Source: Spirochaetota bacterium (GTDB lineage: Bacteria > Spirochaetota > Spirochaetia > Treponematales > UBA12059). Taken from it: 44,159 bases of DNA. The notes beneath the pieces were generated by a model. That model saw only the letters and a program-made list of their open reading frames with translations, made no database searches and was not told where the DNA came from. Positions 1-44,159 of the stretch are shown here, piece after piece (the first letter of the stretch is position 1; every line of letters starts with the position of its first letter). The DNA lies in NCBI GenBank assembly GCA_003247225.1, contig QKAK01000003.1, positions 1 to 44,159 on the forward strand, given 5' to 3'. The translations under genes were made by a program, and so were the position numbers.

Positions 1-1308
1 CTTACCCAGACATTCGGAGATATAGTCAGGACCGTCGGCGGCAAGTCGACGATCAGCGAGAAGAACATCGAGGAGGCCGTCGACCGCATCAAGATGGCCC
101 TGCTCGAGGCCGACGTCAACCTGCGCGTCGTCAGGCGCTTCGTCAACGCGACGATAGAGGAGGCCAAGGGCGAGCGCGTCCTGCGCGCCGTCGACCCGGG
201 CCAGCAGTTCGTCAAGATCGTGCACGACCGCATGGTCGCCCTGCTCGGCGACTCCAGGCAGGACCTGGAGCTCAGGGGGCCCGACGTCGTCAGCGTCGTG
301 CTGCTGCTCGGCCTCCAGGGCTCGGGCAAGACGACGACCGCGTCCAAGCTGGCGCTCCACCTCAAGGGCAAGGGGCGCCGGGTCCTGCTTGCCGCCTGCG
401 ACCTCGTCAGGCCGGCCGCCGCCGAGCAGCTCGCGGCCCTCGGCGCCCAGGTCGGCGTCGAGGTCTTCCGCGGCGGCGGCAAGGACCCGCTCGCGGTTGC
501 CAGGGACGCCCTGGCCAAGGCCAAGAAGGAGCAGTACGACGTCGTCATCGTCGACACGACCGGCCGCATGCAGGTCGACGAGCCGATGATGGCCGAGCTC
601 GAGCGGATGCGCGACCTGTGCAAGCCCGACGAGGCGCTGCTCGTCGCCGACGCGATGACCGGCCAGGCCGCCGTCGACATCGCCAAGGCCTTCGACGAGC
701 GCATCGGCATCACCGGCGTCATCCTGTCCAAGTTCGACTCGGACGCCAGGGGCGGCGCCGCGCTGTCCCTCAAGTCGGTCACCGGCAAGCCCATCAAGTT
801 CGTCGGCGTGTCGGAGCGTCCCGACGGCCTCGAGCCGTTCTACCCGGACCGCGTGGCCGGCCGCATCCTCGGCATGGGCGACGTCGTCTCGCTCGTCGAG
901 AAGGCCCAGGCGACCATCGACCAGGAGGAGGCCGCCGACCTCGAGCGGAAGATGGCCAACGAGTCGTTCACGCTGCAGGACTACCTGGACCAGCTCAGGA
1001 GGGTCAAGAAGATGGGCTCGATGAAGAGCCTCGTCGACATGATCCCGGGCCTGGCCGGCCAGGTGTCGGAGGAGCAGCTCGAGGCCCAGGACGTGAGGCA
1101 CGAGGAGGCCATACTCCTGTCGATGACCAGGAAGGAGCGGCTGAACCACCTGATCATCGGCCCGACCAGGCGGTCGCGCATCGCCCGCGGCTCGGGAACC
1201 TCGGTCGCCGAGGTGGCCAGGCTGATAAAGAAGTTCGAGAAATCCAGGCTCATGATGAAGAAGGTCGTCAAGAATAAGAAGATGGCCCAGAAATTCATGG
1301 GCCGGTAG
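1..1308 (+). CDS. ffh: Signal recognition particle GTPase Ffh (5' end cut by window)
   Basis: Ffh binds 4.5S RNA and signal sequences of nascent membrane proteins and delivers ribosomes to FtsY. The open frame enters from base 1; the first visible residues (LTQTFGDIV) match the usual extreme N terminus, so only about four residues are missing. The N domain is followed by the GTPase domain: P-loop GLQGSGKTTT (bases about 313-342), DTTGR, and SKFD in place of the commoner TKLD, then RGGAALS. The methionine-rich M domain follows, with KKMGSMKSLVDMIPG and a basic C terminus. An ATG at base 94 is internal, not the start. Family assignment is certain; the true start lies outside the window. Confidence 0.97.
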   Translation, partial: LTQTFGDIVRTVGGKSTISEKNIEEAVDRIKMALLEADVNLRVVRRFVNATIEEAKGERVLRAVDPGQQFVKIVHDRMVALLGDSRQDLELRGPDVVSVVLLLGLQGSGKTTTASKLALHLKGKGRRVLLAACDLVRPAAAEQLAALGAQVGVEVFRGGGKDPLAVARDALAKAKKEQYDVVIVDTTGRMQVDEPMMAELERMRDLCKPDEALLVADAMTGQAAVDIAKAFDERIGITGVILSKFDSDARGGAALSLKSVTGKPIKFVGVSERPDGLEPFYPDRVAGRILGMGDVVSLVEKAQATIDQEEAADLERKMANESFTLQDYLDQLRRVKKMGSMKSLVDMIPGLAGQVSEEQLEAQDVRHEEAILLSMTRKERLNHLIIGPTRRSRIARGSGTSVAEVARLIKKFEKSRLMMKKVVKNKKMAQKFMGR

Positions 1309-1331
1309 GCGTTCGCGGGCCGCTCGGGGAC

Positions 1332-1361
1332 TTTACACGCCGGAATGCTTCGCGATATACT
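1332..1361 (+). promoter_or_regulatory. Candidate sigma-70 promoter for rpmB
   Basis: TTTACA at 1332-1337 and TATACT at 1356-1361 each match the consensus hexamers at 5 of 6 positions, with an 18-bp spacer. It lies in the gap after ffh and about 70 bp before the rpmB start, so rpmB probably has its own promoter. Confidence 0.6.
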
Positions 1362-1432
1362 CTGCCCGCTTCCATGGACGCGTGTTCCGTGGCCAAGCCC
1401 AGAGTATGTACCACTGAAACGGAGAATACGAT

Positions 1433-1624
1433 ATGTCTAGACAATGCGATATCTGCGGCAAGGGCACGATCACCGGCAACACCGTCAGCAAGTCGAAGAA
1501 CAGGGTCCGCAGGGTATGGCGCCCGAATATCCAGTCCGTCAAGACCATGATCGGCGGCACCGTGATCACCGTCAAGGTCTGTTCCCGTTGCCTCAAGGCC
1601 AACAAGATCGTCAAGTACGTCTGA
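1433..1624 (+). CDS. rpmB: 50S ribosomal protein bL28
   Basis: A 63-residue basic protein of the bL28 family, a component of the large ribosomal subunit. It opens SRQCDICGKG and carries the typical NTVSKSKNRVRRVWRPNIQ core. Two CxxC pairs (CDIC near residues 5-8, CSRC near 52-55) mark the zinc-binding form of L28. The start is preceded by a Shine-Dalgarno-like ACGGAG. The gene is monocistronic: it has its own promoter-like sequence upstream and a T-tailed hairpin 26 bp after the stop. Length and motifs are normal for the family. Confidence 0.96.
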   Translation: MSRQCDICGKGTITGNTVSKSKNRVRRVWRPNIQSVKTMIGGTVITVKVCSRCLKANKIVKYV

Positions 1625-1649
1625 TCGACCGCATCGACGATCTACGAAG

Positions 1650-1676
1650 CCGTCCCGCGAGGGGCGGTTTTCTTTT
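1650..1676 (+). terminator. Rho-independent terminator after rpmB
   Basis: A 7-bp stem (1650-1656 with 1661-1667, one G-T pair) closed by a GCGA tetraloop is followed by TTTTCTTTT. It ends the rpmB transcript and separates it from the CheY-like gene. Confidence 0.85.
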
Positions 1677-1727
1677 AGGCGGCCGCCCGCCGTACGCCCC
1701 GTCCCGAGGCCGGCGCGACTTTCCCCC

Positions 1728-1756
1728 TTGCGGACTTCGTATCGATGGACTATAAA
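1728..1756 (+). promoter_or_regulatory. Candidate sigma-70 promoter for the CheY-like gene
   Basis: TTGCGG at 1728-1733 and TATAAA at 1751-1756 are separated by exactly 17 bp. The predicted transcript starts near 1763 and carries about 50 nt of leader before the ATG at 1815. Confidence 0.6.
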
Positions 1757-1814
1757 TTCAACGATCGACCCTGTCGAACGCTAGTTCGAAGAGCGGCAAG
1801 GAGCATAGACGACT

Positions 1815-2252
1815 ATGATCGCCAAGAGTGACATGCCCAATATCAACGATAAGAAACCCGAGGGCCTCAAGCCCGAGGGGACTCCGTATCGCGTGCTGAT
1901 CGTCGATGACTCGATGTTCATCGCGAAGCAGCTCGGTCAGATCCTCACCTCGGAGGGCTTCGACGTAGTCGCTACCGCGAGCGACGGCCTGGCCGGCGTC
2001 GAGAAGTACAAGGAGCTGTCCCCGGGCATCGACCTAGTCACGATGGACATTACCATGCCCAAGATGGACGGCGTGACCGCGCTCGAGAAGATACTCGAGT
2101 ACGACAAGAACGCCGTCGTCGTGATGGTAAGCGCGCTCGGCAAGGAGGACGTCGTCAAGAAGAGCCTCCTCCTGGGCGCCAAGAGCTATATCGTCAAGCC
2201 GCTCGACCGCAAGAAGGTCCTGGAGCGGATCCTCTCGATACTGAACCACTGA
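1815..2252 (+). CDS. Stand-alone CheY-like response regulator
   Basis: A single receiver domain of 145 residues with no output domain. After a polar 25-residue N-terminal extension (KKPEGLKPEGTPYR) the fold starts at RVLIVDDSMF. The acidic pair is in VDD, the phospho-acceptor aspartate is in TMDITMP, and the conserved lysine is in VKPL. AAGGAG lies 11 nt upstream of the ATG. It probably relays phosphate to a motor or other target, but no kinase is adjacent: it sits alone between two translation genes. A CheA and a CheW lie 16 kb away in the same window, so the partner is unknown. The family is certain; the role as motor CheY is an inference. Confidence 0.9.
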   Translation: MIAKSDMPNINDKKPEGLKPEGTPYRVLIVDDSMFIAKQLGQILTSEGFDVVATASDGLAGVEKYKELSPGIDLVTMDITMPKMDGVTALEKILEYDKNAVVVMVSALGKEDVVKKSLLLGAKSYIVKPLDRKKVLERILSILNH

Positions 2253-2264
2253 CCGACGGCGGTA

Positions 2265-2293
2265 TTGACGTTCCGGCCGGCGACGTGCATAAT
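2265..2293 (+). promoter_or_regulatory. Candidate strong promoter for the 30-residue basic protein
   Basis: TTGACG (2265-2270) and CATAAT (2288-2293) are separated by 17 bp; each differs from consensus at one position. It lies immediately after the CheY-like gene and points to the small basic protein gene at 2373. Confidence 0.7.
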
Positions 2294-2372
2294 GCCCGGA
2301 GCCTCTTCGTAAGCTAAGCGTACTCGATCGGTTCGCCCCCGGGCGGCCGTCGGGTCCATAAGGAGAACCATC

Positions 2373-2465
2373 GTGCCCTGCGGAAGAAAACGCAAGCTCA
2401 AGAAGATAGCCACTCACAAGCGGAAGAAGAAGAAGAGAAAGAATCGGCATAAGACCCGCAAGTGA
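2373..2465 (+). CDS. 30-residue highly basic protein, AURKAIP1/COX24-like (putative ribosome-associated)
   Basis: GTG start at 2373, with AAGGAG at 2360-2365. The product begins MPCGRKRKLKKIATHKRKKK and ends NRHKTRK; about 60 percent of its residues are Lys or Arg. The IATHKRKKK...NRHK pattern recalls the AURKAIP1/COX24 domain of the mitochondrial small-subunit protein mS38, and similar tiny proteins are annotated in spirochaetes. I infer a ribosome-associated role. The gene is flanked by a near-consensus promoter and a strong terminator, so it is an independent transcription unit. It is easily missed by gene callers because of its length. Confidence 0.8.
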   Translation: MPCGRKRKLKKIATHKRKKKKRKNRHKTRK

Positions 2466-2484
2466 CCGTGCGCTATCGCACCGG

Positions 2485-2519
2485 AACGGCCGCGGCCCGC
2501 AGGGCTCGGCCGTTTTTTT
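2485..2519 (+). terminator. Rho-independent terminator after the small basic protein gene
   Basis: AACGGCCG (2485-2492) pairs with CGGCCGTT (2507-2514). The inner GCCC/GGGC can extend the stem, and a run of seven T residues follows. Confidence 0.9.
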
Positions 2520-2547
2520 ATTGCCCTAACGGCGAGCCGTACGTAGA

Positions 2548-4467
2548 ATGGTTGCCATGGCACGTGATATAGACGTTTACCAGCTCCTCAAGACCTTCGC
2601 CTCCAGGACCAAGAACAACGTCCTGGACTATACCGCGTTCGCCCAGGCCATCCAGCGCCAGGCCAAGGCCTACGACCAGGCCGAGCCGCTCTACCGCGAC
2701 CTGTCGCTGCATCCGGACGCGGTGCTCGTGCCGCGGCTCTTCCAGCTGGCCAGGGAGGGGCGGCTGTCCCTGCAGGCCGTCCAGAACCGCGTCGACCTGA
2801 TCTACCTGCCCGAGGCCTTCACCGAGACGCTGCTGGCCGAGTACCGACGCATCGAGGAGAACCCGGACATACCCTTCCCGGACGAGGACTCGATGCGCCT
2901 GTCGGTGCCGCCCGAATGGATACAGGCGGTGTCGGTAGAGGCCGACCTGCCGGCCCTGGTCTCCTTCGAGGGCGACCGCCCCGTTCCGATCTACCGCCTC
3001 GTGTTCCCCGAGGGGCTCAAGCCGGTCGTCATCCTATCGGTGCTGGTCGGCGATAAGCTGCTCGAGTACGCGATCCTGAAGCTGCGCAACTACCTGCGCA
3101 AGGGCTCGAACCGCGACTTCATCCAGCAGCGGCTCGCCGGGGCCTTCTCCGGCAAGGACCGCATGCTCAAGGACGCGCTGACGAGCATACTGATCAAGCC
3201 GTTCGACTCGATGCAGGCGATGAAGCAGGGCGCCGGGGACTTCTCGTACTCGTTCTGGGCCTACCTGACCACCGCGGTGCGCAAGGACCTGTCGGGCAAG
3301 AGCGAGCTCATGCCCGACGACGTGGCGGCCTATCAGGCGTCCTACGTCGTCGACGTGTTCAATAACCACTACAAGAACCTGGCCCAGCGCGGCCAGGAAC
3401 GCGAGTCCGCCTTCAAGTCGCTGTCGGTCATGCTCCGGAAGCCGCCGTACCTATACTCGATCGACCAGATCGTCGACTTCCGGGACGCGCAGGGCAGGCC
3501 GCTGCTCGGCAAGTACAGCCGCGAGGAGCTCGAGGCCTGGATACAGGAGCGCACGACCAAGGCGGCCGAGGGCGCGCTGCCGGAACTGCTGATACTCGGC
3601 TCGGCCGGCGGCTCGTCTAGCCAGGTCATAGCCAAGGAGACCCTGATACCCTACCTGGTCAAGGCGCTGCGCGACGCGCGCGCGTCGATCAAGGCGGCCG
3701 TCACCAGGGACTGGCGGGAAATCCTGGCCGACTTCGGCTCGTCGATATCGATGGAGGACGACGCCGCGTTCAGGACCGAGCTCGAGAAGCGGGTCGAGGC
3801 GCACTCGCCGGTGCTGTCGTCGATACTGCTGACCGCGCTGCCTATGCTCGTGTACCAGGAGGGCCGCAACGGCCGCGAGCCGTCGGAGGAGCTGGACCGC
3901 TGCTTCGGCGGTACCCGGATCGCCGGCGCCGACGTGCTGCTCGACCTGAACCGCAAGCGCCTGCTCGCCGACGTCAAGATGATGCTGCCGATCTGGTACT
4001 CGATACCGATCGTATCGTGGCTGCTCAAGCTGTTCCTGAAAGGGGCCAAGCGACGGGCCGGCAAGCGGGCCGTCGAGGCCGCGGCGTCGGCGCCGGGCCC
4101 GGAGCGGCCCGGCCAGGCGCCGGCGAATTCCCGGGCGATGGAGTTCAGCCAGATGGCGAGGGCGGCCGAGAAGGCCATGCTGCCGGCCGGCCGCACGCTC
4201 GACGAGCAGCTGCGGGCCCTGGCGGCGCGCTGGAACACGCTGCTCGACCCGGTGGCCAAGGCCAACCTGACCGAGGACATCAATTCCCTCGTCCGCGACT
4301 ACCTGCGCACCACGCTCCGGTCGATGCGGCCGTCTGCCTTCACGCCCGACCGCATCGAGATGATGGCCGCCAACCTGGCCGATAGGCCGAACCTGCTCAA
4401 GATACGGAACCACCAGTCCCTCGAGGAGTACATCCGGCTCTACATGGTCAAGATGCTCAAGCGATGA
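2548..4467 (+). CDS. Conserved hypothetical protein, 639 residues
   Basis: I do not recognise a named domain. The product is mostly helical and charged. It has no signal peptide; its one clearly hydrophobic stretch (about residues 480-497, MLPIWYSIPIVSWLLKLF) is followed by a basic run, so it may touch the membrane. A Pro/Ala-rich linker (about 512-527) separates a C-terminal helical domain. Two starts are possible, 2548 and the in-frame ATG at 2557 (MARDIDVYQ); neither has a clear Shine-Dalgarno. Codon use matches the neighbours, so the gene is probably native. It may be spirochaete-specific, but that is a guess. Confidence 0.75.
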   Translation: MVAMARDIDVYQLLKTFASRTKNNVLDYTAFAQAIQRQAKAYDQAEPLYRDLSLHPDAVLVPRLFQLAREGRLSLQAVQNRVDLIYLPEAFTETLLAEYRRIEENPDIPFPDEDSMRLSVPPEWIQAVSVEADLPALVSFEGDRPVPIYRLVFPEGLKPVVILSVLVGDKLLEYAILKLRNYLRKGSNRDFIQQRLAGAFSGKDRMLKDALTSILIKPFDSMQAMKQGAGDFSYSFWAYLTTAVRKDLSGKSELMPDDVAAYQASYVVDVFNNHYKNLAQRGQERESAFKSLSVMLRKPPYLYSIDQIVDFRDAQGRPLLGKYSREELEAWIQERTTKAAEGALPELLILGSAGGSSSQVIAKETLIPYLVKALRDARASIKAAVTRDWREILADFGSSISMEDDAAFRTELEKRVEAHSPVLSSILLTALPMLVYQEGRNGREPSEELDRCFGGTRIAGADVLLDLNRKRLLADVKMMLPIWYSIPIVSWLLKLFLKGAKRRAGKRAVEAAASAPGPERPGQAPANSRAMEFSQMARAAEKAMLPAGRTLDEQLRALAARWNTLLDPVAKANLTEDINSLVRDYLRTTLRSMRPSAFTPDRIEMMAANLADRPNLLKIRNHQSLEEYIRLYMVKMLKR

Positions 4468-4562
4468 GCGCGGCGCCGCGATCGGCTTGCGCTACGCGCG
4501 GCTATCGTATAGGATCGGCTGATAATGGACGATCCATACCCACCTAGCGGCGGAGGCCGCCC

Positions 4563-5804
4563 GTGAGCGCTTCACTACTGGGCGTAGCCTTCTGCCTCGT
4601 CTTCTCCGCGCTGTTCTCCTCGGTCGAGACGGCGTTCACCTCCCTGTCGCTATTCCAGATCGAGTCGCTCAAGAAGCGAGGCCGCGGCGGCGCTATCGTC
4701 GAGCGCCTGGCCCGCAAGCCCGACGAGCTGATATCGACCATCCTGATCGGCAACAACGTCGTCAATATCACCGCCTCGGCCCTGGCTACCCGCTGGGCGC
4801 TCGGGCTGTGGGGCGACTGGGCGCTCGGCATCGTGACCGGGGCGATGACCCTGATCGTGCTGATCTTCGGCGAGGTGACGCCGAAGCGCATCGCGCTGGC
4901 GCACAACGAGGGCGTCGCGATCGCGCTGGCGCCGCTGCTCCTCGTCTGCACCGTGCTGTTCAAGCCGTTCGTGCTGCTGGTCAACGCGCTCAGCTCGCTC
5001 GTCACGCGGCTGTTCGGCGATTCCCGGCCCGATTCCCTGTCGATGGACACGATGGTCCAGATGATGTCGATAGCCGAGCACATGGGCGTCATCGACTACG
5101 CCAAGAGCCGGATGGTCAAGAACGTGTTCAGGCTCGGCTCCACGACGGTGCAGGCCGTGATGACCCACCGCATCGACGTGTTCAGCCTCGAGGACTCGAC
5201 GAGCCTCGAGGACGCGTGCCGACTGGCCTCCGAGGCCGCCGTATCGCGCGTTCCGGTCTACGTCGGCGAGAGCGAGAACATCGTCGGCGTCGTGTCCGTA
5301 CGCGAGGCCGTAGCCGCGCTGCTCGCCGGCAACGGCCGCAGGCCCCTGTCCGAATTCATGGGAGAGCCGCTGTTCGTGCTACCGAACAAGACCGTCGGCG
5401 ACCTGTTCGCGCTGTTCAAGAAGCGCCGCGAGACCTTCGCCGTCGTCATCGACGAGTACGGCGGCCTGGCCGGCATCGTGACGATGCGCGACATAGTCGA
5501 GGAGATCGTGGGCGAGATCTACGAGGACTCCGACGAGGCGTCGCGGGAGCGTATCGAGCGCCGCCAGGACGGCTCCTACCTGGTATCGGGCGACGCGCCG
5601 CTGTCGGTCATCGCCGAGATAGCCGGCGGGGAGCCGCCGAACCTGCCGTACGTCCAGACCGTCGCCGGCTACGTAGCCTGGGCGCTCGACCGCATAGCGG
5701 TGCCCGGCGACAAGGCCGAGACGCCCCTCGGCGGCTTCATCGTCACGGCGGTCGACGCTAACCGCGTGAGCGCGGCGGTTTTCCGCCCGGCGGGGAAGGA
5801 CTAG
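4563..5804 (+). CDS. Hemolysin/CorC-like membrane protein (CNNM-CBS-CorC)
   Basis: A 413-residue protein of the HlyC/CorC (TlyC-like) family, implicated in divalent-cation transport. The N-terminal DUF21/CNNM part (about residues 1-170) has about four hydrophobic segments and the typical VETAFTSLS, IGNNVVNI and FGEVTPKRIA motifs. Two CBS repeats follow (VMTHRIDVFSLEDS and VLPNKTVGDLFALF...IDEYGGLAGIVT), then a CorC/HlyC C-terminal domain (GSYLVSGDAPLS). GTG start, with GGAGG a few bases upstream. It ends 3 bp before the RlmD-like gene, so the two are probably co-transcribed. The substrate cannot be read from the sequence. Confidence 0.92.
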   Translation: MSASLLGVAFCLVFSALFSSVETAFTSLSLFQIESLKKRGRGGAIVERLARKPDELISTILIGNNVVNITASALATRWALGLWGDWALGIVTGAMTLIVLIFGEVTPKRIALAHNEGVAIALAPLLLVCTVLFKPFVLLVNALSSLVTRLFGDSRPDSLSMDTMVQMMSIAEHMGVIDYAKSRMVKNVFRLGSTTVQAVMTHRIDVFSLEDSTSLEDACRLASEAAVSRVPVYVGESENIVGVVSVREAVAALLAGNGRRPLSEFMGEPLFVLPNKTVGDLFALFKKRRETFAVVIDEYGGLAGIVTMRDIVEEIVGEIYEDSDEASRERIERRQDGSYLVSGDAPLSVIAEIAGGEPPNLPYVQTVAGYVAWALDRIAVPGDKAETPLGGFIVTAVDANRVSAAVFRPAGKD

Positions 5805-5807
5805 GCG

Positions 5808-7037
5808 ATGGTCGAGGCGGGGCGCGTCGTCAGGCTCGGCGTGGAGCGCATCGTCCCGGGAGGCGACGGCATCGGCCGCGTCGACGGCCGCGCCTGCTTC
5901 GTGCCGCTGTCGGCCCCGGGCGACCTGCTCGAGGCGCGCGTCACCGAGGCGCGGCCCGATTACGTCCGCGCCGAGATCGTCTCCGTGCTCGAGCCGGGAC
6001 CCGGCCGGGTCGAGCCGCGCTGCCCGCATTACGGCGCGTGCGGCGGCTGCAACCTCCAGCACCTGTCGTACGAGGCCCAGCTCGAGGCCAAGCTCGGCAT
6101 AGCCCGCGACGCGTGGCTGCGGGTCGGCCGCGCCGTCGAGGCCGGCTTCGCCATCGTCCCGTCCGCTCCGTTCGGCTACCGCAACCGCGCCCAGTTCCGC
6201 TATGACGGATCCGGCAGGCCCTGCTACGCCCGGCGCGCCTCGAACGAGCTCCTCGCCGTCGACTCGTGCCCGATACTCGCCGCGCCGCTCGAGCGCTGGC
6301 TCAGCGGCTCGGCTGGCGCCGAGCCGAGCCTCCCGGCCAAGGCCGGGAGGCCGTCGCGTAAGGCCGATCCGAGGGGCCGCGCGGAACCCGGCAAGCGTTT
6401 CGTCGCGTTCGGGCAGGACGCCGAACCGGGCTCGGGCGCAGCGCCGGGGACGGGCCGCGCGTACATCGAGGGCGTCGACGACGAGGCCGTCGCGTCGATC
6501 CTCGGCAGGAGCTTCCGCTTCGCCACGGCCGGCTTCTTCCAGAGCAACCTGGCCATGGTCGAGCGGCTCGTGCCCGCCGCGGTCTCAGGCTTCTCGGAGG
6601 GCGCCAAGGGCGACGCGGCCGCCGACCTGTACTGCGGCGTCGGCCTCTTCGGGGCCTTCCTCTCCGGCTCGTTCCGCAGGCTGGTCTGCGTCGAGCAGGA
6701 ACGCCGCTCGATAGGCTACGCCTGCGTCAACGTGCCCCGCGGCGCGTCGTTCTCCGCGATGCGCATCGAGGACTGGACGCGCTCCGCTCAGGCCCGCGAG
6801 CGTTTCGACCTCGTCGTCGTCGACCCGCCGCGCTCCGGGCTCGGCCCGGCCGTCCGCTCGTGGCTGGCCTCGTCCCGCCCGTCCGTCGTCTCCTACGTCT
6901 CCTGCGACCCGGTCTCGCTAGCCCGAGACGCGGGCTTCCTCGTCGACTCGGGCTATACGGTCGAAAGCGCCGAGCTGTACGACTTCTATCCGCAGACCTC
7001 CCATATCGAGAGCCATGTCAGGTTCAGGGTCGACTAG
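5808..7037 (+). CDS. rlmD: 23S rRNA (uracil-5-)-methyltransferase, RlmD/RumA-like
   Basis: A SAM-dependent m5U methyltransferase of the TrmA/RumA family. It has an N-terminal TRAM domain (about residues 1-60), a Fe-S cluster cysteine set (CPHYGACGGC at about 70-80, plus the Cys of DSCPIL near 153), SAM-binding DLYCGVGLFG, the DPPRSGL motif, and the nucleophilic Cys in YVSCDP. Between the fourth cysteine and the catalytic domain is a Pro/Arg/Gly-rich insertion (about residues 170-220) encoded by DNA with a perfect 24-bp palindrome at 6328-6351. The TRAM domain and four cysteines favour RlmD over TrmA; which uridine is modified is not shown. It is the second gene of a pair, and its end overlaps the next start by 23 bp. 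Confidence 0.9.
   Translation: MVEAGRVVRLGVERIVPGGDGIGRVDGRACFVPLSAPGDLLEARVTEARPDYVRAEIVSVLEPGPGRVEPRCPHYGACGGCNLQHLSYEAQLEAKLGIARDAWLRVGRAVEAGFAIVPSAPFGYRNRAQFRYDGSGRPCYARRASNELLAVDSCPILAAPLERWLSGSAGAEPSLPAKAGRPSRKADPRGRAEPGKRFVAFGQDAEPGSGAAPGTGRAYIEGVDDEAVASILGRSFRFATAGFFQSNLAMVERLVPAAVSGFSEGAKGDAAADLYCGVGLFGAFLSGSFRRLVCVEQERRSIGYACVNVPRGASFSAMRIEDWTRSAQARERFDLVVVDPPRSGLGPAVRSWLASSRPSVVSYVSCDPVSLARDAGFLVDSGYTVESAELYDFYPQTSHIESHVRFRVD
6328..6351. repeat. Perfect 11-bp-arm palindrome inside the rlmD-like gene
   Basis: GCCTCCCGGCC, AA, GGCCGGGAGGC: 11-bp arms with a 2-nt loop. It lies in the poorly conserved insertion of the methyltransferase, not in a conserved motif, and could be a small inserted palindrome that kept the frame open. 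Confidence 0.75.
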
Positions 7038-8841
7038 GGCCGCCGCGACGCCGGGCCTCCGCCCGGCCGCGCCGCGAGCCGGGCTCGCGGCGCGCCTCGT
7101 CCAGGGCGCTACCCGAGCGGCCGCCGCGATCGCGCTCTCGGCGGCGGTCGCGTCCCAGCCGCTGTACGCCCAGGCCGCGGCGCCGCCCGCGCCGGCCGGA
7201 GGGGCCGCCGAAGGCAACGCCGCGGAGGTCCTGTTCCGCTTCCCGGTCGGCGGCGTCGTCACTTCCGGCCCGGTCGTCGCCGCGGGCCGAGTATGGCTCC
7301 TGTCCGATTCCCGTACGATGTATACCCTGACCGTCGACGGCGTCGCGATAGGCAAGCGGGCGCTGCCGGCGCGCCGGGCCGACTTCATAGTCGGCGACGC
7401 GTACGGCAGGGCGGCCGTCTCCGACGGCGCTACGGGGCTGTCGCTGATCAACAAGGCCGGCCAGGAGGCCTGGCGGGTCGAGCTCGGCGCCGCGCCCGGC
7501 TCGCCGCCCGCCTTCGCGCCGGACGGCCGCCTCTACGTCAGCGCGGGCGGCGAGCTGTCGGCCTTCGCGCCGAACGGGCGACGGCTCTGGCGTACCCGCC
7601 TCGGCGCCGCCCCGAGCTCGGCTATCGTCGTCGGGCCGGGCGGCGGCCCCGCGGTCGGCCTTTCGGACGGCCGAGTAGCGCTCTTCCATCCCGACTCGGG
7701 CATCGCTGCGGAACTGGAGCTCGGCTCGGCCCCGGTCGCGCTCGCGGCGACCGTCGACCGGCTGGCCCTCGGCCTCGAGGACGGCCGTATCGTCGTCCTC
7801 GAGGCGGACGAAGGTTCCGGCGCCCTATCGTCGGCGCCTGGCGCCCCTGATTACGCGGCGGCGCCGCGCCTCGGCTCCCGGCCCGTCGCCCTGGCCGCGG
7901 CGAGCGACGCCGTCTACGCGCTCGGCGCCGACGGGGCCTTGCTGGCCGTCGACGGGGTAGGAGCCGAGCTGTGGCGCCGGGGCGGGGTCGCGCCCGGCGG
8001 GCCGGCGGCGCTCGCCGCCTTCGACGGCCGCGCGATAGTGCTGACCCGGGCGGCCGTTACGAGTTACGGCCCCGACGGATCGGTATATCGTTCCCTTACG
8101 CTCAGGAACGCCGTATCCATGCCCGCGATAGCCCCGAGCGGCGCCGTGTTCTCGGGCGGAGCCGACTGGATACTCTACGCCTATCGCTTCGAGCGGCCGC
8201 TGGAGGCCGCGCCCGGCCCGGAGATCGCGCCGCTCGACCTGGAGGCGATCGACGCGATGGCCAGGGAGGAGGCGTTCTGGACCGTCGCGCCGTGGAGCGA
8301 CGACGCGGCGATGGAACGGCTGTACGATATTGAAAAATCCCTGGAATCGGGTACTATAGGTATGGAATCCAGGCGAGCGGCGCTGTATCTTTCGGCGGTA
8401 GCCCTGGGACGGATGGACGCGCCGTTCGGTTCGGGACGAGCTCCGACGGGGCCGGCGCCCCGCGGGCCGCTACCGAGGGTCTACGCCTGCGGCCTGCTCG
8501 GGCGGATGGGCCTGCCCTGGGCGGTGCCCGCGCTCGTCGAGGCGTTCATGAACGACCCGGAGCCGTCGGTCAGGGCCGCGGCGGCCTACGCCGTGGCGAC
8601 GATAGGACTCGACCCCGAGGGGCGGGCCCTCGGCGCCTTCGCGGAGGCGGCCGGCGGGAGGCTCGACGGGGCTACGGCCGGCGCCATAGTCGACGCGATC
8701 GACGGGCTGTACCGCGCGTCGGGCGCCCTCGACGACCGGTCCGGGATGCTGGCTTTATTGAGGATAGCGGGCGGCGACTACGCCCGGGATATACGATCCA
8801 AGGCCGAGAAGGCGCTGTCGCGCGTCTCGCGAGGCCGGTAA
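7015..8841 (+). CDS. Exported beta-propeller (PQQ-like) and HEAT-repeat protein
   Basis: A 608-residue product. The N terminus is basic, followed by a hydrophobic stretch ending ...SQPLYAQA, a plausible signal peptide cut after the AQA, so it likely acts in the periplasm. Residues about 70-390 hold repeated beta-strand blocks of the PQQ/WD40-like type (GRVWLLSDSRTMYTL, GRLYVSAGGELSAFAPNG, GAVFSGGADWILYAY), suggesting a beta-propeller. Residues about 480-605 look like HEAT repeats (YACGLLGRMGLPWAVPALVE, AAAAYAVATIG). The start at 7015 overlaps the upstream gene by 23 bp. The ligand is unknown; scaffold or envelope-assembly roles are common for such folds. Confidence 0.75.
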   Translation: MSGSGSTRAAATPGLRPAAPRAGLAARLVQGATRAAAAIALSAAVASQPLYAQAAAPPAPAGGAAEGNAAEVLFRFPVGGVVTSGPVVAAGRVWLLSDSRTMYTLTVDGVAIGKRALPARRADFIVGDAYGRAAVSDGATGLSLINKAGQEAWRVELGAAPGSPPAFAPDGRLYVSAGGELSAFAPNGRRLWRTRLGAAPSSAIVVGPGGGPAVGLSDGRVALFHPDSGIAAELELGSAPVALAATVDRLALGLEDGRIVVLEADEGSGALSSAPGAPDYAAAPRLGSRPVALAAASDAVYALGADGALLAVDGVGAELWRRGGVAPGGPAALAAFDGRAIVLTRAAVTSYGPDGSVYRSLTLRNAVSMPAIAPSGAVFSGGADWILYAYRFERPLEAAPGPEIAPLDLEAIDAMAREEAFWTVAPWSDDAAMERLYDIEKSLESGTIGMESRRAALYLSAVALGRMDAPFGSGRAPTGPAPRGPLPRVYACGLLGRMGLPWAVPALVEAFMNDPEPSVRAAAAYAVATIGLDPEGRALGAFAEAAGGRLDGATAGAIVDAIDGLYRASGALDDRSGMLALLRIAGGDYARDIRSKAEKALSRVSRGR

Positions 8842-8884
8842 CCGAACGAAGCGCGGCCGAGTCCGCGCCGGGAGGAGAGACGGG

Positions 8885-10528
8885 ATGATACGAGGCAAGC
8901 GACTGGCTCTATTCGCGGCGATGGCCCTGGCGCTGTCCGCCGTCCCGCTCCCGGCCGACGACGCGCTGGACGTCGACGAGGCCGAGGTCTCGAGCGCCCA
9001 GGGGCGGGCGATCCAGTTCATCAACTACGAGGGCCCGCACGCGGTGATCGAGACCGCCGAGTCGATACGCGGCATAGGCCGCGCGCTCGGGCGGGCCGTC
9101 GCGGCCGGCGCGCTCAGGTCCGGCGAGGTCGGGCGCTACTCGGTGATCCACGCGGTCGACCCGGCCGTCCCGACCGGCTTCGACGCCGACATCGTCATGC
9201 TCGGCGAGGGCGCCCGCGTCGACCACGTCAAGAACGTGAGGCGCATCGTGGCCGGCTTCCTCGAGGAGGCCTACGGCTACTCGCCCGCGGACGCCGACAC
9301 GCTCGCCGTATTCGTCACCATCTACAACGCCGTCTACCGCGGCGACATGGGCTACTTCGGCTCCCGCTACAAGCCCGTCGTCACGAAGGAGCTGTCACCG
9401 TCCACCGCCGGCATGTCGACCCGCTGGGACGAGTGGGCGGGCCGCTCCAGGATAGTCATACCGCTGTCCGGCCGCGCCGGCATGGGCGTCCTAGGCTCGG
9501 TCGACACCACCCCGATCACCGACGCGCCGACCGTGCAGAGCCTCAAGGACGAGTCGCCCACGGCCGGCGTAGAGGAGCGGATGGACGTCGTCGACATCAA
9601 GGAGCGGGCCCAGGACGAGGAGAAGGCCGCGATAGAGGTCGAGAAGGCGCGCATCGAGCGCGAGGAAGCCGCGATAGCCGAGGAGAAGGCGACGGCCGCC
9701 GAGGAGAAGCCGGCGGCCGCCGTCGAGGCCGAAGCCGCCGCGACGACCGGGCCGGGAGCGGCGCGCGCGGCCGAGGACGGCGCCGCGGAGAAGGGCGGCG
9801 ACCAGGAAGCCAGCCTGGCGGTGTCGGAGAAGGCCCGCGAGGAGGACGCCGCCGCGGCCGAGCGCGAGACGACGGCCCGCGAGGCCCAGCTCGAGGCGGA
9901 CAAGGCCGCCCTAGCCGCCCGCGAGGAAGCCGCGGCCGCGAAGGACGCCGAGATAGCCGCCGACCGCGAGTCGATCGCCGCCGACCAGAAGGAAGCCATC
10001 GGGACCGAAGTGAGCGCGGCCGCCGCCAAGGAAGCCGCCGGCGTGCCCCTGTTCGAGCTCGTCGACCCGAACCTGCCGTTCTCGCGCATAGCCCTCGTCG
10101 ACCTCAAGACCGGCGAGGTGATCAGGCGCAGCGGCATCAACACGATACGCGCCGCGACCGCCCTCGACCTCGGCGACGCCTTCGTCGCGATAGCCGGGCA
10201 GGTCACCGGCTCCGGCGGGGCGGTCAGGCTGGTCCGTATAACTAAGGCCGATTACGCCGACCTGACCCAGGGCGCCGACGACGTCTTCGCCGACTCGCGG
10301 CTATGGAAGATCGGCACGTCGATCTACGCCGTCGTCAAGCGCGGCGAGCTCTGGGCCATAGGCCGCTTCGACCCCGTCAGCTTGGAGCTCAAGGCCACCT
10401 CGGCGCCGGTCAGCCGATGGACCTTCCTTACGGAGTCGGGCGGACGATTGGTCGCCCAGGGGCCCGGCGGGGCCTTCCTGGTATTGCAGGCGGAGGACTT
10501 GTCCACCGCCGCGGAGATAGCGCGGTGA
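8885..10528 (+). CDS. P83/100 family protein
   Basis: A 547-residue protein resembling the spirochaete P83/100 family, best known from the Borrelia p83/100 antigen. A signal peptide (IRGKRLALFAAMALALSAVPLPADD) is followed by a globular N-terminal domain with QFINYEGPHAVIETAESIRGIG, which I take as the family signature. Residues about 230-385 form a long Ala/Glu/Lys-rich, probably coiled-coil segment. A C-terminal domain (FELVDPNLPFSRIALVDLKTGEVI) follows, and its last 100 residues look like a beta-rich lobe. The start has GGGAGGAGAG upstream. The function is unknown even in Borrelia; a periplasmic or outer-envelope location is likely. It lies 43 bp after the propeller protein gene and ends at a strong terminator. 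Confidence 0.88.
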   Translation: MIRGKRLALFAAMALALSAVPLPADDALDVDEAEVSSAQGRAIQFINYEGPHAVIETAESIRGIGRALGRAVAAGALRSGEVGRYSVIHAVDPAVPTGFDADIVMLGEGARVDHVKNVRRIVAGFLEEAYGYSPADADTLAVFVTIYNAVYRGDMGYFGSRYKPVVTKELSPSTAGMSTRWDEWAGRSRIVIPLSGRAGMGVLGSVDTTPITDAPTVQSLKDESPTAGVEERMDVVDIKERAQDEEKAAIEVEKARIEREEAAIAEEKATAAEEKPAAAVEAEAAATTGPGAARAAEDGAAEKGGDQEASLAVSEKAREEDAAAAERETTAREAQLEADKAALAAREEAAAAKDAEIAADRESIAADQKEAIGTEVSAAAAKEAAGVPLFELVDPNLPFSRIALVDLKTGEVIRRSGINTIRAATALDLGDAFVAIAGQVTGSGGAVRLVRITKADYADLTQGADDVFADSRLWKIGTSIYAVVKRGELWAIGRFDPVSLELKATSAPVSRWTFLTESGGRLVAQGPGGAFLVLQAEDLSTAAEIAR

Positions 10529-10534
10529 GATCTT

Positions 10535-10565
10535 ACGGATGGCAGCGATGCCATCCGTTTTTTTT
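10535..10565 (+). terminator. Rho-independent terminator after the P83/100 gene
   Basis: ACGGATGGCA (10535-10544) pairs perfectly with TGCCATCCGT (10549-10558) around a GCGA loop, followed by eight T residues. The same GCGA loop closes the terminator at 1650. Confidence 0.95.
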
Positions 10566-10569
10566 GCTT

Positions 10570-10762
10570 TTCGGGCAGGGCGGGGCCCCGGCTTCGTCGC
10601 TTCGCCCGAGGTTCCCCTCGACATGCGCGGAGCATGCCTTCGGGGCCCCTCGGGCGTCGCGCCTCGCCGTCATCCCCGCCCTGCCCGAACAGCCGCTTCG
10701 GATCGGCGGGGCCCCGGTTTCGTCGCTCCGCCCGAGGTTCCCCTCGACATGCGCGGAGCATG
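10570..10762. repeat. Intergenic repeat unit: two 58-bp direct repeats with a 16-bp inverted repeat
   Basis: Bases 10579-10636 and 10705-10762 are direct repeats, identical at 56 of 58 positions. In addition 10570-10585 (TTCGGGCAGGGCGGGG) is perfectly complementary in inverted orientation to 10674-10689. The unit fills the gap between the P83/100 terminator and the pyrB leader, and no credible gene lies in it. It has the look of a dispersed extragenic palindromic repeat, but only this locus can be judged here. Confidence 0.85.
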
Positions 10763-10814
10763 AGCGGCGCGAATATAGCTACATACGGTTCGTAAAACTA
10801 TAGAAGGAGCGAGT

Positions 10815-12392
10815 ATGAAGAGGAACGGGCGATTCAAGGGGCGGTCGATCTGCGTGGTGGGGGACCTGTCGGCCGACGAGCAGCGCTACCTATACCGGAA
10901 GGCGCGGGAGCTGAAGGCCGAGCTGGGGGCGGGCGGCGACGCGGCGGGGTTCAGGATAGCCGATCCCGACTATTCGGCGTACCTCGTGTTCCTGGAGAAC
11001 TCGACCCGCACCAGGGAGAGCTTCCGCAACGCGGCGCTGTTCCACCGCGTGCGCGCGACGATGTTCGACGCGGCCAGCTCGAGCTTCGCCAAGAACGAGA
11101 GCCTGACGGACGCGATCAAGATGCTCGTCGGCTACGCGCCGGAGTCGTGCTTCGTCATACGCTCCAAGCTCGAGGGCGTCTGCGGCTGGCTCGCCGACTA
11201 CCTCGGGCCGTGGGCCGAGCGCTCCGGCTACGCGAGGCCGTCGTTCATCAACGCCGGCGACGGCAAGCACGAGCACCCGACCCAGGAATTCCTCGACGAG
11301 TTCAGCTTCCTCGAGCAGCTCGGCTGGAAGGACGAGCGCATCCACCTGGCCCTTATCGGCGACCTGCGCCACGGCCGCACGGTACACTCGAAGGCAGACG
11401 GGCTGCGGATCTTCAAGGACGTGGTAGTCGACCTGGTGGCCCCGCCCGAGCTGGCCATGCCGCCCGAGTACGTCGCTAGGATGCGGCGGAACGGTTTCGA
11501 GGTGCGCGAGTGGGGCTCGCTGGACGAGTACCTGGCCTCCGGGAAGGCCGCGGCCATCTGGTACTTCACCAGGCTGCAGCTCGAGCGCATGGGCGAGTCG
11601 GTGCTCGAGAAGGCGCCGGCCCTGCGCCGCGCCGTGACCTTCCGCAGGGACATGCTCGATCGCCTGCCCGACGGCGCCCGCTTCTACCATCCGTTGCCGC
11701 GCGACCGCCTGGCCCCGACCATCCCCGGCTTCCTCGACGACACGGCCCTGAACGCGTGGGACGCCCAGTCCGCCAACGGCTACTACACCAGGGCCGTGCA
11801 GATGGCGATGCTCTCGGGCGCGATCGGCGACGACTTCGAAGGCGAGGGGCCGGCGAGCCGGCCCGACGACGAGGCCTTCGTCGTCGAGGCCGCCATCAAT
11901 CCGAGGAGCAAGCCCGAGTACAAGGTGGGCATCAAGCCGGTCGAGTCGGGCCTGGTCATCGACCATATCGCCTCCGGCGAGCCGATCGAGGAGATATGGA
12001 ACCGCGTCGACAAGATACGGCGCGTGCTCGGCCTCAACCTGCGCTCGTCTCACGGCGTCTACCATACCAACTCCGGCGCCTACAAGGGCATCGTATCGGT
12101 GCCGGACCTCCTGAGCTTCGGCGAGAAGGAGCTGAAGCGGCTCGGCGCCGCGTCTCCGGGCTGCACGCTGAACCTCGTGCAGGACGGCGCCGTCGTCAGG
12201 AAGTACCGGCTCGGCATGCCGCCGCGCATCTACAACTTCGACGACATAGCCTGCCGCAACGAGAACTGCGTGTCGCACCCGTCGCACCAGGAGCACGTCG
12301 AGACCTCGTTCGAGCGCAGGCGCGGCGGCGACGCGTTCGTCTGCCGCTGGTGCGAGCGCGAGCACTCGTACTCGGAGATCTGGCGCGACTAG
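10815..12392 (+). CDS. pyrBI: Aspartate carbamoyltransferase, fused catalytic and regulatory chains (PyrB-PyrI)
   Basis: It condenses carbamoyl phosphate with aspartate, the first committed step of pyrimidine synthesis. Residues about 1-345 are the catalytic chain, with carbamoyl-phosphate loop NSTRTRESF, HPTQEFLDEF and HPLPRD. Residues about 350-525 are a regulatory chain (VEAAINPRSKPEYKVGIKPVESGLVIDHI, then a zinc site CRNENCVSHP...CRWCEREH). Such fusions are known from Thermotoga maritima and occur in treponemes. TATAGAAGGAGCGAGT provides a good Shine-Dalgarno at 10801-10810. No other pyr gene is adjacent. The regulatory domain suggests allosteric control by nucleotides. Confidence 0.95.
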   Translation: MKRNGRFKGRSICVVGDLSADEQRYLYRKARELKAELGAGGDAAGFRIADPDYSAYLVFLENSTRTRESFRNAALFHRVRATMFDAASSSFAKNESLTDAIKMLVGYAPESCFVIRSKLEGVCGWLADYLGPWAERSGYARPSFINAGDGKHEHPTQEFLDEFSFLEQLGWKDERIHLALIGDLRHGRTVHSKADGLRIFKDVVVDLVAPPELAMPPEYVARMRRNGFEVREWGSLDEYLASGKAAAIWYFTRLQLERMGESVLEKAPALRRAVTFRRDMLDRLPDGARFYHPLPRDRLAPTIPGFLDDTALNAWDAQSANGYYTRAVQMAMLSGAIGDDFEGEGPASRPDDEAFVVEAAINPRSKPEYKVGIKPVESGLVIDHIASGEPIEEIWNRVDKIRRVLGLNLRSSHGVYHTNSGAYKGIVSVPDLLSFGEKELKRLGAASPGCTLNLVQDGAVVRKYRLGMPPRIYNFDDIACRNENCVSHPSHQEHVETSFERRRGGDAFVCRWCEREHSYSEIWRD

Positions 12393-12429
12393 GCGGGCGG
12401 GGCGGCCGCCGTCCGACGGGTAGGCGCGC

Positions 12430-12448
12430 CGCCCCGGCGTCCGGGGCG
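12430..12448. terminator. Hairpin between convergent pyrBI and TspO-like genes
   Basis: CGCCCCGG, CGT, CCGGGGCG: 8-bp perfect stem with a 3-nt loop in the 81-bp gap between two convergent stop codons. There is no T tract, so a terminator role is only a suggestion. Confidence 0.4.
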
Positions 12449-12473
12449 ACTACGGCTTCCGGGCCGCCGGACG

Positions 12474-13568
12474 TCAGTACGCGTCCTCGTCGATATCGGA
12501 ACGGTCGGCTATCAGCCGCCTGAAGCGGGCTAGGCCGGCCTCGACGGCGGGCCGCTCGATGGACGGCAGCCGCCGCCCGAGCTCCGCTACGACGGCCTCG
12601 GCCGCCCGCTTCGACAGGTTGCGGTACACCGCGGCCCGCGACTCGTCGTCGAGCCCGGCGAGCGCCGCGACCAGCTCGCCCTCGTCGATCTCCCTGAGCG
12701 CCAGCTGCAGGATCACGTTGTTGCGCTTGACGTCGTCGAGGTAGCCGTCGAGCCGCTCCCGAGGCGGCGCCCCGTCCGCGGCGGCGCTCGCGCGGCGGGC
12801 CCGGGCCAGCCTGGAGACGATAGCGGCCGCCAGCGCGGCGATGGCGACGTACGCGGCGACGACGATCGGCAGCGAGGCCGCCGGATCCGCGGCCTGGCGC
12901 TTGATGACGATGCCGGCGTAGGCCCAGATTACGACGAGGCCCGAAGCGACGGCGCCCCGGGCGAGGACGAGGGCCATGCCGATCGCGGCGCCGGCGGCTA
13001 TGACGACGACCGTCCAGGAACGGTCGCTCAGGCCGAAGCCGTCCCATCCGTACCGGACGAGCAACGCGGTCGCGTTGGCTATCGTCGCGACGCATATCCA
13101 GCCGAGGTAGACGAGCACCGGCTCCCGCAGGAAGAATCGGCCGGCGCGGCCCGGGTATCGGCGCGAGCGGCCCGCCTCCATCATCGCGACCAGGGTGCCC
13201 AGGATCCCGAGCATGACGATCATCGACGCGGCGAGGAGCCGCCAGTGCCAGGCGAATATCCAGGCGACGTTGAGAGCGGCGTTCGCGCAGAACAGGATGC
13301 CGTCGACCGGCCGCCAGGCCCCGGCGCCCGGCTCGCCGAAGGCGGCGGCGATCGCGGCTATGACGTAGCCTAAGAGGAGGGCGTAGATCAGCCCCCAGAC
13401 GGCGAACGTCAGGCCGGCGGGGACGAACAGGTTCGGCAGCTCGTCCGACAGCTGGCCGGTATTGACGCCGTTAAGGGGCAGGGCGTTCGCCAGCCCGTTC
13501 ACGGCGATCATCGCGACGAGCATGACCGCGCTCGCTACGGCCCAGATCCTGGTCGACGGCTTGTCCAT
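12474..13568 (-). CDS. TspO-like membrane protein with C-terminal FliG-like domain
   Basis: Residues about 1-255 form a multi-span membrane domain resembling the tryptophan-rich sensory protein (TspO/MBR) superfamily: an N-terminal helix, then NLFVPAGLTFAVWGLIYALL and further hydrophobic spans. A short Ala-rich linker leads to about 95 soluble residues that resemble a FliG middle/C-terminal unit: LQLALREIDEGELVAALAG, then AAVYRNLSKRAAEAVVAELG. In FliG this kind of motif (FRNMSKRAAE) lies in the rotor-protein core. The fusion would place a flagellar-rotor-like module at the cytoplasmic face of a small-molecule-binding membrane protein. Start: ATG at 13568, with no strong Shine-Dalgarno. The membrane part is fairly sure; the FliG link is by motif only. 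Confidence 0.75.
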   Translation of the reverse strand: MDKPSTRIWAVASAVMLVAMIAVNGLANALPLNGVNTGQLSDELPNLFVPAGLTFAVWGLIYALLLGYVIAAIAAAFGEPGAGAWRPVDGILFCANAALNVAWIFAWHWRLLAASMIVMLGILGTLVAMMEAGRSRRYPGRAGRFFLREPVLVYLGWICVATIANATALLVRYGWDGFGLSDRSWTVVVIAAGAAIGMALVLARGAVASGLVVIWAYAGIVIKRQAADPAASLPIVVAAYVAIAALAAAIVSRLARARRASAAADGAPPRERLDGYLDDVKRNNVILQLALREIDEGELVAALAGLDDESRAAVYRNLSKRAAEAVVAELGRRLPSIERPAVEAGLARFRRLIADRSDIDEDAY

Positions 13569-13680
13569 GGCGTCCCCCCGGAATGCGGATCGGGCGGCGA
13601 ACGCCGCCCGTCCAGTAAATCATAGCGGCTCGGCCGGCCGAATGGAAGGCGAGGGGCGTCGCGAGGGGCGTCGGGCGAGG

Positions 13681-14436
13681 CTAGGGAACCCGCCGTGACC
13701 CGGGCGGGCCGAGGCGCCGGCGCAGCTCGTACATGAGCACGCCCGCGGCGACCGAGACGTTGAGCGAGTCGACGTGGCCGTACTGCGGTATCGATAGCGC
13801 GCCGTCGCAGCGCTCCTTGAGCAGCCGCGAGACGCCGGAGCCCTCGGCGCCGAGCACCAGGGCCACGCGGTCGGGCAGGTCGGCCTCGGGCAGGGACTGG
13901 CCGCCCATGTCGGCCGCGTAGGTCCAGTAGCCGGCTTCCTTGAGCCGCTCGAGGGCGCGGGCCAGGTTCGGGACGCTGGCGGTCGGCACGTACGAGACCG
14001 CGCCCGCCGACGAGCGGGCTACCGTGTCGGTCTCCTTCGCGGCGCGGCGCTCCGGCGTCACGACGAGGTCGGCGGCGAACACGTCGGCCGAGCGCAGTAT
14101 GGCGCCGAGGTTGTGGGGATCCTCTATATGGTCGAGGACGATGACGAAGGACCGCTCCGGCGTTCCCGGACCGCGCCGGGCCTCGAGCCAGGCCTCGAGG
14201 CTCGGTTCGGCGGCGGCGGGCGCCTCGTCGAGCGCTATGGCCGCGCCGCGGTGGTCCGGCGCGACGGCGTCGAGCTCCTCGCGCCGCGCGGCCCTGCGGC
14301 TGACGCCGGCCTTGTCGGCCAGCTCGATGATCTTCTTGATGCGCGGCCCGGCCGCCGCGACGAGCAGGGTGGCGTTCCTCGCCTTGCCGGAGCGGACGAG
14401 CTCTTCCATGGCGTGAAAGCCGGTGATGTACGTCAT
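13681..14436 (-). CDS. rlmB: 23S rRNA 2'-O-ribose methyltransferase, RlmB-like (SpoU family)
   Basis: A 251-residue SPOUT methyltransferase that likely methylates the 2'-O of a 23S rRNA guanosine using SAM. The N-terminal substrate-binding domain opens TYITGFHAMEELVRSG, with a basic helix near KKIIELADKAG. The three SpoU motifs are present: DHIEDPHNLGAILRSAD, VALVLGAEGSGVSRLLKERCD, and IPQYGHVDSLNVSVAAGVLMYE. The trefoil knot is thus intact. A -10-like TAGTAT lies about 9 bp before the ATG and no Shine-Dalgarno is seen. RlmB versus TrmH is judged from the N-terminal extension. Confidence 0.9.
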   Translation of the reverse strand: MTYITGFHAMEELVRSGKARNATLLVAAAGPRIKKIIELADKAGVSRRAARREELDAVAPDHRGAAIALDEAPAAAEPSLEAWLEARRGPGTPERSFVIVLDHIEDPHNLGAILRSADVFAADLVVTPERRAAKETDTVARSSAGAVSYVPTASVPNLARALERLKEAGYWTYAADMGGQSLPEADLPDRVALVLGAEGSGVSRLLKERCDGALSIPQYGHVDSLNVSVAAGVLMYELRRRLGPPGSRRVP

Positions 14437-14469
14437 GCGGCGATACTATCCTGAGCGGGCCGTCCGAGC

Positions 14470-15291
14470 CTACGGCATCACCGCGAATTCCTGCACGATC
14501 TGGATCGCGTTCTCGACCGCCTCGACGCCGGATACCGCGCCGGCCGCGGCGCTGGCCGCGTCGATCGCGCTCTGGGTATTGGCGACGCCGTGCAGCGTGA
14601 CCCGCGAGCCCTTCACGTCGGCCTCGACGAAGTGGACCGGGATGCGCCTGGCGTATACGATCTCGGTGATGACGTCCTGGCCGAGCCGCAGCTCCGCCAT
14701 GCGCTTCATGCAGGCCTTCTCGTTCTCCTGGGAGACGATCAGCGCGCGCAGCTGGTCGATGATGCGGGCCACGGTGGCGGGATGCTCCCTGCCGGTGTTG
14801 ATAGTCAGGTCGTAGTAGACCGGATCCGTCCAGTTGGCGCCGAAGAAGTAGTCGTGGAAGCCGGCGCGGTCGCGGTCGTTCTGCTTGAGCAGCAGCTCGG
14901 CTCGCTTGTCGTCGCACTGGAAGCGGGTACGGACGCGCTGCAGCCTCACGTCGCGCGGCGCGACGAGCTTGACCGATATGCAGCCGGGGATGCCCGCGAA
15001 GATCGCGAAGCCGCCGCGGCCGGCTATGATGCAGTCGCCGGAGGCCGCCTCCTCGTACAGGACCGTCTTGAGGAAGTGCAGGTAGTCGTCGCGGTCCTGG
15101 GACAGCGACGCCCAGAAGCCGGGCTTCTTCTCGTCGTACTTGGCGCGGGTCTCGGAGGAGATGCCCTTCTCCGCCATGCGCGCCTCGATGTACTCCTTGT
15201 TGATAGCCTTGTAGCCCGTGATCGCGGCCAGCTCCTGGATCGTCTCGTCGCCGAGCGCCGCGAATTCCCTAGCTATGCTAATGACCGCCAT
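14470..15291 (-). CDS. Cytidylate-kinase-like protein fused to a BON domain
   Basis: Residues about 1-195 match the cytidylate kinase-like family (AVISIAREFAALGDETIQELAA, then IIAGRGGFAIFAGIPGCISVKLVAP and LLLKQNDRDRAGFHDYFFG). The N-terminal P-loop is degenerate (EFAALGDE instead of GxxGSGKS), so kinase activity on CMP is uncertain. Residues about 200-273 resemble a BON domain (VHFVEADVKGSRVTLHGVAN, GVEAVENAIQIV), a fold linked to phospholipid binding. Shine-Dalgarno AAGGAGG precedes the ATG. The promoter and leader carry three palindromes (see the adjacent entry). The combination suggests a sensor or regulatory nucleotide-binding protein rather than a housekeeping Cmk. Confidence 0.78.
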   Translation of the reverse strand: MAVISIAREFAALGDETIQELAAITGYKAINKEYIEARMAEKGISSETRAKYDEKKPGFWASLSQDRDDYLHFLKTVLYEEAASGDCIIAGRGGFAIFAGIPGCISVKLVAPRDVRLQRVRTRFQCDDKRAELLLKQNDRDRAGFHDYFFGANWTDPVYYDLTINTGREHPATVARIIDQLRALIVSQENEKACMKRMAELRLGQDVITEIVYARRIPVHFVEADVKGSRVTLHGVANTQSAIDAASAAAGAVSGVEAVENAIQIVQEFAVMP

Positions 15292-15304
15292 AGGGCCTCC
15301 TTCC

Positions 15305-15367
15305 GGGAACGGGGCTCCCCGTTCCCCCGCCTATGGTAAACATAGGGCCGTACGGCCCGATTGTCAA
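15305..15367 (-). promoter_or_regulatory. Promoter and palindromes of the cytidylate-kinase-like gene
   Basis: On the minus strand TTGACA (15362-15367) and TATGTT (15339-15344) are 17 bp apart. The spacer contains a perfect 14-bp palindrome GGGCCGTACGGCCC (15345-15358). A second dyad, CCTATG-5-CATAGG (15330-15346), covers the -10. In the leader, 15305-15314 and 15317-15326 form a 10-bp hairpin directly before the Shine-Dalgarno. Repressor binding and a leader structure are both plausible. Confidence 0.65.
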
Positions 15368-15431
15368 ATCGCGGGCGGCCTGGCGGCGCCGGCTTCCCAC
15401 GCGCGGCCTCCGTCGATATAGTCGAGCCATC

Positions 15432-16325
15432 ATGCAGCGAATCGGCGAACTGGCGGCCTTCGGCACGGCTATCTGCTGGACCGTGTCATCGATGTTCTTC
15501 GAGCGGGCCACGAAGCGCGTCGGCGTCCTGGCGGTCAACTTCTACAAGCTCGTCTTCGCGTTCGGCTTCCTCGTCGTCGCCGGCGCCGCGTCCCGGGGCA
15601 TGCCCCTGCCGCTCGACGCGCCGAGGGACGCGTGGATCTTCCTGTCGCTGTCGGGCCTCGTCGGCTTCGTCGTCTCCGACATCTTCCTGTTCACCGCGTA
15701 CAAGACCATAGGCTCGCGGATCACCCTGCTGTTCATCGCGCTGTCCCCGCCCCTTACCGCGGCCCTCGGCTTCCTGTTCCTCGGCGAGACCATGCGGCCG
15801 CTGGCCATCGTCGGCATGGGCCTGGTCGTCGCGGGCATCGTGATCGCCGTGCTCGGCCGGCGCGACCCGTCGGTCAAGGCCAGGATGAGCCGCGACGACA
15901 AGCGCGGCTACTTCTTCGCGCTGTTCTCGGCCATAGGCCAGTCGGTCGGCATGATATTCACGAAGCGCGGCATAGGCGACTACGACGCGCTGTCGGGTAC
16001 CCAGATACGCGTGCTCATCGGCGTCGTCGGCTTCGCGGTCGCCTCCGTCCTGGCCGAGCGCGGCCGCAACCTGAGGGCGGCCGTCCGCGACGCGCCGGGC
16101 ATGAAGGCCACCTTCAACGGCGCCATCTTCGGGCCGTTCATCGGCGTCGTGCTGTCGCTGTACGCGGTACAGCAGACCAACGCCGGCGTCGTCTCGACGC
16201 TGATGGCCCTGTCGCCGGTCCTGATCATCCCGCCGACCATACTCCTGTTCAAGCAGAAGGTGCGGTTCCTGGAGATAGCCGGGGCGATTATAGCCGTAGC
16301 GGGCTCCGCGGTATTTTTCCTATAG
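15432..16325 (+). CDS. EamA/DMT-family transporter
   Basis: A 297-residue drug/metabolite-superfamily permease with about ten hydrophobic segments arranged as two EamA halves: ELAAFGTAICWTVSSMFFERA near the N terminus and FFALFSAIGQSVGMIFTKRG near residue 160. Each half ends with the usual pattern (FLGETMRPLAIVGMGLVVAGI; FKQKVRFLEIAGAIIAVAG). I start it at 15432 (MQRIGELAAFG) because the longer frame from 15333 adds a non-membrane tail rich in Arg and Pro. A -10-like TATAGT lies at 15417-15422, only 9 bp before the ATG, with no Shine-Dalgarno. Substrate unknown. Confidence 0.88.
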   Translation: MQRIGELAAFGTAICWTVSSMFFERATKRVGVLAVNFYKLVFAFGFLVVAGAASRGMPLPLDAPRDAWIFLSLSGLVGFVVSDIFLFTAYKTIGSRITLLFIALSPPLTAALGFLFLGETMRPLAIVGMGLVVAGIVIAVLGRRDPSVKARMSRDDKRGYFFALFSAIGQSVGMIFTKRGIGDYDALSGTQIRVLIGVVGFAVASVLAERGRNLRAAVRDAPGMKATFNGAIFGPFIGVVLSLYAVQQTNAGVVSTLMALSPVLIIPPTILLFKQKVRFLEIAGAIIAVAGSAVFFL

Positions 16326-16327
16326 GC

Positions 16328-16356
16328 TTGCGGATAGTCCGAAACGGGCCTATCCT
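16328..16356 (+). promoter_or_regulatory. Candidate promoter of the metallo-hydrolase gene
   Basis: TTGCGG (16328-16333) and TATCCT (16351-16356) have a 17-bp spacer. The expected start site, about 7 bp on, coincides with the ATG at 16363, and no Shine-Dalgarno exists, so the mRNA may be leaderless. Confidence 0.5.
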
Positions 16357-16362
16357 ATCCTC

Positions 16363-17772
16363 ATGCCTATCACCTTCTATTCCCAAGGGGCCGCCCGCGA
16401 GGTCACCGGCTCCAAGCACATCCTCGACGTGGACGGGACCCGTTACCTGGTCGACTGCGGCGCCTTCCAGGGCAAGCGCGACGAGTGCGACCGCAAGAAC
16501 CGCGAGCTCGTCGCCGACCCCGCCTCGATCGAGGCCGTGATACTGACCCACGCCCACTACGACCACTGCGGCCTCCTGCCGCTCCTCGTCAAGCGCGGCT
16601 TCAAGGGCGACGTCTACTCGACGCCGGCTTCCCGCGACCTGGCCAACCTGATCATGATGGACTCGGCGCGCATCCAGGCCCGCGACGCCCAGTACCTGTC
16701 CAAGCAGGCCGCGAAGCGCGGCCAGGGCTTCGACTGGAAGCCCCTGTACGACGAGGTCGACGCCATAGAGGCCGTCGGCCAGTTCGTCACCGCGTCGTAC
16801 GATAGGCCGATGCGGATCGGCCGCGACCTGAGGATGGCCTTCCGCGACGCCGGCCACATCCTCGGCTCGGCCACCGCCCACGTGACCGCGACCGATTCTA
16901 GCGGCCGCTCGGTGCGCATCGGCTTCTCCGGCGACCTCGGCCGTCCCGACAAGCCCATCATACGCGACCCGCAGCTCATGGAGCCGGTCGACTACCTCGT
17001 CGTCGAGAGCACCTACGGCGACCGCCGCCACGAGTCGACGACCGACGCGATGGACCGCCTCGCCGAGGTGGTCAACGCCACCGTCGAGCGCGGCGGCAAG
17101 ATCATCATCCCCGCGTTCGCGATCGAGCGCACGCAGGAGCTCATCTACTACTTCCACCTGCTCGTCGACCAGGGCCGCATACCCAAGATCCCGATCTGGG
17201 TCGACTCGCCGATGGCCGTCAACGCCACGAGCATCTTCCAGGTGCACCCCGAGTGCTACGACCTGGAGACCCACGAGGCCTTCATCCGCCACCACAACAA
17301 CCCCTTCGGCTTCAACGAGCTGCGCTTCTCCACCAGCGTCGACGACTCCAAGATGCTCAACCGCATGGAAGGGCCGGCGATCATCATGTCGGCAGACGGC
17401 ATGTGCGAGGCCGGCCGCATCCAGCACCACCTGATCCACAACATCTCCGACGACCGCAACACGATACTCGTCGTCGGCTACATGGCCGCCAACACCCTCG
17501 GCCGACGCATCCGCGACGGCCAGAAGGAGGTCCGCATCCACGGCGACCCCTTCAAGGTCAAGGCCCGCGTCGAGGAGATCAAGGCCTTCAGCGCCCACGC
17601 CGACTACCAGGAGACCTGGGACTGGATCAGCCGGATGGACACCTCGTCGCTCAGGACCGTGTTCCTGGTCCACGGCGAGGACGAGGCGGTCGAGGCGCAG
17701 AAGCGCTTCCTCGAGGGCAAGGGCCTCAAGGACGTGCGCATCGTGGAGTACGGCGAGCGCTATAGCCTCTAG
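16363..17772 (+). CDS. MBL-fold beta-CASP metallo-hydrolase (RNA-processing exonuclease type)
   Basis: A 469-residue member of the metallo-beta-lactamase/beta-CASP family related to CPSF73 and bacterial YSH1-type nucleases. The zinc ligands are all there: THAHYDHCG (about residue 62), DAGHILGSA (His), GFSGDLG (Asp), VESTYGDR, and the beta-CASP insert with IPAFAIERTQELIYYF and WVDSPMAV. The C-terminal motifs SADGMCEAGRIQHH and KAFSAHADYQ complete the active site. An RNase or phosphodiesterase role is expected from the family. The gene is monocistronic, followed by a 10-bp-stem hairpin (17826-17850) and a 116-bp inverted-repeat element. Confidence 0.93.
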   Translation: MPITFYSQGAAREVTGSKHILDVDGTRYLVDCGAFQGKRDECDRKNRELVADPASIEAVILTHAHYDHCGLLPLLVKRGFKGDVYSTPASRDLANLIMMDSARIQARDAQYLSKQAAKRGQGFDWKPLYDEVDAIEAVGQFVTASYDRPMRIGRDLRMAFRDAGHILGSATAHVTATDSSGRSVRIGFSGDLGRPDKPIIRDPQLMEPVDYLVVESTYGDRRHESTTDAMDRLAEVVNATVERGGKIIIPAFAIERTQELIYYFHLLVDQGRIPKIPIWVDSPMAVNATSIFQVHPECYDLETHEAFIRHHNNPFGFNELRFSTSVDDSKMLNRMEGPAIIMSADGMCEAGRIQHHLIHNISDDRNTILVVGYMAANTLGRRIRDGQKEVRIHGDPFKVKARVEEIKAFSAHADYQETWDWISRMDTSSLRTVFLVHGEDEAVEAQKRFLEGKGLKDVRIVEYGERYSL

Positions 17773-17825
17773 GACCCTATCCATGTCGACGATATACCGT
17801 GCGTACGCGCGCCATGCGGCGCGCC

Positions 17826-17850
17826 GCCCGGAGCGCCCCGCGCTCCGGGC
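17826..17850. terminator. GC-rich hairpin downstream of the metallo-hydrolase gene
   Basis: GCCCGGAGCG pairs perfectly with CGCTCCGGGC around a CCCCG loop. There is no T run after it, so it may be a terminator or an mRNA 3'-end stabiliser. Confidence 0.4.
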
Positions 17851-17878
17851 GCCCTTCGTACGGGCTATAGCGCTATCG

Positions 17879-17994
17879 TAGTTCCTCGAAGCTTGTGAAA
17901 CGTCTCATGCGGCTACTATCGAGCGTGGCGCAGAGCCCTCGCCGCTACCGCGCATAGCGGTGCCTGAGCGATCGCCACAAGCTTCGAGGAACTA
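17879..17994. mobile_element. 116-bp inverted-repeat element (MITE-like), copy 1
   Basis: The ends are perfect 19-bp inverted repeats, TAGTTCCTCGAAGCTTGTG at 17879-17897 and its complement at 17976-17994, around 78 bp of variable sequence. The copy at 24097-24212 has identical ends and identical length but a largely different core. The ends match the left end of the insertion sequence at 43989 at 17 of 19 positions. There is no open reading frame. I interpret it as a non-autonomous element moved by that transposase. A TA target duplication is possible because both ends carry TA. Confidence 0.8.
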
Positions 17995-18014
17995 GGAAAA
18001 GCTTTGGCCGCGGT

Positions 18015-18158
18015 TTGATCGACTTGGTTTTATATTCGGATCTGAAGTGGTGATATTATAACTAATTAAAGTAAAGTAATATAATTAATAAAGTAATTTA
18101 TTTTATTTAAATAAACAAATTCGTTGCAATAAACAAAAACCAGATTTATATTCGACGC
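18015..18158. promoter_or_regulatory. AT-rich regulatory island before the chemotaxis operon
   Basis: Within a GC-rich genome this stretch is about three-quarters A+T and contains repeated AAAGTAA and AATTTATTT motifs. It is bounded by near-direct repeats, TTTATATTCGGA (18029-18040) and TTTATATTCGAC (18145-18156). The right copy provides a TTATAT box only 8 bp before the STAS start, with TTGCAA at 18124-18129 as a possible -35 (16 bp spacing). It could be an UP-element-rich promoter or a silencer-protein target. No gene is visible in it. Confidence 0.55.
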
Positions 18159-18485
18159 ATGTCAGTAATTGTTATGAACGATTCAGAAAACTTAACAATC
18201 CGCGTAGCCGGTCGTCCGGCGACCGTCGCCGAGATCGACGAGCTGGGCGACGACTTCCGTTCGGCGATAGCCGGCGGTTCCCTCGGCGTAGTGGTAGACC
18301 TGTCGGAGGTCGGCAAGCTCGACGTAACCTTCCTGCAGCTCCTCGTGTCGCTGCGCGCGACCCTGGCTCGCGCCGGCCGGTCTCTGTCATGCCGCGGCCT
18401 GTCCCCGGATCATCCGGCGCGTCGGCAGGCCGCGGCGCTCGGCCTTTCGGCCGCCTTCGACGGCTGCGAGGAGTCGCCGCGATGA
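18159..18485 (+). CDS. STAS-domain protein of the chemotaxis operon
   Basis: A 108-residue protein with an anti-sigma-antagonist-like STAS fold: VVVDLSEVGKLDVTFLQLLVSLRATLARAG. In classic STAS proteins a Ser/Thr follows the Asp in this loop (DSSG); here the loop is LDVTFLQ, so a Thr could be the phospho-site. Its TGA overlaps the cheA ATG (ATGA), showing tight translational coupling. There is no Shine-Dalgarno and a possible leaderless start; an alternative ATG lies at 18174. The first 45 bp of the gene share the AT-rich composition of the island upstream. STAS proteins sit beside cheA in several bacterial chemotaxis clusters; their role is little known. Confidence 0.8.
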   Translation: MSVIVMNDSENLTIRVAGRPATVAEIDELGDDFRSAIAGGSLGVVVDLSEVGKLDVTFLQLLVSLRATLARAGRSLSCRGLSPDHPARRQAAALGLSAAFDGCEESPR

Positions 18486-20563
18486 ACTTCGAGGACAACA
18501 AAGGCCTCTTCGTGGAGGAGGCGCGCGAGCTCCTCGAGGCTATCGAGGCGAAGCTGCTCGAGCTCGAGGACCGGCCGCGCGACGAGGCCATCGTCGACGA
18601 CGTGTTCCGTTCGCTCCATACTATTAAAGGCTCGGGGTCGATGTTCGGCTTCGACGAGATGACCGCCTTCGCGCACGGGCTCGAGAACCTATTCGACGAC
18701 GTGCGCAAGGGCCGCCTCGGCGTCACCCGCGAGGTCATCGGCCTGACCCTCGAGTCGGTCGACTGCCTGTCGTCGCTGCTCGAGGGGCGCGACGACGAGG
18801 CGGCGCGGGCCAGGGGCTCGATAGAGTCGCGCCTCGAGGCCGTCAGGCGCGGGGCCGGCGCGAACGCGGCGGACACGGCAGGATCGGCCGGGGCGTCCAA
18901 GGGCATCGTGCCGATAGACGCGGACGACGACGCGTCCGAGGCGGGCCTGACGAACGTCTACCGCGTTCGCTTCAAGCCGGACGCGGACATCCTCGGCCGC
19001 GGCGTCAAGATAGAGAACCTGTTCGCCGAGCTGGCCGAGCTCGGCGACGTCGCCGCGGTGGCCGACGCCTCGCGCGTGCCGGAGCTCGACGGGCTCGAGC
19101 CGTCGTCGCTCTACCTGTCGTGGATAGTCGACGTGTCGACGACGGCGAGCGAGGCGGACGTCTCGTCGGTCTTCATGTTCGTCGAGGACTACGCCGAGCT
19201 CCGTATAGAGCGCCTGAGCGTGGTCGACGCCGAGGGCAAGCCGGCCGTACCGCCTATCGGCGAGATCCTGGCGGCGCGCGGCGCGCTGGCGCGCGACAGC
19301 ATAGCGGAGATACGCGGTCGGCAGAAGCCGTTCGGGGAGCTGGCGCTCGAGTCCGGCAAGGTCAGCAAGCCGGAGCTCGAGGCCGCGCTCGCCGAGCAGC
19401 GCATGGCCAAGGCCGCCGGCCGGGAGCGCGAGAGCAAGAAGGAGTCGGCGAGCATACGGGTCCGCAAGGAGAAGCTCGACTACCTGGTCGACGCGGTCGG
19501 CGAGCTCGTGATACTCCAAGCGCGGCTCCGCCAGGCCGCGGCCGAGGCCGGGCTGGACGAGTTCTCGGGCATAGCCGAGGATCTGAGCCGGCTGACCGAC
19601 GAGCTGCGCGACGCGACGATGAACATACGCATGGTGCCGCTCGACGAATCGTTCTCGGGTTTCCCGCGCCTGGTCCACGACCTGGCGTCCCAGCTCGGCA
19701 AGGAGCTGAACCTGACCGTACGCGGCGGGTCCACCGAGCTGGACAAGAACATCATCGAGTCGCTCAAGGATCCGCTCGTGCACATCGTCCGCAACTCGGC
19801 CGACCACGGCGTCGAGGCGCCGGACGAGCGCGAGCGCGCGGGCAAGCCGCGGGCCGGGACCATAACGATAGAGGCCCGCCAGCAGGGCTCGCGCGTGGAG
19901 ATAGAGATAGCCGACGACGGTGCCGGCCTCGACCTGGAGCGCATCCGCGAGCGCGGCGTCGAGCGCGGCTTGATCGACGCGTCGGAGCGCGACCCCGAGC
20001 GCATCAAGCAGCTGATCTTCGAGCCCGGCTTCTCGACCGCGCGCCGGACCACCGGCGTCTCGGGCCGCGGCGTCGGCATGGACGTGGTCATGAGCAACCT
20101 CAGGCGCCTGCGCGGCGACGTCTCGATAGTCTCGGAGCGAGGCAGGGGTACCGCCATTACGCTTTCTATACCTCTGACGCTCGTGATCGTAGACGGCCTC
20201 CTCGTGCGGGTCGGCGGGGTGCACTACGTGGTCAACCTGAGCCAGGTGCTCGAGTGCGTCGACGAGCCGGCCGCGGATAGGGCCGGCCGGGCGGCCCGCG
20301 GCTTCATCGACCTGCGCGGCCGTACCGTCCCTATCGTCGACCTGCGAGCGCGCTTCGGCCTCGGCCGCGGCGACGATACGGCCGACCGGCGCCTAGTGAT
20401 CATCGACGACGACGGCTCGGTGATAGCACTGTGGGTCGACGCCGTCGTCGGCAAGCAGCAGGTAGTGATCAAGCCGTTCACGATGGACCTGCGCCAGATA
20501 GCCGTAATCGCCGGGGCTCGGTGGCCCTTATCCTCAACTCGAGAGAGATCGTCAAGACCATGA
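18482..20563 (+). CDS. cheA: Chemotaxis histidine kinase CheA, 3' end frameshifted
   Basis: CheA autophosphorylates and passes phosphate to CheY. The HPt domain has His46 in SLHTIKGSGSMFGF. The dimerisation region (VRKEKLDYLVDAVGELVILQ) is followed by the ATPase with N box (LVHIVRNSADHGVEAPDERE), DDGAGLD and GRGVGMDVV, then the CheW-like P5 domain (ITLSIPLTLVIVDGLLVRVG). The start at 18482 overlaps the STAS stop as ATGA. Near 20515 the frame changes: the expected AxxLGD segment is absent and the product ends in unrelated RWPLSSTRERSSRP. The family-like tail GSVALILNSREIVKTMRRDE is read in another frame to a TAA at 20593-20595. A 19-bp deletion explains both facts. Confidence 0.9.
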   Translation: MNFEDNKGLFVEEARELLEAIEAKLLELEDRPRDEAIVDDVFRSLHTIKGSGSMFGFDEMTAFAHGLENLFDDVRKGRLGVTREVIGLTLESVDCLSSLLEGRDDEAARARGSIESRLEAVRRGAGANAADTAGSAGASKGIVPIDADDDASEAGLTNVYRVRFKPDADILGRGVKIENLFAELAELGDVAAVADASRVPELDGLEPSSLYLSWIVDVSTTASEADVSSVFMFVEDYAELRIERLSVVDAEGKPAVPPIGEILAARGALARDSIAEIRGRQKPFGELALESGKVSKPELEAALAEQRMAKAAGRERESKKESASIRVRKEKLDYLVDAVGELVILQARLRQAAAEAGLDEFSGIAEDLSRLTDELRDATMNIRMVPLDESFSGFPRLVHDLASQLGKELNLTVRGGSTELDKNIIESLKDPLVHIVRNSADHGVEAPDERERAGKPRAGTITIEARQQGSRVEIEIADDGAGLDLERIRERGVERGLIDASERDPERIKQLIFEPGFSTARRTTGVSGRGVGMDVVMSNLRRLRGDVSIVSERGRGTAITLSIPLTLVIVDGLLVRVGGVHYVVNLSQVLECVDEPAADRAGRAARGFIDLRGRTVPIVDLRARFGLGRGDDTADRRLVIIDDDGSVIALWVDAVVGKQQVVIKPFTMDLRQIAVIAGARWPLSSTRERSSRP

Positions 20564-20595
20564 GGCGCGACGAACGCGCCCAAATAAAGGAGTAA
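20515..20595 (+). pseudogene. Detached C-terminal codons of cheA in another frame
   Basis: Read from 20515 this stretch gives GSVALILNSREIVKTMRRDE and a few more residues before TAA at 20593, a normal CheA P5 ending (GSVALILD...). It overlaps the out-of-frame tail of the upstream CheA. The AAGGAG at 20587-20592, inside these codons, is the Shine-Dalgarno of the next gene, which argues that the original cheA ended here. Confidence 0.8.
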
Positions 20596-20597
20596 TC

Positions 20598-22122
20598 ATG
20601 AATCTCGGAATCCGCGCGAAGCTATGGCTTGGCTTCCTGGTCATCACCGCCCTCGGCGTCATCATCGGAGTGGTCGGCATAGTCAACCTGAACGGGATGA
20701 ACAAGGCTGACACGATACTGTACGAGAATGCGACCCTGCCGGTACAGTACGCGAGCAAGATCGAAGGCTATGTGCATCGGCTTCGAGCGAATTTGAACGC
20801 CGCCTTCATAGAGAATACCCCTGATCGAATCGCCTACTACGCAGAAAGGCGAGTAGGCTACTTCGACGAGATAGCTAGGTTGGGCGCCCTATTCGCGGAG
20901 TGCGTAACGACCGAAGAAGAACAAGCTATGCTCGACGCGACCGTTCCGCTCAGGATGAAGCTCAAGGAGCAGGACGAGGCCGTACAGCGATTACTCGAGA
21001 GAGGCGACTTCGTTCAGGGTGAGAGTCGCTTGCTGAAGGAGTATAGAGCCGCGTACGACGCCTATACCGAGAACTTGGATAAGCTGGTTTCTTACAATGT
21101 GAATATGGCCAAGTCGACCTCCGCCGGTAACGACGCACTGGCCCACCAGTCGACTATCCTCCTGCTCGGCGTCCTCGGCGTCAGCCTGGCGGCGGCCCTG
21201 CTCCTCGCGTGGTTCCTGAGCGGCTCGATCATGAAGGTGGTCGACGTGATCGAGGAGAACGCCCAGGGCGTCAGCGACGGCATCACCCAGGTCTCGGGCG
21301 CCGCGGAGAGCCTGGCCCAGGGCTCCAGCGAGCAGGCCGCGAGCGTCGAGGAGGTGTCGGCGAGCATCGAGGAGCTGACCGCGACGATCAGGCAGAACGC
21401 CGACAACGCCGGCCAGACCGAGAAGATAGCGACCAAGTCGGCCGCGGACGCGCGCGAGGGCGGGGCCGCCCTCCGAGCGCGTGCTGGTGATCCAGGCGAT
21501 AGCCACCCAGACCAACCTGCTGTCGCTCAACGCGGCGATCGAGGCCGCCAGGGCGGGCGAGCACGGCCGAGGCTTCGCGGTGGTGGCGAGCGAGGTGCAG
21601 AAGCTGGCCGAGCGCAGCTCGACGGCGGCCAAGGAGATCGAGGAGCTGTCTCGCTCGAGCGTCGGCATAGCCGAGAAGGCCGGAGCGATGCTAGCCGAGC
21701 TCGTGCCGAACATCCAGAGGACCGCGGACCTGGTCTCCGAGATCAACGCGGCCTCCGGCGAGCAGGCCGGCGGCGTGCAGCAGATCAACGCCGCGATCCA
21801 GCAGCTCAACTCGGTGATCCAGGAGAACGCGTCCGGCTCGGAGGAGATGGCCTCGACCGCCGAGGAGATAGCCGCCCAGACGATGGCGATGCGCGACGAG
21901 GTGACCTTCCTGAAGACCGGCCGCAGGACCGGCGCCGTCGCCGCCCCGGCCGCCGCCGGGAAGGCTCGCGCCGCCGACAAGCGTCCCGAGCCCAAGGCGG
22001 CCGCCGCCAAGCCGGCTTCCAAGCCCGTCGCCAGGCCCGCCGACTCCAAGCCCAGGAGCGCCAAGACGGCCATCGTGCCGCTGTCGCGGGACGCCGAGGA
22101 CGACGAGTTCGAGAGGTTCTGA
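20598..22122 (+). pseudogene. Methyl-accepting chemotaxis protein with internal frameshifting deletion
   Basis: The N-terminal frame runs from ATG 20598 (Shine-Dalgarno AAGGAG). It has TM1 (LWLGFLVITALGVIIGVVGI), a helical ligand-binding domain of about 150 residues of 4HB type, and TM2 (LLLGVLGVSLAAALLLAWFL). The signalling domain begins well (AASVEEVSASIEELTATIRQ) and stops making sense after [10 protein letters not shown], near 21468. From about 21478 a second frame resumes with [19 protein letters not shown], runs through the tip [20 protein letters not shown], and ends at TGA 22120-22122 after an Ala/Lys-rich tail. About 12 codons of the linker plus two bases are missing (roughly 35-38 bp). 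The N-terminal half (about 20750-21110) is less GC-rich than the neighbouring genes. Confidence 0.85.
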
Positions 22123-22124
22123 GC

Positions 22125-22715
22125 ATGACCCAAGCCAACGAGACCGCCCGCGACGGCGCGGCCGGCTCCCACCAGTACCTGCGCTTCACCCTCGCCGGCG
22201 AGGATTACGCCTTCGACGTGGTCAAGGCCCGCGAGGTGCTCGCGCTGGTCAGGATCACCCCGCTGCCCTGCTCGATGGAGCACTTCGCGGGCGTGATCAA
22301 CCTGCGCGGCAGCATCATCCCGATCATGGACCTGCGCAAGAAGTTCGCGATGGGCTCGCCGGCGGCCGACTTCGGCTCGGGCGCCGGCGCCTACATCGTC
22401 GTGATCGAGGTCGGGGGCCGCGACGACCTGTCGGTGGTCGGCGTACTGGTCGACTCGGTCAAGAGCGTCGTGCGCTTCGACGACGCCGAGCTGGAGCCGG
22501 CCCCGAAGTTCGGCATGCGGGTCGACTCGGCGCTGATCAAGGCGATAGCCAAGCGCGACGAGCTGTTCATCACGGTGCTCGACTCCGACAGGCTGTTCTC
22601 CGAGAAGGAGCTCAGCCAGGTCGCCGCCGTAGAGGCCGGCCCGTCCGCAGCCGAGGCCCCGGCCAAGGCTCGGCCGAAGGCCGAGGGCGAGGCGAAGACC
22701 GAGCCCGTAGCCTAG
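22125..22715 (+). CDS. cheW: Chemotaxis coupling protein CheW
   Basis: A 196-residue CheW that couples receptors to CheA. The core is standard: QYLRFTLAGEDYAFDVVKAREVL, then the conserved hydrophobic-RG signature GVINLRGSIIPIMDLRKKF, and later VVGVLVDSVKSVVRFDDAELEP. The C terminus adds an Ala/Lys/Glu-rich tail. It starts 2 bp after the MCP stop. Because of the MCP deletion, the receptor's N-terminal frame stays open into the cheW frame, so a receptor-CheW fusion of 705 residues could be translated. Its stop overlaps the convergent creD stop (CTAG). Confidence 0.92.
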   Translation: MTQANETARDGAAGSHQYLRFTLAGEDYAFDVVKAREVLALVRITPLPCSMEHFAGVINLRGSIIPIMDLRKKFAMGSPAADFGSGAGAYIVVIEVGGRDDLSVVGVLVDSVKSVVRFDDAELEPAPKFGMRVDSALIKAIAKRDELFITVLDSDRLFSEKELSQVAAVEAGPSAAEAPAKARPKAEGEAKTEPVA

Positions 22716-24082
22716 TCCCCATCGTCGCCCCGGGCCGCAGGGCCCGGGGCGACCTTCCCATAGCCATACCAATCGACGTTCCTCGTCACGTACATGACGA
22801 GCGCGACCGCGGCGAACGCTCCGACCGCGCCGAAGAGCAGGGCGCTGTCCTCCGAGCGCAGGGTCGCGTACAGGTACAGGTACGACAGCCCCATCACCGG
22901 GGCCATGTACCAGGCCTTGCGGATATCCTTGAACGTCGACCACGAGTACAGGAAGGTCAGCCCGCCGGTCGCCGACGCCGCGATCAGGTAGGCCGCCCCG
23001 AACGCGACCCGCTCAGACAGCGACAGGAGGAGCAGGTAGAAGACCGTGTTGGCCACGCCGGCCAGCAGGTATTGGATAGGGTGCACGGCCCGTCGCGCGA
23101 ACAGCTCGAGCAGGAACAGCGTCAGGAACGGCACGACGACGAACAGGAGTGCGTGCTTCGCGGCCCGCTCGGACAGCGCGTAGCGGTCGAGCGGCTCGAA
23201 GAAGTCGACGCCGAAGTAGAAGCGGTCCAACGCGCCCGGCGATAGCTCGCCCGAGCGCCAGTACGACGGGATGCCTCGGCTCAGGTCGCTGACGCTCCAG
23301 GCGGCCGAGAAGCCGCCGTCGCCGAGCTCGCGGTCGGCCGGCAGGTACTCCCCCCGGAACGACGGCGAGGCCCAGTCCGACGACAGGGACGCCTCCGTCG
23401 AGGATCCGAGCGGCAGCAGCCTTACGCGGCGGCCGCCCTGCACCGAGGCCGTCAGCGCGAAGTCGGCGGCCGCGCCCGGACCGAGCGGCGCCGCCGCCTT
23501 GACGCCGCCCGACAGGAGGCCGAGGCCCGCGTCGCCCGGCTTGAACGCGAGCGGCGCGCCGTTCCACGAGGCGCCGTCGATGCCGCGCAGTCCCTTCTGG
23601 CTCTCTATCGCGACGACCAGCTCGGCGTCGCCGAGGAGGGCCGTCTCGTCGCCGCGGAGGCCGGCGAGCGCCTCGGCCGCGTCGAAGCGCCCCCCTACGG
23701 CGATAGTGCCGGAGAACACCGGCACGCCGAAGACGCCGCGGCTCCTCGTCTCGCTCCGCAGCTCGGCCTCGAGGCCGAGGGCCGTCGGGGCGACCCAGAG
23801 ATCGAAGGCCGTCGTCCGACGCTCGACGGTCTCCGCCCCGCCGTCTCCGCGCCTGAGCGTCTCGTCGGTCCGCAGGCAGGGTATCCTGAGGAGCGGGCCC
23901 GCGAGCCTCAGCTCGCCGCCCCACGACTCGACGATCTCGTCGGCCGCCTCGTCGGCCCGGTCCGCTCGCTCGTCGACGACCCGCCTGACCAGGCCCGTCG
24001 GGATCAGCATGACCAGGACCAGGAAGGCTATCAGGGCCGCCTTGAAGCCCATGCTCCCGGTGATTCTCCGTACTACGTCCAT
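22712..24082 (-). CDS. creD: CreD-like inner membrane protein
   Basis: A 456-residue CreD-family protein, linked to envelope integrity and to the CreBC two-component system in enterobacteria. It has one N-terminal membrane helix (GFKAALIAFLVLVMLIPTGLV), a large periplasmic domain (WGGELRLAGPLLRIPCL) and about five C-terminal helices with the conserved FLLELFARRAVHPIQYLLAG and YSWSTFKDIRKAW. Shine-Dalgarno AGGAAGGAG precedes the ATG. It is divergent from the regulator/kinase genes at 24325, and a 116-bp mobile-like element ends 14 bp before its start codon. Its 3' end overlaps the cheW stop and encodes the 12-bp-stem hairpin at 22725-22752. Confidence 0.9.
   Translation of the reverse strand: MDVVRRITGSMGFKAALIAFLVLVMLIPTGLVRRVVDERADRADEAADEIVESWGGELRLAGPLLRIPCLRTDETLRRGDGGAETVERRTTAFDLWVAPTALGLEAELRSETRSRGVFGVPVFSGTIAVGGRFDAAEALAGLRGDETALLGDAELVVAIESQKGLRGIDGASWNGAPLAFKPGDAGLGLLSGGVKAAAPLGPGAAADFALTASVQGGRRVRLLPLGSSTEASLSSDWASPSFRGEYLPADRELGDGGFSAAWSVSDLSRGIPSYWRSGELSPGALDRFYFGVDFFEPLDRYALSERAAKHALLFVVVPFLTLFLLELFARRAVHPIQYLLAGVANTVFYLLLLSLSERVAFGAAYLIAASATGGLTFLYSWSTFKDIRKAWYMAPVMGLSYLYLYATLRSEDSALLFGAVGAFAAVALVMYVTRNVDWYGYGKVAPGPAARGDDGD
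22725..22752. terminator. 12-bp-stem hairpin just after the cheW stop, inside creD codons
   Basis: TCGCCCCGGGCC (22725-22736) pairs perfectly with GGCCCGGGGCGA (22741-22752) across a GCAG loop. It sits 10 bp after the cheW stop and inside the last codons of the convergent creD. No T tract follows on the plus strand. Confidence 0.55.
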
Positions 24083-24096
24083 AGTCTCTCCTTCCT

Positions 24097-24212
24097 TAGT
24101 TCCTCGAAGCTTGTGGCCGGCGATGGAACGATACCGCCGGCGCTACCCGGAGGGCCGTACGCCTACGGCGCGTAGCGCTCCCGGGCTATCCGCCACAAGC
24201 TTCGAGGAACTA
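24097..24212. mobile_element. 116-bp inverted-repeat element (MITE-like), copy 2
   Basis: It has the same 19-bp terminal repeats as copy 1 (24097-24115 and 24194-24212) and the same 116-bp length. The 78-bp core differs from copy 1 except for patches: CTAC-GCGC-TAGCG near core positions 48-63 is shared. In both copies that patch can form a small hairpin (CTACG, GCG, CGTAG here). It fills most of the creD/regulator intergenic gap, so it must carry or displace part of the creD promoter. Confidence 0.8.
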
Positions 24213-24287
24213 GCACAGGCTACCCCGCCAATCGGGCCTCCGTATGGCCGGAAGGTGGCAGCATTCCGGCTTTCGCCCGCCCGGGGA

Positions 24288-24316
24288 TTCACGCGGCCGC
24301 GCGGCCGTGCTATCCT
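24288..24316 (+). promoter_or_regulatory. Candidate promoter of the CreB-like regulator gene
   Basis: TTCACG (24288-24293) and TATCCT (24311-24316) with a 17-bp spacer. The -10 ends 8 bp before the ATG at 24325, so the transcript would have almost no leader. The same TATCCT box occurs before the gene at 16363. Confidence 0.45.
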
Positions 24317-24324
24317 CGCCCCGG

Positions 24325-25020
24325 ATGAACCGCATAGCAGTCGTCGACGACGAGAAGAACATACGCGAGACGATCAGGCTGGCCCTCGAGCGCGAGGGCT
24401 ACGCCGTCGAGGAGTACGCCAACGGCGAGGAAGCCTGGGCGGCGTTCAGGCCCCGGTGGCCGGACCTGGCCATCCTGGACATCATGATGCCCAGGATGGA
24501 CGGCATGGAGCTGTGCCGGCGCGTCAGGGCCGAGTCCGCGATGCCGATCATCTTCCTTTCGTCGCGCGACGACGAGCTCGACCGGGTGCTGGGCCTCGAG
24601 TCCGGCGGCGACGACTACGTGTGCAAGCCCTTCGGCATGCGCGAGCTGACCGCCAGGGTGCGGGCGGCGCTGCGCCGCGCCTCGCCCGGCGTCGCCTCGT
24701 CGTACGGGCTGCGCGCCGGCAGGCTGGAGCTCGACGACGAGCGCTACCTGGTGCGATGGGACGGCCGGGAGGCGGCGCTGACGGTGACCGAGTTCCGTAT
24801 GGTACGGAGCCTCGCCGAGCATCCCGGCGCGGTGCGGACCCGGGAGCAGCTGATGCGCGCGGCCTTCCCCGAGGACGCCTGGCCGAACGACAAGGCGGCC
24901 GACAGCCATATCAAGCGGATACGCGCCAAGCTGTCCGTCGTCGATCCCGCCTTCGACGGCATCGAGACGGTCTACGGGCTCGGCTACCGACTGGGCCGCG
25001 AGGCGAGCCGGGCGCGATGA
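24325..25020 (+). CDS. creB: OmpR/PhoB-type response regulator, CreB-like
   Basis: A 231-residue regulator. Its receiver domain (RIAVVDDEKNI, phospho-Asp in LAILDIMMPRMDG, FLSSRDDE, Lys in VCKPFGMRE) is followed by a winged-helix DNA-binding domain (EFRMVRSLAEHPGAVRTREQLM, DSHIKRIRAKL, YGLGYRL). I start at 24325 because the 27 residues gained by the longer frame from 24244 are outside the receiver fold. Its TGA overlaps the kinase ATG (ATGA). The divergent creD supports a CreBC-like system, but the kinase sensor is not CreC-like, so creB is a provisional name. Confidence 0.9.
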   Translation: MNRIAVVDDEKNIRETIRLALEREGYAVEEYANGEEAWAAFRPRWPDLAILDIMMPRMDGMELCRRVRAESAMPIIFLSSRDDELDRVLGLESGGDDYVCKPFGMRELTARVRAALRRASPGVASSYGLRAGRLELDDERYLVRWDGREAALTVTEFRMVRSLAEHPGAVRTREQLMRAAFPEDAWPNDKAADSHIKRIRAKLSVVDPAFDGIETVYGLGYRLGREASRAR

Positions 25021-26636
25021 GGCGGCGCTTCGTCGGGCGCCTGTCGGTGCGCCTCCTGGCCTTCAACCTGCTGCTCGTCTTCCTGCCGCTCGCCAGCCTC
25101 CTGTACCTGGATACCTACGAGAAGCAGCTCCTGGAGATGCAGGAGGCGTCGATGATCCAGCAGGGCCGCGTGTTCGCGTCGGCGATGGCCGGCGCCGACC
25201 TCGCGGCCGAGTCGACGGCTATACTCGCCCGCCTCGGCGCCAGGGTCGACTCGAGGATCAGGGTGGTCGACTCGGGAGGGCGGCTCGTCGCCGACTCCGC
25301 CGCCGCGTCGCGGCACGAGGCGGCCGCCGACATGGCCGAGGCCGCGCCGTCCCCCCCGGACCCGGCAGGCTCGCCCAAGGCCAACGAGCGCGTGCTGTAC
25401 CGGACCTTCGTATCGCCGATCAACGCGATCAGGCGCTGGCTCCTCCCGCCGCGCGAGTCGTACGACTCCGGCGAATTCTATTCGGGCGCCGCGACGCTGC
25501 TCGGCCCCGAGGTCCAGTCGGCCCTGTCGGGCCGCTACGGCTCCATCACCCGCCTGTCGACGGGCGGCCAGGTGTCGGTCAACCTGTACTCGGCCATCCC
25601 GGTCTTCGGCTCCACCTCGAACGAGGTCATAGGCGCGGTGCTCGTGTCGCGCTCGACCTACGGCATCCTCAGGCAGCTGTACGAATTGCGCCTCGAGGTC
25701 ATCAAGGTGTTCGTCTTCTCGCTCGCGGCCGCCCTGCTCCTGTCCGTCGCGCTATCGATGACCATCACGGTGCCGATCGTGCGGCTCAAGCGCCAGGCCG
25801 AGGGCGTGCTCGACCGCTCGGGCCGGTTCAGCGGCCGCTTCACCGGCCTCAGGCGCGGGGACGAGATAGGAGACCTGAGCCGCGCGCTGTCGGACCTGTC
25901 ATCGAGGCTCGAGCGCCGCATCGGCTTCATCGACGGCTTCACCGCCGACCTGCTCCACGAGCTCAAGAACCCGCTGGCGGCGATACGGGGCGCGGTCGAG
26001 CTGGCCCTGTCCGAGCCGGACGACGCCGACCCCGCGGGCGATCTCGCCGGCGGCTCCCGCGAGCGCGGCCTGCTCCTGCGCGTGCGCGACGAGGAGCTGC
26101 GCATGGAACGGCTCCTGTCGCGGCTGCGCGAGCTGGGGCGCATCGACAACGGCATGGACGACGAGGAGGCCCCGCTCGTCGACCTGGCCGAGCTGGCGCC
26201 GCTGATCCTGTCCCGGTACCCCCATAAGGACTATCCGACGGTCCGGGTCGCCTTCGATAACCGGGTCGAGGGGCCGGCGATGGTCCGGGCGAATCCCGAC
26301 CGGCTCACCCAGCTCCTGTCCAACCCGGTGGACAACGCCGTGTCCTTCTCGCCGGCCGGCTCGACCGTATCGGTGCGGCTATCGGACGGCTCGCCGCTCG
26401 GGCTGTCCGGCTACGTCGTCGAGGTGGACGACGACGGGCCGGGCGCGGACCCCGCGTCGCTGCCGCGCGCGTTCGACCGCTTCTACTCGGATCGGCCGAC
26501 TGAGGCCGCCGACGACCATACCGGCCTCGGGCTGTCCATAGCCCGGGCGATAGCCACCGGCTACGGCGGCGAGTGCTCGCTCGAGAACCGCCCCGGCGGC
26601 GGCTGCCGCTTCCGCCTGGTGCTGCCGCGCGGCTGA
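25017..26636 (+). CDS. Sensor histidine kinase with two membrane helices
   Basis: A 539-residue kinase, the partner of the preceding regulator. TM1 (LLAFNLLLVFLPLASLLYLDTYEKQ) resembles the opening of ChvG-type sensors. A periplasmic domain of about 190 residues is followed by TM2 (VFVFSLAAALLLSVALSMTI), a HAMP domain (PIVRLKRQAEGV), the H box DLLHELKNPLAAIRGAVELAL, G1 DDDGPGADP, and G2 HTGLGLSIARAIA. The N box reads QLLSNPVDNAVSFSP, with Pro where a Leu or Ile is usual. The start codon overlaps the regulator stop. The stimulus is unknown; divergent creD makes an envelope signal likely. Confidence 0.9.
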   Translation: MRRRFVGRLSVRLLAFNLLLVFLPLASLLYLDTYEKQLLEMQEASMIQQGRVFASAMAGADLAAESTAILARLGARVDSRIRVVDSGGRLVADSAAASRHEAAADMAEAAPSPPDPAGSPKANERVLYRTFVSPINAIRRWLLPPRESYDSGEFYSGAATLLGPEVQSALSGRYGSITRLSTGGQVSVNLYSAIPVFGSTSNEVIGAVLVSRSTYGILRQLYELRLEVIKVFVFSLAAALLLSVALSMTITVPIVRLKRQAEGVLDRSGRFSGRFTGLRRGDEIGDLSRALSDLSSRLERRIGFIDGFTADLLHELKNPLAAIRGAVELALSEPDDADPAGDLAGGSRERGLLLRVRDEELRMERLLSRLRELGRIDNGMDDEEAPLVDLAELAPLILSRYPHKDYPTVRVAFDNRVEGPAMVRANPDRLTQLLSNPVDNAVSFSPAGSTVSVRLSDGSPLGLSGYVVEVDDDGPGADPASLPRAFDRFYSDRPTEAADDHTGLGLSIARAIATGYGGECSLENRPGGGCRFRLVLPRG

Positions 26637-26689
26637 GCGCCGCCGGCTTGCCGAGCGGATCGCTTCGGCTATATAGTGGGCGCATATAC

Positions 26690-28039
26690 ATGCGCCTCTC
26701 CCCGCTGTACCGGACCGTCCTGGCTATCGCCGCTCCGTCTGTAATCGAGCTCCTCCTCACCTCGCTGACGCACCTGGTCGACACCATCATGGTCGGCCGC
26801 CTCGGCGCCTACGCCATCTCGGCGGTCGGCCTGACCACGCAGCCGAAGTTCATCATGCTCGCCGTGTTCGTGGCGCTGAACGTCGGCTCGACGGCCCTCG
26901 TCGCCAGGTTCAAGGGCCAGGGCGACCGCAAGTCGGCGGAGCTGGTATCGGCCCAGTCGGTGATACTGGCTATCCTGGCCGCCGGGGCGCTGACCGTGCC
27001 GGGCATCCTGCTGGCCAGGCCGATGGTGCTGTTCATGGGCGCGGCTCCCGACACCGTCGACGCGGCCGCCGGCTATTTCAGGATACTGATGATTGGCTTC
27101 GTGCCGACGACCCTGCCCATAGCGATCACCGCGCTGCTCCGCGGCGTAGGCAACGCCAGGACCTCGATGCAATACAACATCGTGGCCAACGTCGTCAACG
27201 TGGTCTTCAATTACCTGCTGATCTACGGCAAATTCGGCTTTCCGGCCCTCGGCGTGGCCGGCGCCGCCATAGCCACGGTGATAGGCAACTGCGCGGCCTG
27301 CGCGATGGCCGTCTACGCGCTATTCCGCCGGCGCTCCGGCGAGCGCAGCTTCGCGTCCTTCAGCCTGACCCGCGAGAACCTGGTGCCGAACCCGGCGATG
27401 CTCAAGCGCATGATCAGGATAGGGCTGCCGTCCGCCGCCGAGCAGCTGGCCCTGCGAGCCGGGCTCGTGATCTACACGATCACCATCACCGCGCTAGGCA
27501 CCGAGGTCTTCGCCGCGCACCAGATCGTGCTGTCGATCCTGAACATATCCTTCGTCAACGGCCAGGCCTTCGGCATAGCGGCGACCAGCCTTTCCGGTCA
27601 GGCGCTCGGGCGCGGCAGCCCCGACGACGCGAGGCGGGCCTCCGGCGCCTGCCAGAGGATGGGCGCCGTCGTGTCGACCCTGATGGGCGCGCTGATGTTC
27701 GTCTTCAGGCGTCCCCTCGTCGCGATGTTCACTTCGGAGCCGGAGATCATCGCGATCAGCGCCGGGGTCATGCTGCTCGTCGCGTTCATACAGCCCTTCC
27801 AGTCGTCGTTCCAGATCTACGCCGGAGCCCTGCGCGGCGCCGGCGACTCCCTCTATCCGGCCATATCGCTGGCGGCGGGCATCCTGCTGATCCGGCCGTC
27901 CCTATCGTACGCCTTCATCCACCTATTCGGGCTCGGCCTATTCGGCGCCTGGCTGGCGCTGCTCGCGGACCAGGCCGTACGCTTCGCGCTGATCGCGCTA
28001 CGCTTCCGCGGCGGCAAGTGGGTGCATACCAGGGTCTAG
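26690..28039 (+). CDS. MATE-family multidrug/toxin exporter
   Basis: A 449-residue Na+ or H+ coupled exporter with about twelve hydrophobic segments in two homologous halves. Each half opens with the MATE pattern: VLAIAAPSVIELLLTSLTHLVDTIMVGRLG and later MLKRMIRIGLPSAAEQLALRAG. Start at 26690 (MRLSPLYRT), because longer frames reach back over the histidine kinase end. TATAGT at 26672-26677 with TTGCCG 18 bp upstream gives a leader of about 6 nt, and no Shine-Dalgarno is seen. Substrates cannot be told from sequence. Confidence 0.92.
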   Translation: MRLSPLYRTVLAIAAPSVIELLLTSLTHLVDTIMVGRLGAYAISAVGLTTQPKFIMLAVFVALNVGSTALVARFKGQGDRKSAELVSAQSVILAILAAGALTVPGILLARPMVLFMGAAPDTVDAAAGYFRILMIGFVPTTLPIAITALLRGVGNARTSMQYNIVANVVNVVFNYLLIYGKFGFPALGVAGAAIATVIGNCAACAMAVYALFRRRSGERSFASFSLTRENLVPNPAMLKRMIRIGLPSAAEQLALRAGLVIYTITITALGTEVFAAHQIVLSILNISFVNGQAFGIAATSLSGQALGRGSPDDARRASGACQRMGAVVSTLMGALMFVFRRPLVAMFTSEPEIIAISAGVMLLVAFIQPFQSSFQIYAGALRGAGDSLYPAISLAAGILLIRPSLSYAFIHLFGLGLFGAWLALLADQAVRFALIALRFRGGKWVHTRV

Positions 28040-28050
28040 GCGGTGCGCCT

Positions 28051-28584
28051 CTAGCGGCCGGCTATCGGCAGCTCGAACGCGACGTAGCGGACGTGCTTGG
28101 AGACGCGGTCGTCCTTGCGGCCGTAGGCGAACAGCGCCTCGAGGCTCGTCCCGTCGGCCAGGCCGACGGCGGGTACGGCGAACTCGAGGGTCGTGCGGCC
28201 GTTCGCCTCCCGTACCGCCCGGGCCTTCAGCCGCTTGTCGGCGTTCGGCCTATGCGATCGCCCGTAGCCGGTTTCCTCGCTGACGAAGGCCCCGCCCGCG
28301 TCGACGTAGGCCAGCACGAAGTACGCTCCGTCCATCCTGAGCGAACCGAGGCCGACGGCCACCCAACCGGCGGTCGGCGCGTCGACGGCGGCGTAGAGCG
28401 TCGAGCCGTCGGCAGACAGCGACAGGCCTACCCGTATATCCGAGCGCTCGAGCCAGGTCGGGTACTCGCCCGCGGCGGCTATTCCGTCGACGGTCGGCGC
28501 GACCGACGTGCGGGCCAGCTCCTGGGCCGCGACCGCGGACGCCGCGGCTACTAGCGATACGATGATGACGGCTAGGCGCTTCAT
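28051..28584 (-). CDS. Exported DOMON-like (haem- or sugar-binding) protein
   Basis: A 177-residue protein. Signal peptide MKRLAVIIVSLVAAASAVAAQE, then a DOMON-like beta-sandwich: VDGIAAAGEYPTWLERSDIRVGLSLSADGSTLYAAVDAPTAGWVAVGLG. That last part is the classic strand pair of DOMON domains in electron-transfer proteins. Its ATG overlaps the stop of the upstream membrane gene as ATGA, with GAGGAAGG as Shine-Dalgarno. The pairing with a ferric-reductase-like membrane protein suggests a periplasmic redox partner. I start it at 28584; the longer frame only adds out-of-frame shadow of the neighbour. Confidence 0.8.
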   Translation of the reverse strand: MKRLAVIIVSLVAAASAVAAQELARTSVAPTVDGIAAAGEYPTWLERSDIRVGLSLSADGSTLYAAVDAPTAGWVAVGLGSLRMDGAYFVLAYVDAGGAFVSEETGYGRSHRPNADKRLKARAVREANGRTTLEFAVPAVGLADGTSLEALFAYGRKDDRVSKHVRYVAFELPIAGR

Positions 28585-29225
28585 GCCGACGCCTTCCTCG
28601 CGCGCCTCGCCGTGACGCGGGAGCGGGCGAATATACCGAGGGACAGCAGGGTCCAGGCCGCCAGCCAGGCCGGCCCCGCCGGGTTGAACGATAGATCCGA
28701 GCTCGACGCGAGCGACAGGTGGACGAACAGGGCGACGACGGCCAGCGCGGCAAGGCCGTGCGCCGTACGCGCGGCCTTGTAGCCCAGGCCGAGCCGTTCG
28801 GCGGCCCATGCCCTGAGCGGCTTCAGCGCCTTGCCGATGGCGCCGCCGAAGGCCGCCAGCAGCAGGACCGCCGCTACCGAGGCCGCCGCCAGGATCCAGA
28901 ACGAGGCCGCGCCGATGGTCGCCTGGACCGTTTCGTCGTCGAAGCCCAGGCTCAGCTTGAGCGTTCGGTGGGCGACGGCCATGCCCAGGGCGACGATCGG
29001 AACGATGCCGTGCAGCGTCGAGCCGCCCTTGGCGCCGATGGCCTTGACGATGAAGGCCGGCCTGGCGGCCAGCGCGGGCTGAGCGGCGAGGAGCGCGTAG
29101 GCGTACGCGCCCAGGGCGACCGAGACGCTATAGGCGTCGGGGAAGCCGCCGACCGAGGCGGCGTACAGCGCGGCGGGAATCGCGGGCGCCAGGAACCACG
29201 CGACGATCATGAGCGATTTAGCCAT
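28581..29225 (-). CDS. Ferric-reductase-like transmembrane protein (cytochrome b type)
   Basis: A 214-residue protein with about six hydrophobic helices. Helix-borne histidines lie at the positions typical for b-haem ligands: GSTLHGIVPIVALGMAVAHRT and, later, YKAARTAHGLAALAVVALFVHLS, two pairs about 13 residues apart as in the ferric reductase/NOX domain (YedZ-like). There is no flavin domain. It is co-transcribed with the DOMON protein (ATGA overlap), so the two may form a membrane electron-transfer pair. Terminal partner and substrate are unknown. Confidence 0.75.
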   Translation of the reverse strand: MAKSLMIVAWFLAPAIPAALYAASVGGFPDAYSVSVALGAYAYALLAAQPALAARPAFIVKAIGAKGGSTLHGIVPIVALGMAVAHRTLKLSLGFDDETVQATIGAASFWILAAASVAAVLLLAAFGGAIGKALKPLRAWAAERLGLGYKAARTAHGLAALAVVALFVHLSLASSSDLSFNPAGPAWLAAWTLLSLGIFARSRVTARRARKASA

Positions 29226-29294
29226 TTTCTAAGCCTCCATAGCTCGAAGGATAACGCCTCGGAGGCCGGCCGGCAAACGCCGGGCGCGGTTCGG

Positions 29295-30587
29295 CTAGGC
29301 GTCGCCGTCATCGAGGTCCCGGTACTCGATGCCGAACTCGTAGTCCCAGTCATCGAAGTACAGGTTGCCCCCGCCCCACTCGACCTCACCGCGCTGGAAG
29401 TCCGTCGGCTCGGAACGCTCGAAGCGCTTCGGAGGGTAGAGCTCGCGGCCGTAGTCGTCGTTGACCACGGCCCTGAACGCGTCGATGCCGCCGAGGTAGA
29501 ACCAGCGCAGCTCCTCGTCGTCGGTATCCCTGAAGCCGCGCGACGGATCGGCAGGCAGCCAGCCGTACGGCTCGACGTGGAACATAGCCCAGTCGTGCAG
29601 GTTCATCTTGCCGGGCAGCAGGGTCAGGCCCGACTGCCAGCGCGCCGGGAGGCCGGCCGCGCGGCACAGCGCTATGAACAGCATGGCCTGGACGCCGCAG
29701 TCGCCGCGTCCCTCGCGCAGGCAATACTCGGACAGGCTCGGTATCGTCGAGTATTCCGGCGTTGCCGTATAGGTCACGTTCCGGTCGAACCACTCGAAGA
29801 TCAGCCTGGCCTTGAGGTACGGGTTCGCCTCGGTTCCGACGATGGACGCCGCGAGGCTCCGGATCTCCGGGCTCAGGCTCAGGTGCGGCGGGCGCTCGGC
29901 CGTATACTCGCGGTACAGCGCCGTCGACGTATCCGTGGGCCCGATTCGACCCGGGTCGACGAGCGGGGCGTAGTCGCGGCTCGTGAACTCGTAGCTCGCC
30001 GAGAAGACCGTCGGAAGCCCGGCCGGTGACGCCGGCCGCTCCAGGTACAGCGTCCGCTGCGGGGCTTCCTCGGGCGCGGCCGACGCTCCGGCCGGGTCGG
30101 TCGCGATCACGGCCAGGTCGCGGTTCTGCCCGCCGACGCGCGGCAGCGGCAGCCAGCAGCGAATCGTCTCGCCCTCCGGCGCGGCGCCCGGGCGGACGGT
30201 CAGCCTGTAGTCGAGCCTGATCCCGATCGGCCGCACGTAGCCGGGGCCCGTCGCCTTGGCCGCCTCGACGGCCCGCCTCATACGGCCGAGCAGGTCGAAC
30301 TCCAGGCCGGATACCCCGGTGTCCCCCGCCGGCTTGGCGCCCGAAAAGGCGGCCCTGCGATCGCGGGCCTCGGGGCAGAGCCGCCACAGGTTGACGACGG
30401 CCCGGTTGAAGTAGCGCCGCTCGCCGTCTATCGTCCGCCACTCGAGCGCGCCCGATTCTGACCAGCGCCGCAGCTCGTCGGGCGTGACGTCGGGCAGCTC
30501 GGCGCGCAGCCTCGCCTCGACCTCGGCCTCGGGCAGGCGGTAATCGTGCCGTAAGCGCCTGCGCAGCTCGTCGTCGTCGATGGCCAT
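29295..30587 (-). CDS. Transglutaminase-like domain protein
   Basis: A 430-residue protein. The N-terminal part (about 1-60) is a charged helical domain with a small DNA-binding-like look (DELRRWSESGALEWRTIDGERRYF). Residues about 110-250 form beta-rich domains. A transglutaminase-like/cysteine protease-like core follows (residues about 265-390) with Cys in REGRGDCGVQAMLFIALCRAAGLPA, His in NLHDWAMFHVEPYGW and Asp in LPADPSRGF, so the catalytic triad is intact. It lies 2 bp after the upstream stop; its ribosome binding region overlaps the upstream coding end. No signal peptide is seen. The substrate is unknown. Confidence 0.82.
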   Translation of the reverse strand: MAIDDDELRRRLRHDYRLPEAEVEARLRAELPDVTPDELRRWSESGALEWRTIDGERRYFNRAVVNLWRLCPEARDRRAAFSGAKPAGDTGVSGLEFDLLGRMRRAVEAAKATGPGYVRPIGIRLDYRLTVRPGAAPEGETIRCWLPLPRVGGQNRDLAVIATDPAGASAAPEEAPQRTLYLERPASPAGLPTVFSASYEFTSRDYAPLVDPGRIGPTDTSTALYREYTAERPPHLSLSPEIRSLAASIVGTEANPYLKARLIFEWFDRNVTYTATPEYSTIPSLSEYCLREGRGDCGVQAMLFIALCRAAGLPARWQSGLTLLPGKMNLHDWAMFHVEPYGWLPADPSRGFRDTDDEELRWFYLGGIDAFRAVVNDDYGRELYPPKRFERSEPTDFQRGEVEWGGGNLYFDDWDYEFGIEYRDLDDGDA

Positions 30588-30589
30588 AC

Positions 30590-31171
30590 CTAGTTCCCCG
30601 AACCTTGCGGAGAGGTCGGCCTGTCGTACAGCTCGATGGCGCGTTCCCCTGGCGACGGGCTCTTCCACCCGCCGATGACGATCTCGGCTACGTTCCTGAC
30701 CCGCTCGGCGCCGCGCGATTTCGCGTCGCCCCGCTCCGCGTCGACCGCCCCTCCGTCGCCGGGGCCCCTCTTGTAGGCCTCGAGCACCGCGCGGGCGTCG
30801 TCGTAGTCGTCCTCGAGCACGTTGAGGAGGGCGTTGTTGAAGCTGAATACCGGTATGCCGGTGCGCAGCTTGGACATGTTCTCGAACTCGAAGTAGTACG
30901 GGATCTGCTCCGACTGGAACAGCGACTTGATGAACATGATGTCGTACTGGTTATAGACGCTGGCTATCCTGACGGCGCGCCTGCCCGCGGATACCTCGTC
31001 GAGGAACGCGCGCTCCATCTCGACGCCCTCTTCGGGAGCCGCGGCGTCGCCGTCCGCGGGCGTTCCCGCTTTCGCCTCCGCGTCGCGCTTCTTCTGTCGT
31101 TCGCGGTAATACCCGATGAGCGCCATCCCGAAGACGACCGCCATCGCGGCCGCTATGATCTTCTGGTTCAA
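30590..31171 (-). CDS. Membrane-anchored DUF2007-like protein
   Basis: A 193-residue protein. TTG start at 31169-31171 overlaps the upstream stop as TTGA, with GGGAGGA as Shine-Dalgarno. The N-terminal helix (IIAAAMAVVFGMALIGYYRERQ) anchors it. Residues about 65-135 resemble the DUF2007 putative signal-transducing fold (SVYNQYDIMFIKSLFQSEQI, then NALLNVLEDDYDDARAVLEAY). Its last codons and stop (bases 30592-30611) match the terminal repeat of the mobile elements at 16 of 19 positions, so the C terminus PQGSGN may come from an insertion. Function unknown. Confidence 0.7.
   Translation of the reverse strand: MNQKIIAAAMAVVFGMALIGYYRERQKKRDAEAKAGTPADGDAAAPEEGVEMERAFLDEVSAGRRAVRIASVYNQYDIMFIKSLFQSEQIPYYFEFENMSKLRTGIPVFSFNNALLNVLEDDYDDARAVLEAYKRGPGDGGAVDAERGDAKSRGAERVRNVAEIVIGGWKSPSPGERAIELYDRPTSPQGSGN
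30592..30610. repeat. Solitary copy of the mobile-element terminal repeat
   Basis: TAGTTCCCCGAACCTTGCG matches both the MITE ends and the IS end at 16 of 19 positions. No inverted partner is found within the next 120 bp. It encodes the last residues and the stop codon of the DUF2007-like gene on the minus strand. Confidence 0.5.
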
Positions 31172-32103
31172 AGTCGTTCCTCCCCACGGGCCGGAGCCGT
31201 CGATGCGTCGGCGGGATAATCCTTAAGCCGCAGCTCGGTCAGCAGCTCGCGGCTCAGTATCGGCGGTTCCAGCAGCTCGTCGGCGTGCTCCACGAAGCGC
31301 TGGACCAGGTCGAGCGCGCGGCCCATGTACACGCCGTCGGCGATGCGGTCGTCGAAGGTATAGCGCAGCCTGAGCATCTTGCGCGTCACCGGGCGGAAGC
31401 CCTCGTCGAGGCGGCGCTCCTCCCGCACCTTGCCCATCGCCAGGAACACCGGGCAGTTGCCGCGCTCGAACAGGTGATGGTACGGCGCGTCCAGCCCGAA
31501 GGAGCCGACGTTGGTCAGGAAGACGCTCGACCACATCGGGTCCGAGTCGGTCATCGAGCGGGGCATCAGGTTGCGCTGGTCGAGCCAGTCCATGCCGCGC
31601 ACGAGCAGCCTGACGAGGGGATCGGGCAGCCTCATGATGGTCGAGACGACGGCCTCGTTCTCGGCGCCGTCGTCCGACACGGCGCGCTTGACCGCGGCCC
31701 GCACCTTCCTCGCGGTGGTCGCGAGCGTCTCGTAGGGGCTGAAGGAGATCTTGACGTTCACCTCCTGGCCGTCGTCGCTGATCTCCTTCTTGGCCACGAA
31801 GTTGACGAGTATCTGGTTCCGCTGCCAGAAACGGTAGCCGGAGATGAAGCGGTTGAGCTTGGGCCGCATCGCGACCGCGCGCGCCGCCGCGGCGATCACC
31901 ACGCCGAACAGCGTCAGGATCTCGCGCTCCTTGATCAGCTCGCGGTTCACTTCCTTGATGAGGTCCATCGTCTCGGTGACGTCGAGGTCCTGCTCGTAGT
32001 TGATCACCGACCCGCCCTTGCTCGGCATCAGGAAGGGCATGAAGCGGGTGAAGTCCGGCAGGTCCCGTATCAGCGTCGCGTCCGATCTCGTCTTCTTGAG
32101 CAT
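31168..32103 (-). CDS. 2-oxoacid dehydrogenase acyltransferase-like protein lacking catalytic His
   Basis: A 311-residue protein like the C-terminal catalytic domain of E2 acyltransferases (chloramphenicol-acetyltransferase fold), with no lipoyl or E1/E3-binding domain. Matching stretches include VVIAAAARAVAMRPKLNRFISG and TNVGSFGLDAPYHHLF. The active-site motif DHRxxDG is replaced by FDDRIADGVYMGRALD, so the catalytic His is Asp. Enzyme activity as an E2 is therefore doubtful. I start it at 32103 (SD AAAGGA) rather than further upstream. It is the first gene of a three-gene operon joined by TTGA overlap and 2-bp spacing. Confidence 0.78.
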   Translation of the reverse strand: MLKKTRSDATLIRDLPDFTRFMPFLMPSKGGSVINYEQDLDVTETMDLIKEVNRELIKEREILTLFGVVIAAAARAVAMRPKLNRFISGYRFWQRNQILVNFVAKKEISDDGQEVNVKISFSPYETLATTARKVRAAVKRAVSDDGAENEAVVSTIMRLPDPLVRLLVRGMDWLDQRNLMPRSMTDSDPMWSSVFLTNVGSFGLDAPYHHLFERGNCPVFLAMGKVREERRLDEGFRPVTRKMLRLRYTFDDRIADGVYMGRALDLVQRFVEHADELLEPPILSRELLTELRLKDYPADASTAPARGEERL

Positions 32104-32120
32104 GGCGTCCTTTCGCTGGT

Positions 32121-32137
32121 GGTACGAAGCTTGTACC
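32121..32137. repeat. GTACGAAGCTTGTAC palindrome in the leader of the acyltransferase-like gene
   Basis: GGTACGAAGCTTGTACC is a near-perfect palindrome 18 bp before the ATG. Its 15-bp core recurs at 37602-37616. The inner CGAAGCTTGT is also the inner part of the MITE end. Confidence 0.55.
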
Positions 32138-32275
32138 GCGCTCGCCGCGGCGAACCGTGAACGGCCGCAGAATCGGGCGTTCACGTCGCGTCGCGCTCCC
32201 GGGAGCGCAGCCGCGGCCCGCCCGAAAGGCTCCGTAGCGCCTTACGATCATAGCACGCCCGGTTCGCCCTCGTCC

Positions 32276-33847
32276 CTACCGGAAGGGCGGGACCGGGACC
32301 GATACCGATAGCTGGAAGCCCTCGCCCTTGGCCGTCGAGACGCGCAGGCTGCCGCCGAACCCCGCGATCCTGTCGCGCATCATGCGTATCCCGTGGCCGG
32401 GGACGAAGCCGTCAGCCCCGTCGCCGTCGTCGACCACGGTGAGCAGCACCGATGACGGCCTGAAGACGGCGCCGACGAAGACGGATCGGGCGCCCGAGTG
32501 CTTGATGGCGTTGGCGAACGACTCCTGGCAGCAGCGCTCGAGCGCGCGCGCGAGCGGCGCGGGGACGGGCCGCTCCTCGCCGAGCGTCGATACCTCGACG
32601 CTCAGGTCGGTATCCTGGTAGAGGCCGACGATGTCGTCGAGCAGCCGCGATAGGTACTCGCGCTCCGGCGGGGCGCTCGTCCCGTCCGGGGCCGAGGGCC
32701 TGACGGCGAGCTCCAGGTCCCGCTCGGCGGCGGCGGCCTGTTCCCCGGCCTGGGCGACGAGCCTGCGCGCCTTGCCCGGGTCCGAGGCGAGGCTCGACGC
32801 GGCCGCCCTCAGGAGCAGGATGACGAGGGTGACCGAATGGCCGAGCAGGTCGTGCAGGTCCATCCGCGCCCGGTTCGCGGCCTCTACCTCGTACAGGGCG
32901 TCCCTCCTGGCGTTCCTTTCCCGTAGGCGCGCGTTGAGCGCCTCGAGAGCCGCGTTCCGCGCGTCGTACTCCCGCTCGAGCCGCCGTATCGTCCCGAAGT
33001 CGGCGTACAGCTCGATCGAGTAGCCGCGCTTCCTGAACGCCTTGTAGAGGCCGAGGGACCCGGCGCCCTCGGCGGGGAGGGTCGAGTACGCCGTCCGGCC
33101 CGAAGGGGACTTGACGACGACCGGGTCCGGCAGCCCTCGGATCAGCTCCTCGGGCGGGAACGGCAGCACGCCGAGGAAGCCGTGCCTGAACGCCGCCGTC
33201 CCGAAGAGCCCGAGCGATAGGCTCATAAGGATCGGCGTCACGTCGAAGAGCGGCTGGATGACGCCGGCGATATAGAGCGCGTTGACGGCGAGCGGCAGGG
33301 CCGCCGAGGCGGCTATCATCGCGTCGGCGGTCCTGACCGAGCGGCCCCGGCCGAAGCCGCGGGCCGCCATGACGATGCCGGCGGCTACCAGGCCGTAGGT
33401 ATAGGCGGAGTGGGCGTAGAACGCCGGGCCGAAGGTGTCGCCGTAGAAGTCGTAGGTCGCGTAGAATAGGTGGTGGGCCGGATTGGTCGCCGCGACTGCG
33501 AAGAAGGCCGCCCCGCCGGCGTAGAGGGCCCACGCGACGCGGAGCGGGCGCCGCCTCGCGTAGCGGTACGCGAAATGGAAGAACGACGGGCCGAGCGCCG
33601 ACACGCCCGCGTACTGGACGACGATCCAGGCCCAGCGGAGGCCCTCCGTCGGCGATACCGTCTTCAGTATCTTGGCCACGATCCAGAGCGCCAGGCACGC
33701 CTGCAGCTGGACGTAGCGGTAGAGCGTCGCGTCCTTGCCGGCCCTGGAGAAGAAGGCGAGGTTCGTCCGTATCACGGCGGCCAGCGCGACGAGGTGGGCG
33801 AGCTCGATCCAGAAGATCTCGCGCGCCAGGTCGGGACCCATGGGCAT
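32276..33847 (-). CDS. 7TM sensor histidine kinase (HisKA_3 / NarX-type)
   Basis: A 523-residue kinase. Residues about 1-230 have seven or eight hydrophobic helices resembling the N-terminal 7TM region of histidine kinases (WIVVQYAGVSALGPSFFHFAYRY is typical). A short PAS-like region and coiled coil lead to the HisKA_3 phosphoacceptor box RMDLHDLLGHSVTLVILLL. The HATPase has N box ESFANAIKHSGA, then DDGDGADGFVPGHGIRMMRDRIAGFGG. It follows the NarL-type regulator by 3 bp and should be its cognate kinase. The ligand is unknown. Confidence 0.92.
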   Translation of the reverse strand: MPMGPDLAREIFWIELAHLVALAAVIRTNLAFFSRAGKDATLYRYVQLQACLALWIVAKILKTVSPTEGLRWAWIVVQYAGVSALGPSFFHFAYRYARRRPLRVAWALYAGGAAFFAVAATNPAHHLFYATYDFYGDTFGPAFYAHSAYTYGLVAAGIVMAARGFGRGRSVRTADAMIAASAALPLAVNALYIAGVIQPLFDVTPILMSLSLGLFGTAAFRHGFLGVLPFPPEELIRGLPDPVVVKSPSGRTAYSTLPAEGAGSLGLYKAFRKRGYSIELYADFGTIRRLEREYDARNAALEALNARLRERNARRDALYEVEAANRARMDLHDLLGHSVTLVILLLRAAASSLASDPGKARRLVAQAGEQAAAAERDLELAVRPSAPDGTSAPPEREYLSRLLDDIVGLYQDTDLSVEVSTLGEERPVPAPLARALERCCQESFANAIKHSGARSVFVGAVFRPSSVLLTVVDDGDGADGFVPGHGIRMMRDRIAGFGGSLRVSTAKGEGFQLSVSVPVPPFR

Positions 33848-33850
33848 CGG

Positions 33851-34501
33851 CTAGACGAGCCCCTTCTTGATGGCCGTCACGGCGATCTGCGTCCTGGCCT
33901 GCAGGCCCATCTTCGAGAGTATCGACGAGACCCGGTTCTTGACGGTGCCCTCGGAGCAGCGGTCGGCCTCGGCTATCTCCTTGTTGCTCATGCCCTCGGC
34001 TATGTACGCGACGACGCGCAGGTCGGTCTCCGTCAGCCCGTAGGGCTCGTCCCGGGAGTCGTGCGCCGAGGCTGGACGGAGGCGCTCGGCGTCGGCGATG
34101 AAGGGGGCGACGCAGGCGTGGTACACGAAGAGCCCGGCGGCCGCGCTCCGTATCGCGAGGACGAACACCGCCGGCTCGACGTCCTTGAGCACGAAGCCGC
34201 GCACGCCGAGCCTGAGGGCCGCCCTGATGGCGGCCGGCTCCTCGAAGGTCGTCAGCAGGAGCACCGGCACCTCGGGGGCCGACGCCGCGAGCCGCTCGGC
34301 GGCGTCGAGCCCGGAGAGCCCCGGCATGCGTATATCGAAGACGGCCACGTCCGGCCGCAGCGCCTCGACGGCGCGCGCGGCCTCGGCCCCGTCGGCGCAG
34401 GTCGTCGCCACCTCGATGTCTGGCTCCGCCTGCAGGAGCCCCGAGAGCGACGAGAGTATGAGCGGATGGTCCTCCGCGAGCACTATGCGTATGGGCCTCA
34501 A
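33851..34501 (-). CDS. NarL/FixJ-type response regulator
   Basis: A 216-residue regulator. Receiver domain IRIVLAEDHPLILSSLSGLL, phospho-Asp in VAVFDIRMPGLSG, Lys in VLKDVEP; then a LuxR-type HTH LTETDLRVVAYIAEGMSNKEIAEADRCSEGTVKNRVSSIL. It starts with TTG at 34499-34501, which overlaps the stop of the upstream PAS protein (TTGA). It is the middle gene of a three-gene signalling operon and a candidate for binding the inverted repeat at 35490-35517. Confidence 0.93.
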   Translation of the reverse strand: MRPIRIVLAEDHPLILSSLSGLLQAEPDIEVATTCADGAEAARAVEALRPDVAVFDIRMPGLSGLDAAERLAASAPEVPVLLLTTFEEPAAIRAALRLGVRGFVLKDVEPAVFVLAIRSAAAGLFVYHACVAPFIADAERLRPASAHDSRDEPYGLTETDLRVVAYIAEGMSNKEIAEADRCSEGTVKNRVSSILSKMGLQARTQIAVTAIKKGLV

Positions 34502-35463
34502 TCGTTCCTCCGTCGGTAGCGCATCCCGTGCACCGTCTCGCGTATCCTGTCCATGGCCTCCCTCGATTCGACGACCGCGGCCTCCAGCGACGACTCGGTC
34601 GGCTCGCCGGGCCCTTCGAGGCTCCCGAGCCGCGCCTTAACGCGCCTCAGGTACTCGCGTACCCGCTCGGTCACCGCCTCGCGCTCCCTGAGCAGGCCCG
34701 CCTCGGATTCGAGGGACCGCGCGAGGGCGGCCTCGTCGACGAGCCTGCGGTTCCTGTTGAGGAGACGGGTGTTCTGGGACTCGAGGGCCTCGAGGAGCGC
34801 GTACTCGTCGGTCACGTCGCAGAGGTAGAAGACGCAGGCGCCCGGCGCCCCGTCCCCGGGCGCGCCCCTCGGCGACGCCGCCGAGCGCCAGTACCGGTAC
34901 CGCCTGCCGCCGAGCGCGAGCTCGCCCTCCGGGTACTCCCCGCGCCCGACCCGCGCGAGGGCGTCGCGCAGCTCGGGAGCGTAGCCCGCGGCGTCGAGCC
35001 TGGCTACGAGGTCGTCGAGCGAGTCTCCGAGGAAGGGGCCGTGGCCGCCGAAGTCGAGCTCGCCCCACGAGACGATATCGTAGCGCGAGTCCATGACGAT
35101 GACGTCGTCCCGTAGCGCGTCGAGTATCCAGCGAGCCATGCGCTCGGTCGGGAGCGTCGCCCCGGTCGGCCCGCCGGCGGCGGCCCGGGCGGCGGCCCGT
35201 ATCGCCGTCGCGGCCAGGGCGAGCGCGCCGCAGGCGGCCCCGACGGCCGCGGCGGCGCGGAACGCCGCCGCCCACCATGGGTAGGGGCAGGTGGAGGAGA
35301 GCGGATAGAGCGCGGAGGCGGTCAGGAGGGCGCCGATCCCGATCCGTAGCGGAGCCCTCGAGCGCCGCTCGGCTGTTTCCCAGGCCGCCAGGCAGAGCGC
35401 CGCGACCAGCGATACGGCGATGCCGTACCGGGCGTAGGTCGCGTACGAGTAATAAGTGATCAT
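34498..35463 (-). CDS. Membrane PAS protein with degenerate HisKA_3 domain (pseudo-kinase)
   Basis: A 321-residue protein. Three or so membrane helices fill residues about 1-95. A PAS-like domain follows (ALRDDVIVMDSRYDIVSWGELDF to residue about 215), then a coiled coil and a C-terminal helical pair: LREREAVTERVREYLRRVKARL and SREAMDRIRETVHGMRYRR. That pair matches the HisKA_3 dimerisation domain (end motif VRxxVHGLRP), but the HDxxGH phosphoacceptor segment is missing and no ATPase domain follows. It could pair with the complete 7TM kinase encoded downstream and modulate it. A -10 box sits 8 bp before the ATG, so the mRNA may be leaderless. Confidence 0.7.
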   Translation of the reverse strand: MITYYSYATYARYGIAVSLVAALCLAAWETAERRSRAPLRIGIGALLTASALYPLSSTCPYPWWAAAFRAAAAVGAACGALALAATAIRAAARAAAGGPTGATLPTERMARWILDALRDDVIVMDSRYDIVSWGELDFGGHGPFLGDSLDDLVARLDAAGYAPELRDALARVGRGEYPEGELALGGRRYRYWRSAASPRGAPGDGAPGACVFYLCDVTDEYALLEALESQNTRLLNRNRRLVDEAALARSLESEAGLLREREAVTERVREYLRRVKARLGSLEGPGEPTESSLEAAVVESREAMDRIRETVHGMRYRRRND

Positions 35464-35471
35464 CCGCTTTT

Positions 35472-35517
35472 ATATTACCATGCCGATGACTTTTGTCATG
35501 CCCCGCTATGACGAAAG
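35472..35517 (-). promoter_or_regulatory. Promoter and operator-like inverted repeat of the PAS/NarL/7TM-kinase operon
   Basis: On the minus strand ATGACA (35494-35499) and TAATAT (35472-35477) are 16 bp apart. The inverted repeat CTTTTGTCAT (35490-35499) / ATGACGAAAG (35508-35517), 9 of 10 matching, overlaps the -35. A nearer dyad ATGAC-TTTT-GTCAT also occurs. Position and symmetry fit a dimeric regulator such as the NarL-type protein encoded in the operon. A T run follows on the plus strand, so a terminator reading is also possible. Confidence 0.6.
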
Positions 35518-35599
35518 CCTTTATTTTTTTATCCATCCGGTACTATCGGCCGAAGGCCCCTACGTGGAGAATGCCCGCGCATAATCGCAAGGAGGTCTG

Positions 35600-36832
35600 A
35601 TGTTCAACAAACGTTGCCGCCTCGCCGCGCTCGCTGGCCTAGCCTGCGTCGCCCGGCTCGCGGCCGATGGAACCGGCGGCGACCTCGTCCCTGCATGGGG
35701 CAGCATGTACGCCGCGGGCAATACGACGCTCTCCGGCCAGGTAGCCGTCGAGAGCGACGGGGGCGCGCTCGTGCTCTCCGCGGCGCCGTCGGTAGAATTC
35801 ATAGTCTGGAAACCCGTCATGGCCGGGATCGCCCCGTTGGACCTCGGCGTCCAGGCGATGGGCCGCGTCGCCGTCCCCCTCCGCTACGCCGGCTTCCAGC
35901 TCGGGCTCGGCGGCGGCGGCAGCGTGCACTTCGGGCTCCGCGGGCTCGAGACGCCCGTCTCCGGGTACCTCGACCGAGTCGACCTGTTCGCCCGCTTCGG
36001 GCTCGGCTTCGCCGCCACTACGAGCGACGGCCCGGGCCTGATCGGCTATAGCTCGTCGGGCTTCAACTACTTCGTCGACGACCGGCTCTTCATCGGCCTG
36101 GCGTACACGCAGTGGGGCTATTACGGCGGGGTGTCCCTGCAGGGCGGGCTCCGCCTCGGCAGGGGCTCGTCCGTCTCAGGCATGGGCGGCGTCTGGGACG
36201 CCGGCGCGCTGGCCATAGGCGCCGCCGCCGAGACGGTCTTCGTGACGCGCTTCTACGCGTACTACTTCACCTCGTTCTACACGGGCGGCTACTACTTCCC
36301 GGCCCCGTACCGCGTCGGCGACTCGACCGTGTACCGCGTGCGCGACCGGGACTCCGGCGACTCGTTCACCGTCGAGCGCGCCTTGCTCTCCGAGGAGGCC
36401 GACGGCTCGCGATGGTGGCGGCTCGAGTTCAGGCAGGGCGACGAGAGCGTCCTGTACGAGTTCAGGATGAGGGACGACACGCGGGTCGCCGAGATACTCT
36501 ACAGCGAGAACGGCGGGCCGACGGTCCGCGTCGTGCCGACCAGGACCGACATGGCCGCCTACTACGAGGGCGCTACGGTGTACGACGGCGCCGAGGACGG
36601 CCGCTCCAAGAAGGAGACCGTGCGGGTCGGCGCCGGCAGGTTCGACGCGAGGCGCGTCTCGAGGCGCGTCGTCGCGGACGACGGTTCCGTCGGCGACTTC
36701 GCTTGGTGGCTATCCGACTCGGTGCCCGGGGGGCTCGTGAAGTACGAGGCCGAGGAGGAGGACGACTCCATGGAGCTGACCCTGGAGAGGGTCTCGACCG
36801 GCGCGGCCTTCAGGCTGAGGAGCGCGAAGTGA
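35600..36832 (+). CDS. Exported protein, probable outer-membrane beta-barrel
   Basis: A 410-residue protein with a signal-peptide-like start (MFNKRCRLAALAGLACVARLAADG). The body is rich in alternating Tyr/Phe/Gly/Val strands (FQLGLGGGGSVHFGLRG, FARFGLGFAATTSDG, FYAYYFTSFYTGGYYF), as in spirochaetal outer-membrane barrels. The C-terminal part (about 240-400) looks like a soluble beta domain (VYRVRDRDSGDSFTVERALL). Excellent Shine-Dalgarno AAGGAGGT at 35589-35596. It is translationally coupled to the next gene by a GTGA overlap. Family not identified. It is divergent from the pseudo-kinase signalling operon, which may control it. Confidence 0.75.
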   Translation: MFNKRCRLAALAGLACVARLAADGTGGDLVPAWGSMYAAGNTTLSGQVAVESDGGALVLSAAPSVEFIVWKPVMAGIAPLDLGVQAMGRVAVPLRYAGFQLGLGGGGSVHFGLRGLETPVSGYLDRVDLFARFGLGFAATTSDGPGLIGYSSSGFNYFVDDRLFIGLAYTQWGYYGGVSLQGGLRLGRGSSVSGMGGVWDAGALAIGAAAETVFVTRFYAYYFTSFYTGGYYFPAPYRVGDSTVYRVRDRDSGDSFTVERALLSEEADGSRWWRLEFRQGDESVLYEFRMRDDTRVAEILYSENGGPTVRVVPTRTDMAAYYEGATVYDGAEDGRSKKETVRVGAGRFDARRVSRRVVADDGSVGDFAWWLSDSVPGGLVKYEAEEEDDSMELTLERVSTGAAFRLRSAK

Positions 36833-37494
36833 GGACGACGAGGATCATAGCCGCCTGCGCGGCGATCGCGCTCTGCCAGGCCGCCTACGGGGCTGACGCC
36901 AAGTCGAACGCGGTCAGCCTCGACCCGATAGCCGTCCTGTTCAACCTGTACTCCGGATCGTACGAGCGCGCGCTCGGCGAGTCCCTCTCGGCGAAGCTGT
37001 CTGTCGCCTATTCGCCGAACTTCCTCTGGCTCTCCGACCTCTCGTACTTCGACGCGACCGTCGAGGGCCGCTTCTACTTCGGGGCCGCGCTGCGCGACCT
37101 GCTCGGCGACGCGGATCCCGGCGAGCGGATACGCGGCCGCCTCATGACGCCCGGCATCGTCGGTCCCTACGCGGCCGCCTTCGTCGGCTGCCTCGGCGCC
37201 TCGGCGGACGACTGGACGGCCGCGGACGCGGGCGGGTCGTATACCTTCGACGCCGACGCCTTCGGGCTCGGCGCGGGAGCCGGCGTCGGCCTCAAGTACG
37301 CGCTCTCGGACGGCGGGCTCGTCTTCTTCGCCGAGCCCTTCGTCGGGGCCCGCTTCTACGCCCTCGTCGGCGGCGATAACGGCTGGCGCTACGTCGACTC
37401 GTCCGGCGACGCCATCCCGAAGCCCGAGGGCTTCGAGGACGGCTTCAGCCGGAGCGGGCTCTACTTCGGCGTGAACGTCGGCCTGGCGTTCTGA
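36829..37494 (+). CDS. Exported protein, probable outer-membrane beta-barrel
   Basis: A 221-residue protein starting with GTG at 36829-36831; this overlaps the upstream TGA (GTGA). The signal peptide is RTTRIIAACAAIALCQAAYGADA. The rest has short amphipathic strands (FNLYSGSYERAL, LSAKLSVAYSPNFLWL, GLYFGVNVGLAF at the very C terminus), and ends in Phe as many outer-membrane barrels do. No named family recognised. A long GC-rich hairpin follows its stop. Probably made with the preceding protein. Confidence 0.75.
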   Translation: MRTTRIIAACAAIALCQAAYGADAKSNAVSLDPIAVLFNLYSGSYERALGESLSAKLSVAYSPNFLWLSDLSYFDATVEGRFYFGAALRDLLGDADPGERIRGRLMTPGIVGPYAAAFVGCLGASADDWTAADAGGSYTFDADAFGLGAGAGVGLKYALSDGGLVFFAEPFVGARFYALVGGDNGWRYVDSSGDAIPKPEGFEDGFSRSGLYFGVNVGLAF

Positions 37495-37514
37495 CCCCGT
37501 ACCCGATCGATACG

Positions 37515-37556
37515 GGCGGCCTCCGGGAGGGCCTTGTCCCTTCCCGGAAGGCCGCC
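37515..37556. terminator. Hairpin after the envelope-protein operon
   Basis: GGCGGCCTCCGGGA (37515-37528) pairs with TCCCGG-A-AGGCCGCC (37542-37556) with one bulged A, a 14-bp stem with a 13-nt loop. Only TTCC follows on the plus strand, so it is a weak rho-independent candidate. Confidence 0.5.
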
Positions 37557-37601
37557 TTCCTATCCCCGCGGATCGCAGTCGCCGGCGAGGCTACGCTAGT
37601 A

Positions 37602-37616
37602 GTACGAAGCTTGTAC
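37602..37616. repeat. GTACGAAGCTTGTAC palindrome, second copy
   Basis: Identical 15-bp core to that at 32122-32136. It lies 11 bp beyond the 3' end of the minus-strand gene at 37628. CTAGTA precedes it, which recalls the first bases of the mobile-element end (TAGT). Confidence 0.5.
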
Positions 37617-37627
37617 TGCCGCGGCGG

Positions 37628-38527
37628 CTAGCGCCCCGCCGGCCGATCCGACGCGTCGAGTATGGCGCGTAGCTTGAACGCGTTCATGACGCTGGCGCGG
37701 CTCGAGCCGAAGTATCGTTTATTGATGGAGAAATCGGCGCTCGAGCCTTCATCGGCCAGGCGGCCGCGGAGGTCGACCGTGAAGCGGTCGCCTGAATCGC
37801 CGACGCGTATCGCCAAGTCTATCTCGACGGGATGATCGCGGTACGAGACCGAGAAACCGCCGTCCCGCTCGGACGAGAACGAGGGTAGCGGCGCGCGCGC
37901 GTTAGGGGCCGCGCCCGGCGTCGGGCGGAGCGCGTCGTTCAGGATCGACGCGGCCTTGAAGTACGCTTCCGGATTGACCGCTTGGCCGTCGCCCGACGCG
38001 AGCGTGTCCATGAAGGCCTTCAGGCTGAGCTTATGCAGATCGTCGTCGTATTCCTTCGCCGCCTTGGCGGTCTCCTTCTTGACGTCGACCGGCTTGGCCG
38101 GCGGGTCGAAGAACTTCGAGACGGAGAAGAAGCGGTCGACCTGGTCGCGCGACATCGCCACCTGGTTCGGGCCTGACTGGACTATGGACTCGACCGCCTC
38201 GGCGACCGAATGCGTGCGGCTCCGGTCGATTACCACCAGCTTCTCGATCTTCTTCATCTCGGCGGCGATGAGCCGATCGATCCGCTTGATCGTGCCCGCT
38301 ATGGCCGCCTCGACCTCGCGCGCGTTGAACGAGTTGACCTTGGAGGCCTTGAGCTTCTCCATGGAGACGAAGATGTCGTGCGATATGGCTTCCGCCGTCT
38401 TGAAGAGATCGCTCTTGTCGGCGATCGACAGCGAGATGCTATTCTTAACGTAGGCCAGGTAGATCAGGTACGATTTGACCCGGTCGTCGAACGCGACGTG
38501 GGCCGGCTTCTTGCGCTTGCCGAACAT
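37628..38527 (-). CDS. Hypothetical protein, 299 residues
   Basis: I do not recognise the family. The product starts FGKRKKPAHVAFDDRVKSYL and is largely helical to residue about 205, with no signal peptide or membrane segment. It includes a region of heptad-like Lys/Glu/Leu (VEAAIAGTIKRIDRLIAAEMKKIEKL) that may be coiled coil. Residues about 215-290 become beta-rich (DGGFSVSYRDHPVEIDLAIRV). The start at 38527 is preceded by AAGGAGCGGTCC on its strand, a usable Shine-Dalgarno. It is probably a cytoplasmic protein. Codon use is like its neighbours. Confidence 0.65.
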   Translation of the reverse strand: MFGKRKKPAHVAFDDRVKSYLIYLAYVKNSISLSIADKSDLFKTAEAISHDIFVSMEKLKASKVNSFNAREVEAAIAGTIKRIDRLIAAEMKKIEKLVVIDRSRTHSVAEAVESIVQSGPNQVAMSRDQVDRFFSVSKFFDPPAKPVDVKKETAKAAKEYDDDLHKLSLKAFMDTLASGDGQAVNPEAYFKAASILNDALRPTPGAAPNARAPLPSFSSERDGGFSVSYRDHPVEIDLAIRVGDSGDRFTVDLRGRLADEGSSADFSINKRYFGSSRASVMNAFKLRAILDASDRPAGR

Positions 38528-38569
38528 GGACCGCTCCTTCGCTTGGCGTTTCCGAATAGCCCGGCTAGC

Positions 38570-39208
38570 TTACGCGGGCCGGTAGTCGTCGATATATCGC
38601 AGCCCGCGATCGTCCCGCGCCCCGAGCCTGTTGACGATGAGGAACCACCCGAGCGCCAGGTATGAGAGCGGCATGAGGAGCGCGAACAAGGGGCTCCCGA
38701 CGACGCTGGCCAGGGCGAGCCCGCTCAGCGCGCACAGCGTCCTGAACGGCTTCACGCTCGGGGCGGCTCGGGCCACCGGCCTGAGCGCGGCGCCTACGAG
38801 GATCCAGGCGAGCGCCCTGGCGAAGTACGCGACCAGGCGCGAGCCCTTCGATCCGAGTATCGAGGCTACCAGCCGCTTGAGCCCGATCGCGTCCGCGGTC
38901 GCCAGGGCCTTGAGGTCGATCCCGGCTTTAATGACAGACGTCACACCGGCTCCGACGGCGTACGACGCCAGCAGGAACAGCACCGCCGGCCATATCCACG
39001 GCGATAGGCCCTGGCGACGGACGAACGCGGCGAGGAACAGCAGCGGCAAGGCTAGGACGGCCGACGCGATCGCCGCGAAACCGGTCGATAGGGTTCCCGT
39101 CCCCTGCGAGGCGCTTATGCCGTACGCGTAGTACAGGACTATCGTCAGGAGGAATACGATGCCGATCGATACGGAGATCAGGCCGATCAGGGCTTTGGCT
39201 ACGCGCAT
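38570..39208 (-). CDS. Hypothetical membrane protein, about five helices
   Basis: A 212-residue product with hydrophobic stretches at about 5-30 (VAKALIGLISVSIGIVFLLTIVLYYAYG), 45-62, 70-85, 120-140 and 160-185. I start it at 39208, with GAGAGG upstream. The longer frame reaching back to 39952 enters the purU shadow and is rejected. No family is recognised. It lies 42 bp before the hypothetical gene at 37628-38527 and on the same strand, so the two may be co-transcribed. Confidence 0.65.
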   Translation of the reverse strand: MRVAKALIGLISVSIGIVFLLTIVLYYAYGISASQGTGTLSTGFAAIASAVLALPLLFLAAFVRRQGLSPWIWPAVLFLLASYAVGAGVTSVIKAGIDLKALATADAIGLKRLVASILGSKGSRLVAYFARALAWILVGAALRPVARAAPSVKPFRTLCALSGLALASVVGSPLFALLMPLSYLALGWFLIVNRLGARDDRGLRYIDDYRPA

Positions 39209-39333
39209 GTTTACCTCTCGTTTTATTATGTACGGGAAGTATAGCATCGCTTCGGGGCGACGTGAAGCGCCGTTCGCGGGCGACCGCAACCTGCCCGTCG
39301 GCGCCGGATACGGCGAGCCCGGCCGGCGCTCGC

Positions 39334-40188
39334 TCAGCGGAGCACGAAGGTCCGCTCGCCGCGCACGAACACGGAGCGCGACAGGTAGAGCGACAGCGCG
39401 TCCAGGAGCACGGTGCGCTCGACGTCCTTGCCGAGGCGCGCCAGCTCGGCGATCGACGAGCCGTCCGAGACCCGGATGACGTCCTGCGAGATGATCGGCC
39501 CCTGGTCCAGGTCCTCGGTGACGAAGTGGGCGGTCGCGCCGATCAGCTTGACGCCCTTCTTCCACGCCTGGTGGTACGGCCTGGCGCCCTTGAACGCCGG
39601 CAGGAAGCCGTGGTGTATGTTGATAACCTTGCCCGCCCATCGCGCGGTGAACCCGGGCGAGAGTATCTGCATGTAGCGGGCGAGCACGACGAGGTCGACG
39701 CCGCGGCGGGCCAGTATCCCCTCGAGGTCGGCCTCGTAGGCTTCCTTCCCCTTGGACGTGTCGACCGTCTCGAACGGCACGCCGAACTGGGCGGCCACGC
39801 CCCCGAGGTCGGGATGGTTCGAGACGACGACCGGGAATTCGCAGTCCAGCTCCCCGTCGCGCTGCTTGATCAGGAGCTCGTACAGGCAATGGCTCGTCTT
39901 CGACACGAGCAGCGCTACCCGATGCCTGCGCGCCCGCGGCTCCAGGCTCCACTCGATCGAGCGGCTCGCCGCGAGGCCGGAGAATAGGTCGGCGAATCGC
40001 GTCCCGAAGCGCCCGTCGGCGTCGTCGGCCTCGAAGAGCGCCGAGAGGAAGAAGGTATCGATGTCCACCGCCGTGTGCTGGCGGAGGTCGAGGATGTTGC
40101 CGCCCGCCTCGGAGACGGCGCCCGTGATCGCGGCGATCAGGCCCGGCCCGTCCGGGCAGGACGCGTGGAGATAGAATTCTGCGCTCAT
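39334..40188 (-). CDS. purU: Formyltetrahydrofolate deformylase PurU
   Basis: A 284-residue enzyme that hydrolyses 10-formyl-THF to formate and THF. The N-terminal ACT domain (FYLHASCPDGPGLIAAITGAVSEAGGNI) is followed by a formyltransferase-like domain with VVSNHPDLGGVAAQFGVPF, the catalytic segment VINIHHGFLPAFKGARPYHQA, and IGATAHFVTEDLDQGPIISQDV. The N-H-D triad is intact. The start at 40188 has no clear Shine-Dalgarno, and a 14-bp palindrome lies 42 bp upstream. The gene balances one-carbon pools for purine synthesis; in E. coli the ACT domain senses Met and Gly. Confidence 0.95.
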   Translation of the reverse strand: MSAEFYLHASCPDGPGLIAAITGAVSEAGGNILDLRQHTAVDIDTFFLSALFEADDADGRFGTRFADLFSGLAASRSIEWSLEPRARRHRVALLVSKTSHCLYELLIKQRDGELDCEFPVVVSNHPDLGGVAAQFGVPFETVDTSKGKEAYEADLEGILARRGVDLVVLARYMQILSPGFTARWAGKVINIHHGFLPAFKGARPYHQAWKKGVKLIGATAHFVTEDLDQGPIISQDVIRVSDGSSIAELARLGKDVERTVLLDALSLYLSRSVFVRGERTFVLR

Positions 40189-40229
40189 GGGCCGAGCCTA
40201 CCCCGGAATCGCCTCGCTTTGCAATATGA

Positions 40230-40243
40230 TACTATCGATAGTA
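40230..40243. promoter_or_regulatory. Perfect 14-bp palindrome upstream of purU
   Basis: TACTATCGATAGTA is perfectly self-complementary and lies in the 147-bp gap between purU (start 40188) and the end of the gene at 40336. It could be an operator for purU or a random dyad; no other copy was noticed. Confidence 0.35.
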
Positions 40244-40335
40244 GCGATACGGCAGCCCGCGGGAAGGGCGGGCGGGCGGGCCGGGGCGCGACGGCGATCG
40301 CCCGCCGCGCGATCGTTCCGTCGGGCCGTCGTCGC

Positions 40336-41157
40336 CTATCGGTCGGGCCTGTGCTTCTCGAAGCACTCGGGGCAGATGCCGTGGCTGAACTCGGCCTCGG
40401 AGCGGTCCTCTATGTACAGCTCGAGCGGCAACCAGGCGTCGTTCTTGTCGCGTATCTTCTTGCAGTACGAGCAGATGGGGAGGAGACCCTCGAGCTTCTC
40501 CGCGCGCAGCTCGCTCGCCTCGGCCTTGGCCTTCTCGCGGTCGACCACCATCGCCACCATGCCGAAGGCCGACAGGATCTGGAGGCCGGCCAGGAAGCCG
40601 TAGAACAGGTTGAGCAGCGTATCGAAGCGGACGAAGGCGAAGAATACCATGTACGCGCCCCAGGCTATCAGGCTATAGCCGGCGACGCGGTTGCCGAGGC
40701 GCGCGCCGTCGGCTCGCCGGTCGAGCGCTATCAGGCCGGCGACGACGAATAGAGCGGCCCGGAGCAGCTTGATCGCGAGTCCCGCCGGGTACGTGTAGTA
40801 GCGTAGCATGGCGACGGATAGGGCCCAGGCCAGCAGCCAGGCGACGACGCAGACGAAGAAGGCGGGTTTATAGGCGTGGCCCGTGAAGCGATACAGCCCG
40901 GTAATCATCATCATGAAGCCGGCGACGTGGAATACCTCGCCGATCAGGAGATAGCTCGCCGCGGGCAACGGGATCGCCGTCGACCAGAACAGGAAGCCGA
41001 GCGCGTTCAGGAAGAACCCGAGGGCCCAGTAGCCAGGGCCCGGCTCGCCGCGGTCTACCCGCTTGAGGAACAGGAATCCCACGCCCACGCAGATGAACAA
41101 CGACGCGTAGCCGAGGTTGCTCTCCAGTATCGAATCGACGAAAACGGTCATCGGCAT
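40336..41157 (-). CDS. 7TM membrane protein with C-terminal zinc-ribbon-like CxxC domain
   Basis: A 273-residue protein. Residues about 1-215 carry about seven hydrophobic helices. After a helical stretch (DREKAKAEASELRAEKLEG) comes LLPICSYCKKIRDKNDAWLPLELYIEDRSEAEFSHGICPECF, with two CxxC pairs; this tail is common at the end of PAS/GGDEF-type signalling proteins and binds metal. It has no kinase or cyclase domain, so it may be a sensor whose output partner is elsewhere. I start it at 41157 (MPMTVF), with GGGGAG upstream. The function is unknown. Confidence 0.75.
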   Translation of the reverse strand: MPMTVFVDSILESNLGYASLFICVGVGFLFLKRVDRGEPGPGYWALGFFLNALGFLFWSTAIPLPAASYLLIGEVFHVAGFMMMITGLYRFTGHAYKPAFFVCVVAWLLAWALSVAMLRYYTYPAGLAIKLLRAALFVVAGLIALDRRADGARLGNRVAGYSLIAWGAYMVFFAFVRFDTLLNLFYGFLAGLQILSAFGMVAMVVDREKAKAEASELRAEKLEGLLPICSYCKKIRDKNDAWLPLELYIEDRSEAEFSHGICPECFEKHRPDR

Positions 41158-41264
41158 ACGCCGCTCCCCGAGGTGTCTGGTTATCACTTGTATCTATGGG
41201 TGGAGCCGCGGAACGATCCGCGTTCGATTGATCCCCGGATACTAGCACGCGCCGGGCGACCGTG

Positions 41265-41843
41265 TCAGCGGGTCGTAGAGCGTTCGGCCCCATGAGCCGA
41301 GCCTCCTGTGTACCAGCGCACGACGCCCACCTTGTTGCGGGCCTCGTTGTAGATCATGCCGCCGTTCCAGTACTCGAGCGCGGCGATGAGGCTGTTGCCT
41401 CCGTCCGAGTCGTCGCTGCGCGGGCCGCGATAGCTGGCTAGCGCCAGGAAGGCGTCGAGGTCCTGATTGTGCAGCGCCTCCTGGCGCCTGCGGTAGAAAT
41501 CGTTCCAGTCGTCGAGCCCGGCAAAGCCCTCGCCCTCGTCCTCCACGATGAACCGTACGCGCTTCCTGAAGTCGAACCACACGCGCAGGCGCTTCGACGG
41601 GTCGCAGCGGTTGCCGTGCTTGATGCCGTTCTTGATGATCTCCGATAGCTGCTGCTCGAGCAGGGAACCTTCCTTGAACGCGTCGGGGCACGGCTCGAGG
41701 ATGACCGCCGCGTACTCGCGTATGCGGCTGAAGTCGCTGACGAACTCGAGCGAGCGCATGGCCCTGGCGTCGAAGAGCTCGTTCCTCTCGTCGACTATCA
41801 GCTTGCGTACGATGAGCGGTTTCGCCGATCTCGCTTCGCTCAT
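41265..41843 (-). CDS. RsbW-like anti-sigma/serine kinase (HATPase)
   Basis: A 192-residue ATPase domain like RsbW or SpoIIAB. The N box is EQQLSEIIKNGIKHGNRCDP (E-x3-N-x2-K-H), followed by G1 FIVEDEGEGF and the later DDSDGGNSLIAALEYWNGGMIYNEARNKV. It should phosphorylate the STAS antagonist encoded upstream. Its ATG overlaps that stop (ATGA) and has GAGGAAAT as Shine-Dalgarno. The later glycine motif (GGNSLI) is normal for the group. No sigma factor gene lies beside it, so the target of the switch is unknown. Confidence 0.87.
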   Translation of the reverse strand: MSEARSAKPLIVRKLIVDERNELFDARAMRSLEFVSDFSRIREYAAVILEPCPDAFKEGSLLEQQLSEIIKNGIKHGNRCDPSKRLRVWFDFRKRVRFIVEDEGEGFAGLDDWNDFYRRRQEALHNQDLDAFLALASYRGPRSDDSDGGNSLIAALEYWNGGMIYNEARNKVGVVRWYTGGSAHGAERSTTR

Positions 41844-42151
41844 CGTATTTCCTCGATGATGGGAAGGATGTTCGACAGCTTGAGCACCCGCCTCGGCGTA
41901 TCGTTGAGGCCGCGTACGCGTAGCCGCCCTCCCTTGGCCCGAAGGGCCTGCGAGAGGCGGATGATGGATCCGACGCCGGTCGAGTCGAGGTATTCGACGC
42001 CGCCCATATCGAGCGTCAGCCCGGTCCACCCATCGGCTATGCCCCTTAGCGCGTACGCGCTGAAGCGAGGCGCGTTATACAGGTCGAAGTCGCCGCTCAG
42101 GACGATCTCGCCGTCCGGCCTATCGCCCGGGCTCACGCATTTCCATTCCAT
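41840..42151 (-). CDS. RsbV-like STAS anti-sigma-factor antagonist
   Basis: A 103-residue STAS protein, the substrate of the kinase encoded next. The phospho-site is in GVEYLDSTGVGSIIRLSQ (DSTG). I start at 42151 (MEWKCVSPG), because AGGAGG lies at 42155-42160, five or so bases upstream, whereas a start at 42172 has none. ATGA overlap with the kinase gene. With the PP2C phosphatase encoded divergently it completes a partner-switching triad (kinase, antagonist, phosphatase). Confidence 0.9.
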   Translation of the reverse strand: MEWKCVSPGDRPDGEIVLSGDFDLYNAPRFSAYALRGIADGWTGLTLDMGGVEYLDSTGVGSIIRLSQALRAKGGRLRVRGLNDTPRRVLKLSNILPIIEEIR

Positions 42152-42273
42152 ACCGCCTCCTGACGACGCCATCGTGCCCGACTACCGTCAGGCGCTCGTG
42201 AGGGTAACGCTAGAAAACTGATAAATCACCGAACGCTAACCGGCGGCACATATCGCTACGGCACAGTGGCCGC

Positions 42274-43443
42274 ATGAACGCTGTCACGATATCCGGTACG
42301 GTAATCCACGAGTCCTCGGTCCGTCGCGACTACGGCACCACGGTGCTCAAGGCGGCCAGGCATCGCCATTGGGTCTCTCGGGACGCGGGCGTCCTCGATC
42401 TCGCCGACGAACTGGGCAAGCGTCCCGATATAGAGCTCGTGACCGTGCTCGACGAGGCCATGCGGCCCGTCGGCCTCATCGTCAGGGAGGCCCTGTTCGC
42501 CCTGCTCGGCAAGCCGTTCGGCAGGGAGGTGCTCGGTAAGGGCCGAGCCGCTGAGCTTGCCGAGCCGGTCCCTACGCTCGACGCCCACGAGTCCCTGTTC
42601 TACGCCAGGGACGGCGACGGCGAGGGCTCGCCGTACCGCGCGCTCGTCGACGGCGACGGGCGCTTCAGGGCCGCGCTCGCCATGCGCGACCTGGCCGAGC
42701 GCCTATCGCGCATCACCGAGGAGGACATAGAGCTGGCCGGCCGCGTGCAGGAACGCCTCGAGGCGGCCAACGAGCCGGTCGGCGGCGACGGCTACGCGTT
42801 CGAGGCCTGGTCCAGGCCGGCGCGCGGCGTAGGAGGGGACTTCTGGTATTCGTCGCGCCTCGCGGACGGCTCGGTCTTCATGGCCCTCTGCGACGTATCG
42901 GGCAAGGGCGTCGCCGCCTCCCTCGTGGTATCGCTCGTCTGGGGCATGCTGCGCATGTACGACTTCAGGCGCGGGCTCGGCGCCCTGGTCGTCGCGCTCA
43001 ACGACGCCATCGTCACCACGTTCCACCTGGAGAAGTACCTGACCGGCTTCTTCTGCGTCTTCTCGCCCTCGAGCGGGACGATAGAGGCCGCCGACATGGG
43101 CCATTCCCACGCCCTGCTCGTACGGGGCGGCAAGGCCCTGGCCATACGCTCGGGAGACCGCAACCTGCCCGTCGGAGTAGAGCCGAGCCTGAGCCCGGCC
43201 CTGCGCCGGTGGCGCCTCCGGCCCGGCGACGCCCTCGTCGTATACAGCGACGGCATACCCGAGCAGGAGGACGATCGCGGCGCCGAGTTCGGCGAGCGCG
43301 GCCTCGCGGCGGCCGCCGTCGAGGCCGTGGCCGAGAGGCGTTCGCTACGCGATACCCTGCCGGCCCTCCTGGACGATCACCGCGGCCGCGTCCCCCAGCA
43401 GGACGACATGTCGTTCATGATGCTTCGCCTGTCGGGGGCGTAG
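42274..43443 (+). CDS. RsbU/SpoIIE-type PP2C phosphatase with CBS-like sensor
   Basis: A 389-residue protein. The N-terminal part (about 25-150) resembles a CBS pair (VLDLADELGKRPDIELVTVL, then VGLIVREALFALLGKPFGREVL, then PYRALVDGDGRFRAALAMRDL). From about 160 a PP2C/SpoIIE domain follows, with ARGVGGDFWYSSRLADGSVFMALCDVSGKGVAASLV; the metal ligands GDF and DVSGKG are present. Later motifs are TIEAADMGHSHALLV and GDALVVYSDGIPEQED. It should dephosphorylate the STAS antagonist transcribed from the opposite side of the 122-bp gap. CBS domains often bind adenine nucleotides, so the switch may sense energy or nucleotide state. Confidence 0.88.
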   Translation: MNAVTISGTVIHESSVRRDYGTTVLKAARHRHWVSRDAGVLDLADELGKRPDIELVTVLDEAMRPVGLIVREALFALLGKPFGREVLGKGRAAELAEPVPTLDAHESLFYARDGDGEGSPYRALVDGDGRFRAALAMRDLAERLSRITEEDIELAGRVQERLEAANEPVGGDGYAFEAWSRPARGVGGDFWYSSRLADGSVFMALCDVSGKGVAASLVVSLVWGMLRMYDFRRGLGALVVALNDAIVTTFHLEKYLTGFFCVFSPSSGTIEAADMGHSHALLVRGGKALAIRSGDRNLPVGVEPSLSPALRRWRLRPGDALVVYSDGIPEQEDDRGAEFGERGLAAAAVEAVAERRSLRDTLPALLDDHRGRVPQQDDMSFMMLRLSGA

Positions 43444-43455
43444 GGCGGGGCGACC

Positions 43456-43902
43456 CTACTTGACCAGGAAATGGATGACCGTCTCGAGCTCCTCGGGCGG
43501 CACCTCCTCGGGGCTGTTCATGTACTCCTCGTACATGCGCTCCTCGAGCTCGAGCCCCCGCTCCTTGCAGAAGGCCGTCAGGGCGTCGTAGGTCTTGGCT
43601 ATGGTCTCGTAGGAGCCCTTGTGCGAGGCCGTCGCGTGGCGTCCGCCGGGCAGCTTCCCGGGCCTCACGCGGCCGCCTCCGGCGACGGGGGCGGCTACCG
43701 GGAAGCCTACCTCCACGTCCAGGTCGTCCATGTCCATGTTGTAGTACATGGCGAAGGGCGGCCCGGCGAACGGGACGCCGTTCTTGCCCATGAAGGCGGC
43801 GATCTCGCCGTAGACGGGCCCCATGGTCTCGGGTAGCTTGGCGGCCGGCGTCCTATAACGTACCGACAGCGCGTCGCGCTCCGCGCATTCGATGATCCTC
43901 AT
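43456..43902 (-). CDS. GyrI-like small-molecule-binding domain protein
   Basis: A 148-residue single-domain protein of the GyrI-like/SOUL-related effector-binding fold (RIIECAERDALSVRYRTPAAKLPETMGPVYGEIAAFM, then HKGSYETIAKTYDALTAFCKERGLE). In the family it binds small or cationic ligands; the ligand here is unknown. A good Shine-Dalgarno AAGGAG precedes the ATG on the minus strand. It is a single gene convergent with the phosphatase and separated from the mobile element by 86 bp. Confidence 0.82.
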   Translation of the reverse strand: MRIIECAERDALSVRYRTPAAKLPETMGPVYGEIAAFMGKNGVPFAGPPFAMYYNMDMDDLDVEVGFPVAAPVAGGGRVRPGKLPGGRHATASHKGSYETIAKTYDALTAFCKERGLELEERMYEEYMNSPEEVPPEELETVIHFLVK

Positions 43903-43988
43903 GCTCGCTCTCCTTATAGAACCAGGATGGACGCATGGTAGCGCGGGATATACGACAGCTGTATGTCGGGGTTACTAATAATTTTTAC

Positions 43989-44159
43989 TTAGTTCTTCGA
44001 ACCTTGTGAGGGATAGCGCAAGCGTCGGAGCTCGGAGAGGCATTAACATGGCGGAGGTGCCGCCATGATCCCGACCTTCTGCCCGAACCCGCGTTGCGCC
44101 CATCACCACGACCGAGGCGACCAGTACTGGGGACGCTGGATACCGATAGGCTACTACGA
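43989..44159 (+). mobile_element. Left end of an insertion sequence (cut by window)
   Basis: It begins with TAGTTCTTCGAACCTTGTG (43989-44007), which matches the 19-bp ends of the 116-bp elements at 17 positions. About 57 bp further lies the transposase-like gene start, and the right end is outside the window. The sequence just before it (43971-43986) is AT-rich. The IS family is not determined. Confidence 0.65.
44065..44159 (+). CDS. Transposase N terminus (zinc-ribbon type), truncated
   Basis: ATG at 44065 with GGAGG at 44053-44057. The visible residues open MIPTFCPNPRCAHHHDRGD, then a Trp-rich stretch ending IPIGYY. CPNPxC with following H-rich and W-x2-G-x-Y pattern resembles the zinc-ribbon start of transposases (IS1/IS1595-like proteins) seen in spirochaetes and other bacteria. 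Only about 31 residues are visible, so the catalytic domain cannot be checked. The adjacent inverted-repeat end is the main support for calling it a transposase. Confidence 0.6.
   Translation, partial: MIPTFCPNPRCAHHHDRGDQYWGRWIPIGYY

Follow-up and report, generated by a model that had tools for sequence, protein, structure and literature searches.

A TspO-fold membrane protein that carries a FliG-like domain as its C-terminal tail is encoded in a single reading frame of the window, which denotes the whole stretch of 44,159 nucleotides analyzed here (Table 1). The tail belongs by its sequence to a branch of FliG-type domains apart from flagellar FliG, and most other members of this branch are encoded next to genes of ECF-type sigma factors. 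We consider it possible, if somewhat short of probable, that the fusion protein is a membrane-anchored form of a putative FliG-MotA regulatory module, in which the TspO part serves as the sensor. The preliminary description of this DNA had proposed the joining of a TspO-like domain to a FliG-like domain, which was confirmed by Pfam, PDB, and fold comparison. It had also stated that no TspO-FliG fusion is known to have been described, and no description was found in the literature searched here.

Table 1. Positions of the fusion gene, its parts, and its neighbors in the window.
Feature	Position	Strand	Basis or remark
Fusion CDS, 364 aa, both domains	12474..13568	(-)	ATG start at 13568; motifs quoted in the preliminary description present
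TspO-fold part, residues 1-174, five transmembrane helices	13047..13568	(-)	AF2 and fold comparison
Three extra transmembrane helices, residues 182-266, then positively charged edge (RLARARR)	12771..13025	(-)	AF2 helices, hydropathy, charge count
FliG_C-like domain, residues ~270-355, predicted cytoplasmic	12504..12761	(-)	Pfam PF01706, PDB FliG, Foldseek FliG, tree
FliG_C match core, residues 284-333 = profile 29-78 of 108, contains motif RNLSKRAAEAVVAE	12570..12719	(-)	Pfam
Aspartate carbamoyltransferase, catalytic and PyrI regulatory parts in one chain	10815..12392	(+)	Pfam; convergent with fusion gene
SpoU-family rRNA 2'-O-methyltransferase, upstream of fusion gene	13681..14436	(-)	Pfam

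Reading Frame and Contig

The GC content at third positions is nearly equal in the two halves (TspO part, 0.93; FliG part, 0.94), which indicates that the whole frame looks coding. In the linker DNA, which was checked by eye, the sole in-frame ATG, GTG, or TTG codon is a GTG (the V of NNV) inside the FliG-like domain. Because the linker has no in-frame start outside this domain, a separate FliG-like product is unlikely.

A full-length match to the fusion protein was found only in the window's own genome; the same fusion, for which the preliminary description had pointed to other spirochaetes as the place to look, had no second case among 59 relatives and 394 genomes of the order. Approximately two dozen related genomes encode the TspO-like part without the tail, and no reading frame at the TspO-like homologue loci compared, except that of the window, joins the two. 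The nearest homologue, from a genus mate (G003), is 63% identical, and this protein ends about where the tail begins.

An assembly artefact, where the contig would join two unrelated pieces, was weighed, as the genome is a draft of 224 contigs and the fusion has no second copy for comparison. In G003, a beta-lactamase-family gene comes after the TspO-like gene, and beyond it lies a convergent aspartate carbamoyltransferase gene. The enzyme encoded beyond the tail in the window is 85% identical to this counterpart, so that both genomes have this gene downstream of the TspO-like one. Since this neighbor is common to G003, a misjoin would need two errors that keep the frame, and we regard an artefact as highly improbable.

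On the far side of the methyltransferase gene, the window also contains a frame (14470-15291, (-)) that combines a cytidylate-kinase-like domain with a BON domain.

Membrane Part

The AF2 model of the fusion protein has a mean pLDDT of 83.6 over the whole chain, where the low values are mainly in the tail and those of the TspO-fold part are mostly above 85. In the VIA fold comparison, residues 5-174 matched BcTSPO (4ryi) with a Z of 14.8 and an rmsd of 3.6 over 147 of 151 residues. The seven best fold matches of the membrane part were all TSPO, with Z from 12.2 to 14.8 and alignments of up to 149 residues; the match after them was to an unrelated protein and had a Z of 9.2. As judged from the model, residues 1-174 clearly adopt the TspO fold.

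The fusion protein shares this five-helix fold with the TspO/TSPO family (PF03073) and differs from it in several respects. The Pfam profile TspO_MBR matched neither the fusion protein nor the 24 homologues scanned alongside, and searches of the membrane part against Pfam, NCBIfam, and PDB sequences gave nothing useful, so that TspO is seen by fold comparison only. The fusion protein has the FliG tail in addition, and its three added helices are common to the wide family of TspO-like homologues without the tail, which were compared from spirochaetes, Bacteroidota, Clostridia, Myxococcota, and others.

Among the eight helices in all, four lysine or arginine residues are in the loop between helices 4 and 5, and six are around the end of helix 8. 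From the even number of helices and this distribution, considered under the positive-inside rule, both ends of the fusion protein, including the FliG-like tail, are predicted to be cytoplasmic.

The role of TspO in bacteria is still debated. TspO-like genes are not linked to sigma factors in general, as a sigma gene was nearby at only one of 45 loci (L054).

Identity of the FliG-like Tail

FliG_C was the sole Pfam family above its cut-off in the fusion protein. The complete protein scored 32.2 bits and the isolated tail 35.3 bits (E = 1.5e-8), relative to the gathering cut-off of 23.3. The PDB sequence search matched the tail to solved FliG structures with E = 4.5e-7. In the Foldseek search with a tail-only model, the first 12 matches were all FliG with probabilities of ~0.85 to 1.0, where the E-values were weak and the pLDDT of the model was 61. 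The sequence of the tail (residues ~270-355) is genuinely FliG_C-like, beyond chance, and the FliG fold put forward in the preliminary description was recovered by both profile and structure comparison. The Pfam match spans just positions 29-78 of the 108 in the profile, which indicates that the final part of the FliG domain has diverged.

In a second fold comparison of the tail, MgtE with a Z of 8.9 tied with FliG at 8.5 (range 8.4-8.9), and at such Z values the tie may reflect a helical arrangement common to both. MgtE as the identity of the tail was rejected by sequence, where MgtE_N gave E = 0.08 compared to the value of FliG_C given above.

Non-Flagellar Clade of the Tail

The tree was calculated for 69 domains, consisting of 13 small domains, 26 flagellar FliG domains, and 30 other FliG-type domains. 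All 13 small domains, including that of the window, are on one side of a branch (support 99/96), apart from both flagellar FliG and the other FliG-type domains. The window domain groups with those of G016 and G009 (97/90; same family). The tree was built on few columns and contains several long branches, which makes the branching order within the clade uncertain. By sequence, the tail is a member of a non-flagellar branch of FliG-type domains, and it keeps the conserved core of the domain family of this clade.

The tail is closest to soluble proteins of G016 (208 aa) and G009; further soluble relatives are encoded in G399, G809, G207, G679, G804, G744, G724, and G736, and stand-alone small domains in G056 (95 aa) and G025 (87 aa). 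Most of the other clade members are soluble proteins of ~210 aa, in which the FliG_C-like domain is combined with a homologue of the cytoplasmic part of MotA. A profile of this C-terminal part, built from four clade proteins, none of which is MotA, matched solved MotA with E = 8e-13 and PomA with E = 1e-6. The match to MotA covers the first part of its cytoplasmic segment and, in addition, a stretch close to the chain end. In G717, the gene that comes after a FliG_C-like gene encodes a product of 126 aa, which shows this MotA-like pattern by eye and has no Pfam match. The fused clade proteins and this pair indicate that rotor-like and stator-like domains co-occur, either in one chain or in adjoining genes.

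In G016 and G009, the TspO-like and FliG-like proteins are encoded by separate genes, so that the fusion can be taken as a "Rosetta stone" hint of their joint action. In G056, the gene of the stand-alone FliG-like domain is placed tail to tail with the TspO-like gene, with roughly a dozen bases between them.

FliG_C was also found in other contexts. A frame of 816 aa in G034 (C1, L098:275-2722, (-)) contains FliG_C and leucine-rich repeats, and stretches at its C-terminus resemble the cytoplasmic part of MotA (Pfam MotA_ExbB, E = 0.16). A frame of 144 aa in G041 (C15, L103:1656-2087, (-)) contains FliG_C with E = 1.9e-12, and its N-terminus is MazE/AbrB-like at a Pfam E of 4e-4, below the cut-off.

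Link of the Relatives to Sigma Factors

An ECF-type sigma gene lies directly downstream of the FliG-MotA gene, on the same strand and abutting or overlapping it, in G016, G009, G399, G809, G207, G679, G804, and G736. With the near copies in G399 and G809 counted as one case, a sigma gene adjoins the FliG-MotA gene in seven of nine distinct cases, compared to none of 45 other FliG-paralogue loci. Sigma70_r2 and Sigma70_r4 were confirmed by Pfam in all four of the sigma factors tested; the sigma frame in G009 has a stop near its start and may begin late or be damaged. The two cases without a full sigma gene are G724, where only a region-4 fragment is present, and G744, where there is none.

Proteins with FliG_C and a MotA-like part also occur outside the clade, in G693, G213, G234, and G259, and no sigma gene adjoins them; the 45 comparison loci include those of G213, G234, and G259. 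This indicates that the link to sigma factors is a feature of the clade and not of every combination of FliG_C with a MotA-like part.

The gene order by itself suggests that the soluble FliG-MotA relatives regulate their neighboring sigma factors, and these sigma-adjoining members of the clade suggest that pieces of the flagellar motor are reused for signaling. A FliG-like and a MotA-like part in one soluble protein beside an ECF-type sigma factor would be surprising to a specialist; the fusion protein itself is a new combination of known parts, seen once. No literature on FliG with ECF sigma factors was found in a search that ran without a main ECF classification paper.

Two further sets of frames were seen near this subject. 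In G056, a 424-aa frame (C649, L108:1735-3006, (-)) contains a sigma factor (Sigma70_r2 and r4) together with FliG_C. At the loci L155-L184 (genus g22 and others), there are many FliG_C frames, with several in each genome; they are 240-305 aa long and have a non-canonical FliG look, and none of these is near a sigma gene.

Proposed Role of the Fusion Protein

By its FliG-like domain, the fusion protein is in the same clade as the sigma-linked proteins of G016, G009, G399, G207, G679, G804, and G736. It differs from them in that it has an N-terminal membrane domain in addition and no MotA-like half, and in that its gene adjoins no sigma gene, the downstream neighbor being the convergent aspartate carbamoyltransferase gene.

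In the proposed mechanism, the gene fusion would place a FliG_C-like interaction domain on the cytoplasmic side of an eight-helix TspO-fold protein. In the soluble relatives, the FliG-MotA protein would control its sigma factor, probably by binding the sigma factor or a partner, and the FliG-like and MotA-like halves would contact each other in the manner of rotor and stator. In the fusion protein, the tail would hold a cytoplasmic regulator at a sensor of the TspO type. By analogy with TspO, the membrane part may sense tetrapyrroles or the redox state, and a conformational change in it would alter the binding of the tail.

Membrane-bound anti-sigma factors of ECF sigma factors consist of one membrane sensor and one cytoplasmic binding domain. 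The fusion protein would resemble them in this respect if a sigma factor is kept at the membrane by the tail; it differs from them in that no known anti-sigma domain was recognized in it. Several observations stand against the reading as a regulator: the fusion is present in a single draft genome, it has no MotA-like half, the genome lacks any member of the sigma group linked to the clade, and the pLDDT of the tail model is ~60. There is no sigma factor within the window, and the search of its own genome for a member of that group gave a best score of 38 bits, relative to 359 for the self match and 89 for G009. A MotA-like domain was likewise not found in this genome besides true MotA.

The same absences are relevant to the explanation that the fusion is accidental, in which, through a deletion, the 5' part of a FliG-MotA regulator gene became attached to a TspO-like gene, and its remnant, the tail, is tolerated but functionless. 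The absence of the MotA-like half and of the sigma factor would fit a destroyed donor operon, the FliG-like domain has diverged in its last third, and one genome only has the fusion. However, the frame is open with the third-position GC of 0.94 across the whole tail, and the tail retains the conserved core of its family. We consider this account unlikely.

If the tail is instead part of a membrane-anchored regulator with TspO as the sensor, the fusion provides TspO with a candidate output domain, whose binding can be tested directly. A wider proposal is that spirochaetes turned the rotor-stator contact into a signaling device, where proteins with FliG_C-like and MotA-cytoplasmic-like parts regulate ECF-type sigma factors and the rotor-like half is here placed on a TspO sensor. 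This proposal is rather doubtful at present; if true, it would mean that the rotor-stator interface is reused for gene regulation.

Relation to the Flagellar Motor

The torque domain of FliG is known as a part of the flagellar motor. The tail resembles this C-terminal domain of flagellar FliG (PF01706) in the domain family, the predicted fold, and the NxSKRAA motif with R281. In contrast to flagellar FliG, the tail is attached to a membrane protein; the N-terminal and middle (FliG_M) domains of FliG are absent, and the rest of the fusion protein is the TspO-fold membrane domain.

The tail was aligned to Salmonella FliG, where the two have equal lengths over 246-295. In E. coli FliG, R281, D288, and D289 are of primary importance and K264 and R297 of secondary importance, and R281 pairs with MotA E98 and D289 with MotA R90 (PMC6079164). 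In the tail, R281 is kept as R321 and D289 is changed to E329, whereas K264 and D288 are lost (A304 and A328, respectively) and R297 has no clear counterpart.

The preliminary description had envisaged that a flagellar switch-like or signaling module is tethered to a membrane sensor. The second part remains plausible, i.e., a signaling module on a membrane sensor. The switch-like role is not borne out, considering the separate clade of the tail, the absence of the N-terminal and middle domains, and the loss of K264 and D288.

A related explanation is that the tail is directed at the motor, where the anchored FliG-like domain would bind the cytoplasmic part of MotA or FliM and modulate the motor as a brake or a stator decoy. 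Both residues that pair with MotA in FliG have the counterparts R321 and E329, and the genome encodes true FliG, a second FliG-like protein, a FliM-FliG fusion, and MotA, the last being the only MotA-type partner present. The three other positions listed above do not agree with this explanation, and the clade of the tail is outside flagellar FliG, with its nearest relatives adjoining sigma factors. A motor-directed tail is quite improbable to us.

The FliM-FliG fusion of this genome (G000, C126, L110:326-2344, (+)) is a 673-aa frame that contains FliM (Pfam, 2e-43), the FliG middle part, and the FliG C-terminal part. A 717-aa frame in G003 (L111) resembles it by eye, and FliG_C-matching frames of similar length are present in other genomes of the order.

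Follow-up and report, generated by a model that had tools for sequence, protein, structure and literature searches.

Organization of the locus

The window, by which we mean the whole stretch of DNA analysed (44,159 nucleotides of contig QKAK01000003.1 from a Spirochaetota bacterium), carries a three-gene signalling cassette at positions 32276–35463. A membrane protein resembling a histidine kinase, here called the partner, is encoded together with a response regulator and a histidine kinase (Table 1). The earlier note on this DNA had placed a NarL-type regulator and an intact 7TM HisKA_3 kinase in one operon, which the open reading frames support: the partner and regulator genes overlap in TTGA, and the kinase gene begins 3 bp past the end of the regulator gene.

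Table 1. Features of the three-gene cassette and its flanking DNA, in coordinates of the window
Feature	Position	Strand	Evidence or remark
Partner, membrane PAS pseudo-histidine kinase	34498..35463	-	321 aa; first gene of the operon
PAS domain of partner, residues about 105–216	34816..35151	-	AF2 strands/helices; WalK PAS profile match; PAS structure Z
Signalling helix running into pseudo-DHp alpha-1, residues 218–282	34618..34812	-	AF2; register with kinase linker
Thr265 of partner, phospho-acceptor His position (PAS-end Asp + 49)	34669..34671	-	Register; DesK His188 lands here by offset
Pseudo-DHp alpha-2 of partner, residues 290–312	34528..34596	-	AF2; DesK alignment
Arg308 of partner, equivalent to DesK Arg235 by sequence profile	34540..34542	-	Profile alignment; invariant in 20/20 partners
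TTGA overlap of partner stop codon and regulator start codon	34498..34501	-	4 bases common to both genes
NarL/FixJ-type response regulator, receiver + GerE HTH, intact	33851..34501	-	Pfam; TTG start
7TM HisKA_3 histidine kinase, catalytic core intact	32276..33847	-	523 aa; Pfam, AF2
Stub PAS of kinase, residues about 238–283	32999..33136	-	AF2 DSSP
His332 of kinase, phospho-acceptor (HDLLGHS)	32852..32854	-	Invariant in 20/20 module kinases
Glu379 of kinase, at the alpha-2 docking Arg position (DesK Arg235)	32711..32713	-	Alignment
Perfect palindrome ATGACTTTTGTCAT	35486..35499	.	14 bp; divergent intergenic region
Divergent gene	35600..36832	+	410 aa; also neighbour in G007

Pfam matches to Response_reg (1.4e-23) and GerE (2.5e-13) give the regulator the receiver and helix-turn-helix expected of the NarL/FixJ family, and the Lys-Asp motif is kept in all 14 regulators examined. 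The kinase matches HisKA_7TM (3.8e-32) and HisKA_3 (28.4 bits, cut-off 24), while HATPase_c reaches 25.1 bits, just under the cut-off of 26.4. Its family shows no variation in the H, N, D/G and G motifs, and the 7TM domain, H-box and N/G motifs together identify it as a HisKA_7TM/HisKA_3 kinase. It is not a split histidine kinase, which would have His and ATPase on separate chains, since it possesses both. Its stub PAS consists of four strands without PAS helices of normal length.

The palindrome upstream of the operon is found with the same sequence and at the same position in G007 and G003, with one exact copy per genome in the three genomes. It is a candidate binding site for the regulator, an operator role that is inferred. 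The divergent gene, for which no Pfam match was found, is a candidate regulated target. An Rfam search over positions 31000–38000 returned nothing.

Anatomy of the partner

The partner comprises three TM-like helices, a PAS domain, a signalling helix and a HisKA_3-type DHp hairpin, and its AlphaFold2 model shows three N-terminal helices, a PAS fold and two helices joined by a turn. No Pfam family matched it at E<=5, NCBIfam gave only a meaningless match (E 0.28), and searches of genome contigs and viral contigs with the single sequence found nothing; relatives beyond the genus were reached only with profiles built from the kinase family. With no Pfam match, both the PAS and the HisKA_3-like end had to be demonstrated by other means. 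For the PAS, the partner family profile matches WalK PAS structures (E 7.8e-6), and PAS structures align to the model with Z up to 8.4 in fold comparison.

For the C-terminus, which the earlier note had likened to a HisKA_3 dimerization pair, hhalign aligned the partners with the linker and DHp of their cognate kinases (E 4.8e-6, score 35.4), a score reached by none of 200 column shuffles that preserved heptad phase (maximum 14.6). The C-terminal profile also matches DesK (E about 3e-4), with the caveat that two designed helical bundles score equally well or better. VIA-align placed DesK 154–243 on residues 231–318 of the model (Z 7.0, 86 aligned), a Z below what the program regards as reliable for helical folds; read without gaps, this structural match pairs DesK Arg235 with residue 312 instead of 308. 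Pfam HisKA_3 itself detected one of 12 family members at E 0.063 and none of 19 at E<=0.01. Profile comparison with its shuffles, the DesK profile, the predicted hairpin and the structural match together establish a two-helix DHp of the HisKA_3 type, and the likeness proposed earlier is borne out.

The catalytic elements are missing, again as the note had claimed of the HDxxGH segment and the ATPase domain: the phospho-acceptor His of the H-box is absent from all 20 partners, no Pfam HATPase was found in them, and beyond the alpha-2 Arg the proteins run on for only 10–23 residues (window partner: 14). A single MAFFT alignment, which opens a 4-residue gap, would put Arg269 at the His position of the window's partner; we rejected it in favour of the ungapped Thr265 because hhalign, the DesK offset and hairpin symmetry fit the latter better. 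Judged by its sequence and linkage, the partner belongs to the class of proteins with a kinase fold but no catalysis within a two-component network; its contact with the kinase and control over it are inferred.

Conservation of the trio

The linkage of the three genes, sought as conserved co-occurrence, was found at 20 loci, 16 in Spirochaetota and four in Bacillota, where the partner gene is convergent with the kinase gene. The partner was absent from all 15 neighbourhoods of ordinary HisKA_3 kinases. In a class survey of 394 genomes, a module kinase (full-length or long) was present in 12 and a strong partner match in 12, with 11 in common; in both genomes with only one of the two, the exception sits at a contig end. 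The partner profile alone matches 213 of the 394 genomes at E<=0.01, mostly in long frames and over the PAS or DHp part only. The five loci of this kind that were examined (L178–L182) all proved to be ordinary kinases or unrelated proteins, and the count was therefore limited to matches at E<=1e-49, with G421:C112 (E 2e-16), truncated by the contig end, as the one addition. G429 (E 5e-16, a 522-aa frame) was left outside the count and G305 (E 1.9e-5) was rejected as an ordinary full kinase.

Excluded before counting were L084 (Ruminiclostridium; rearranged, kinase match only to residue 181), the partial kinase of G472:C7 and G510, which has only the partner, the last two both lying at contig ends. 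The set of 20 kinases includes the longer kinase of G472, the upstream of which is cut, and omits the cut kinase of G543; the set of 20 partners includes that of G421b, of which a contig end leaves only a remnant of 132 aa. The partner of G408 is 333 aa long.

A gene that has lost both His and ATPase, and whose product in the window shares only about 11–16% identity with distant members, could be taken for the decaying remnant of a kinase gene. We find this hardly credible and already disfavoured: the frame has stayed open in two phyla, Leu241 and Arg308 are invariant across the partner family, and the linkage is conserved. Partner and kinase also diverge together (distance correlation 0.96 over 13 loci), as co-inheritance alone would suffice to explain.

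Linker register and reduction of the kinase PAS

The distance from PAS end to His is 49 residues in all 20 kinases, and by length 19 of the 20 partners share this register, the linker of G543 being off by two residues. Hydropathy of partners and kinases matches best at lag 0 (r 0.64; alpha-1 0.78). The signal from single pairs is weak: lag 0 is best in 12 of 18, the exceptions being the window's own pair, G003, G005, G447, G459 and G485a. The span from the His position to the Arg is 35–47 residues in partners and 41–48 in kinases, with a shorter partner hairpin at many loci. Shared descent of the two proteins could account for the observed equality of length and register.

The PAS of the kinase measures 54–72 aa in Spirochaetota versus 104–106 aa in Bacillota, so that in Spirochaetota the kinase keeps only a stub while the partner keeps a full PAS.

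Reciprocal loss of the His and the docking Arg

The phospho-acceptor His is present in 20/20 kinases and 0/20 partners. The alpha-2 Arg, which in DesK (Arg235) salt-bridges the regulator according to the available part of PMC5231405, is distributed the other way: 20/20 partners have it, against one of 20 kinases. It is also present in 15/15 ordinary kinases, mostly of one related subfamily. In the module kinases the position is acidic in 12, Lys in five and Arg in one; all four Bacillota kinases are among those keeping Lys or Arg, and they also keep a full PAS.

An invariant Arg equivalent to the one that touches the regulator in DesK would also suit a partner homodimer acting on the regulator alone, for example as a decoy gripping it by this Arg or as a phosphatase; HisKA_3 phosphatase action is independent of phospho-His in what could be consulted of PMC12632262. 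In partners, however, the alpha-1 residues at +5, +8 and +12 from the His, which in DesK point towards the regulator, are near random (entropy 3.5, 3.2 and 3.0 bits), and conservation in alpha-1 is limited to the hydrophobic core positions -1, +3, +7 and +14. Nor is there conservation at +5, where the phosphatase Gln would stand, and we reject a phosphatase role on these grounds; we give the homodimer as a whole only a slim chance.

Alternatively, contact between partner and kinase may be confined to the membrane or to the PAS and coiled coil, with the partner tuning an ordinary kinase homodimer allosterically. Accessory proteins that affect kinases but do not share their DHp are known, and the kinase homodimer would be complete save for the docking Arg. 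Neither the loss of that Arg from the kinase nor the retention of a DHp hairpin core and alpha-2 Arg in 20/20 partners is explained by such tuning, which we consider unlikely without dismissing it.

We instead favour an asymmetric two-component system in which kinase and partner share one DHp bundle, with a probability of about 0.68. The heterodimer is inferred because linker length and register are equal, the kinase PAS is reduced, and His and docking Arg are reciprocally lost. The earlier proposal of a heterodimer bringing in a PAS input thus gains three supporting signs and remains an inference, as no physical interaction has been demonstrated. Of the two findings that the note had named as fatal to its proposal, a C terminus unlike HisKA_3 and an unconserved linkage, neither was obtained.

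In such a heterodimer, the ATPase, the phospho-acceptor His and the conserved 7TM sensor would come from the kinase. The partner would add a membrane segment of its own, a full PAS and a HisKA_3 hairpin devoid of catalysis, the two proteins being joined in a single four-helix bundle with their 49-residue signalling helices in register. The productive docking site for the regulator, inferred from the residue pattern, would combine kinase alpha-1 (His) with partner alpha-2 (Arg308), and because the site is shared, the PAS signal would act as a gate on the phosphorylation carried out by the 7TM kinase; the direction of this control is likewise inferred. The phosphorylated regulator would probably bind the palindrome and control both the divergent gene and the operon that encodes it. 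Only tentatively, at somewhat less than even odds, do we extend this to a kinase made obligately heterodimeric by reciprocal loss, with His, ATPase and 7TM on one subunit and docking Arg and PAS on the other, where only the heterodimer would have one productive regulator site.

Comparison with known systems

In split kinases such as CheA3/CheA4, kinase functions are divided over two proteins; in the window system, by contrast, one subunit is still a complete kinase for His and ATPase. The regulators in DivL–CckA and RetS–GacS retain the kinase core. These inactive or inhibitory kinase homologues resemble the partner in controlling a true kinase by direct contact (PMC12189002, available portion); in the window trio, however, the partner has no ATPase and the two subunits show reciprocal losses.

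FasB/FasC–FasA of group A Streptococcus is likewise a system of three components in one operon, in which two membrane sensor-kinase-like proteins heterodimerize by two-hybrid and act on one regulator; one subunit can do without its ATPase, so that the tasks are divided between them. Within the accessible sections of that source the drawings give DHp and HATPase domains to both proteins and FasC is the one assigned the phosphorylated His (PMC12675982), whereas the window partner has neither His nor ATPase and has a PAS. RocA, a membrane pseudokinase of the same organism that binds and stimulates the true kinase CovS, also has a dispensable DHp His but, unlike the partner, retains that His and a degenerate catalytic domain (PMC7028121, as far as accessible). 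A ChrS frameshift pseudokinase of Corynebacterium glutamicum is truncated past the DHp and alters signalling via another kinase and regulator; it is a laboratory-evolved mutant with the His still present. Native ChrS and HrrS heterodimerize, and no heterodimer of truncated ChrS was detected by two-hybrid (PMC9491836, from its available text). DesK–DesR shares the HisKA_3 DHp fold, but DesK is a homodimer with His188 and Arg235 on one chain, while the window system has them on two proteins (PMC5231405, same portion). No description of the trio was found in the open-access literature searched, which leaves out most subscription journals.

Pfam-based surveys count HisKA_3 domains without His as rare (0.3%, 56/16,025, in the available part of PMC12632262); the partners, almost invisible to Pfam, would be missed by them. 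Recurrence of the trio in distant bacteria suggests that a half-kinase pairs with a real kinase as an asymmetric two-input sensor, which, if the heterodimer is real, would be a natural one. Should the obligate form hold, the Bacillota versions, with a full PAS and Lys or Arg in the kinase, would represent a less committed state. If confirmed, a kinase that is conserved and asymmetric by nature, having two inputs and a single site for the regulator, would make it possible to address the roles of the subunits in a dimer, which are hidden in symmetric homodimers.

Cassette anatomy

The three-gene cassette described in the earlier note is real: ORF coordinates (table below) bear out both the TTGA overlap and the 3-bp gap, while the intactness of the NarL-type regulator and the 7TM HisKA_3 kinase is backed by Pfam (kinase HATPase_c just under the cut-off) and by conserved motifs. 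A Pfam search with the first protein, the partner, found no family at E ≤ 5. The window corresponds to contig 170 in an assembly totalling 3.38 Mb, and Spirochaetota MAGs such as HGW-Spirochaetae-3 are its close relatives. Genes for an acyltransferase-domain protein and a transglutaminase-like protein lie downstream of the trio; in G003, a related genome, the genes after the trio differ.

Coordinates of the cassette and associated features (G, related genomes; L, extracted loci)
Feature	Position	Strand	Remark
Partner, membrane protein, 321 aa	window 34498-35463	-	ORF reading
NarL-type regulator	window 33851-34501	-	TTGA common to regulator and partner genes
7TM HisKA_3 kinase, 523 aa	window 32276-33847	-	3 bp beyond regulator
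Palindrome ATGACTTTTGTCAT	window 35486-35499		perfect, 14 bp; cassette/divergent-gene interval
2-oxoacid dehydrogenase acyltransferase catalytic domain	window 31168-32184	-	PF00198
Transglutaminase-like protein	window 29295-30668	-	
Extra palindrome site, G003	L186 (contig 25, 19718-19731)		1 mismatch
141-aa ORF	L186:967-1392	-	begins about 110 bp from extra site
Additional gene, G444	L127:3688-4644		PF03781, 7e-43
Additional gene, G421	L130:1064-1984		
DUF1508 genes	L080:1700-2071, L081:4412-4870, L083:1120-1536	opposite to kinase	Pfam
DUF1508 look-alike	L082:4463-4858		no Pfam match

The partner C terminus

The AlphaFold2 model of the partner (mean pLDDT 80) comprises three N-terminal helices, a PAS fold and two helices (218-282 and 290-312) joined by a turn. 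The partner family profile matched WalK PAS structures at 7.8e-6 and, weakly (0.11), DesK, the HisKA_3 kinase of the DesK-DesR reference system (PMC5231405); the C-terminal profile alone reached DesK at ~3e-4, beside two designed helical proteins. Aligning the linker and DHp hairpin of 20 partners with those of 20 kinases in hhalign gave an E-value of 4.8e-6 (score 35.4, 104 columns), against a maximum of 14.6 (mean 9.4, s.d. 1.6) in 200 shuffles that kept the heptad phase of each column. VIA-align placed DesK 154-243 on partner residues 231-318 (Z 7.0, rmsd 3.3, 86 residues), although the tool itself warns that helical bundles attain such Z through arrangement alone. The proposed HisKA_3-like C terminus is thus upheld by the profile alignment and its shuffles, the DesK match and the predicted hairpin.

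Distribution and linkage of the trio

Within the genus, where four of eight genomes carry the trio, partner relatives share 63% (G007) and 52% (G003) identity. A kinase alignment search of a named-species genome collection yielded 11 loci, and when the 394 genomes of the class were scanned with a kinase profile, 12 gave long matches. Distant partners were reached via the kinase, by reading upstream or, for Bacillota, on the convergent strand; partner and regulator are convergent to the kinase in Petrocella, Petroclostridium, Fusibacter and Thermoclostridium. At these kinase-found loci both were present every time the contig extended far enough. In total, 16 Spirochaetota and 4 Bacillota loci provided 20 partners (one incomplete at a contig end) and 20 kinases (one cut kinase left out, that of G472 taken instead).

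As a control, we read the neighbourhoods, at most about 3.5 kb in either direction, of 15 ordinary HisKA_3 kinases that match only the DHp and ATPase part: a regulator was present, and a partner in none of the 15. The same script recovered the partner in 17 of 17 module neighbourhoods, a partly circular count since the partner profile was built from those loci. Strong partner matches occurred in 12 of the 394 class genomes, 11 of them common to the kinase list; the two exceptions (G510, partner only; G472, kinase only) are both at contig borders. The co-occurrence that the earlier note proposed to look for holds across 20 loci in two phyla; that the trio is conserved and its PAS partner carries a pseudo-DHp has, in our estimate, a probability of about 0.93.

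Two relatives, G444 and G421, have an additional gene between regulator and kinase, of the formylglycine-generating-enzyme family in G444 and resembling that copy, as judged by eye, in G421; the G444 partner has about seven TM-like windows. Three of the four Bacillota loci have, upstream of the kinase, a small gene of the DUF1508 family; the fourth has a look-alike, and a functional link to the module is possible.

Input domains and a candidate operator

Once the 49-residue linker is subtracted from the 7TM-to-His distance, the stretch from the 7TM domain to the PAS-end Asp measures 54-72 residues in 16 Spirochaetota kinases and 104-106 in four from Bacillota. The AlphaFold2 model of the window kinase has four strands in this region and no PAS helices; the window partner has a complete PAS (AlphaFold2, structural comparison). 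Input domains are shared out between kinase and partner.

The 136-bp interval between the cassette and a divergent gene (410 aa, no Pfam match) holds a palindrome that is identical and same-placed in G007 and G003, with one exact copy in each of the three genomes. Allowing one mismatch, a search of four genomes returned those sites and one more, in G003 only; a backwards control pattern gave one match. The palindrome is absent from G005, which has a distant cassette. Inferred from sequence alone, it is likely the regulator's operator.

Reciprocal losses in the DHp helices

Counting from the PAS-closing Asp (or an equivalent chosen by eye), the phospho-His falls at exactly Asp+49 in 20/20 kinases, a spacing kept even though identity to the window kinase drops to 25%. 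Partners have T, Q, D, L, M, E, S, N or R there (Gln in G543, its register shifted by two) and never His (0/20). Partner alpha-1 positions -1, +3, +7 and +14 are mostly hydrophobic, and all catalytic or regulator-facing positions are scrambled. Mean hydropathy of partners and kinases correlates best at lag 0 (0.64; alpha-1, 0.78; eight clade representatives only, 0.57), which was also the best lag in 12 of 18 single pairs.

In alpha-2, ordinary HisKA_3 kinases have Arg at His+47 (15/15; five Arg, one assigned by eye outside the motif pattern, and two Lys in seven more), equivalent to DesK Arg235 (His188+47). All 20 partners keep this Arg in the motif [IV]R..[VI]. At the equivalent position the module kinases show seven Glu, five Asp, five Lys and a single Gln, Ser and Arg, assigned through GL..L[EDK] and least surely in the window kinase. 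The matching Lys-Asp pair, the same as in DesR, occurs in 14/14 module regulators examined. Our reading that the second protomer contributes the acting Arg235 is inferred from two statements in PMC5231405. Because partners keep the alpha-2 Arg and kinases the alpha-1 His, kinase alpha-1 and partner alpha-2' would together make one full docking site; the opposite face of such a heterodimer would have neither residue. That the two proteins complement each other's regulator site remains tentative, somewhat less probable than its negation; that they work as a heterodimer is inferred, and fairly likely.

No description of this trio was found in the open-access literature searched. RocA (PMC7028121), FasBC (PMC12675982), and DivL and RetS (PMC12189002) are known cases of pseudo-histidine kinases working through a true one, so the trio is a variation on a known theme.
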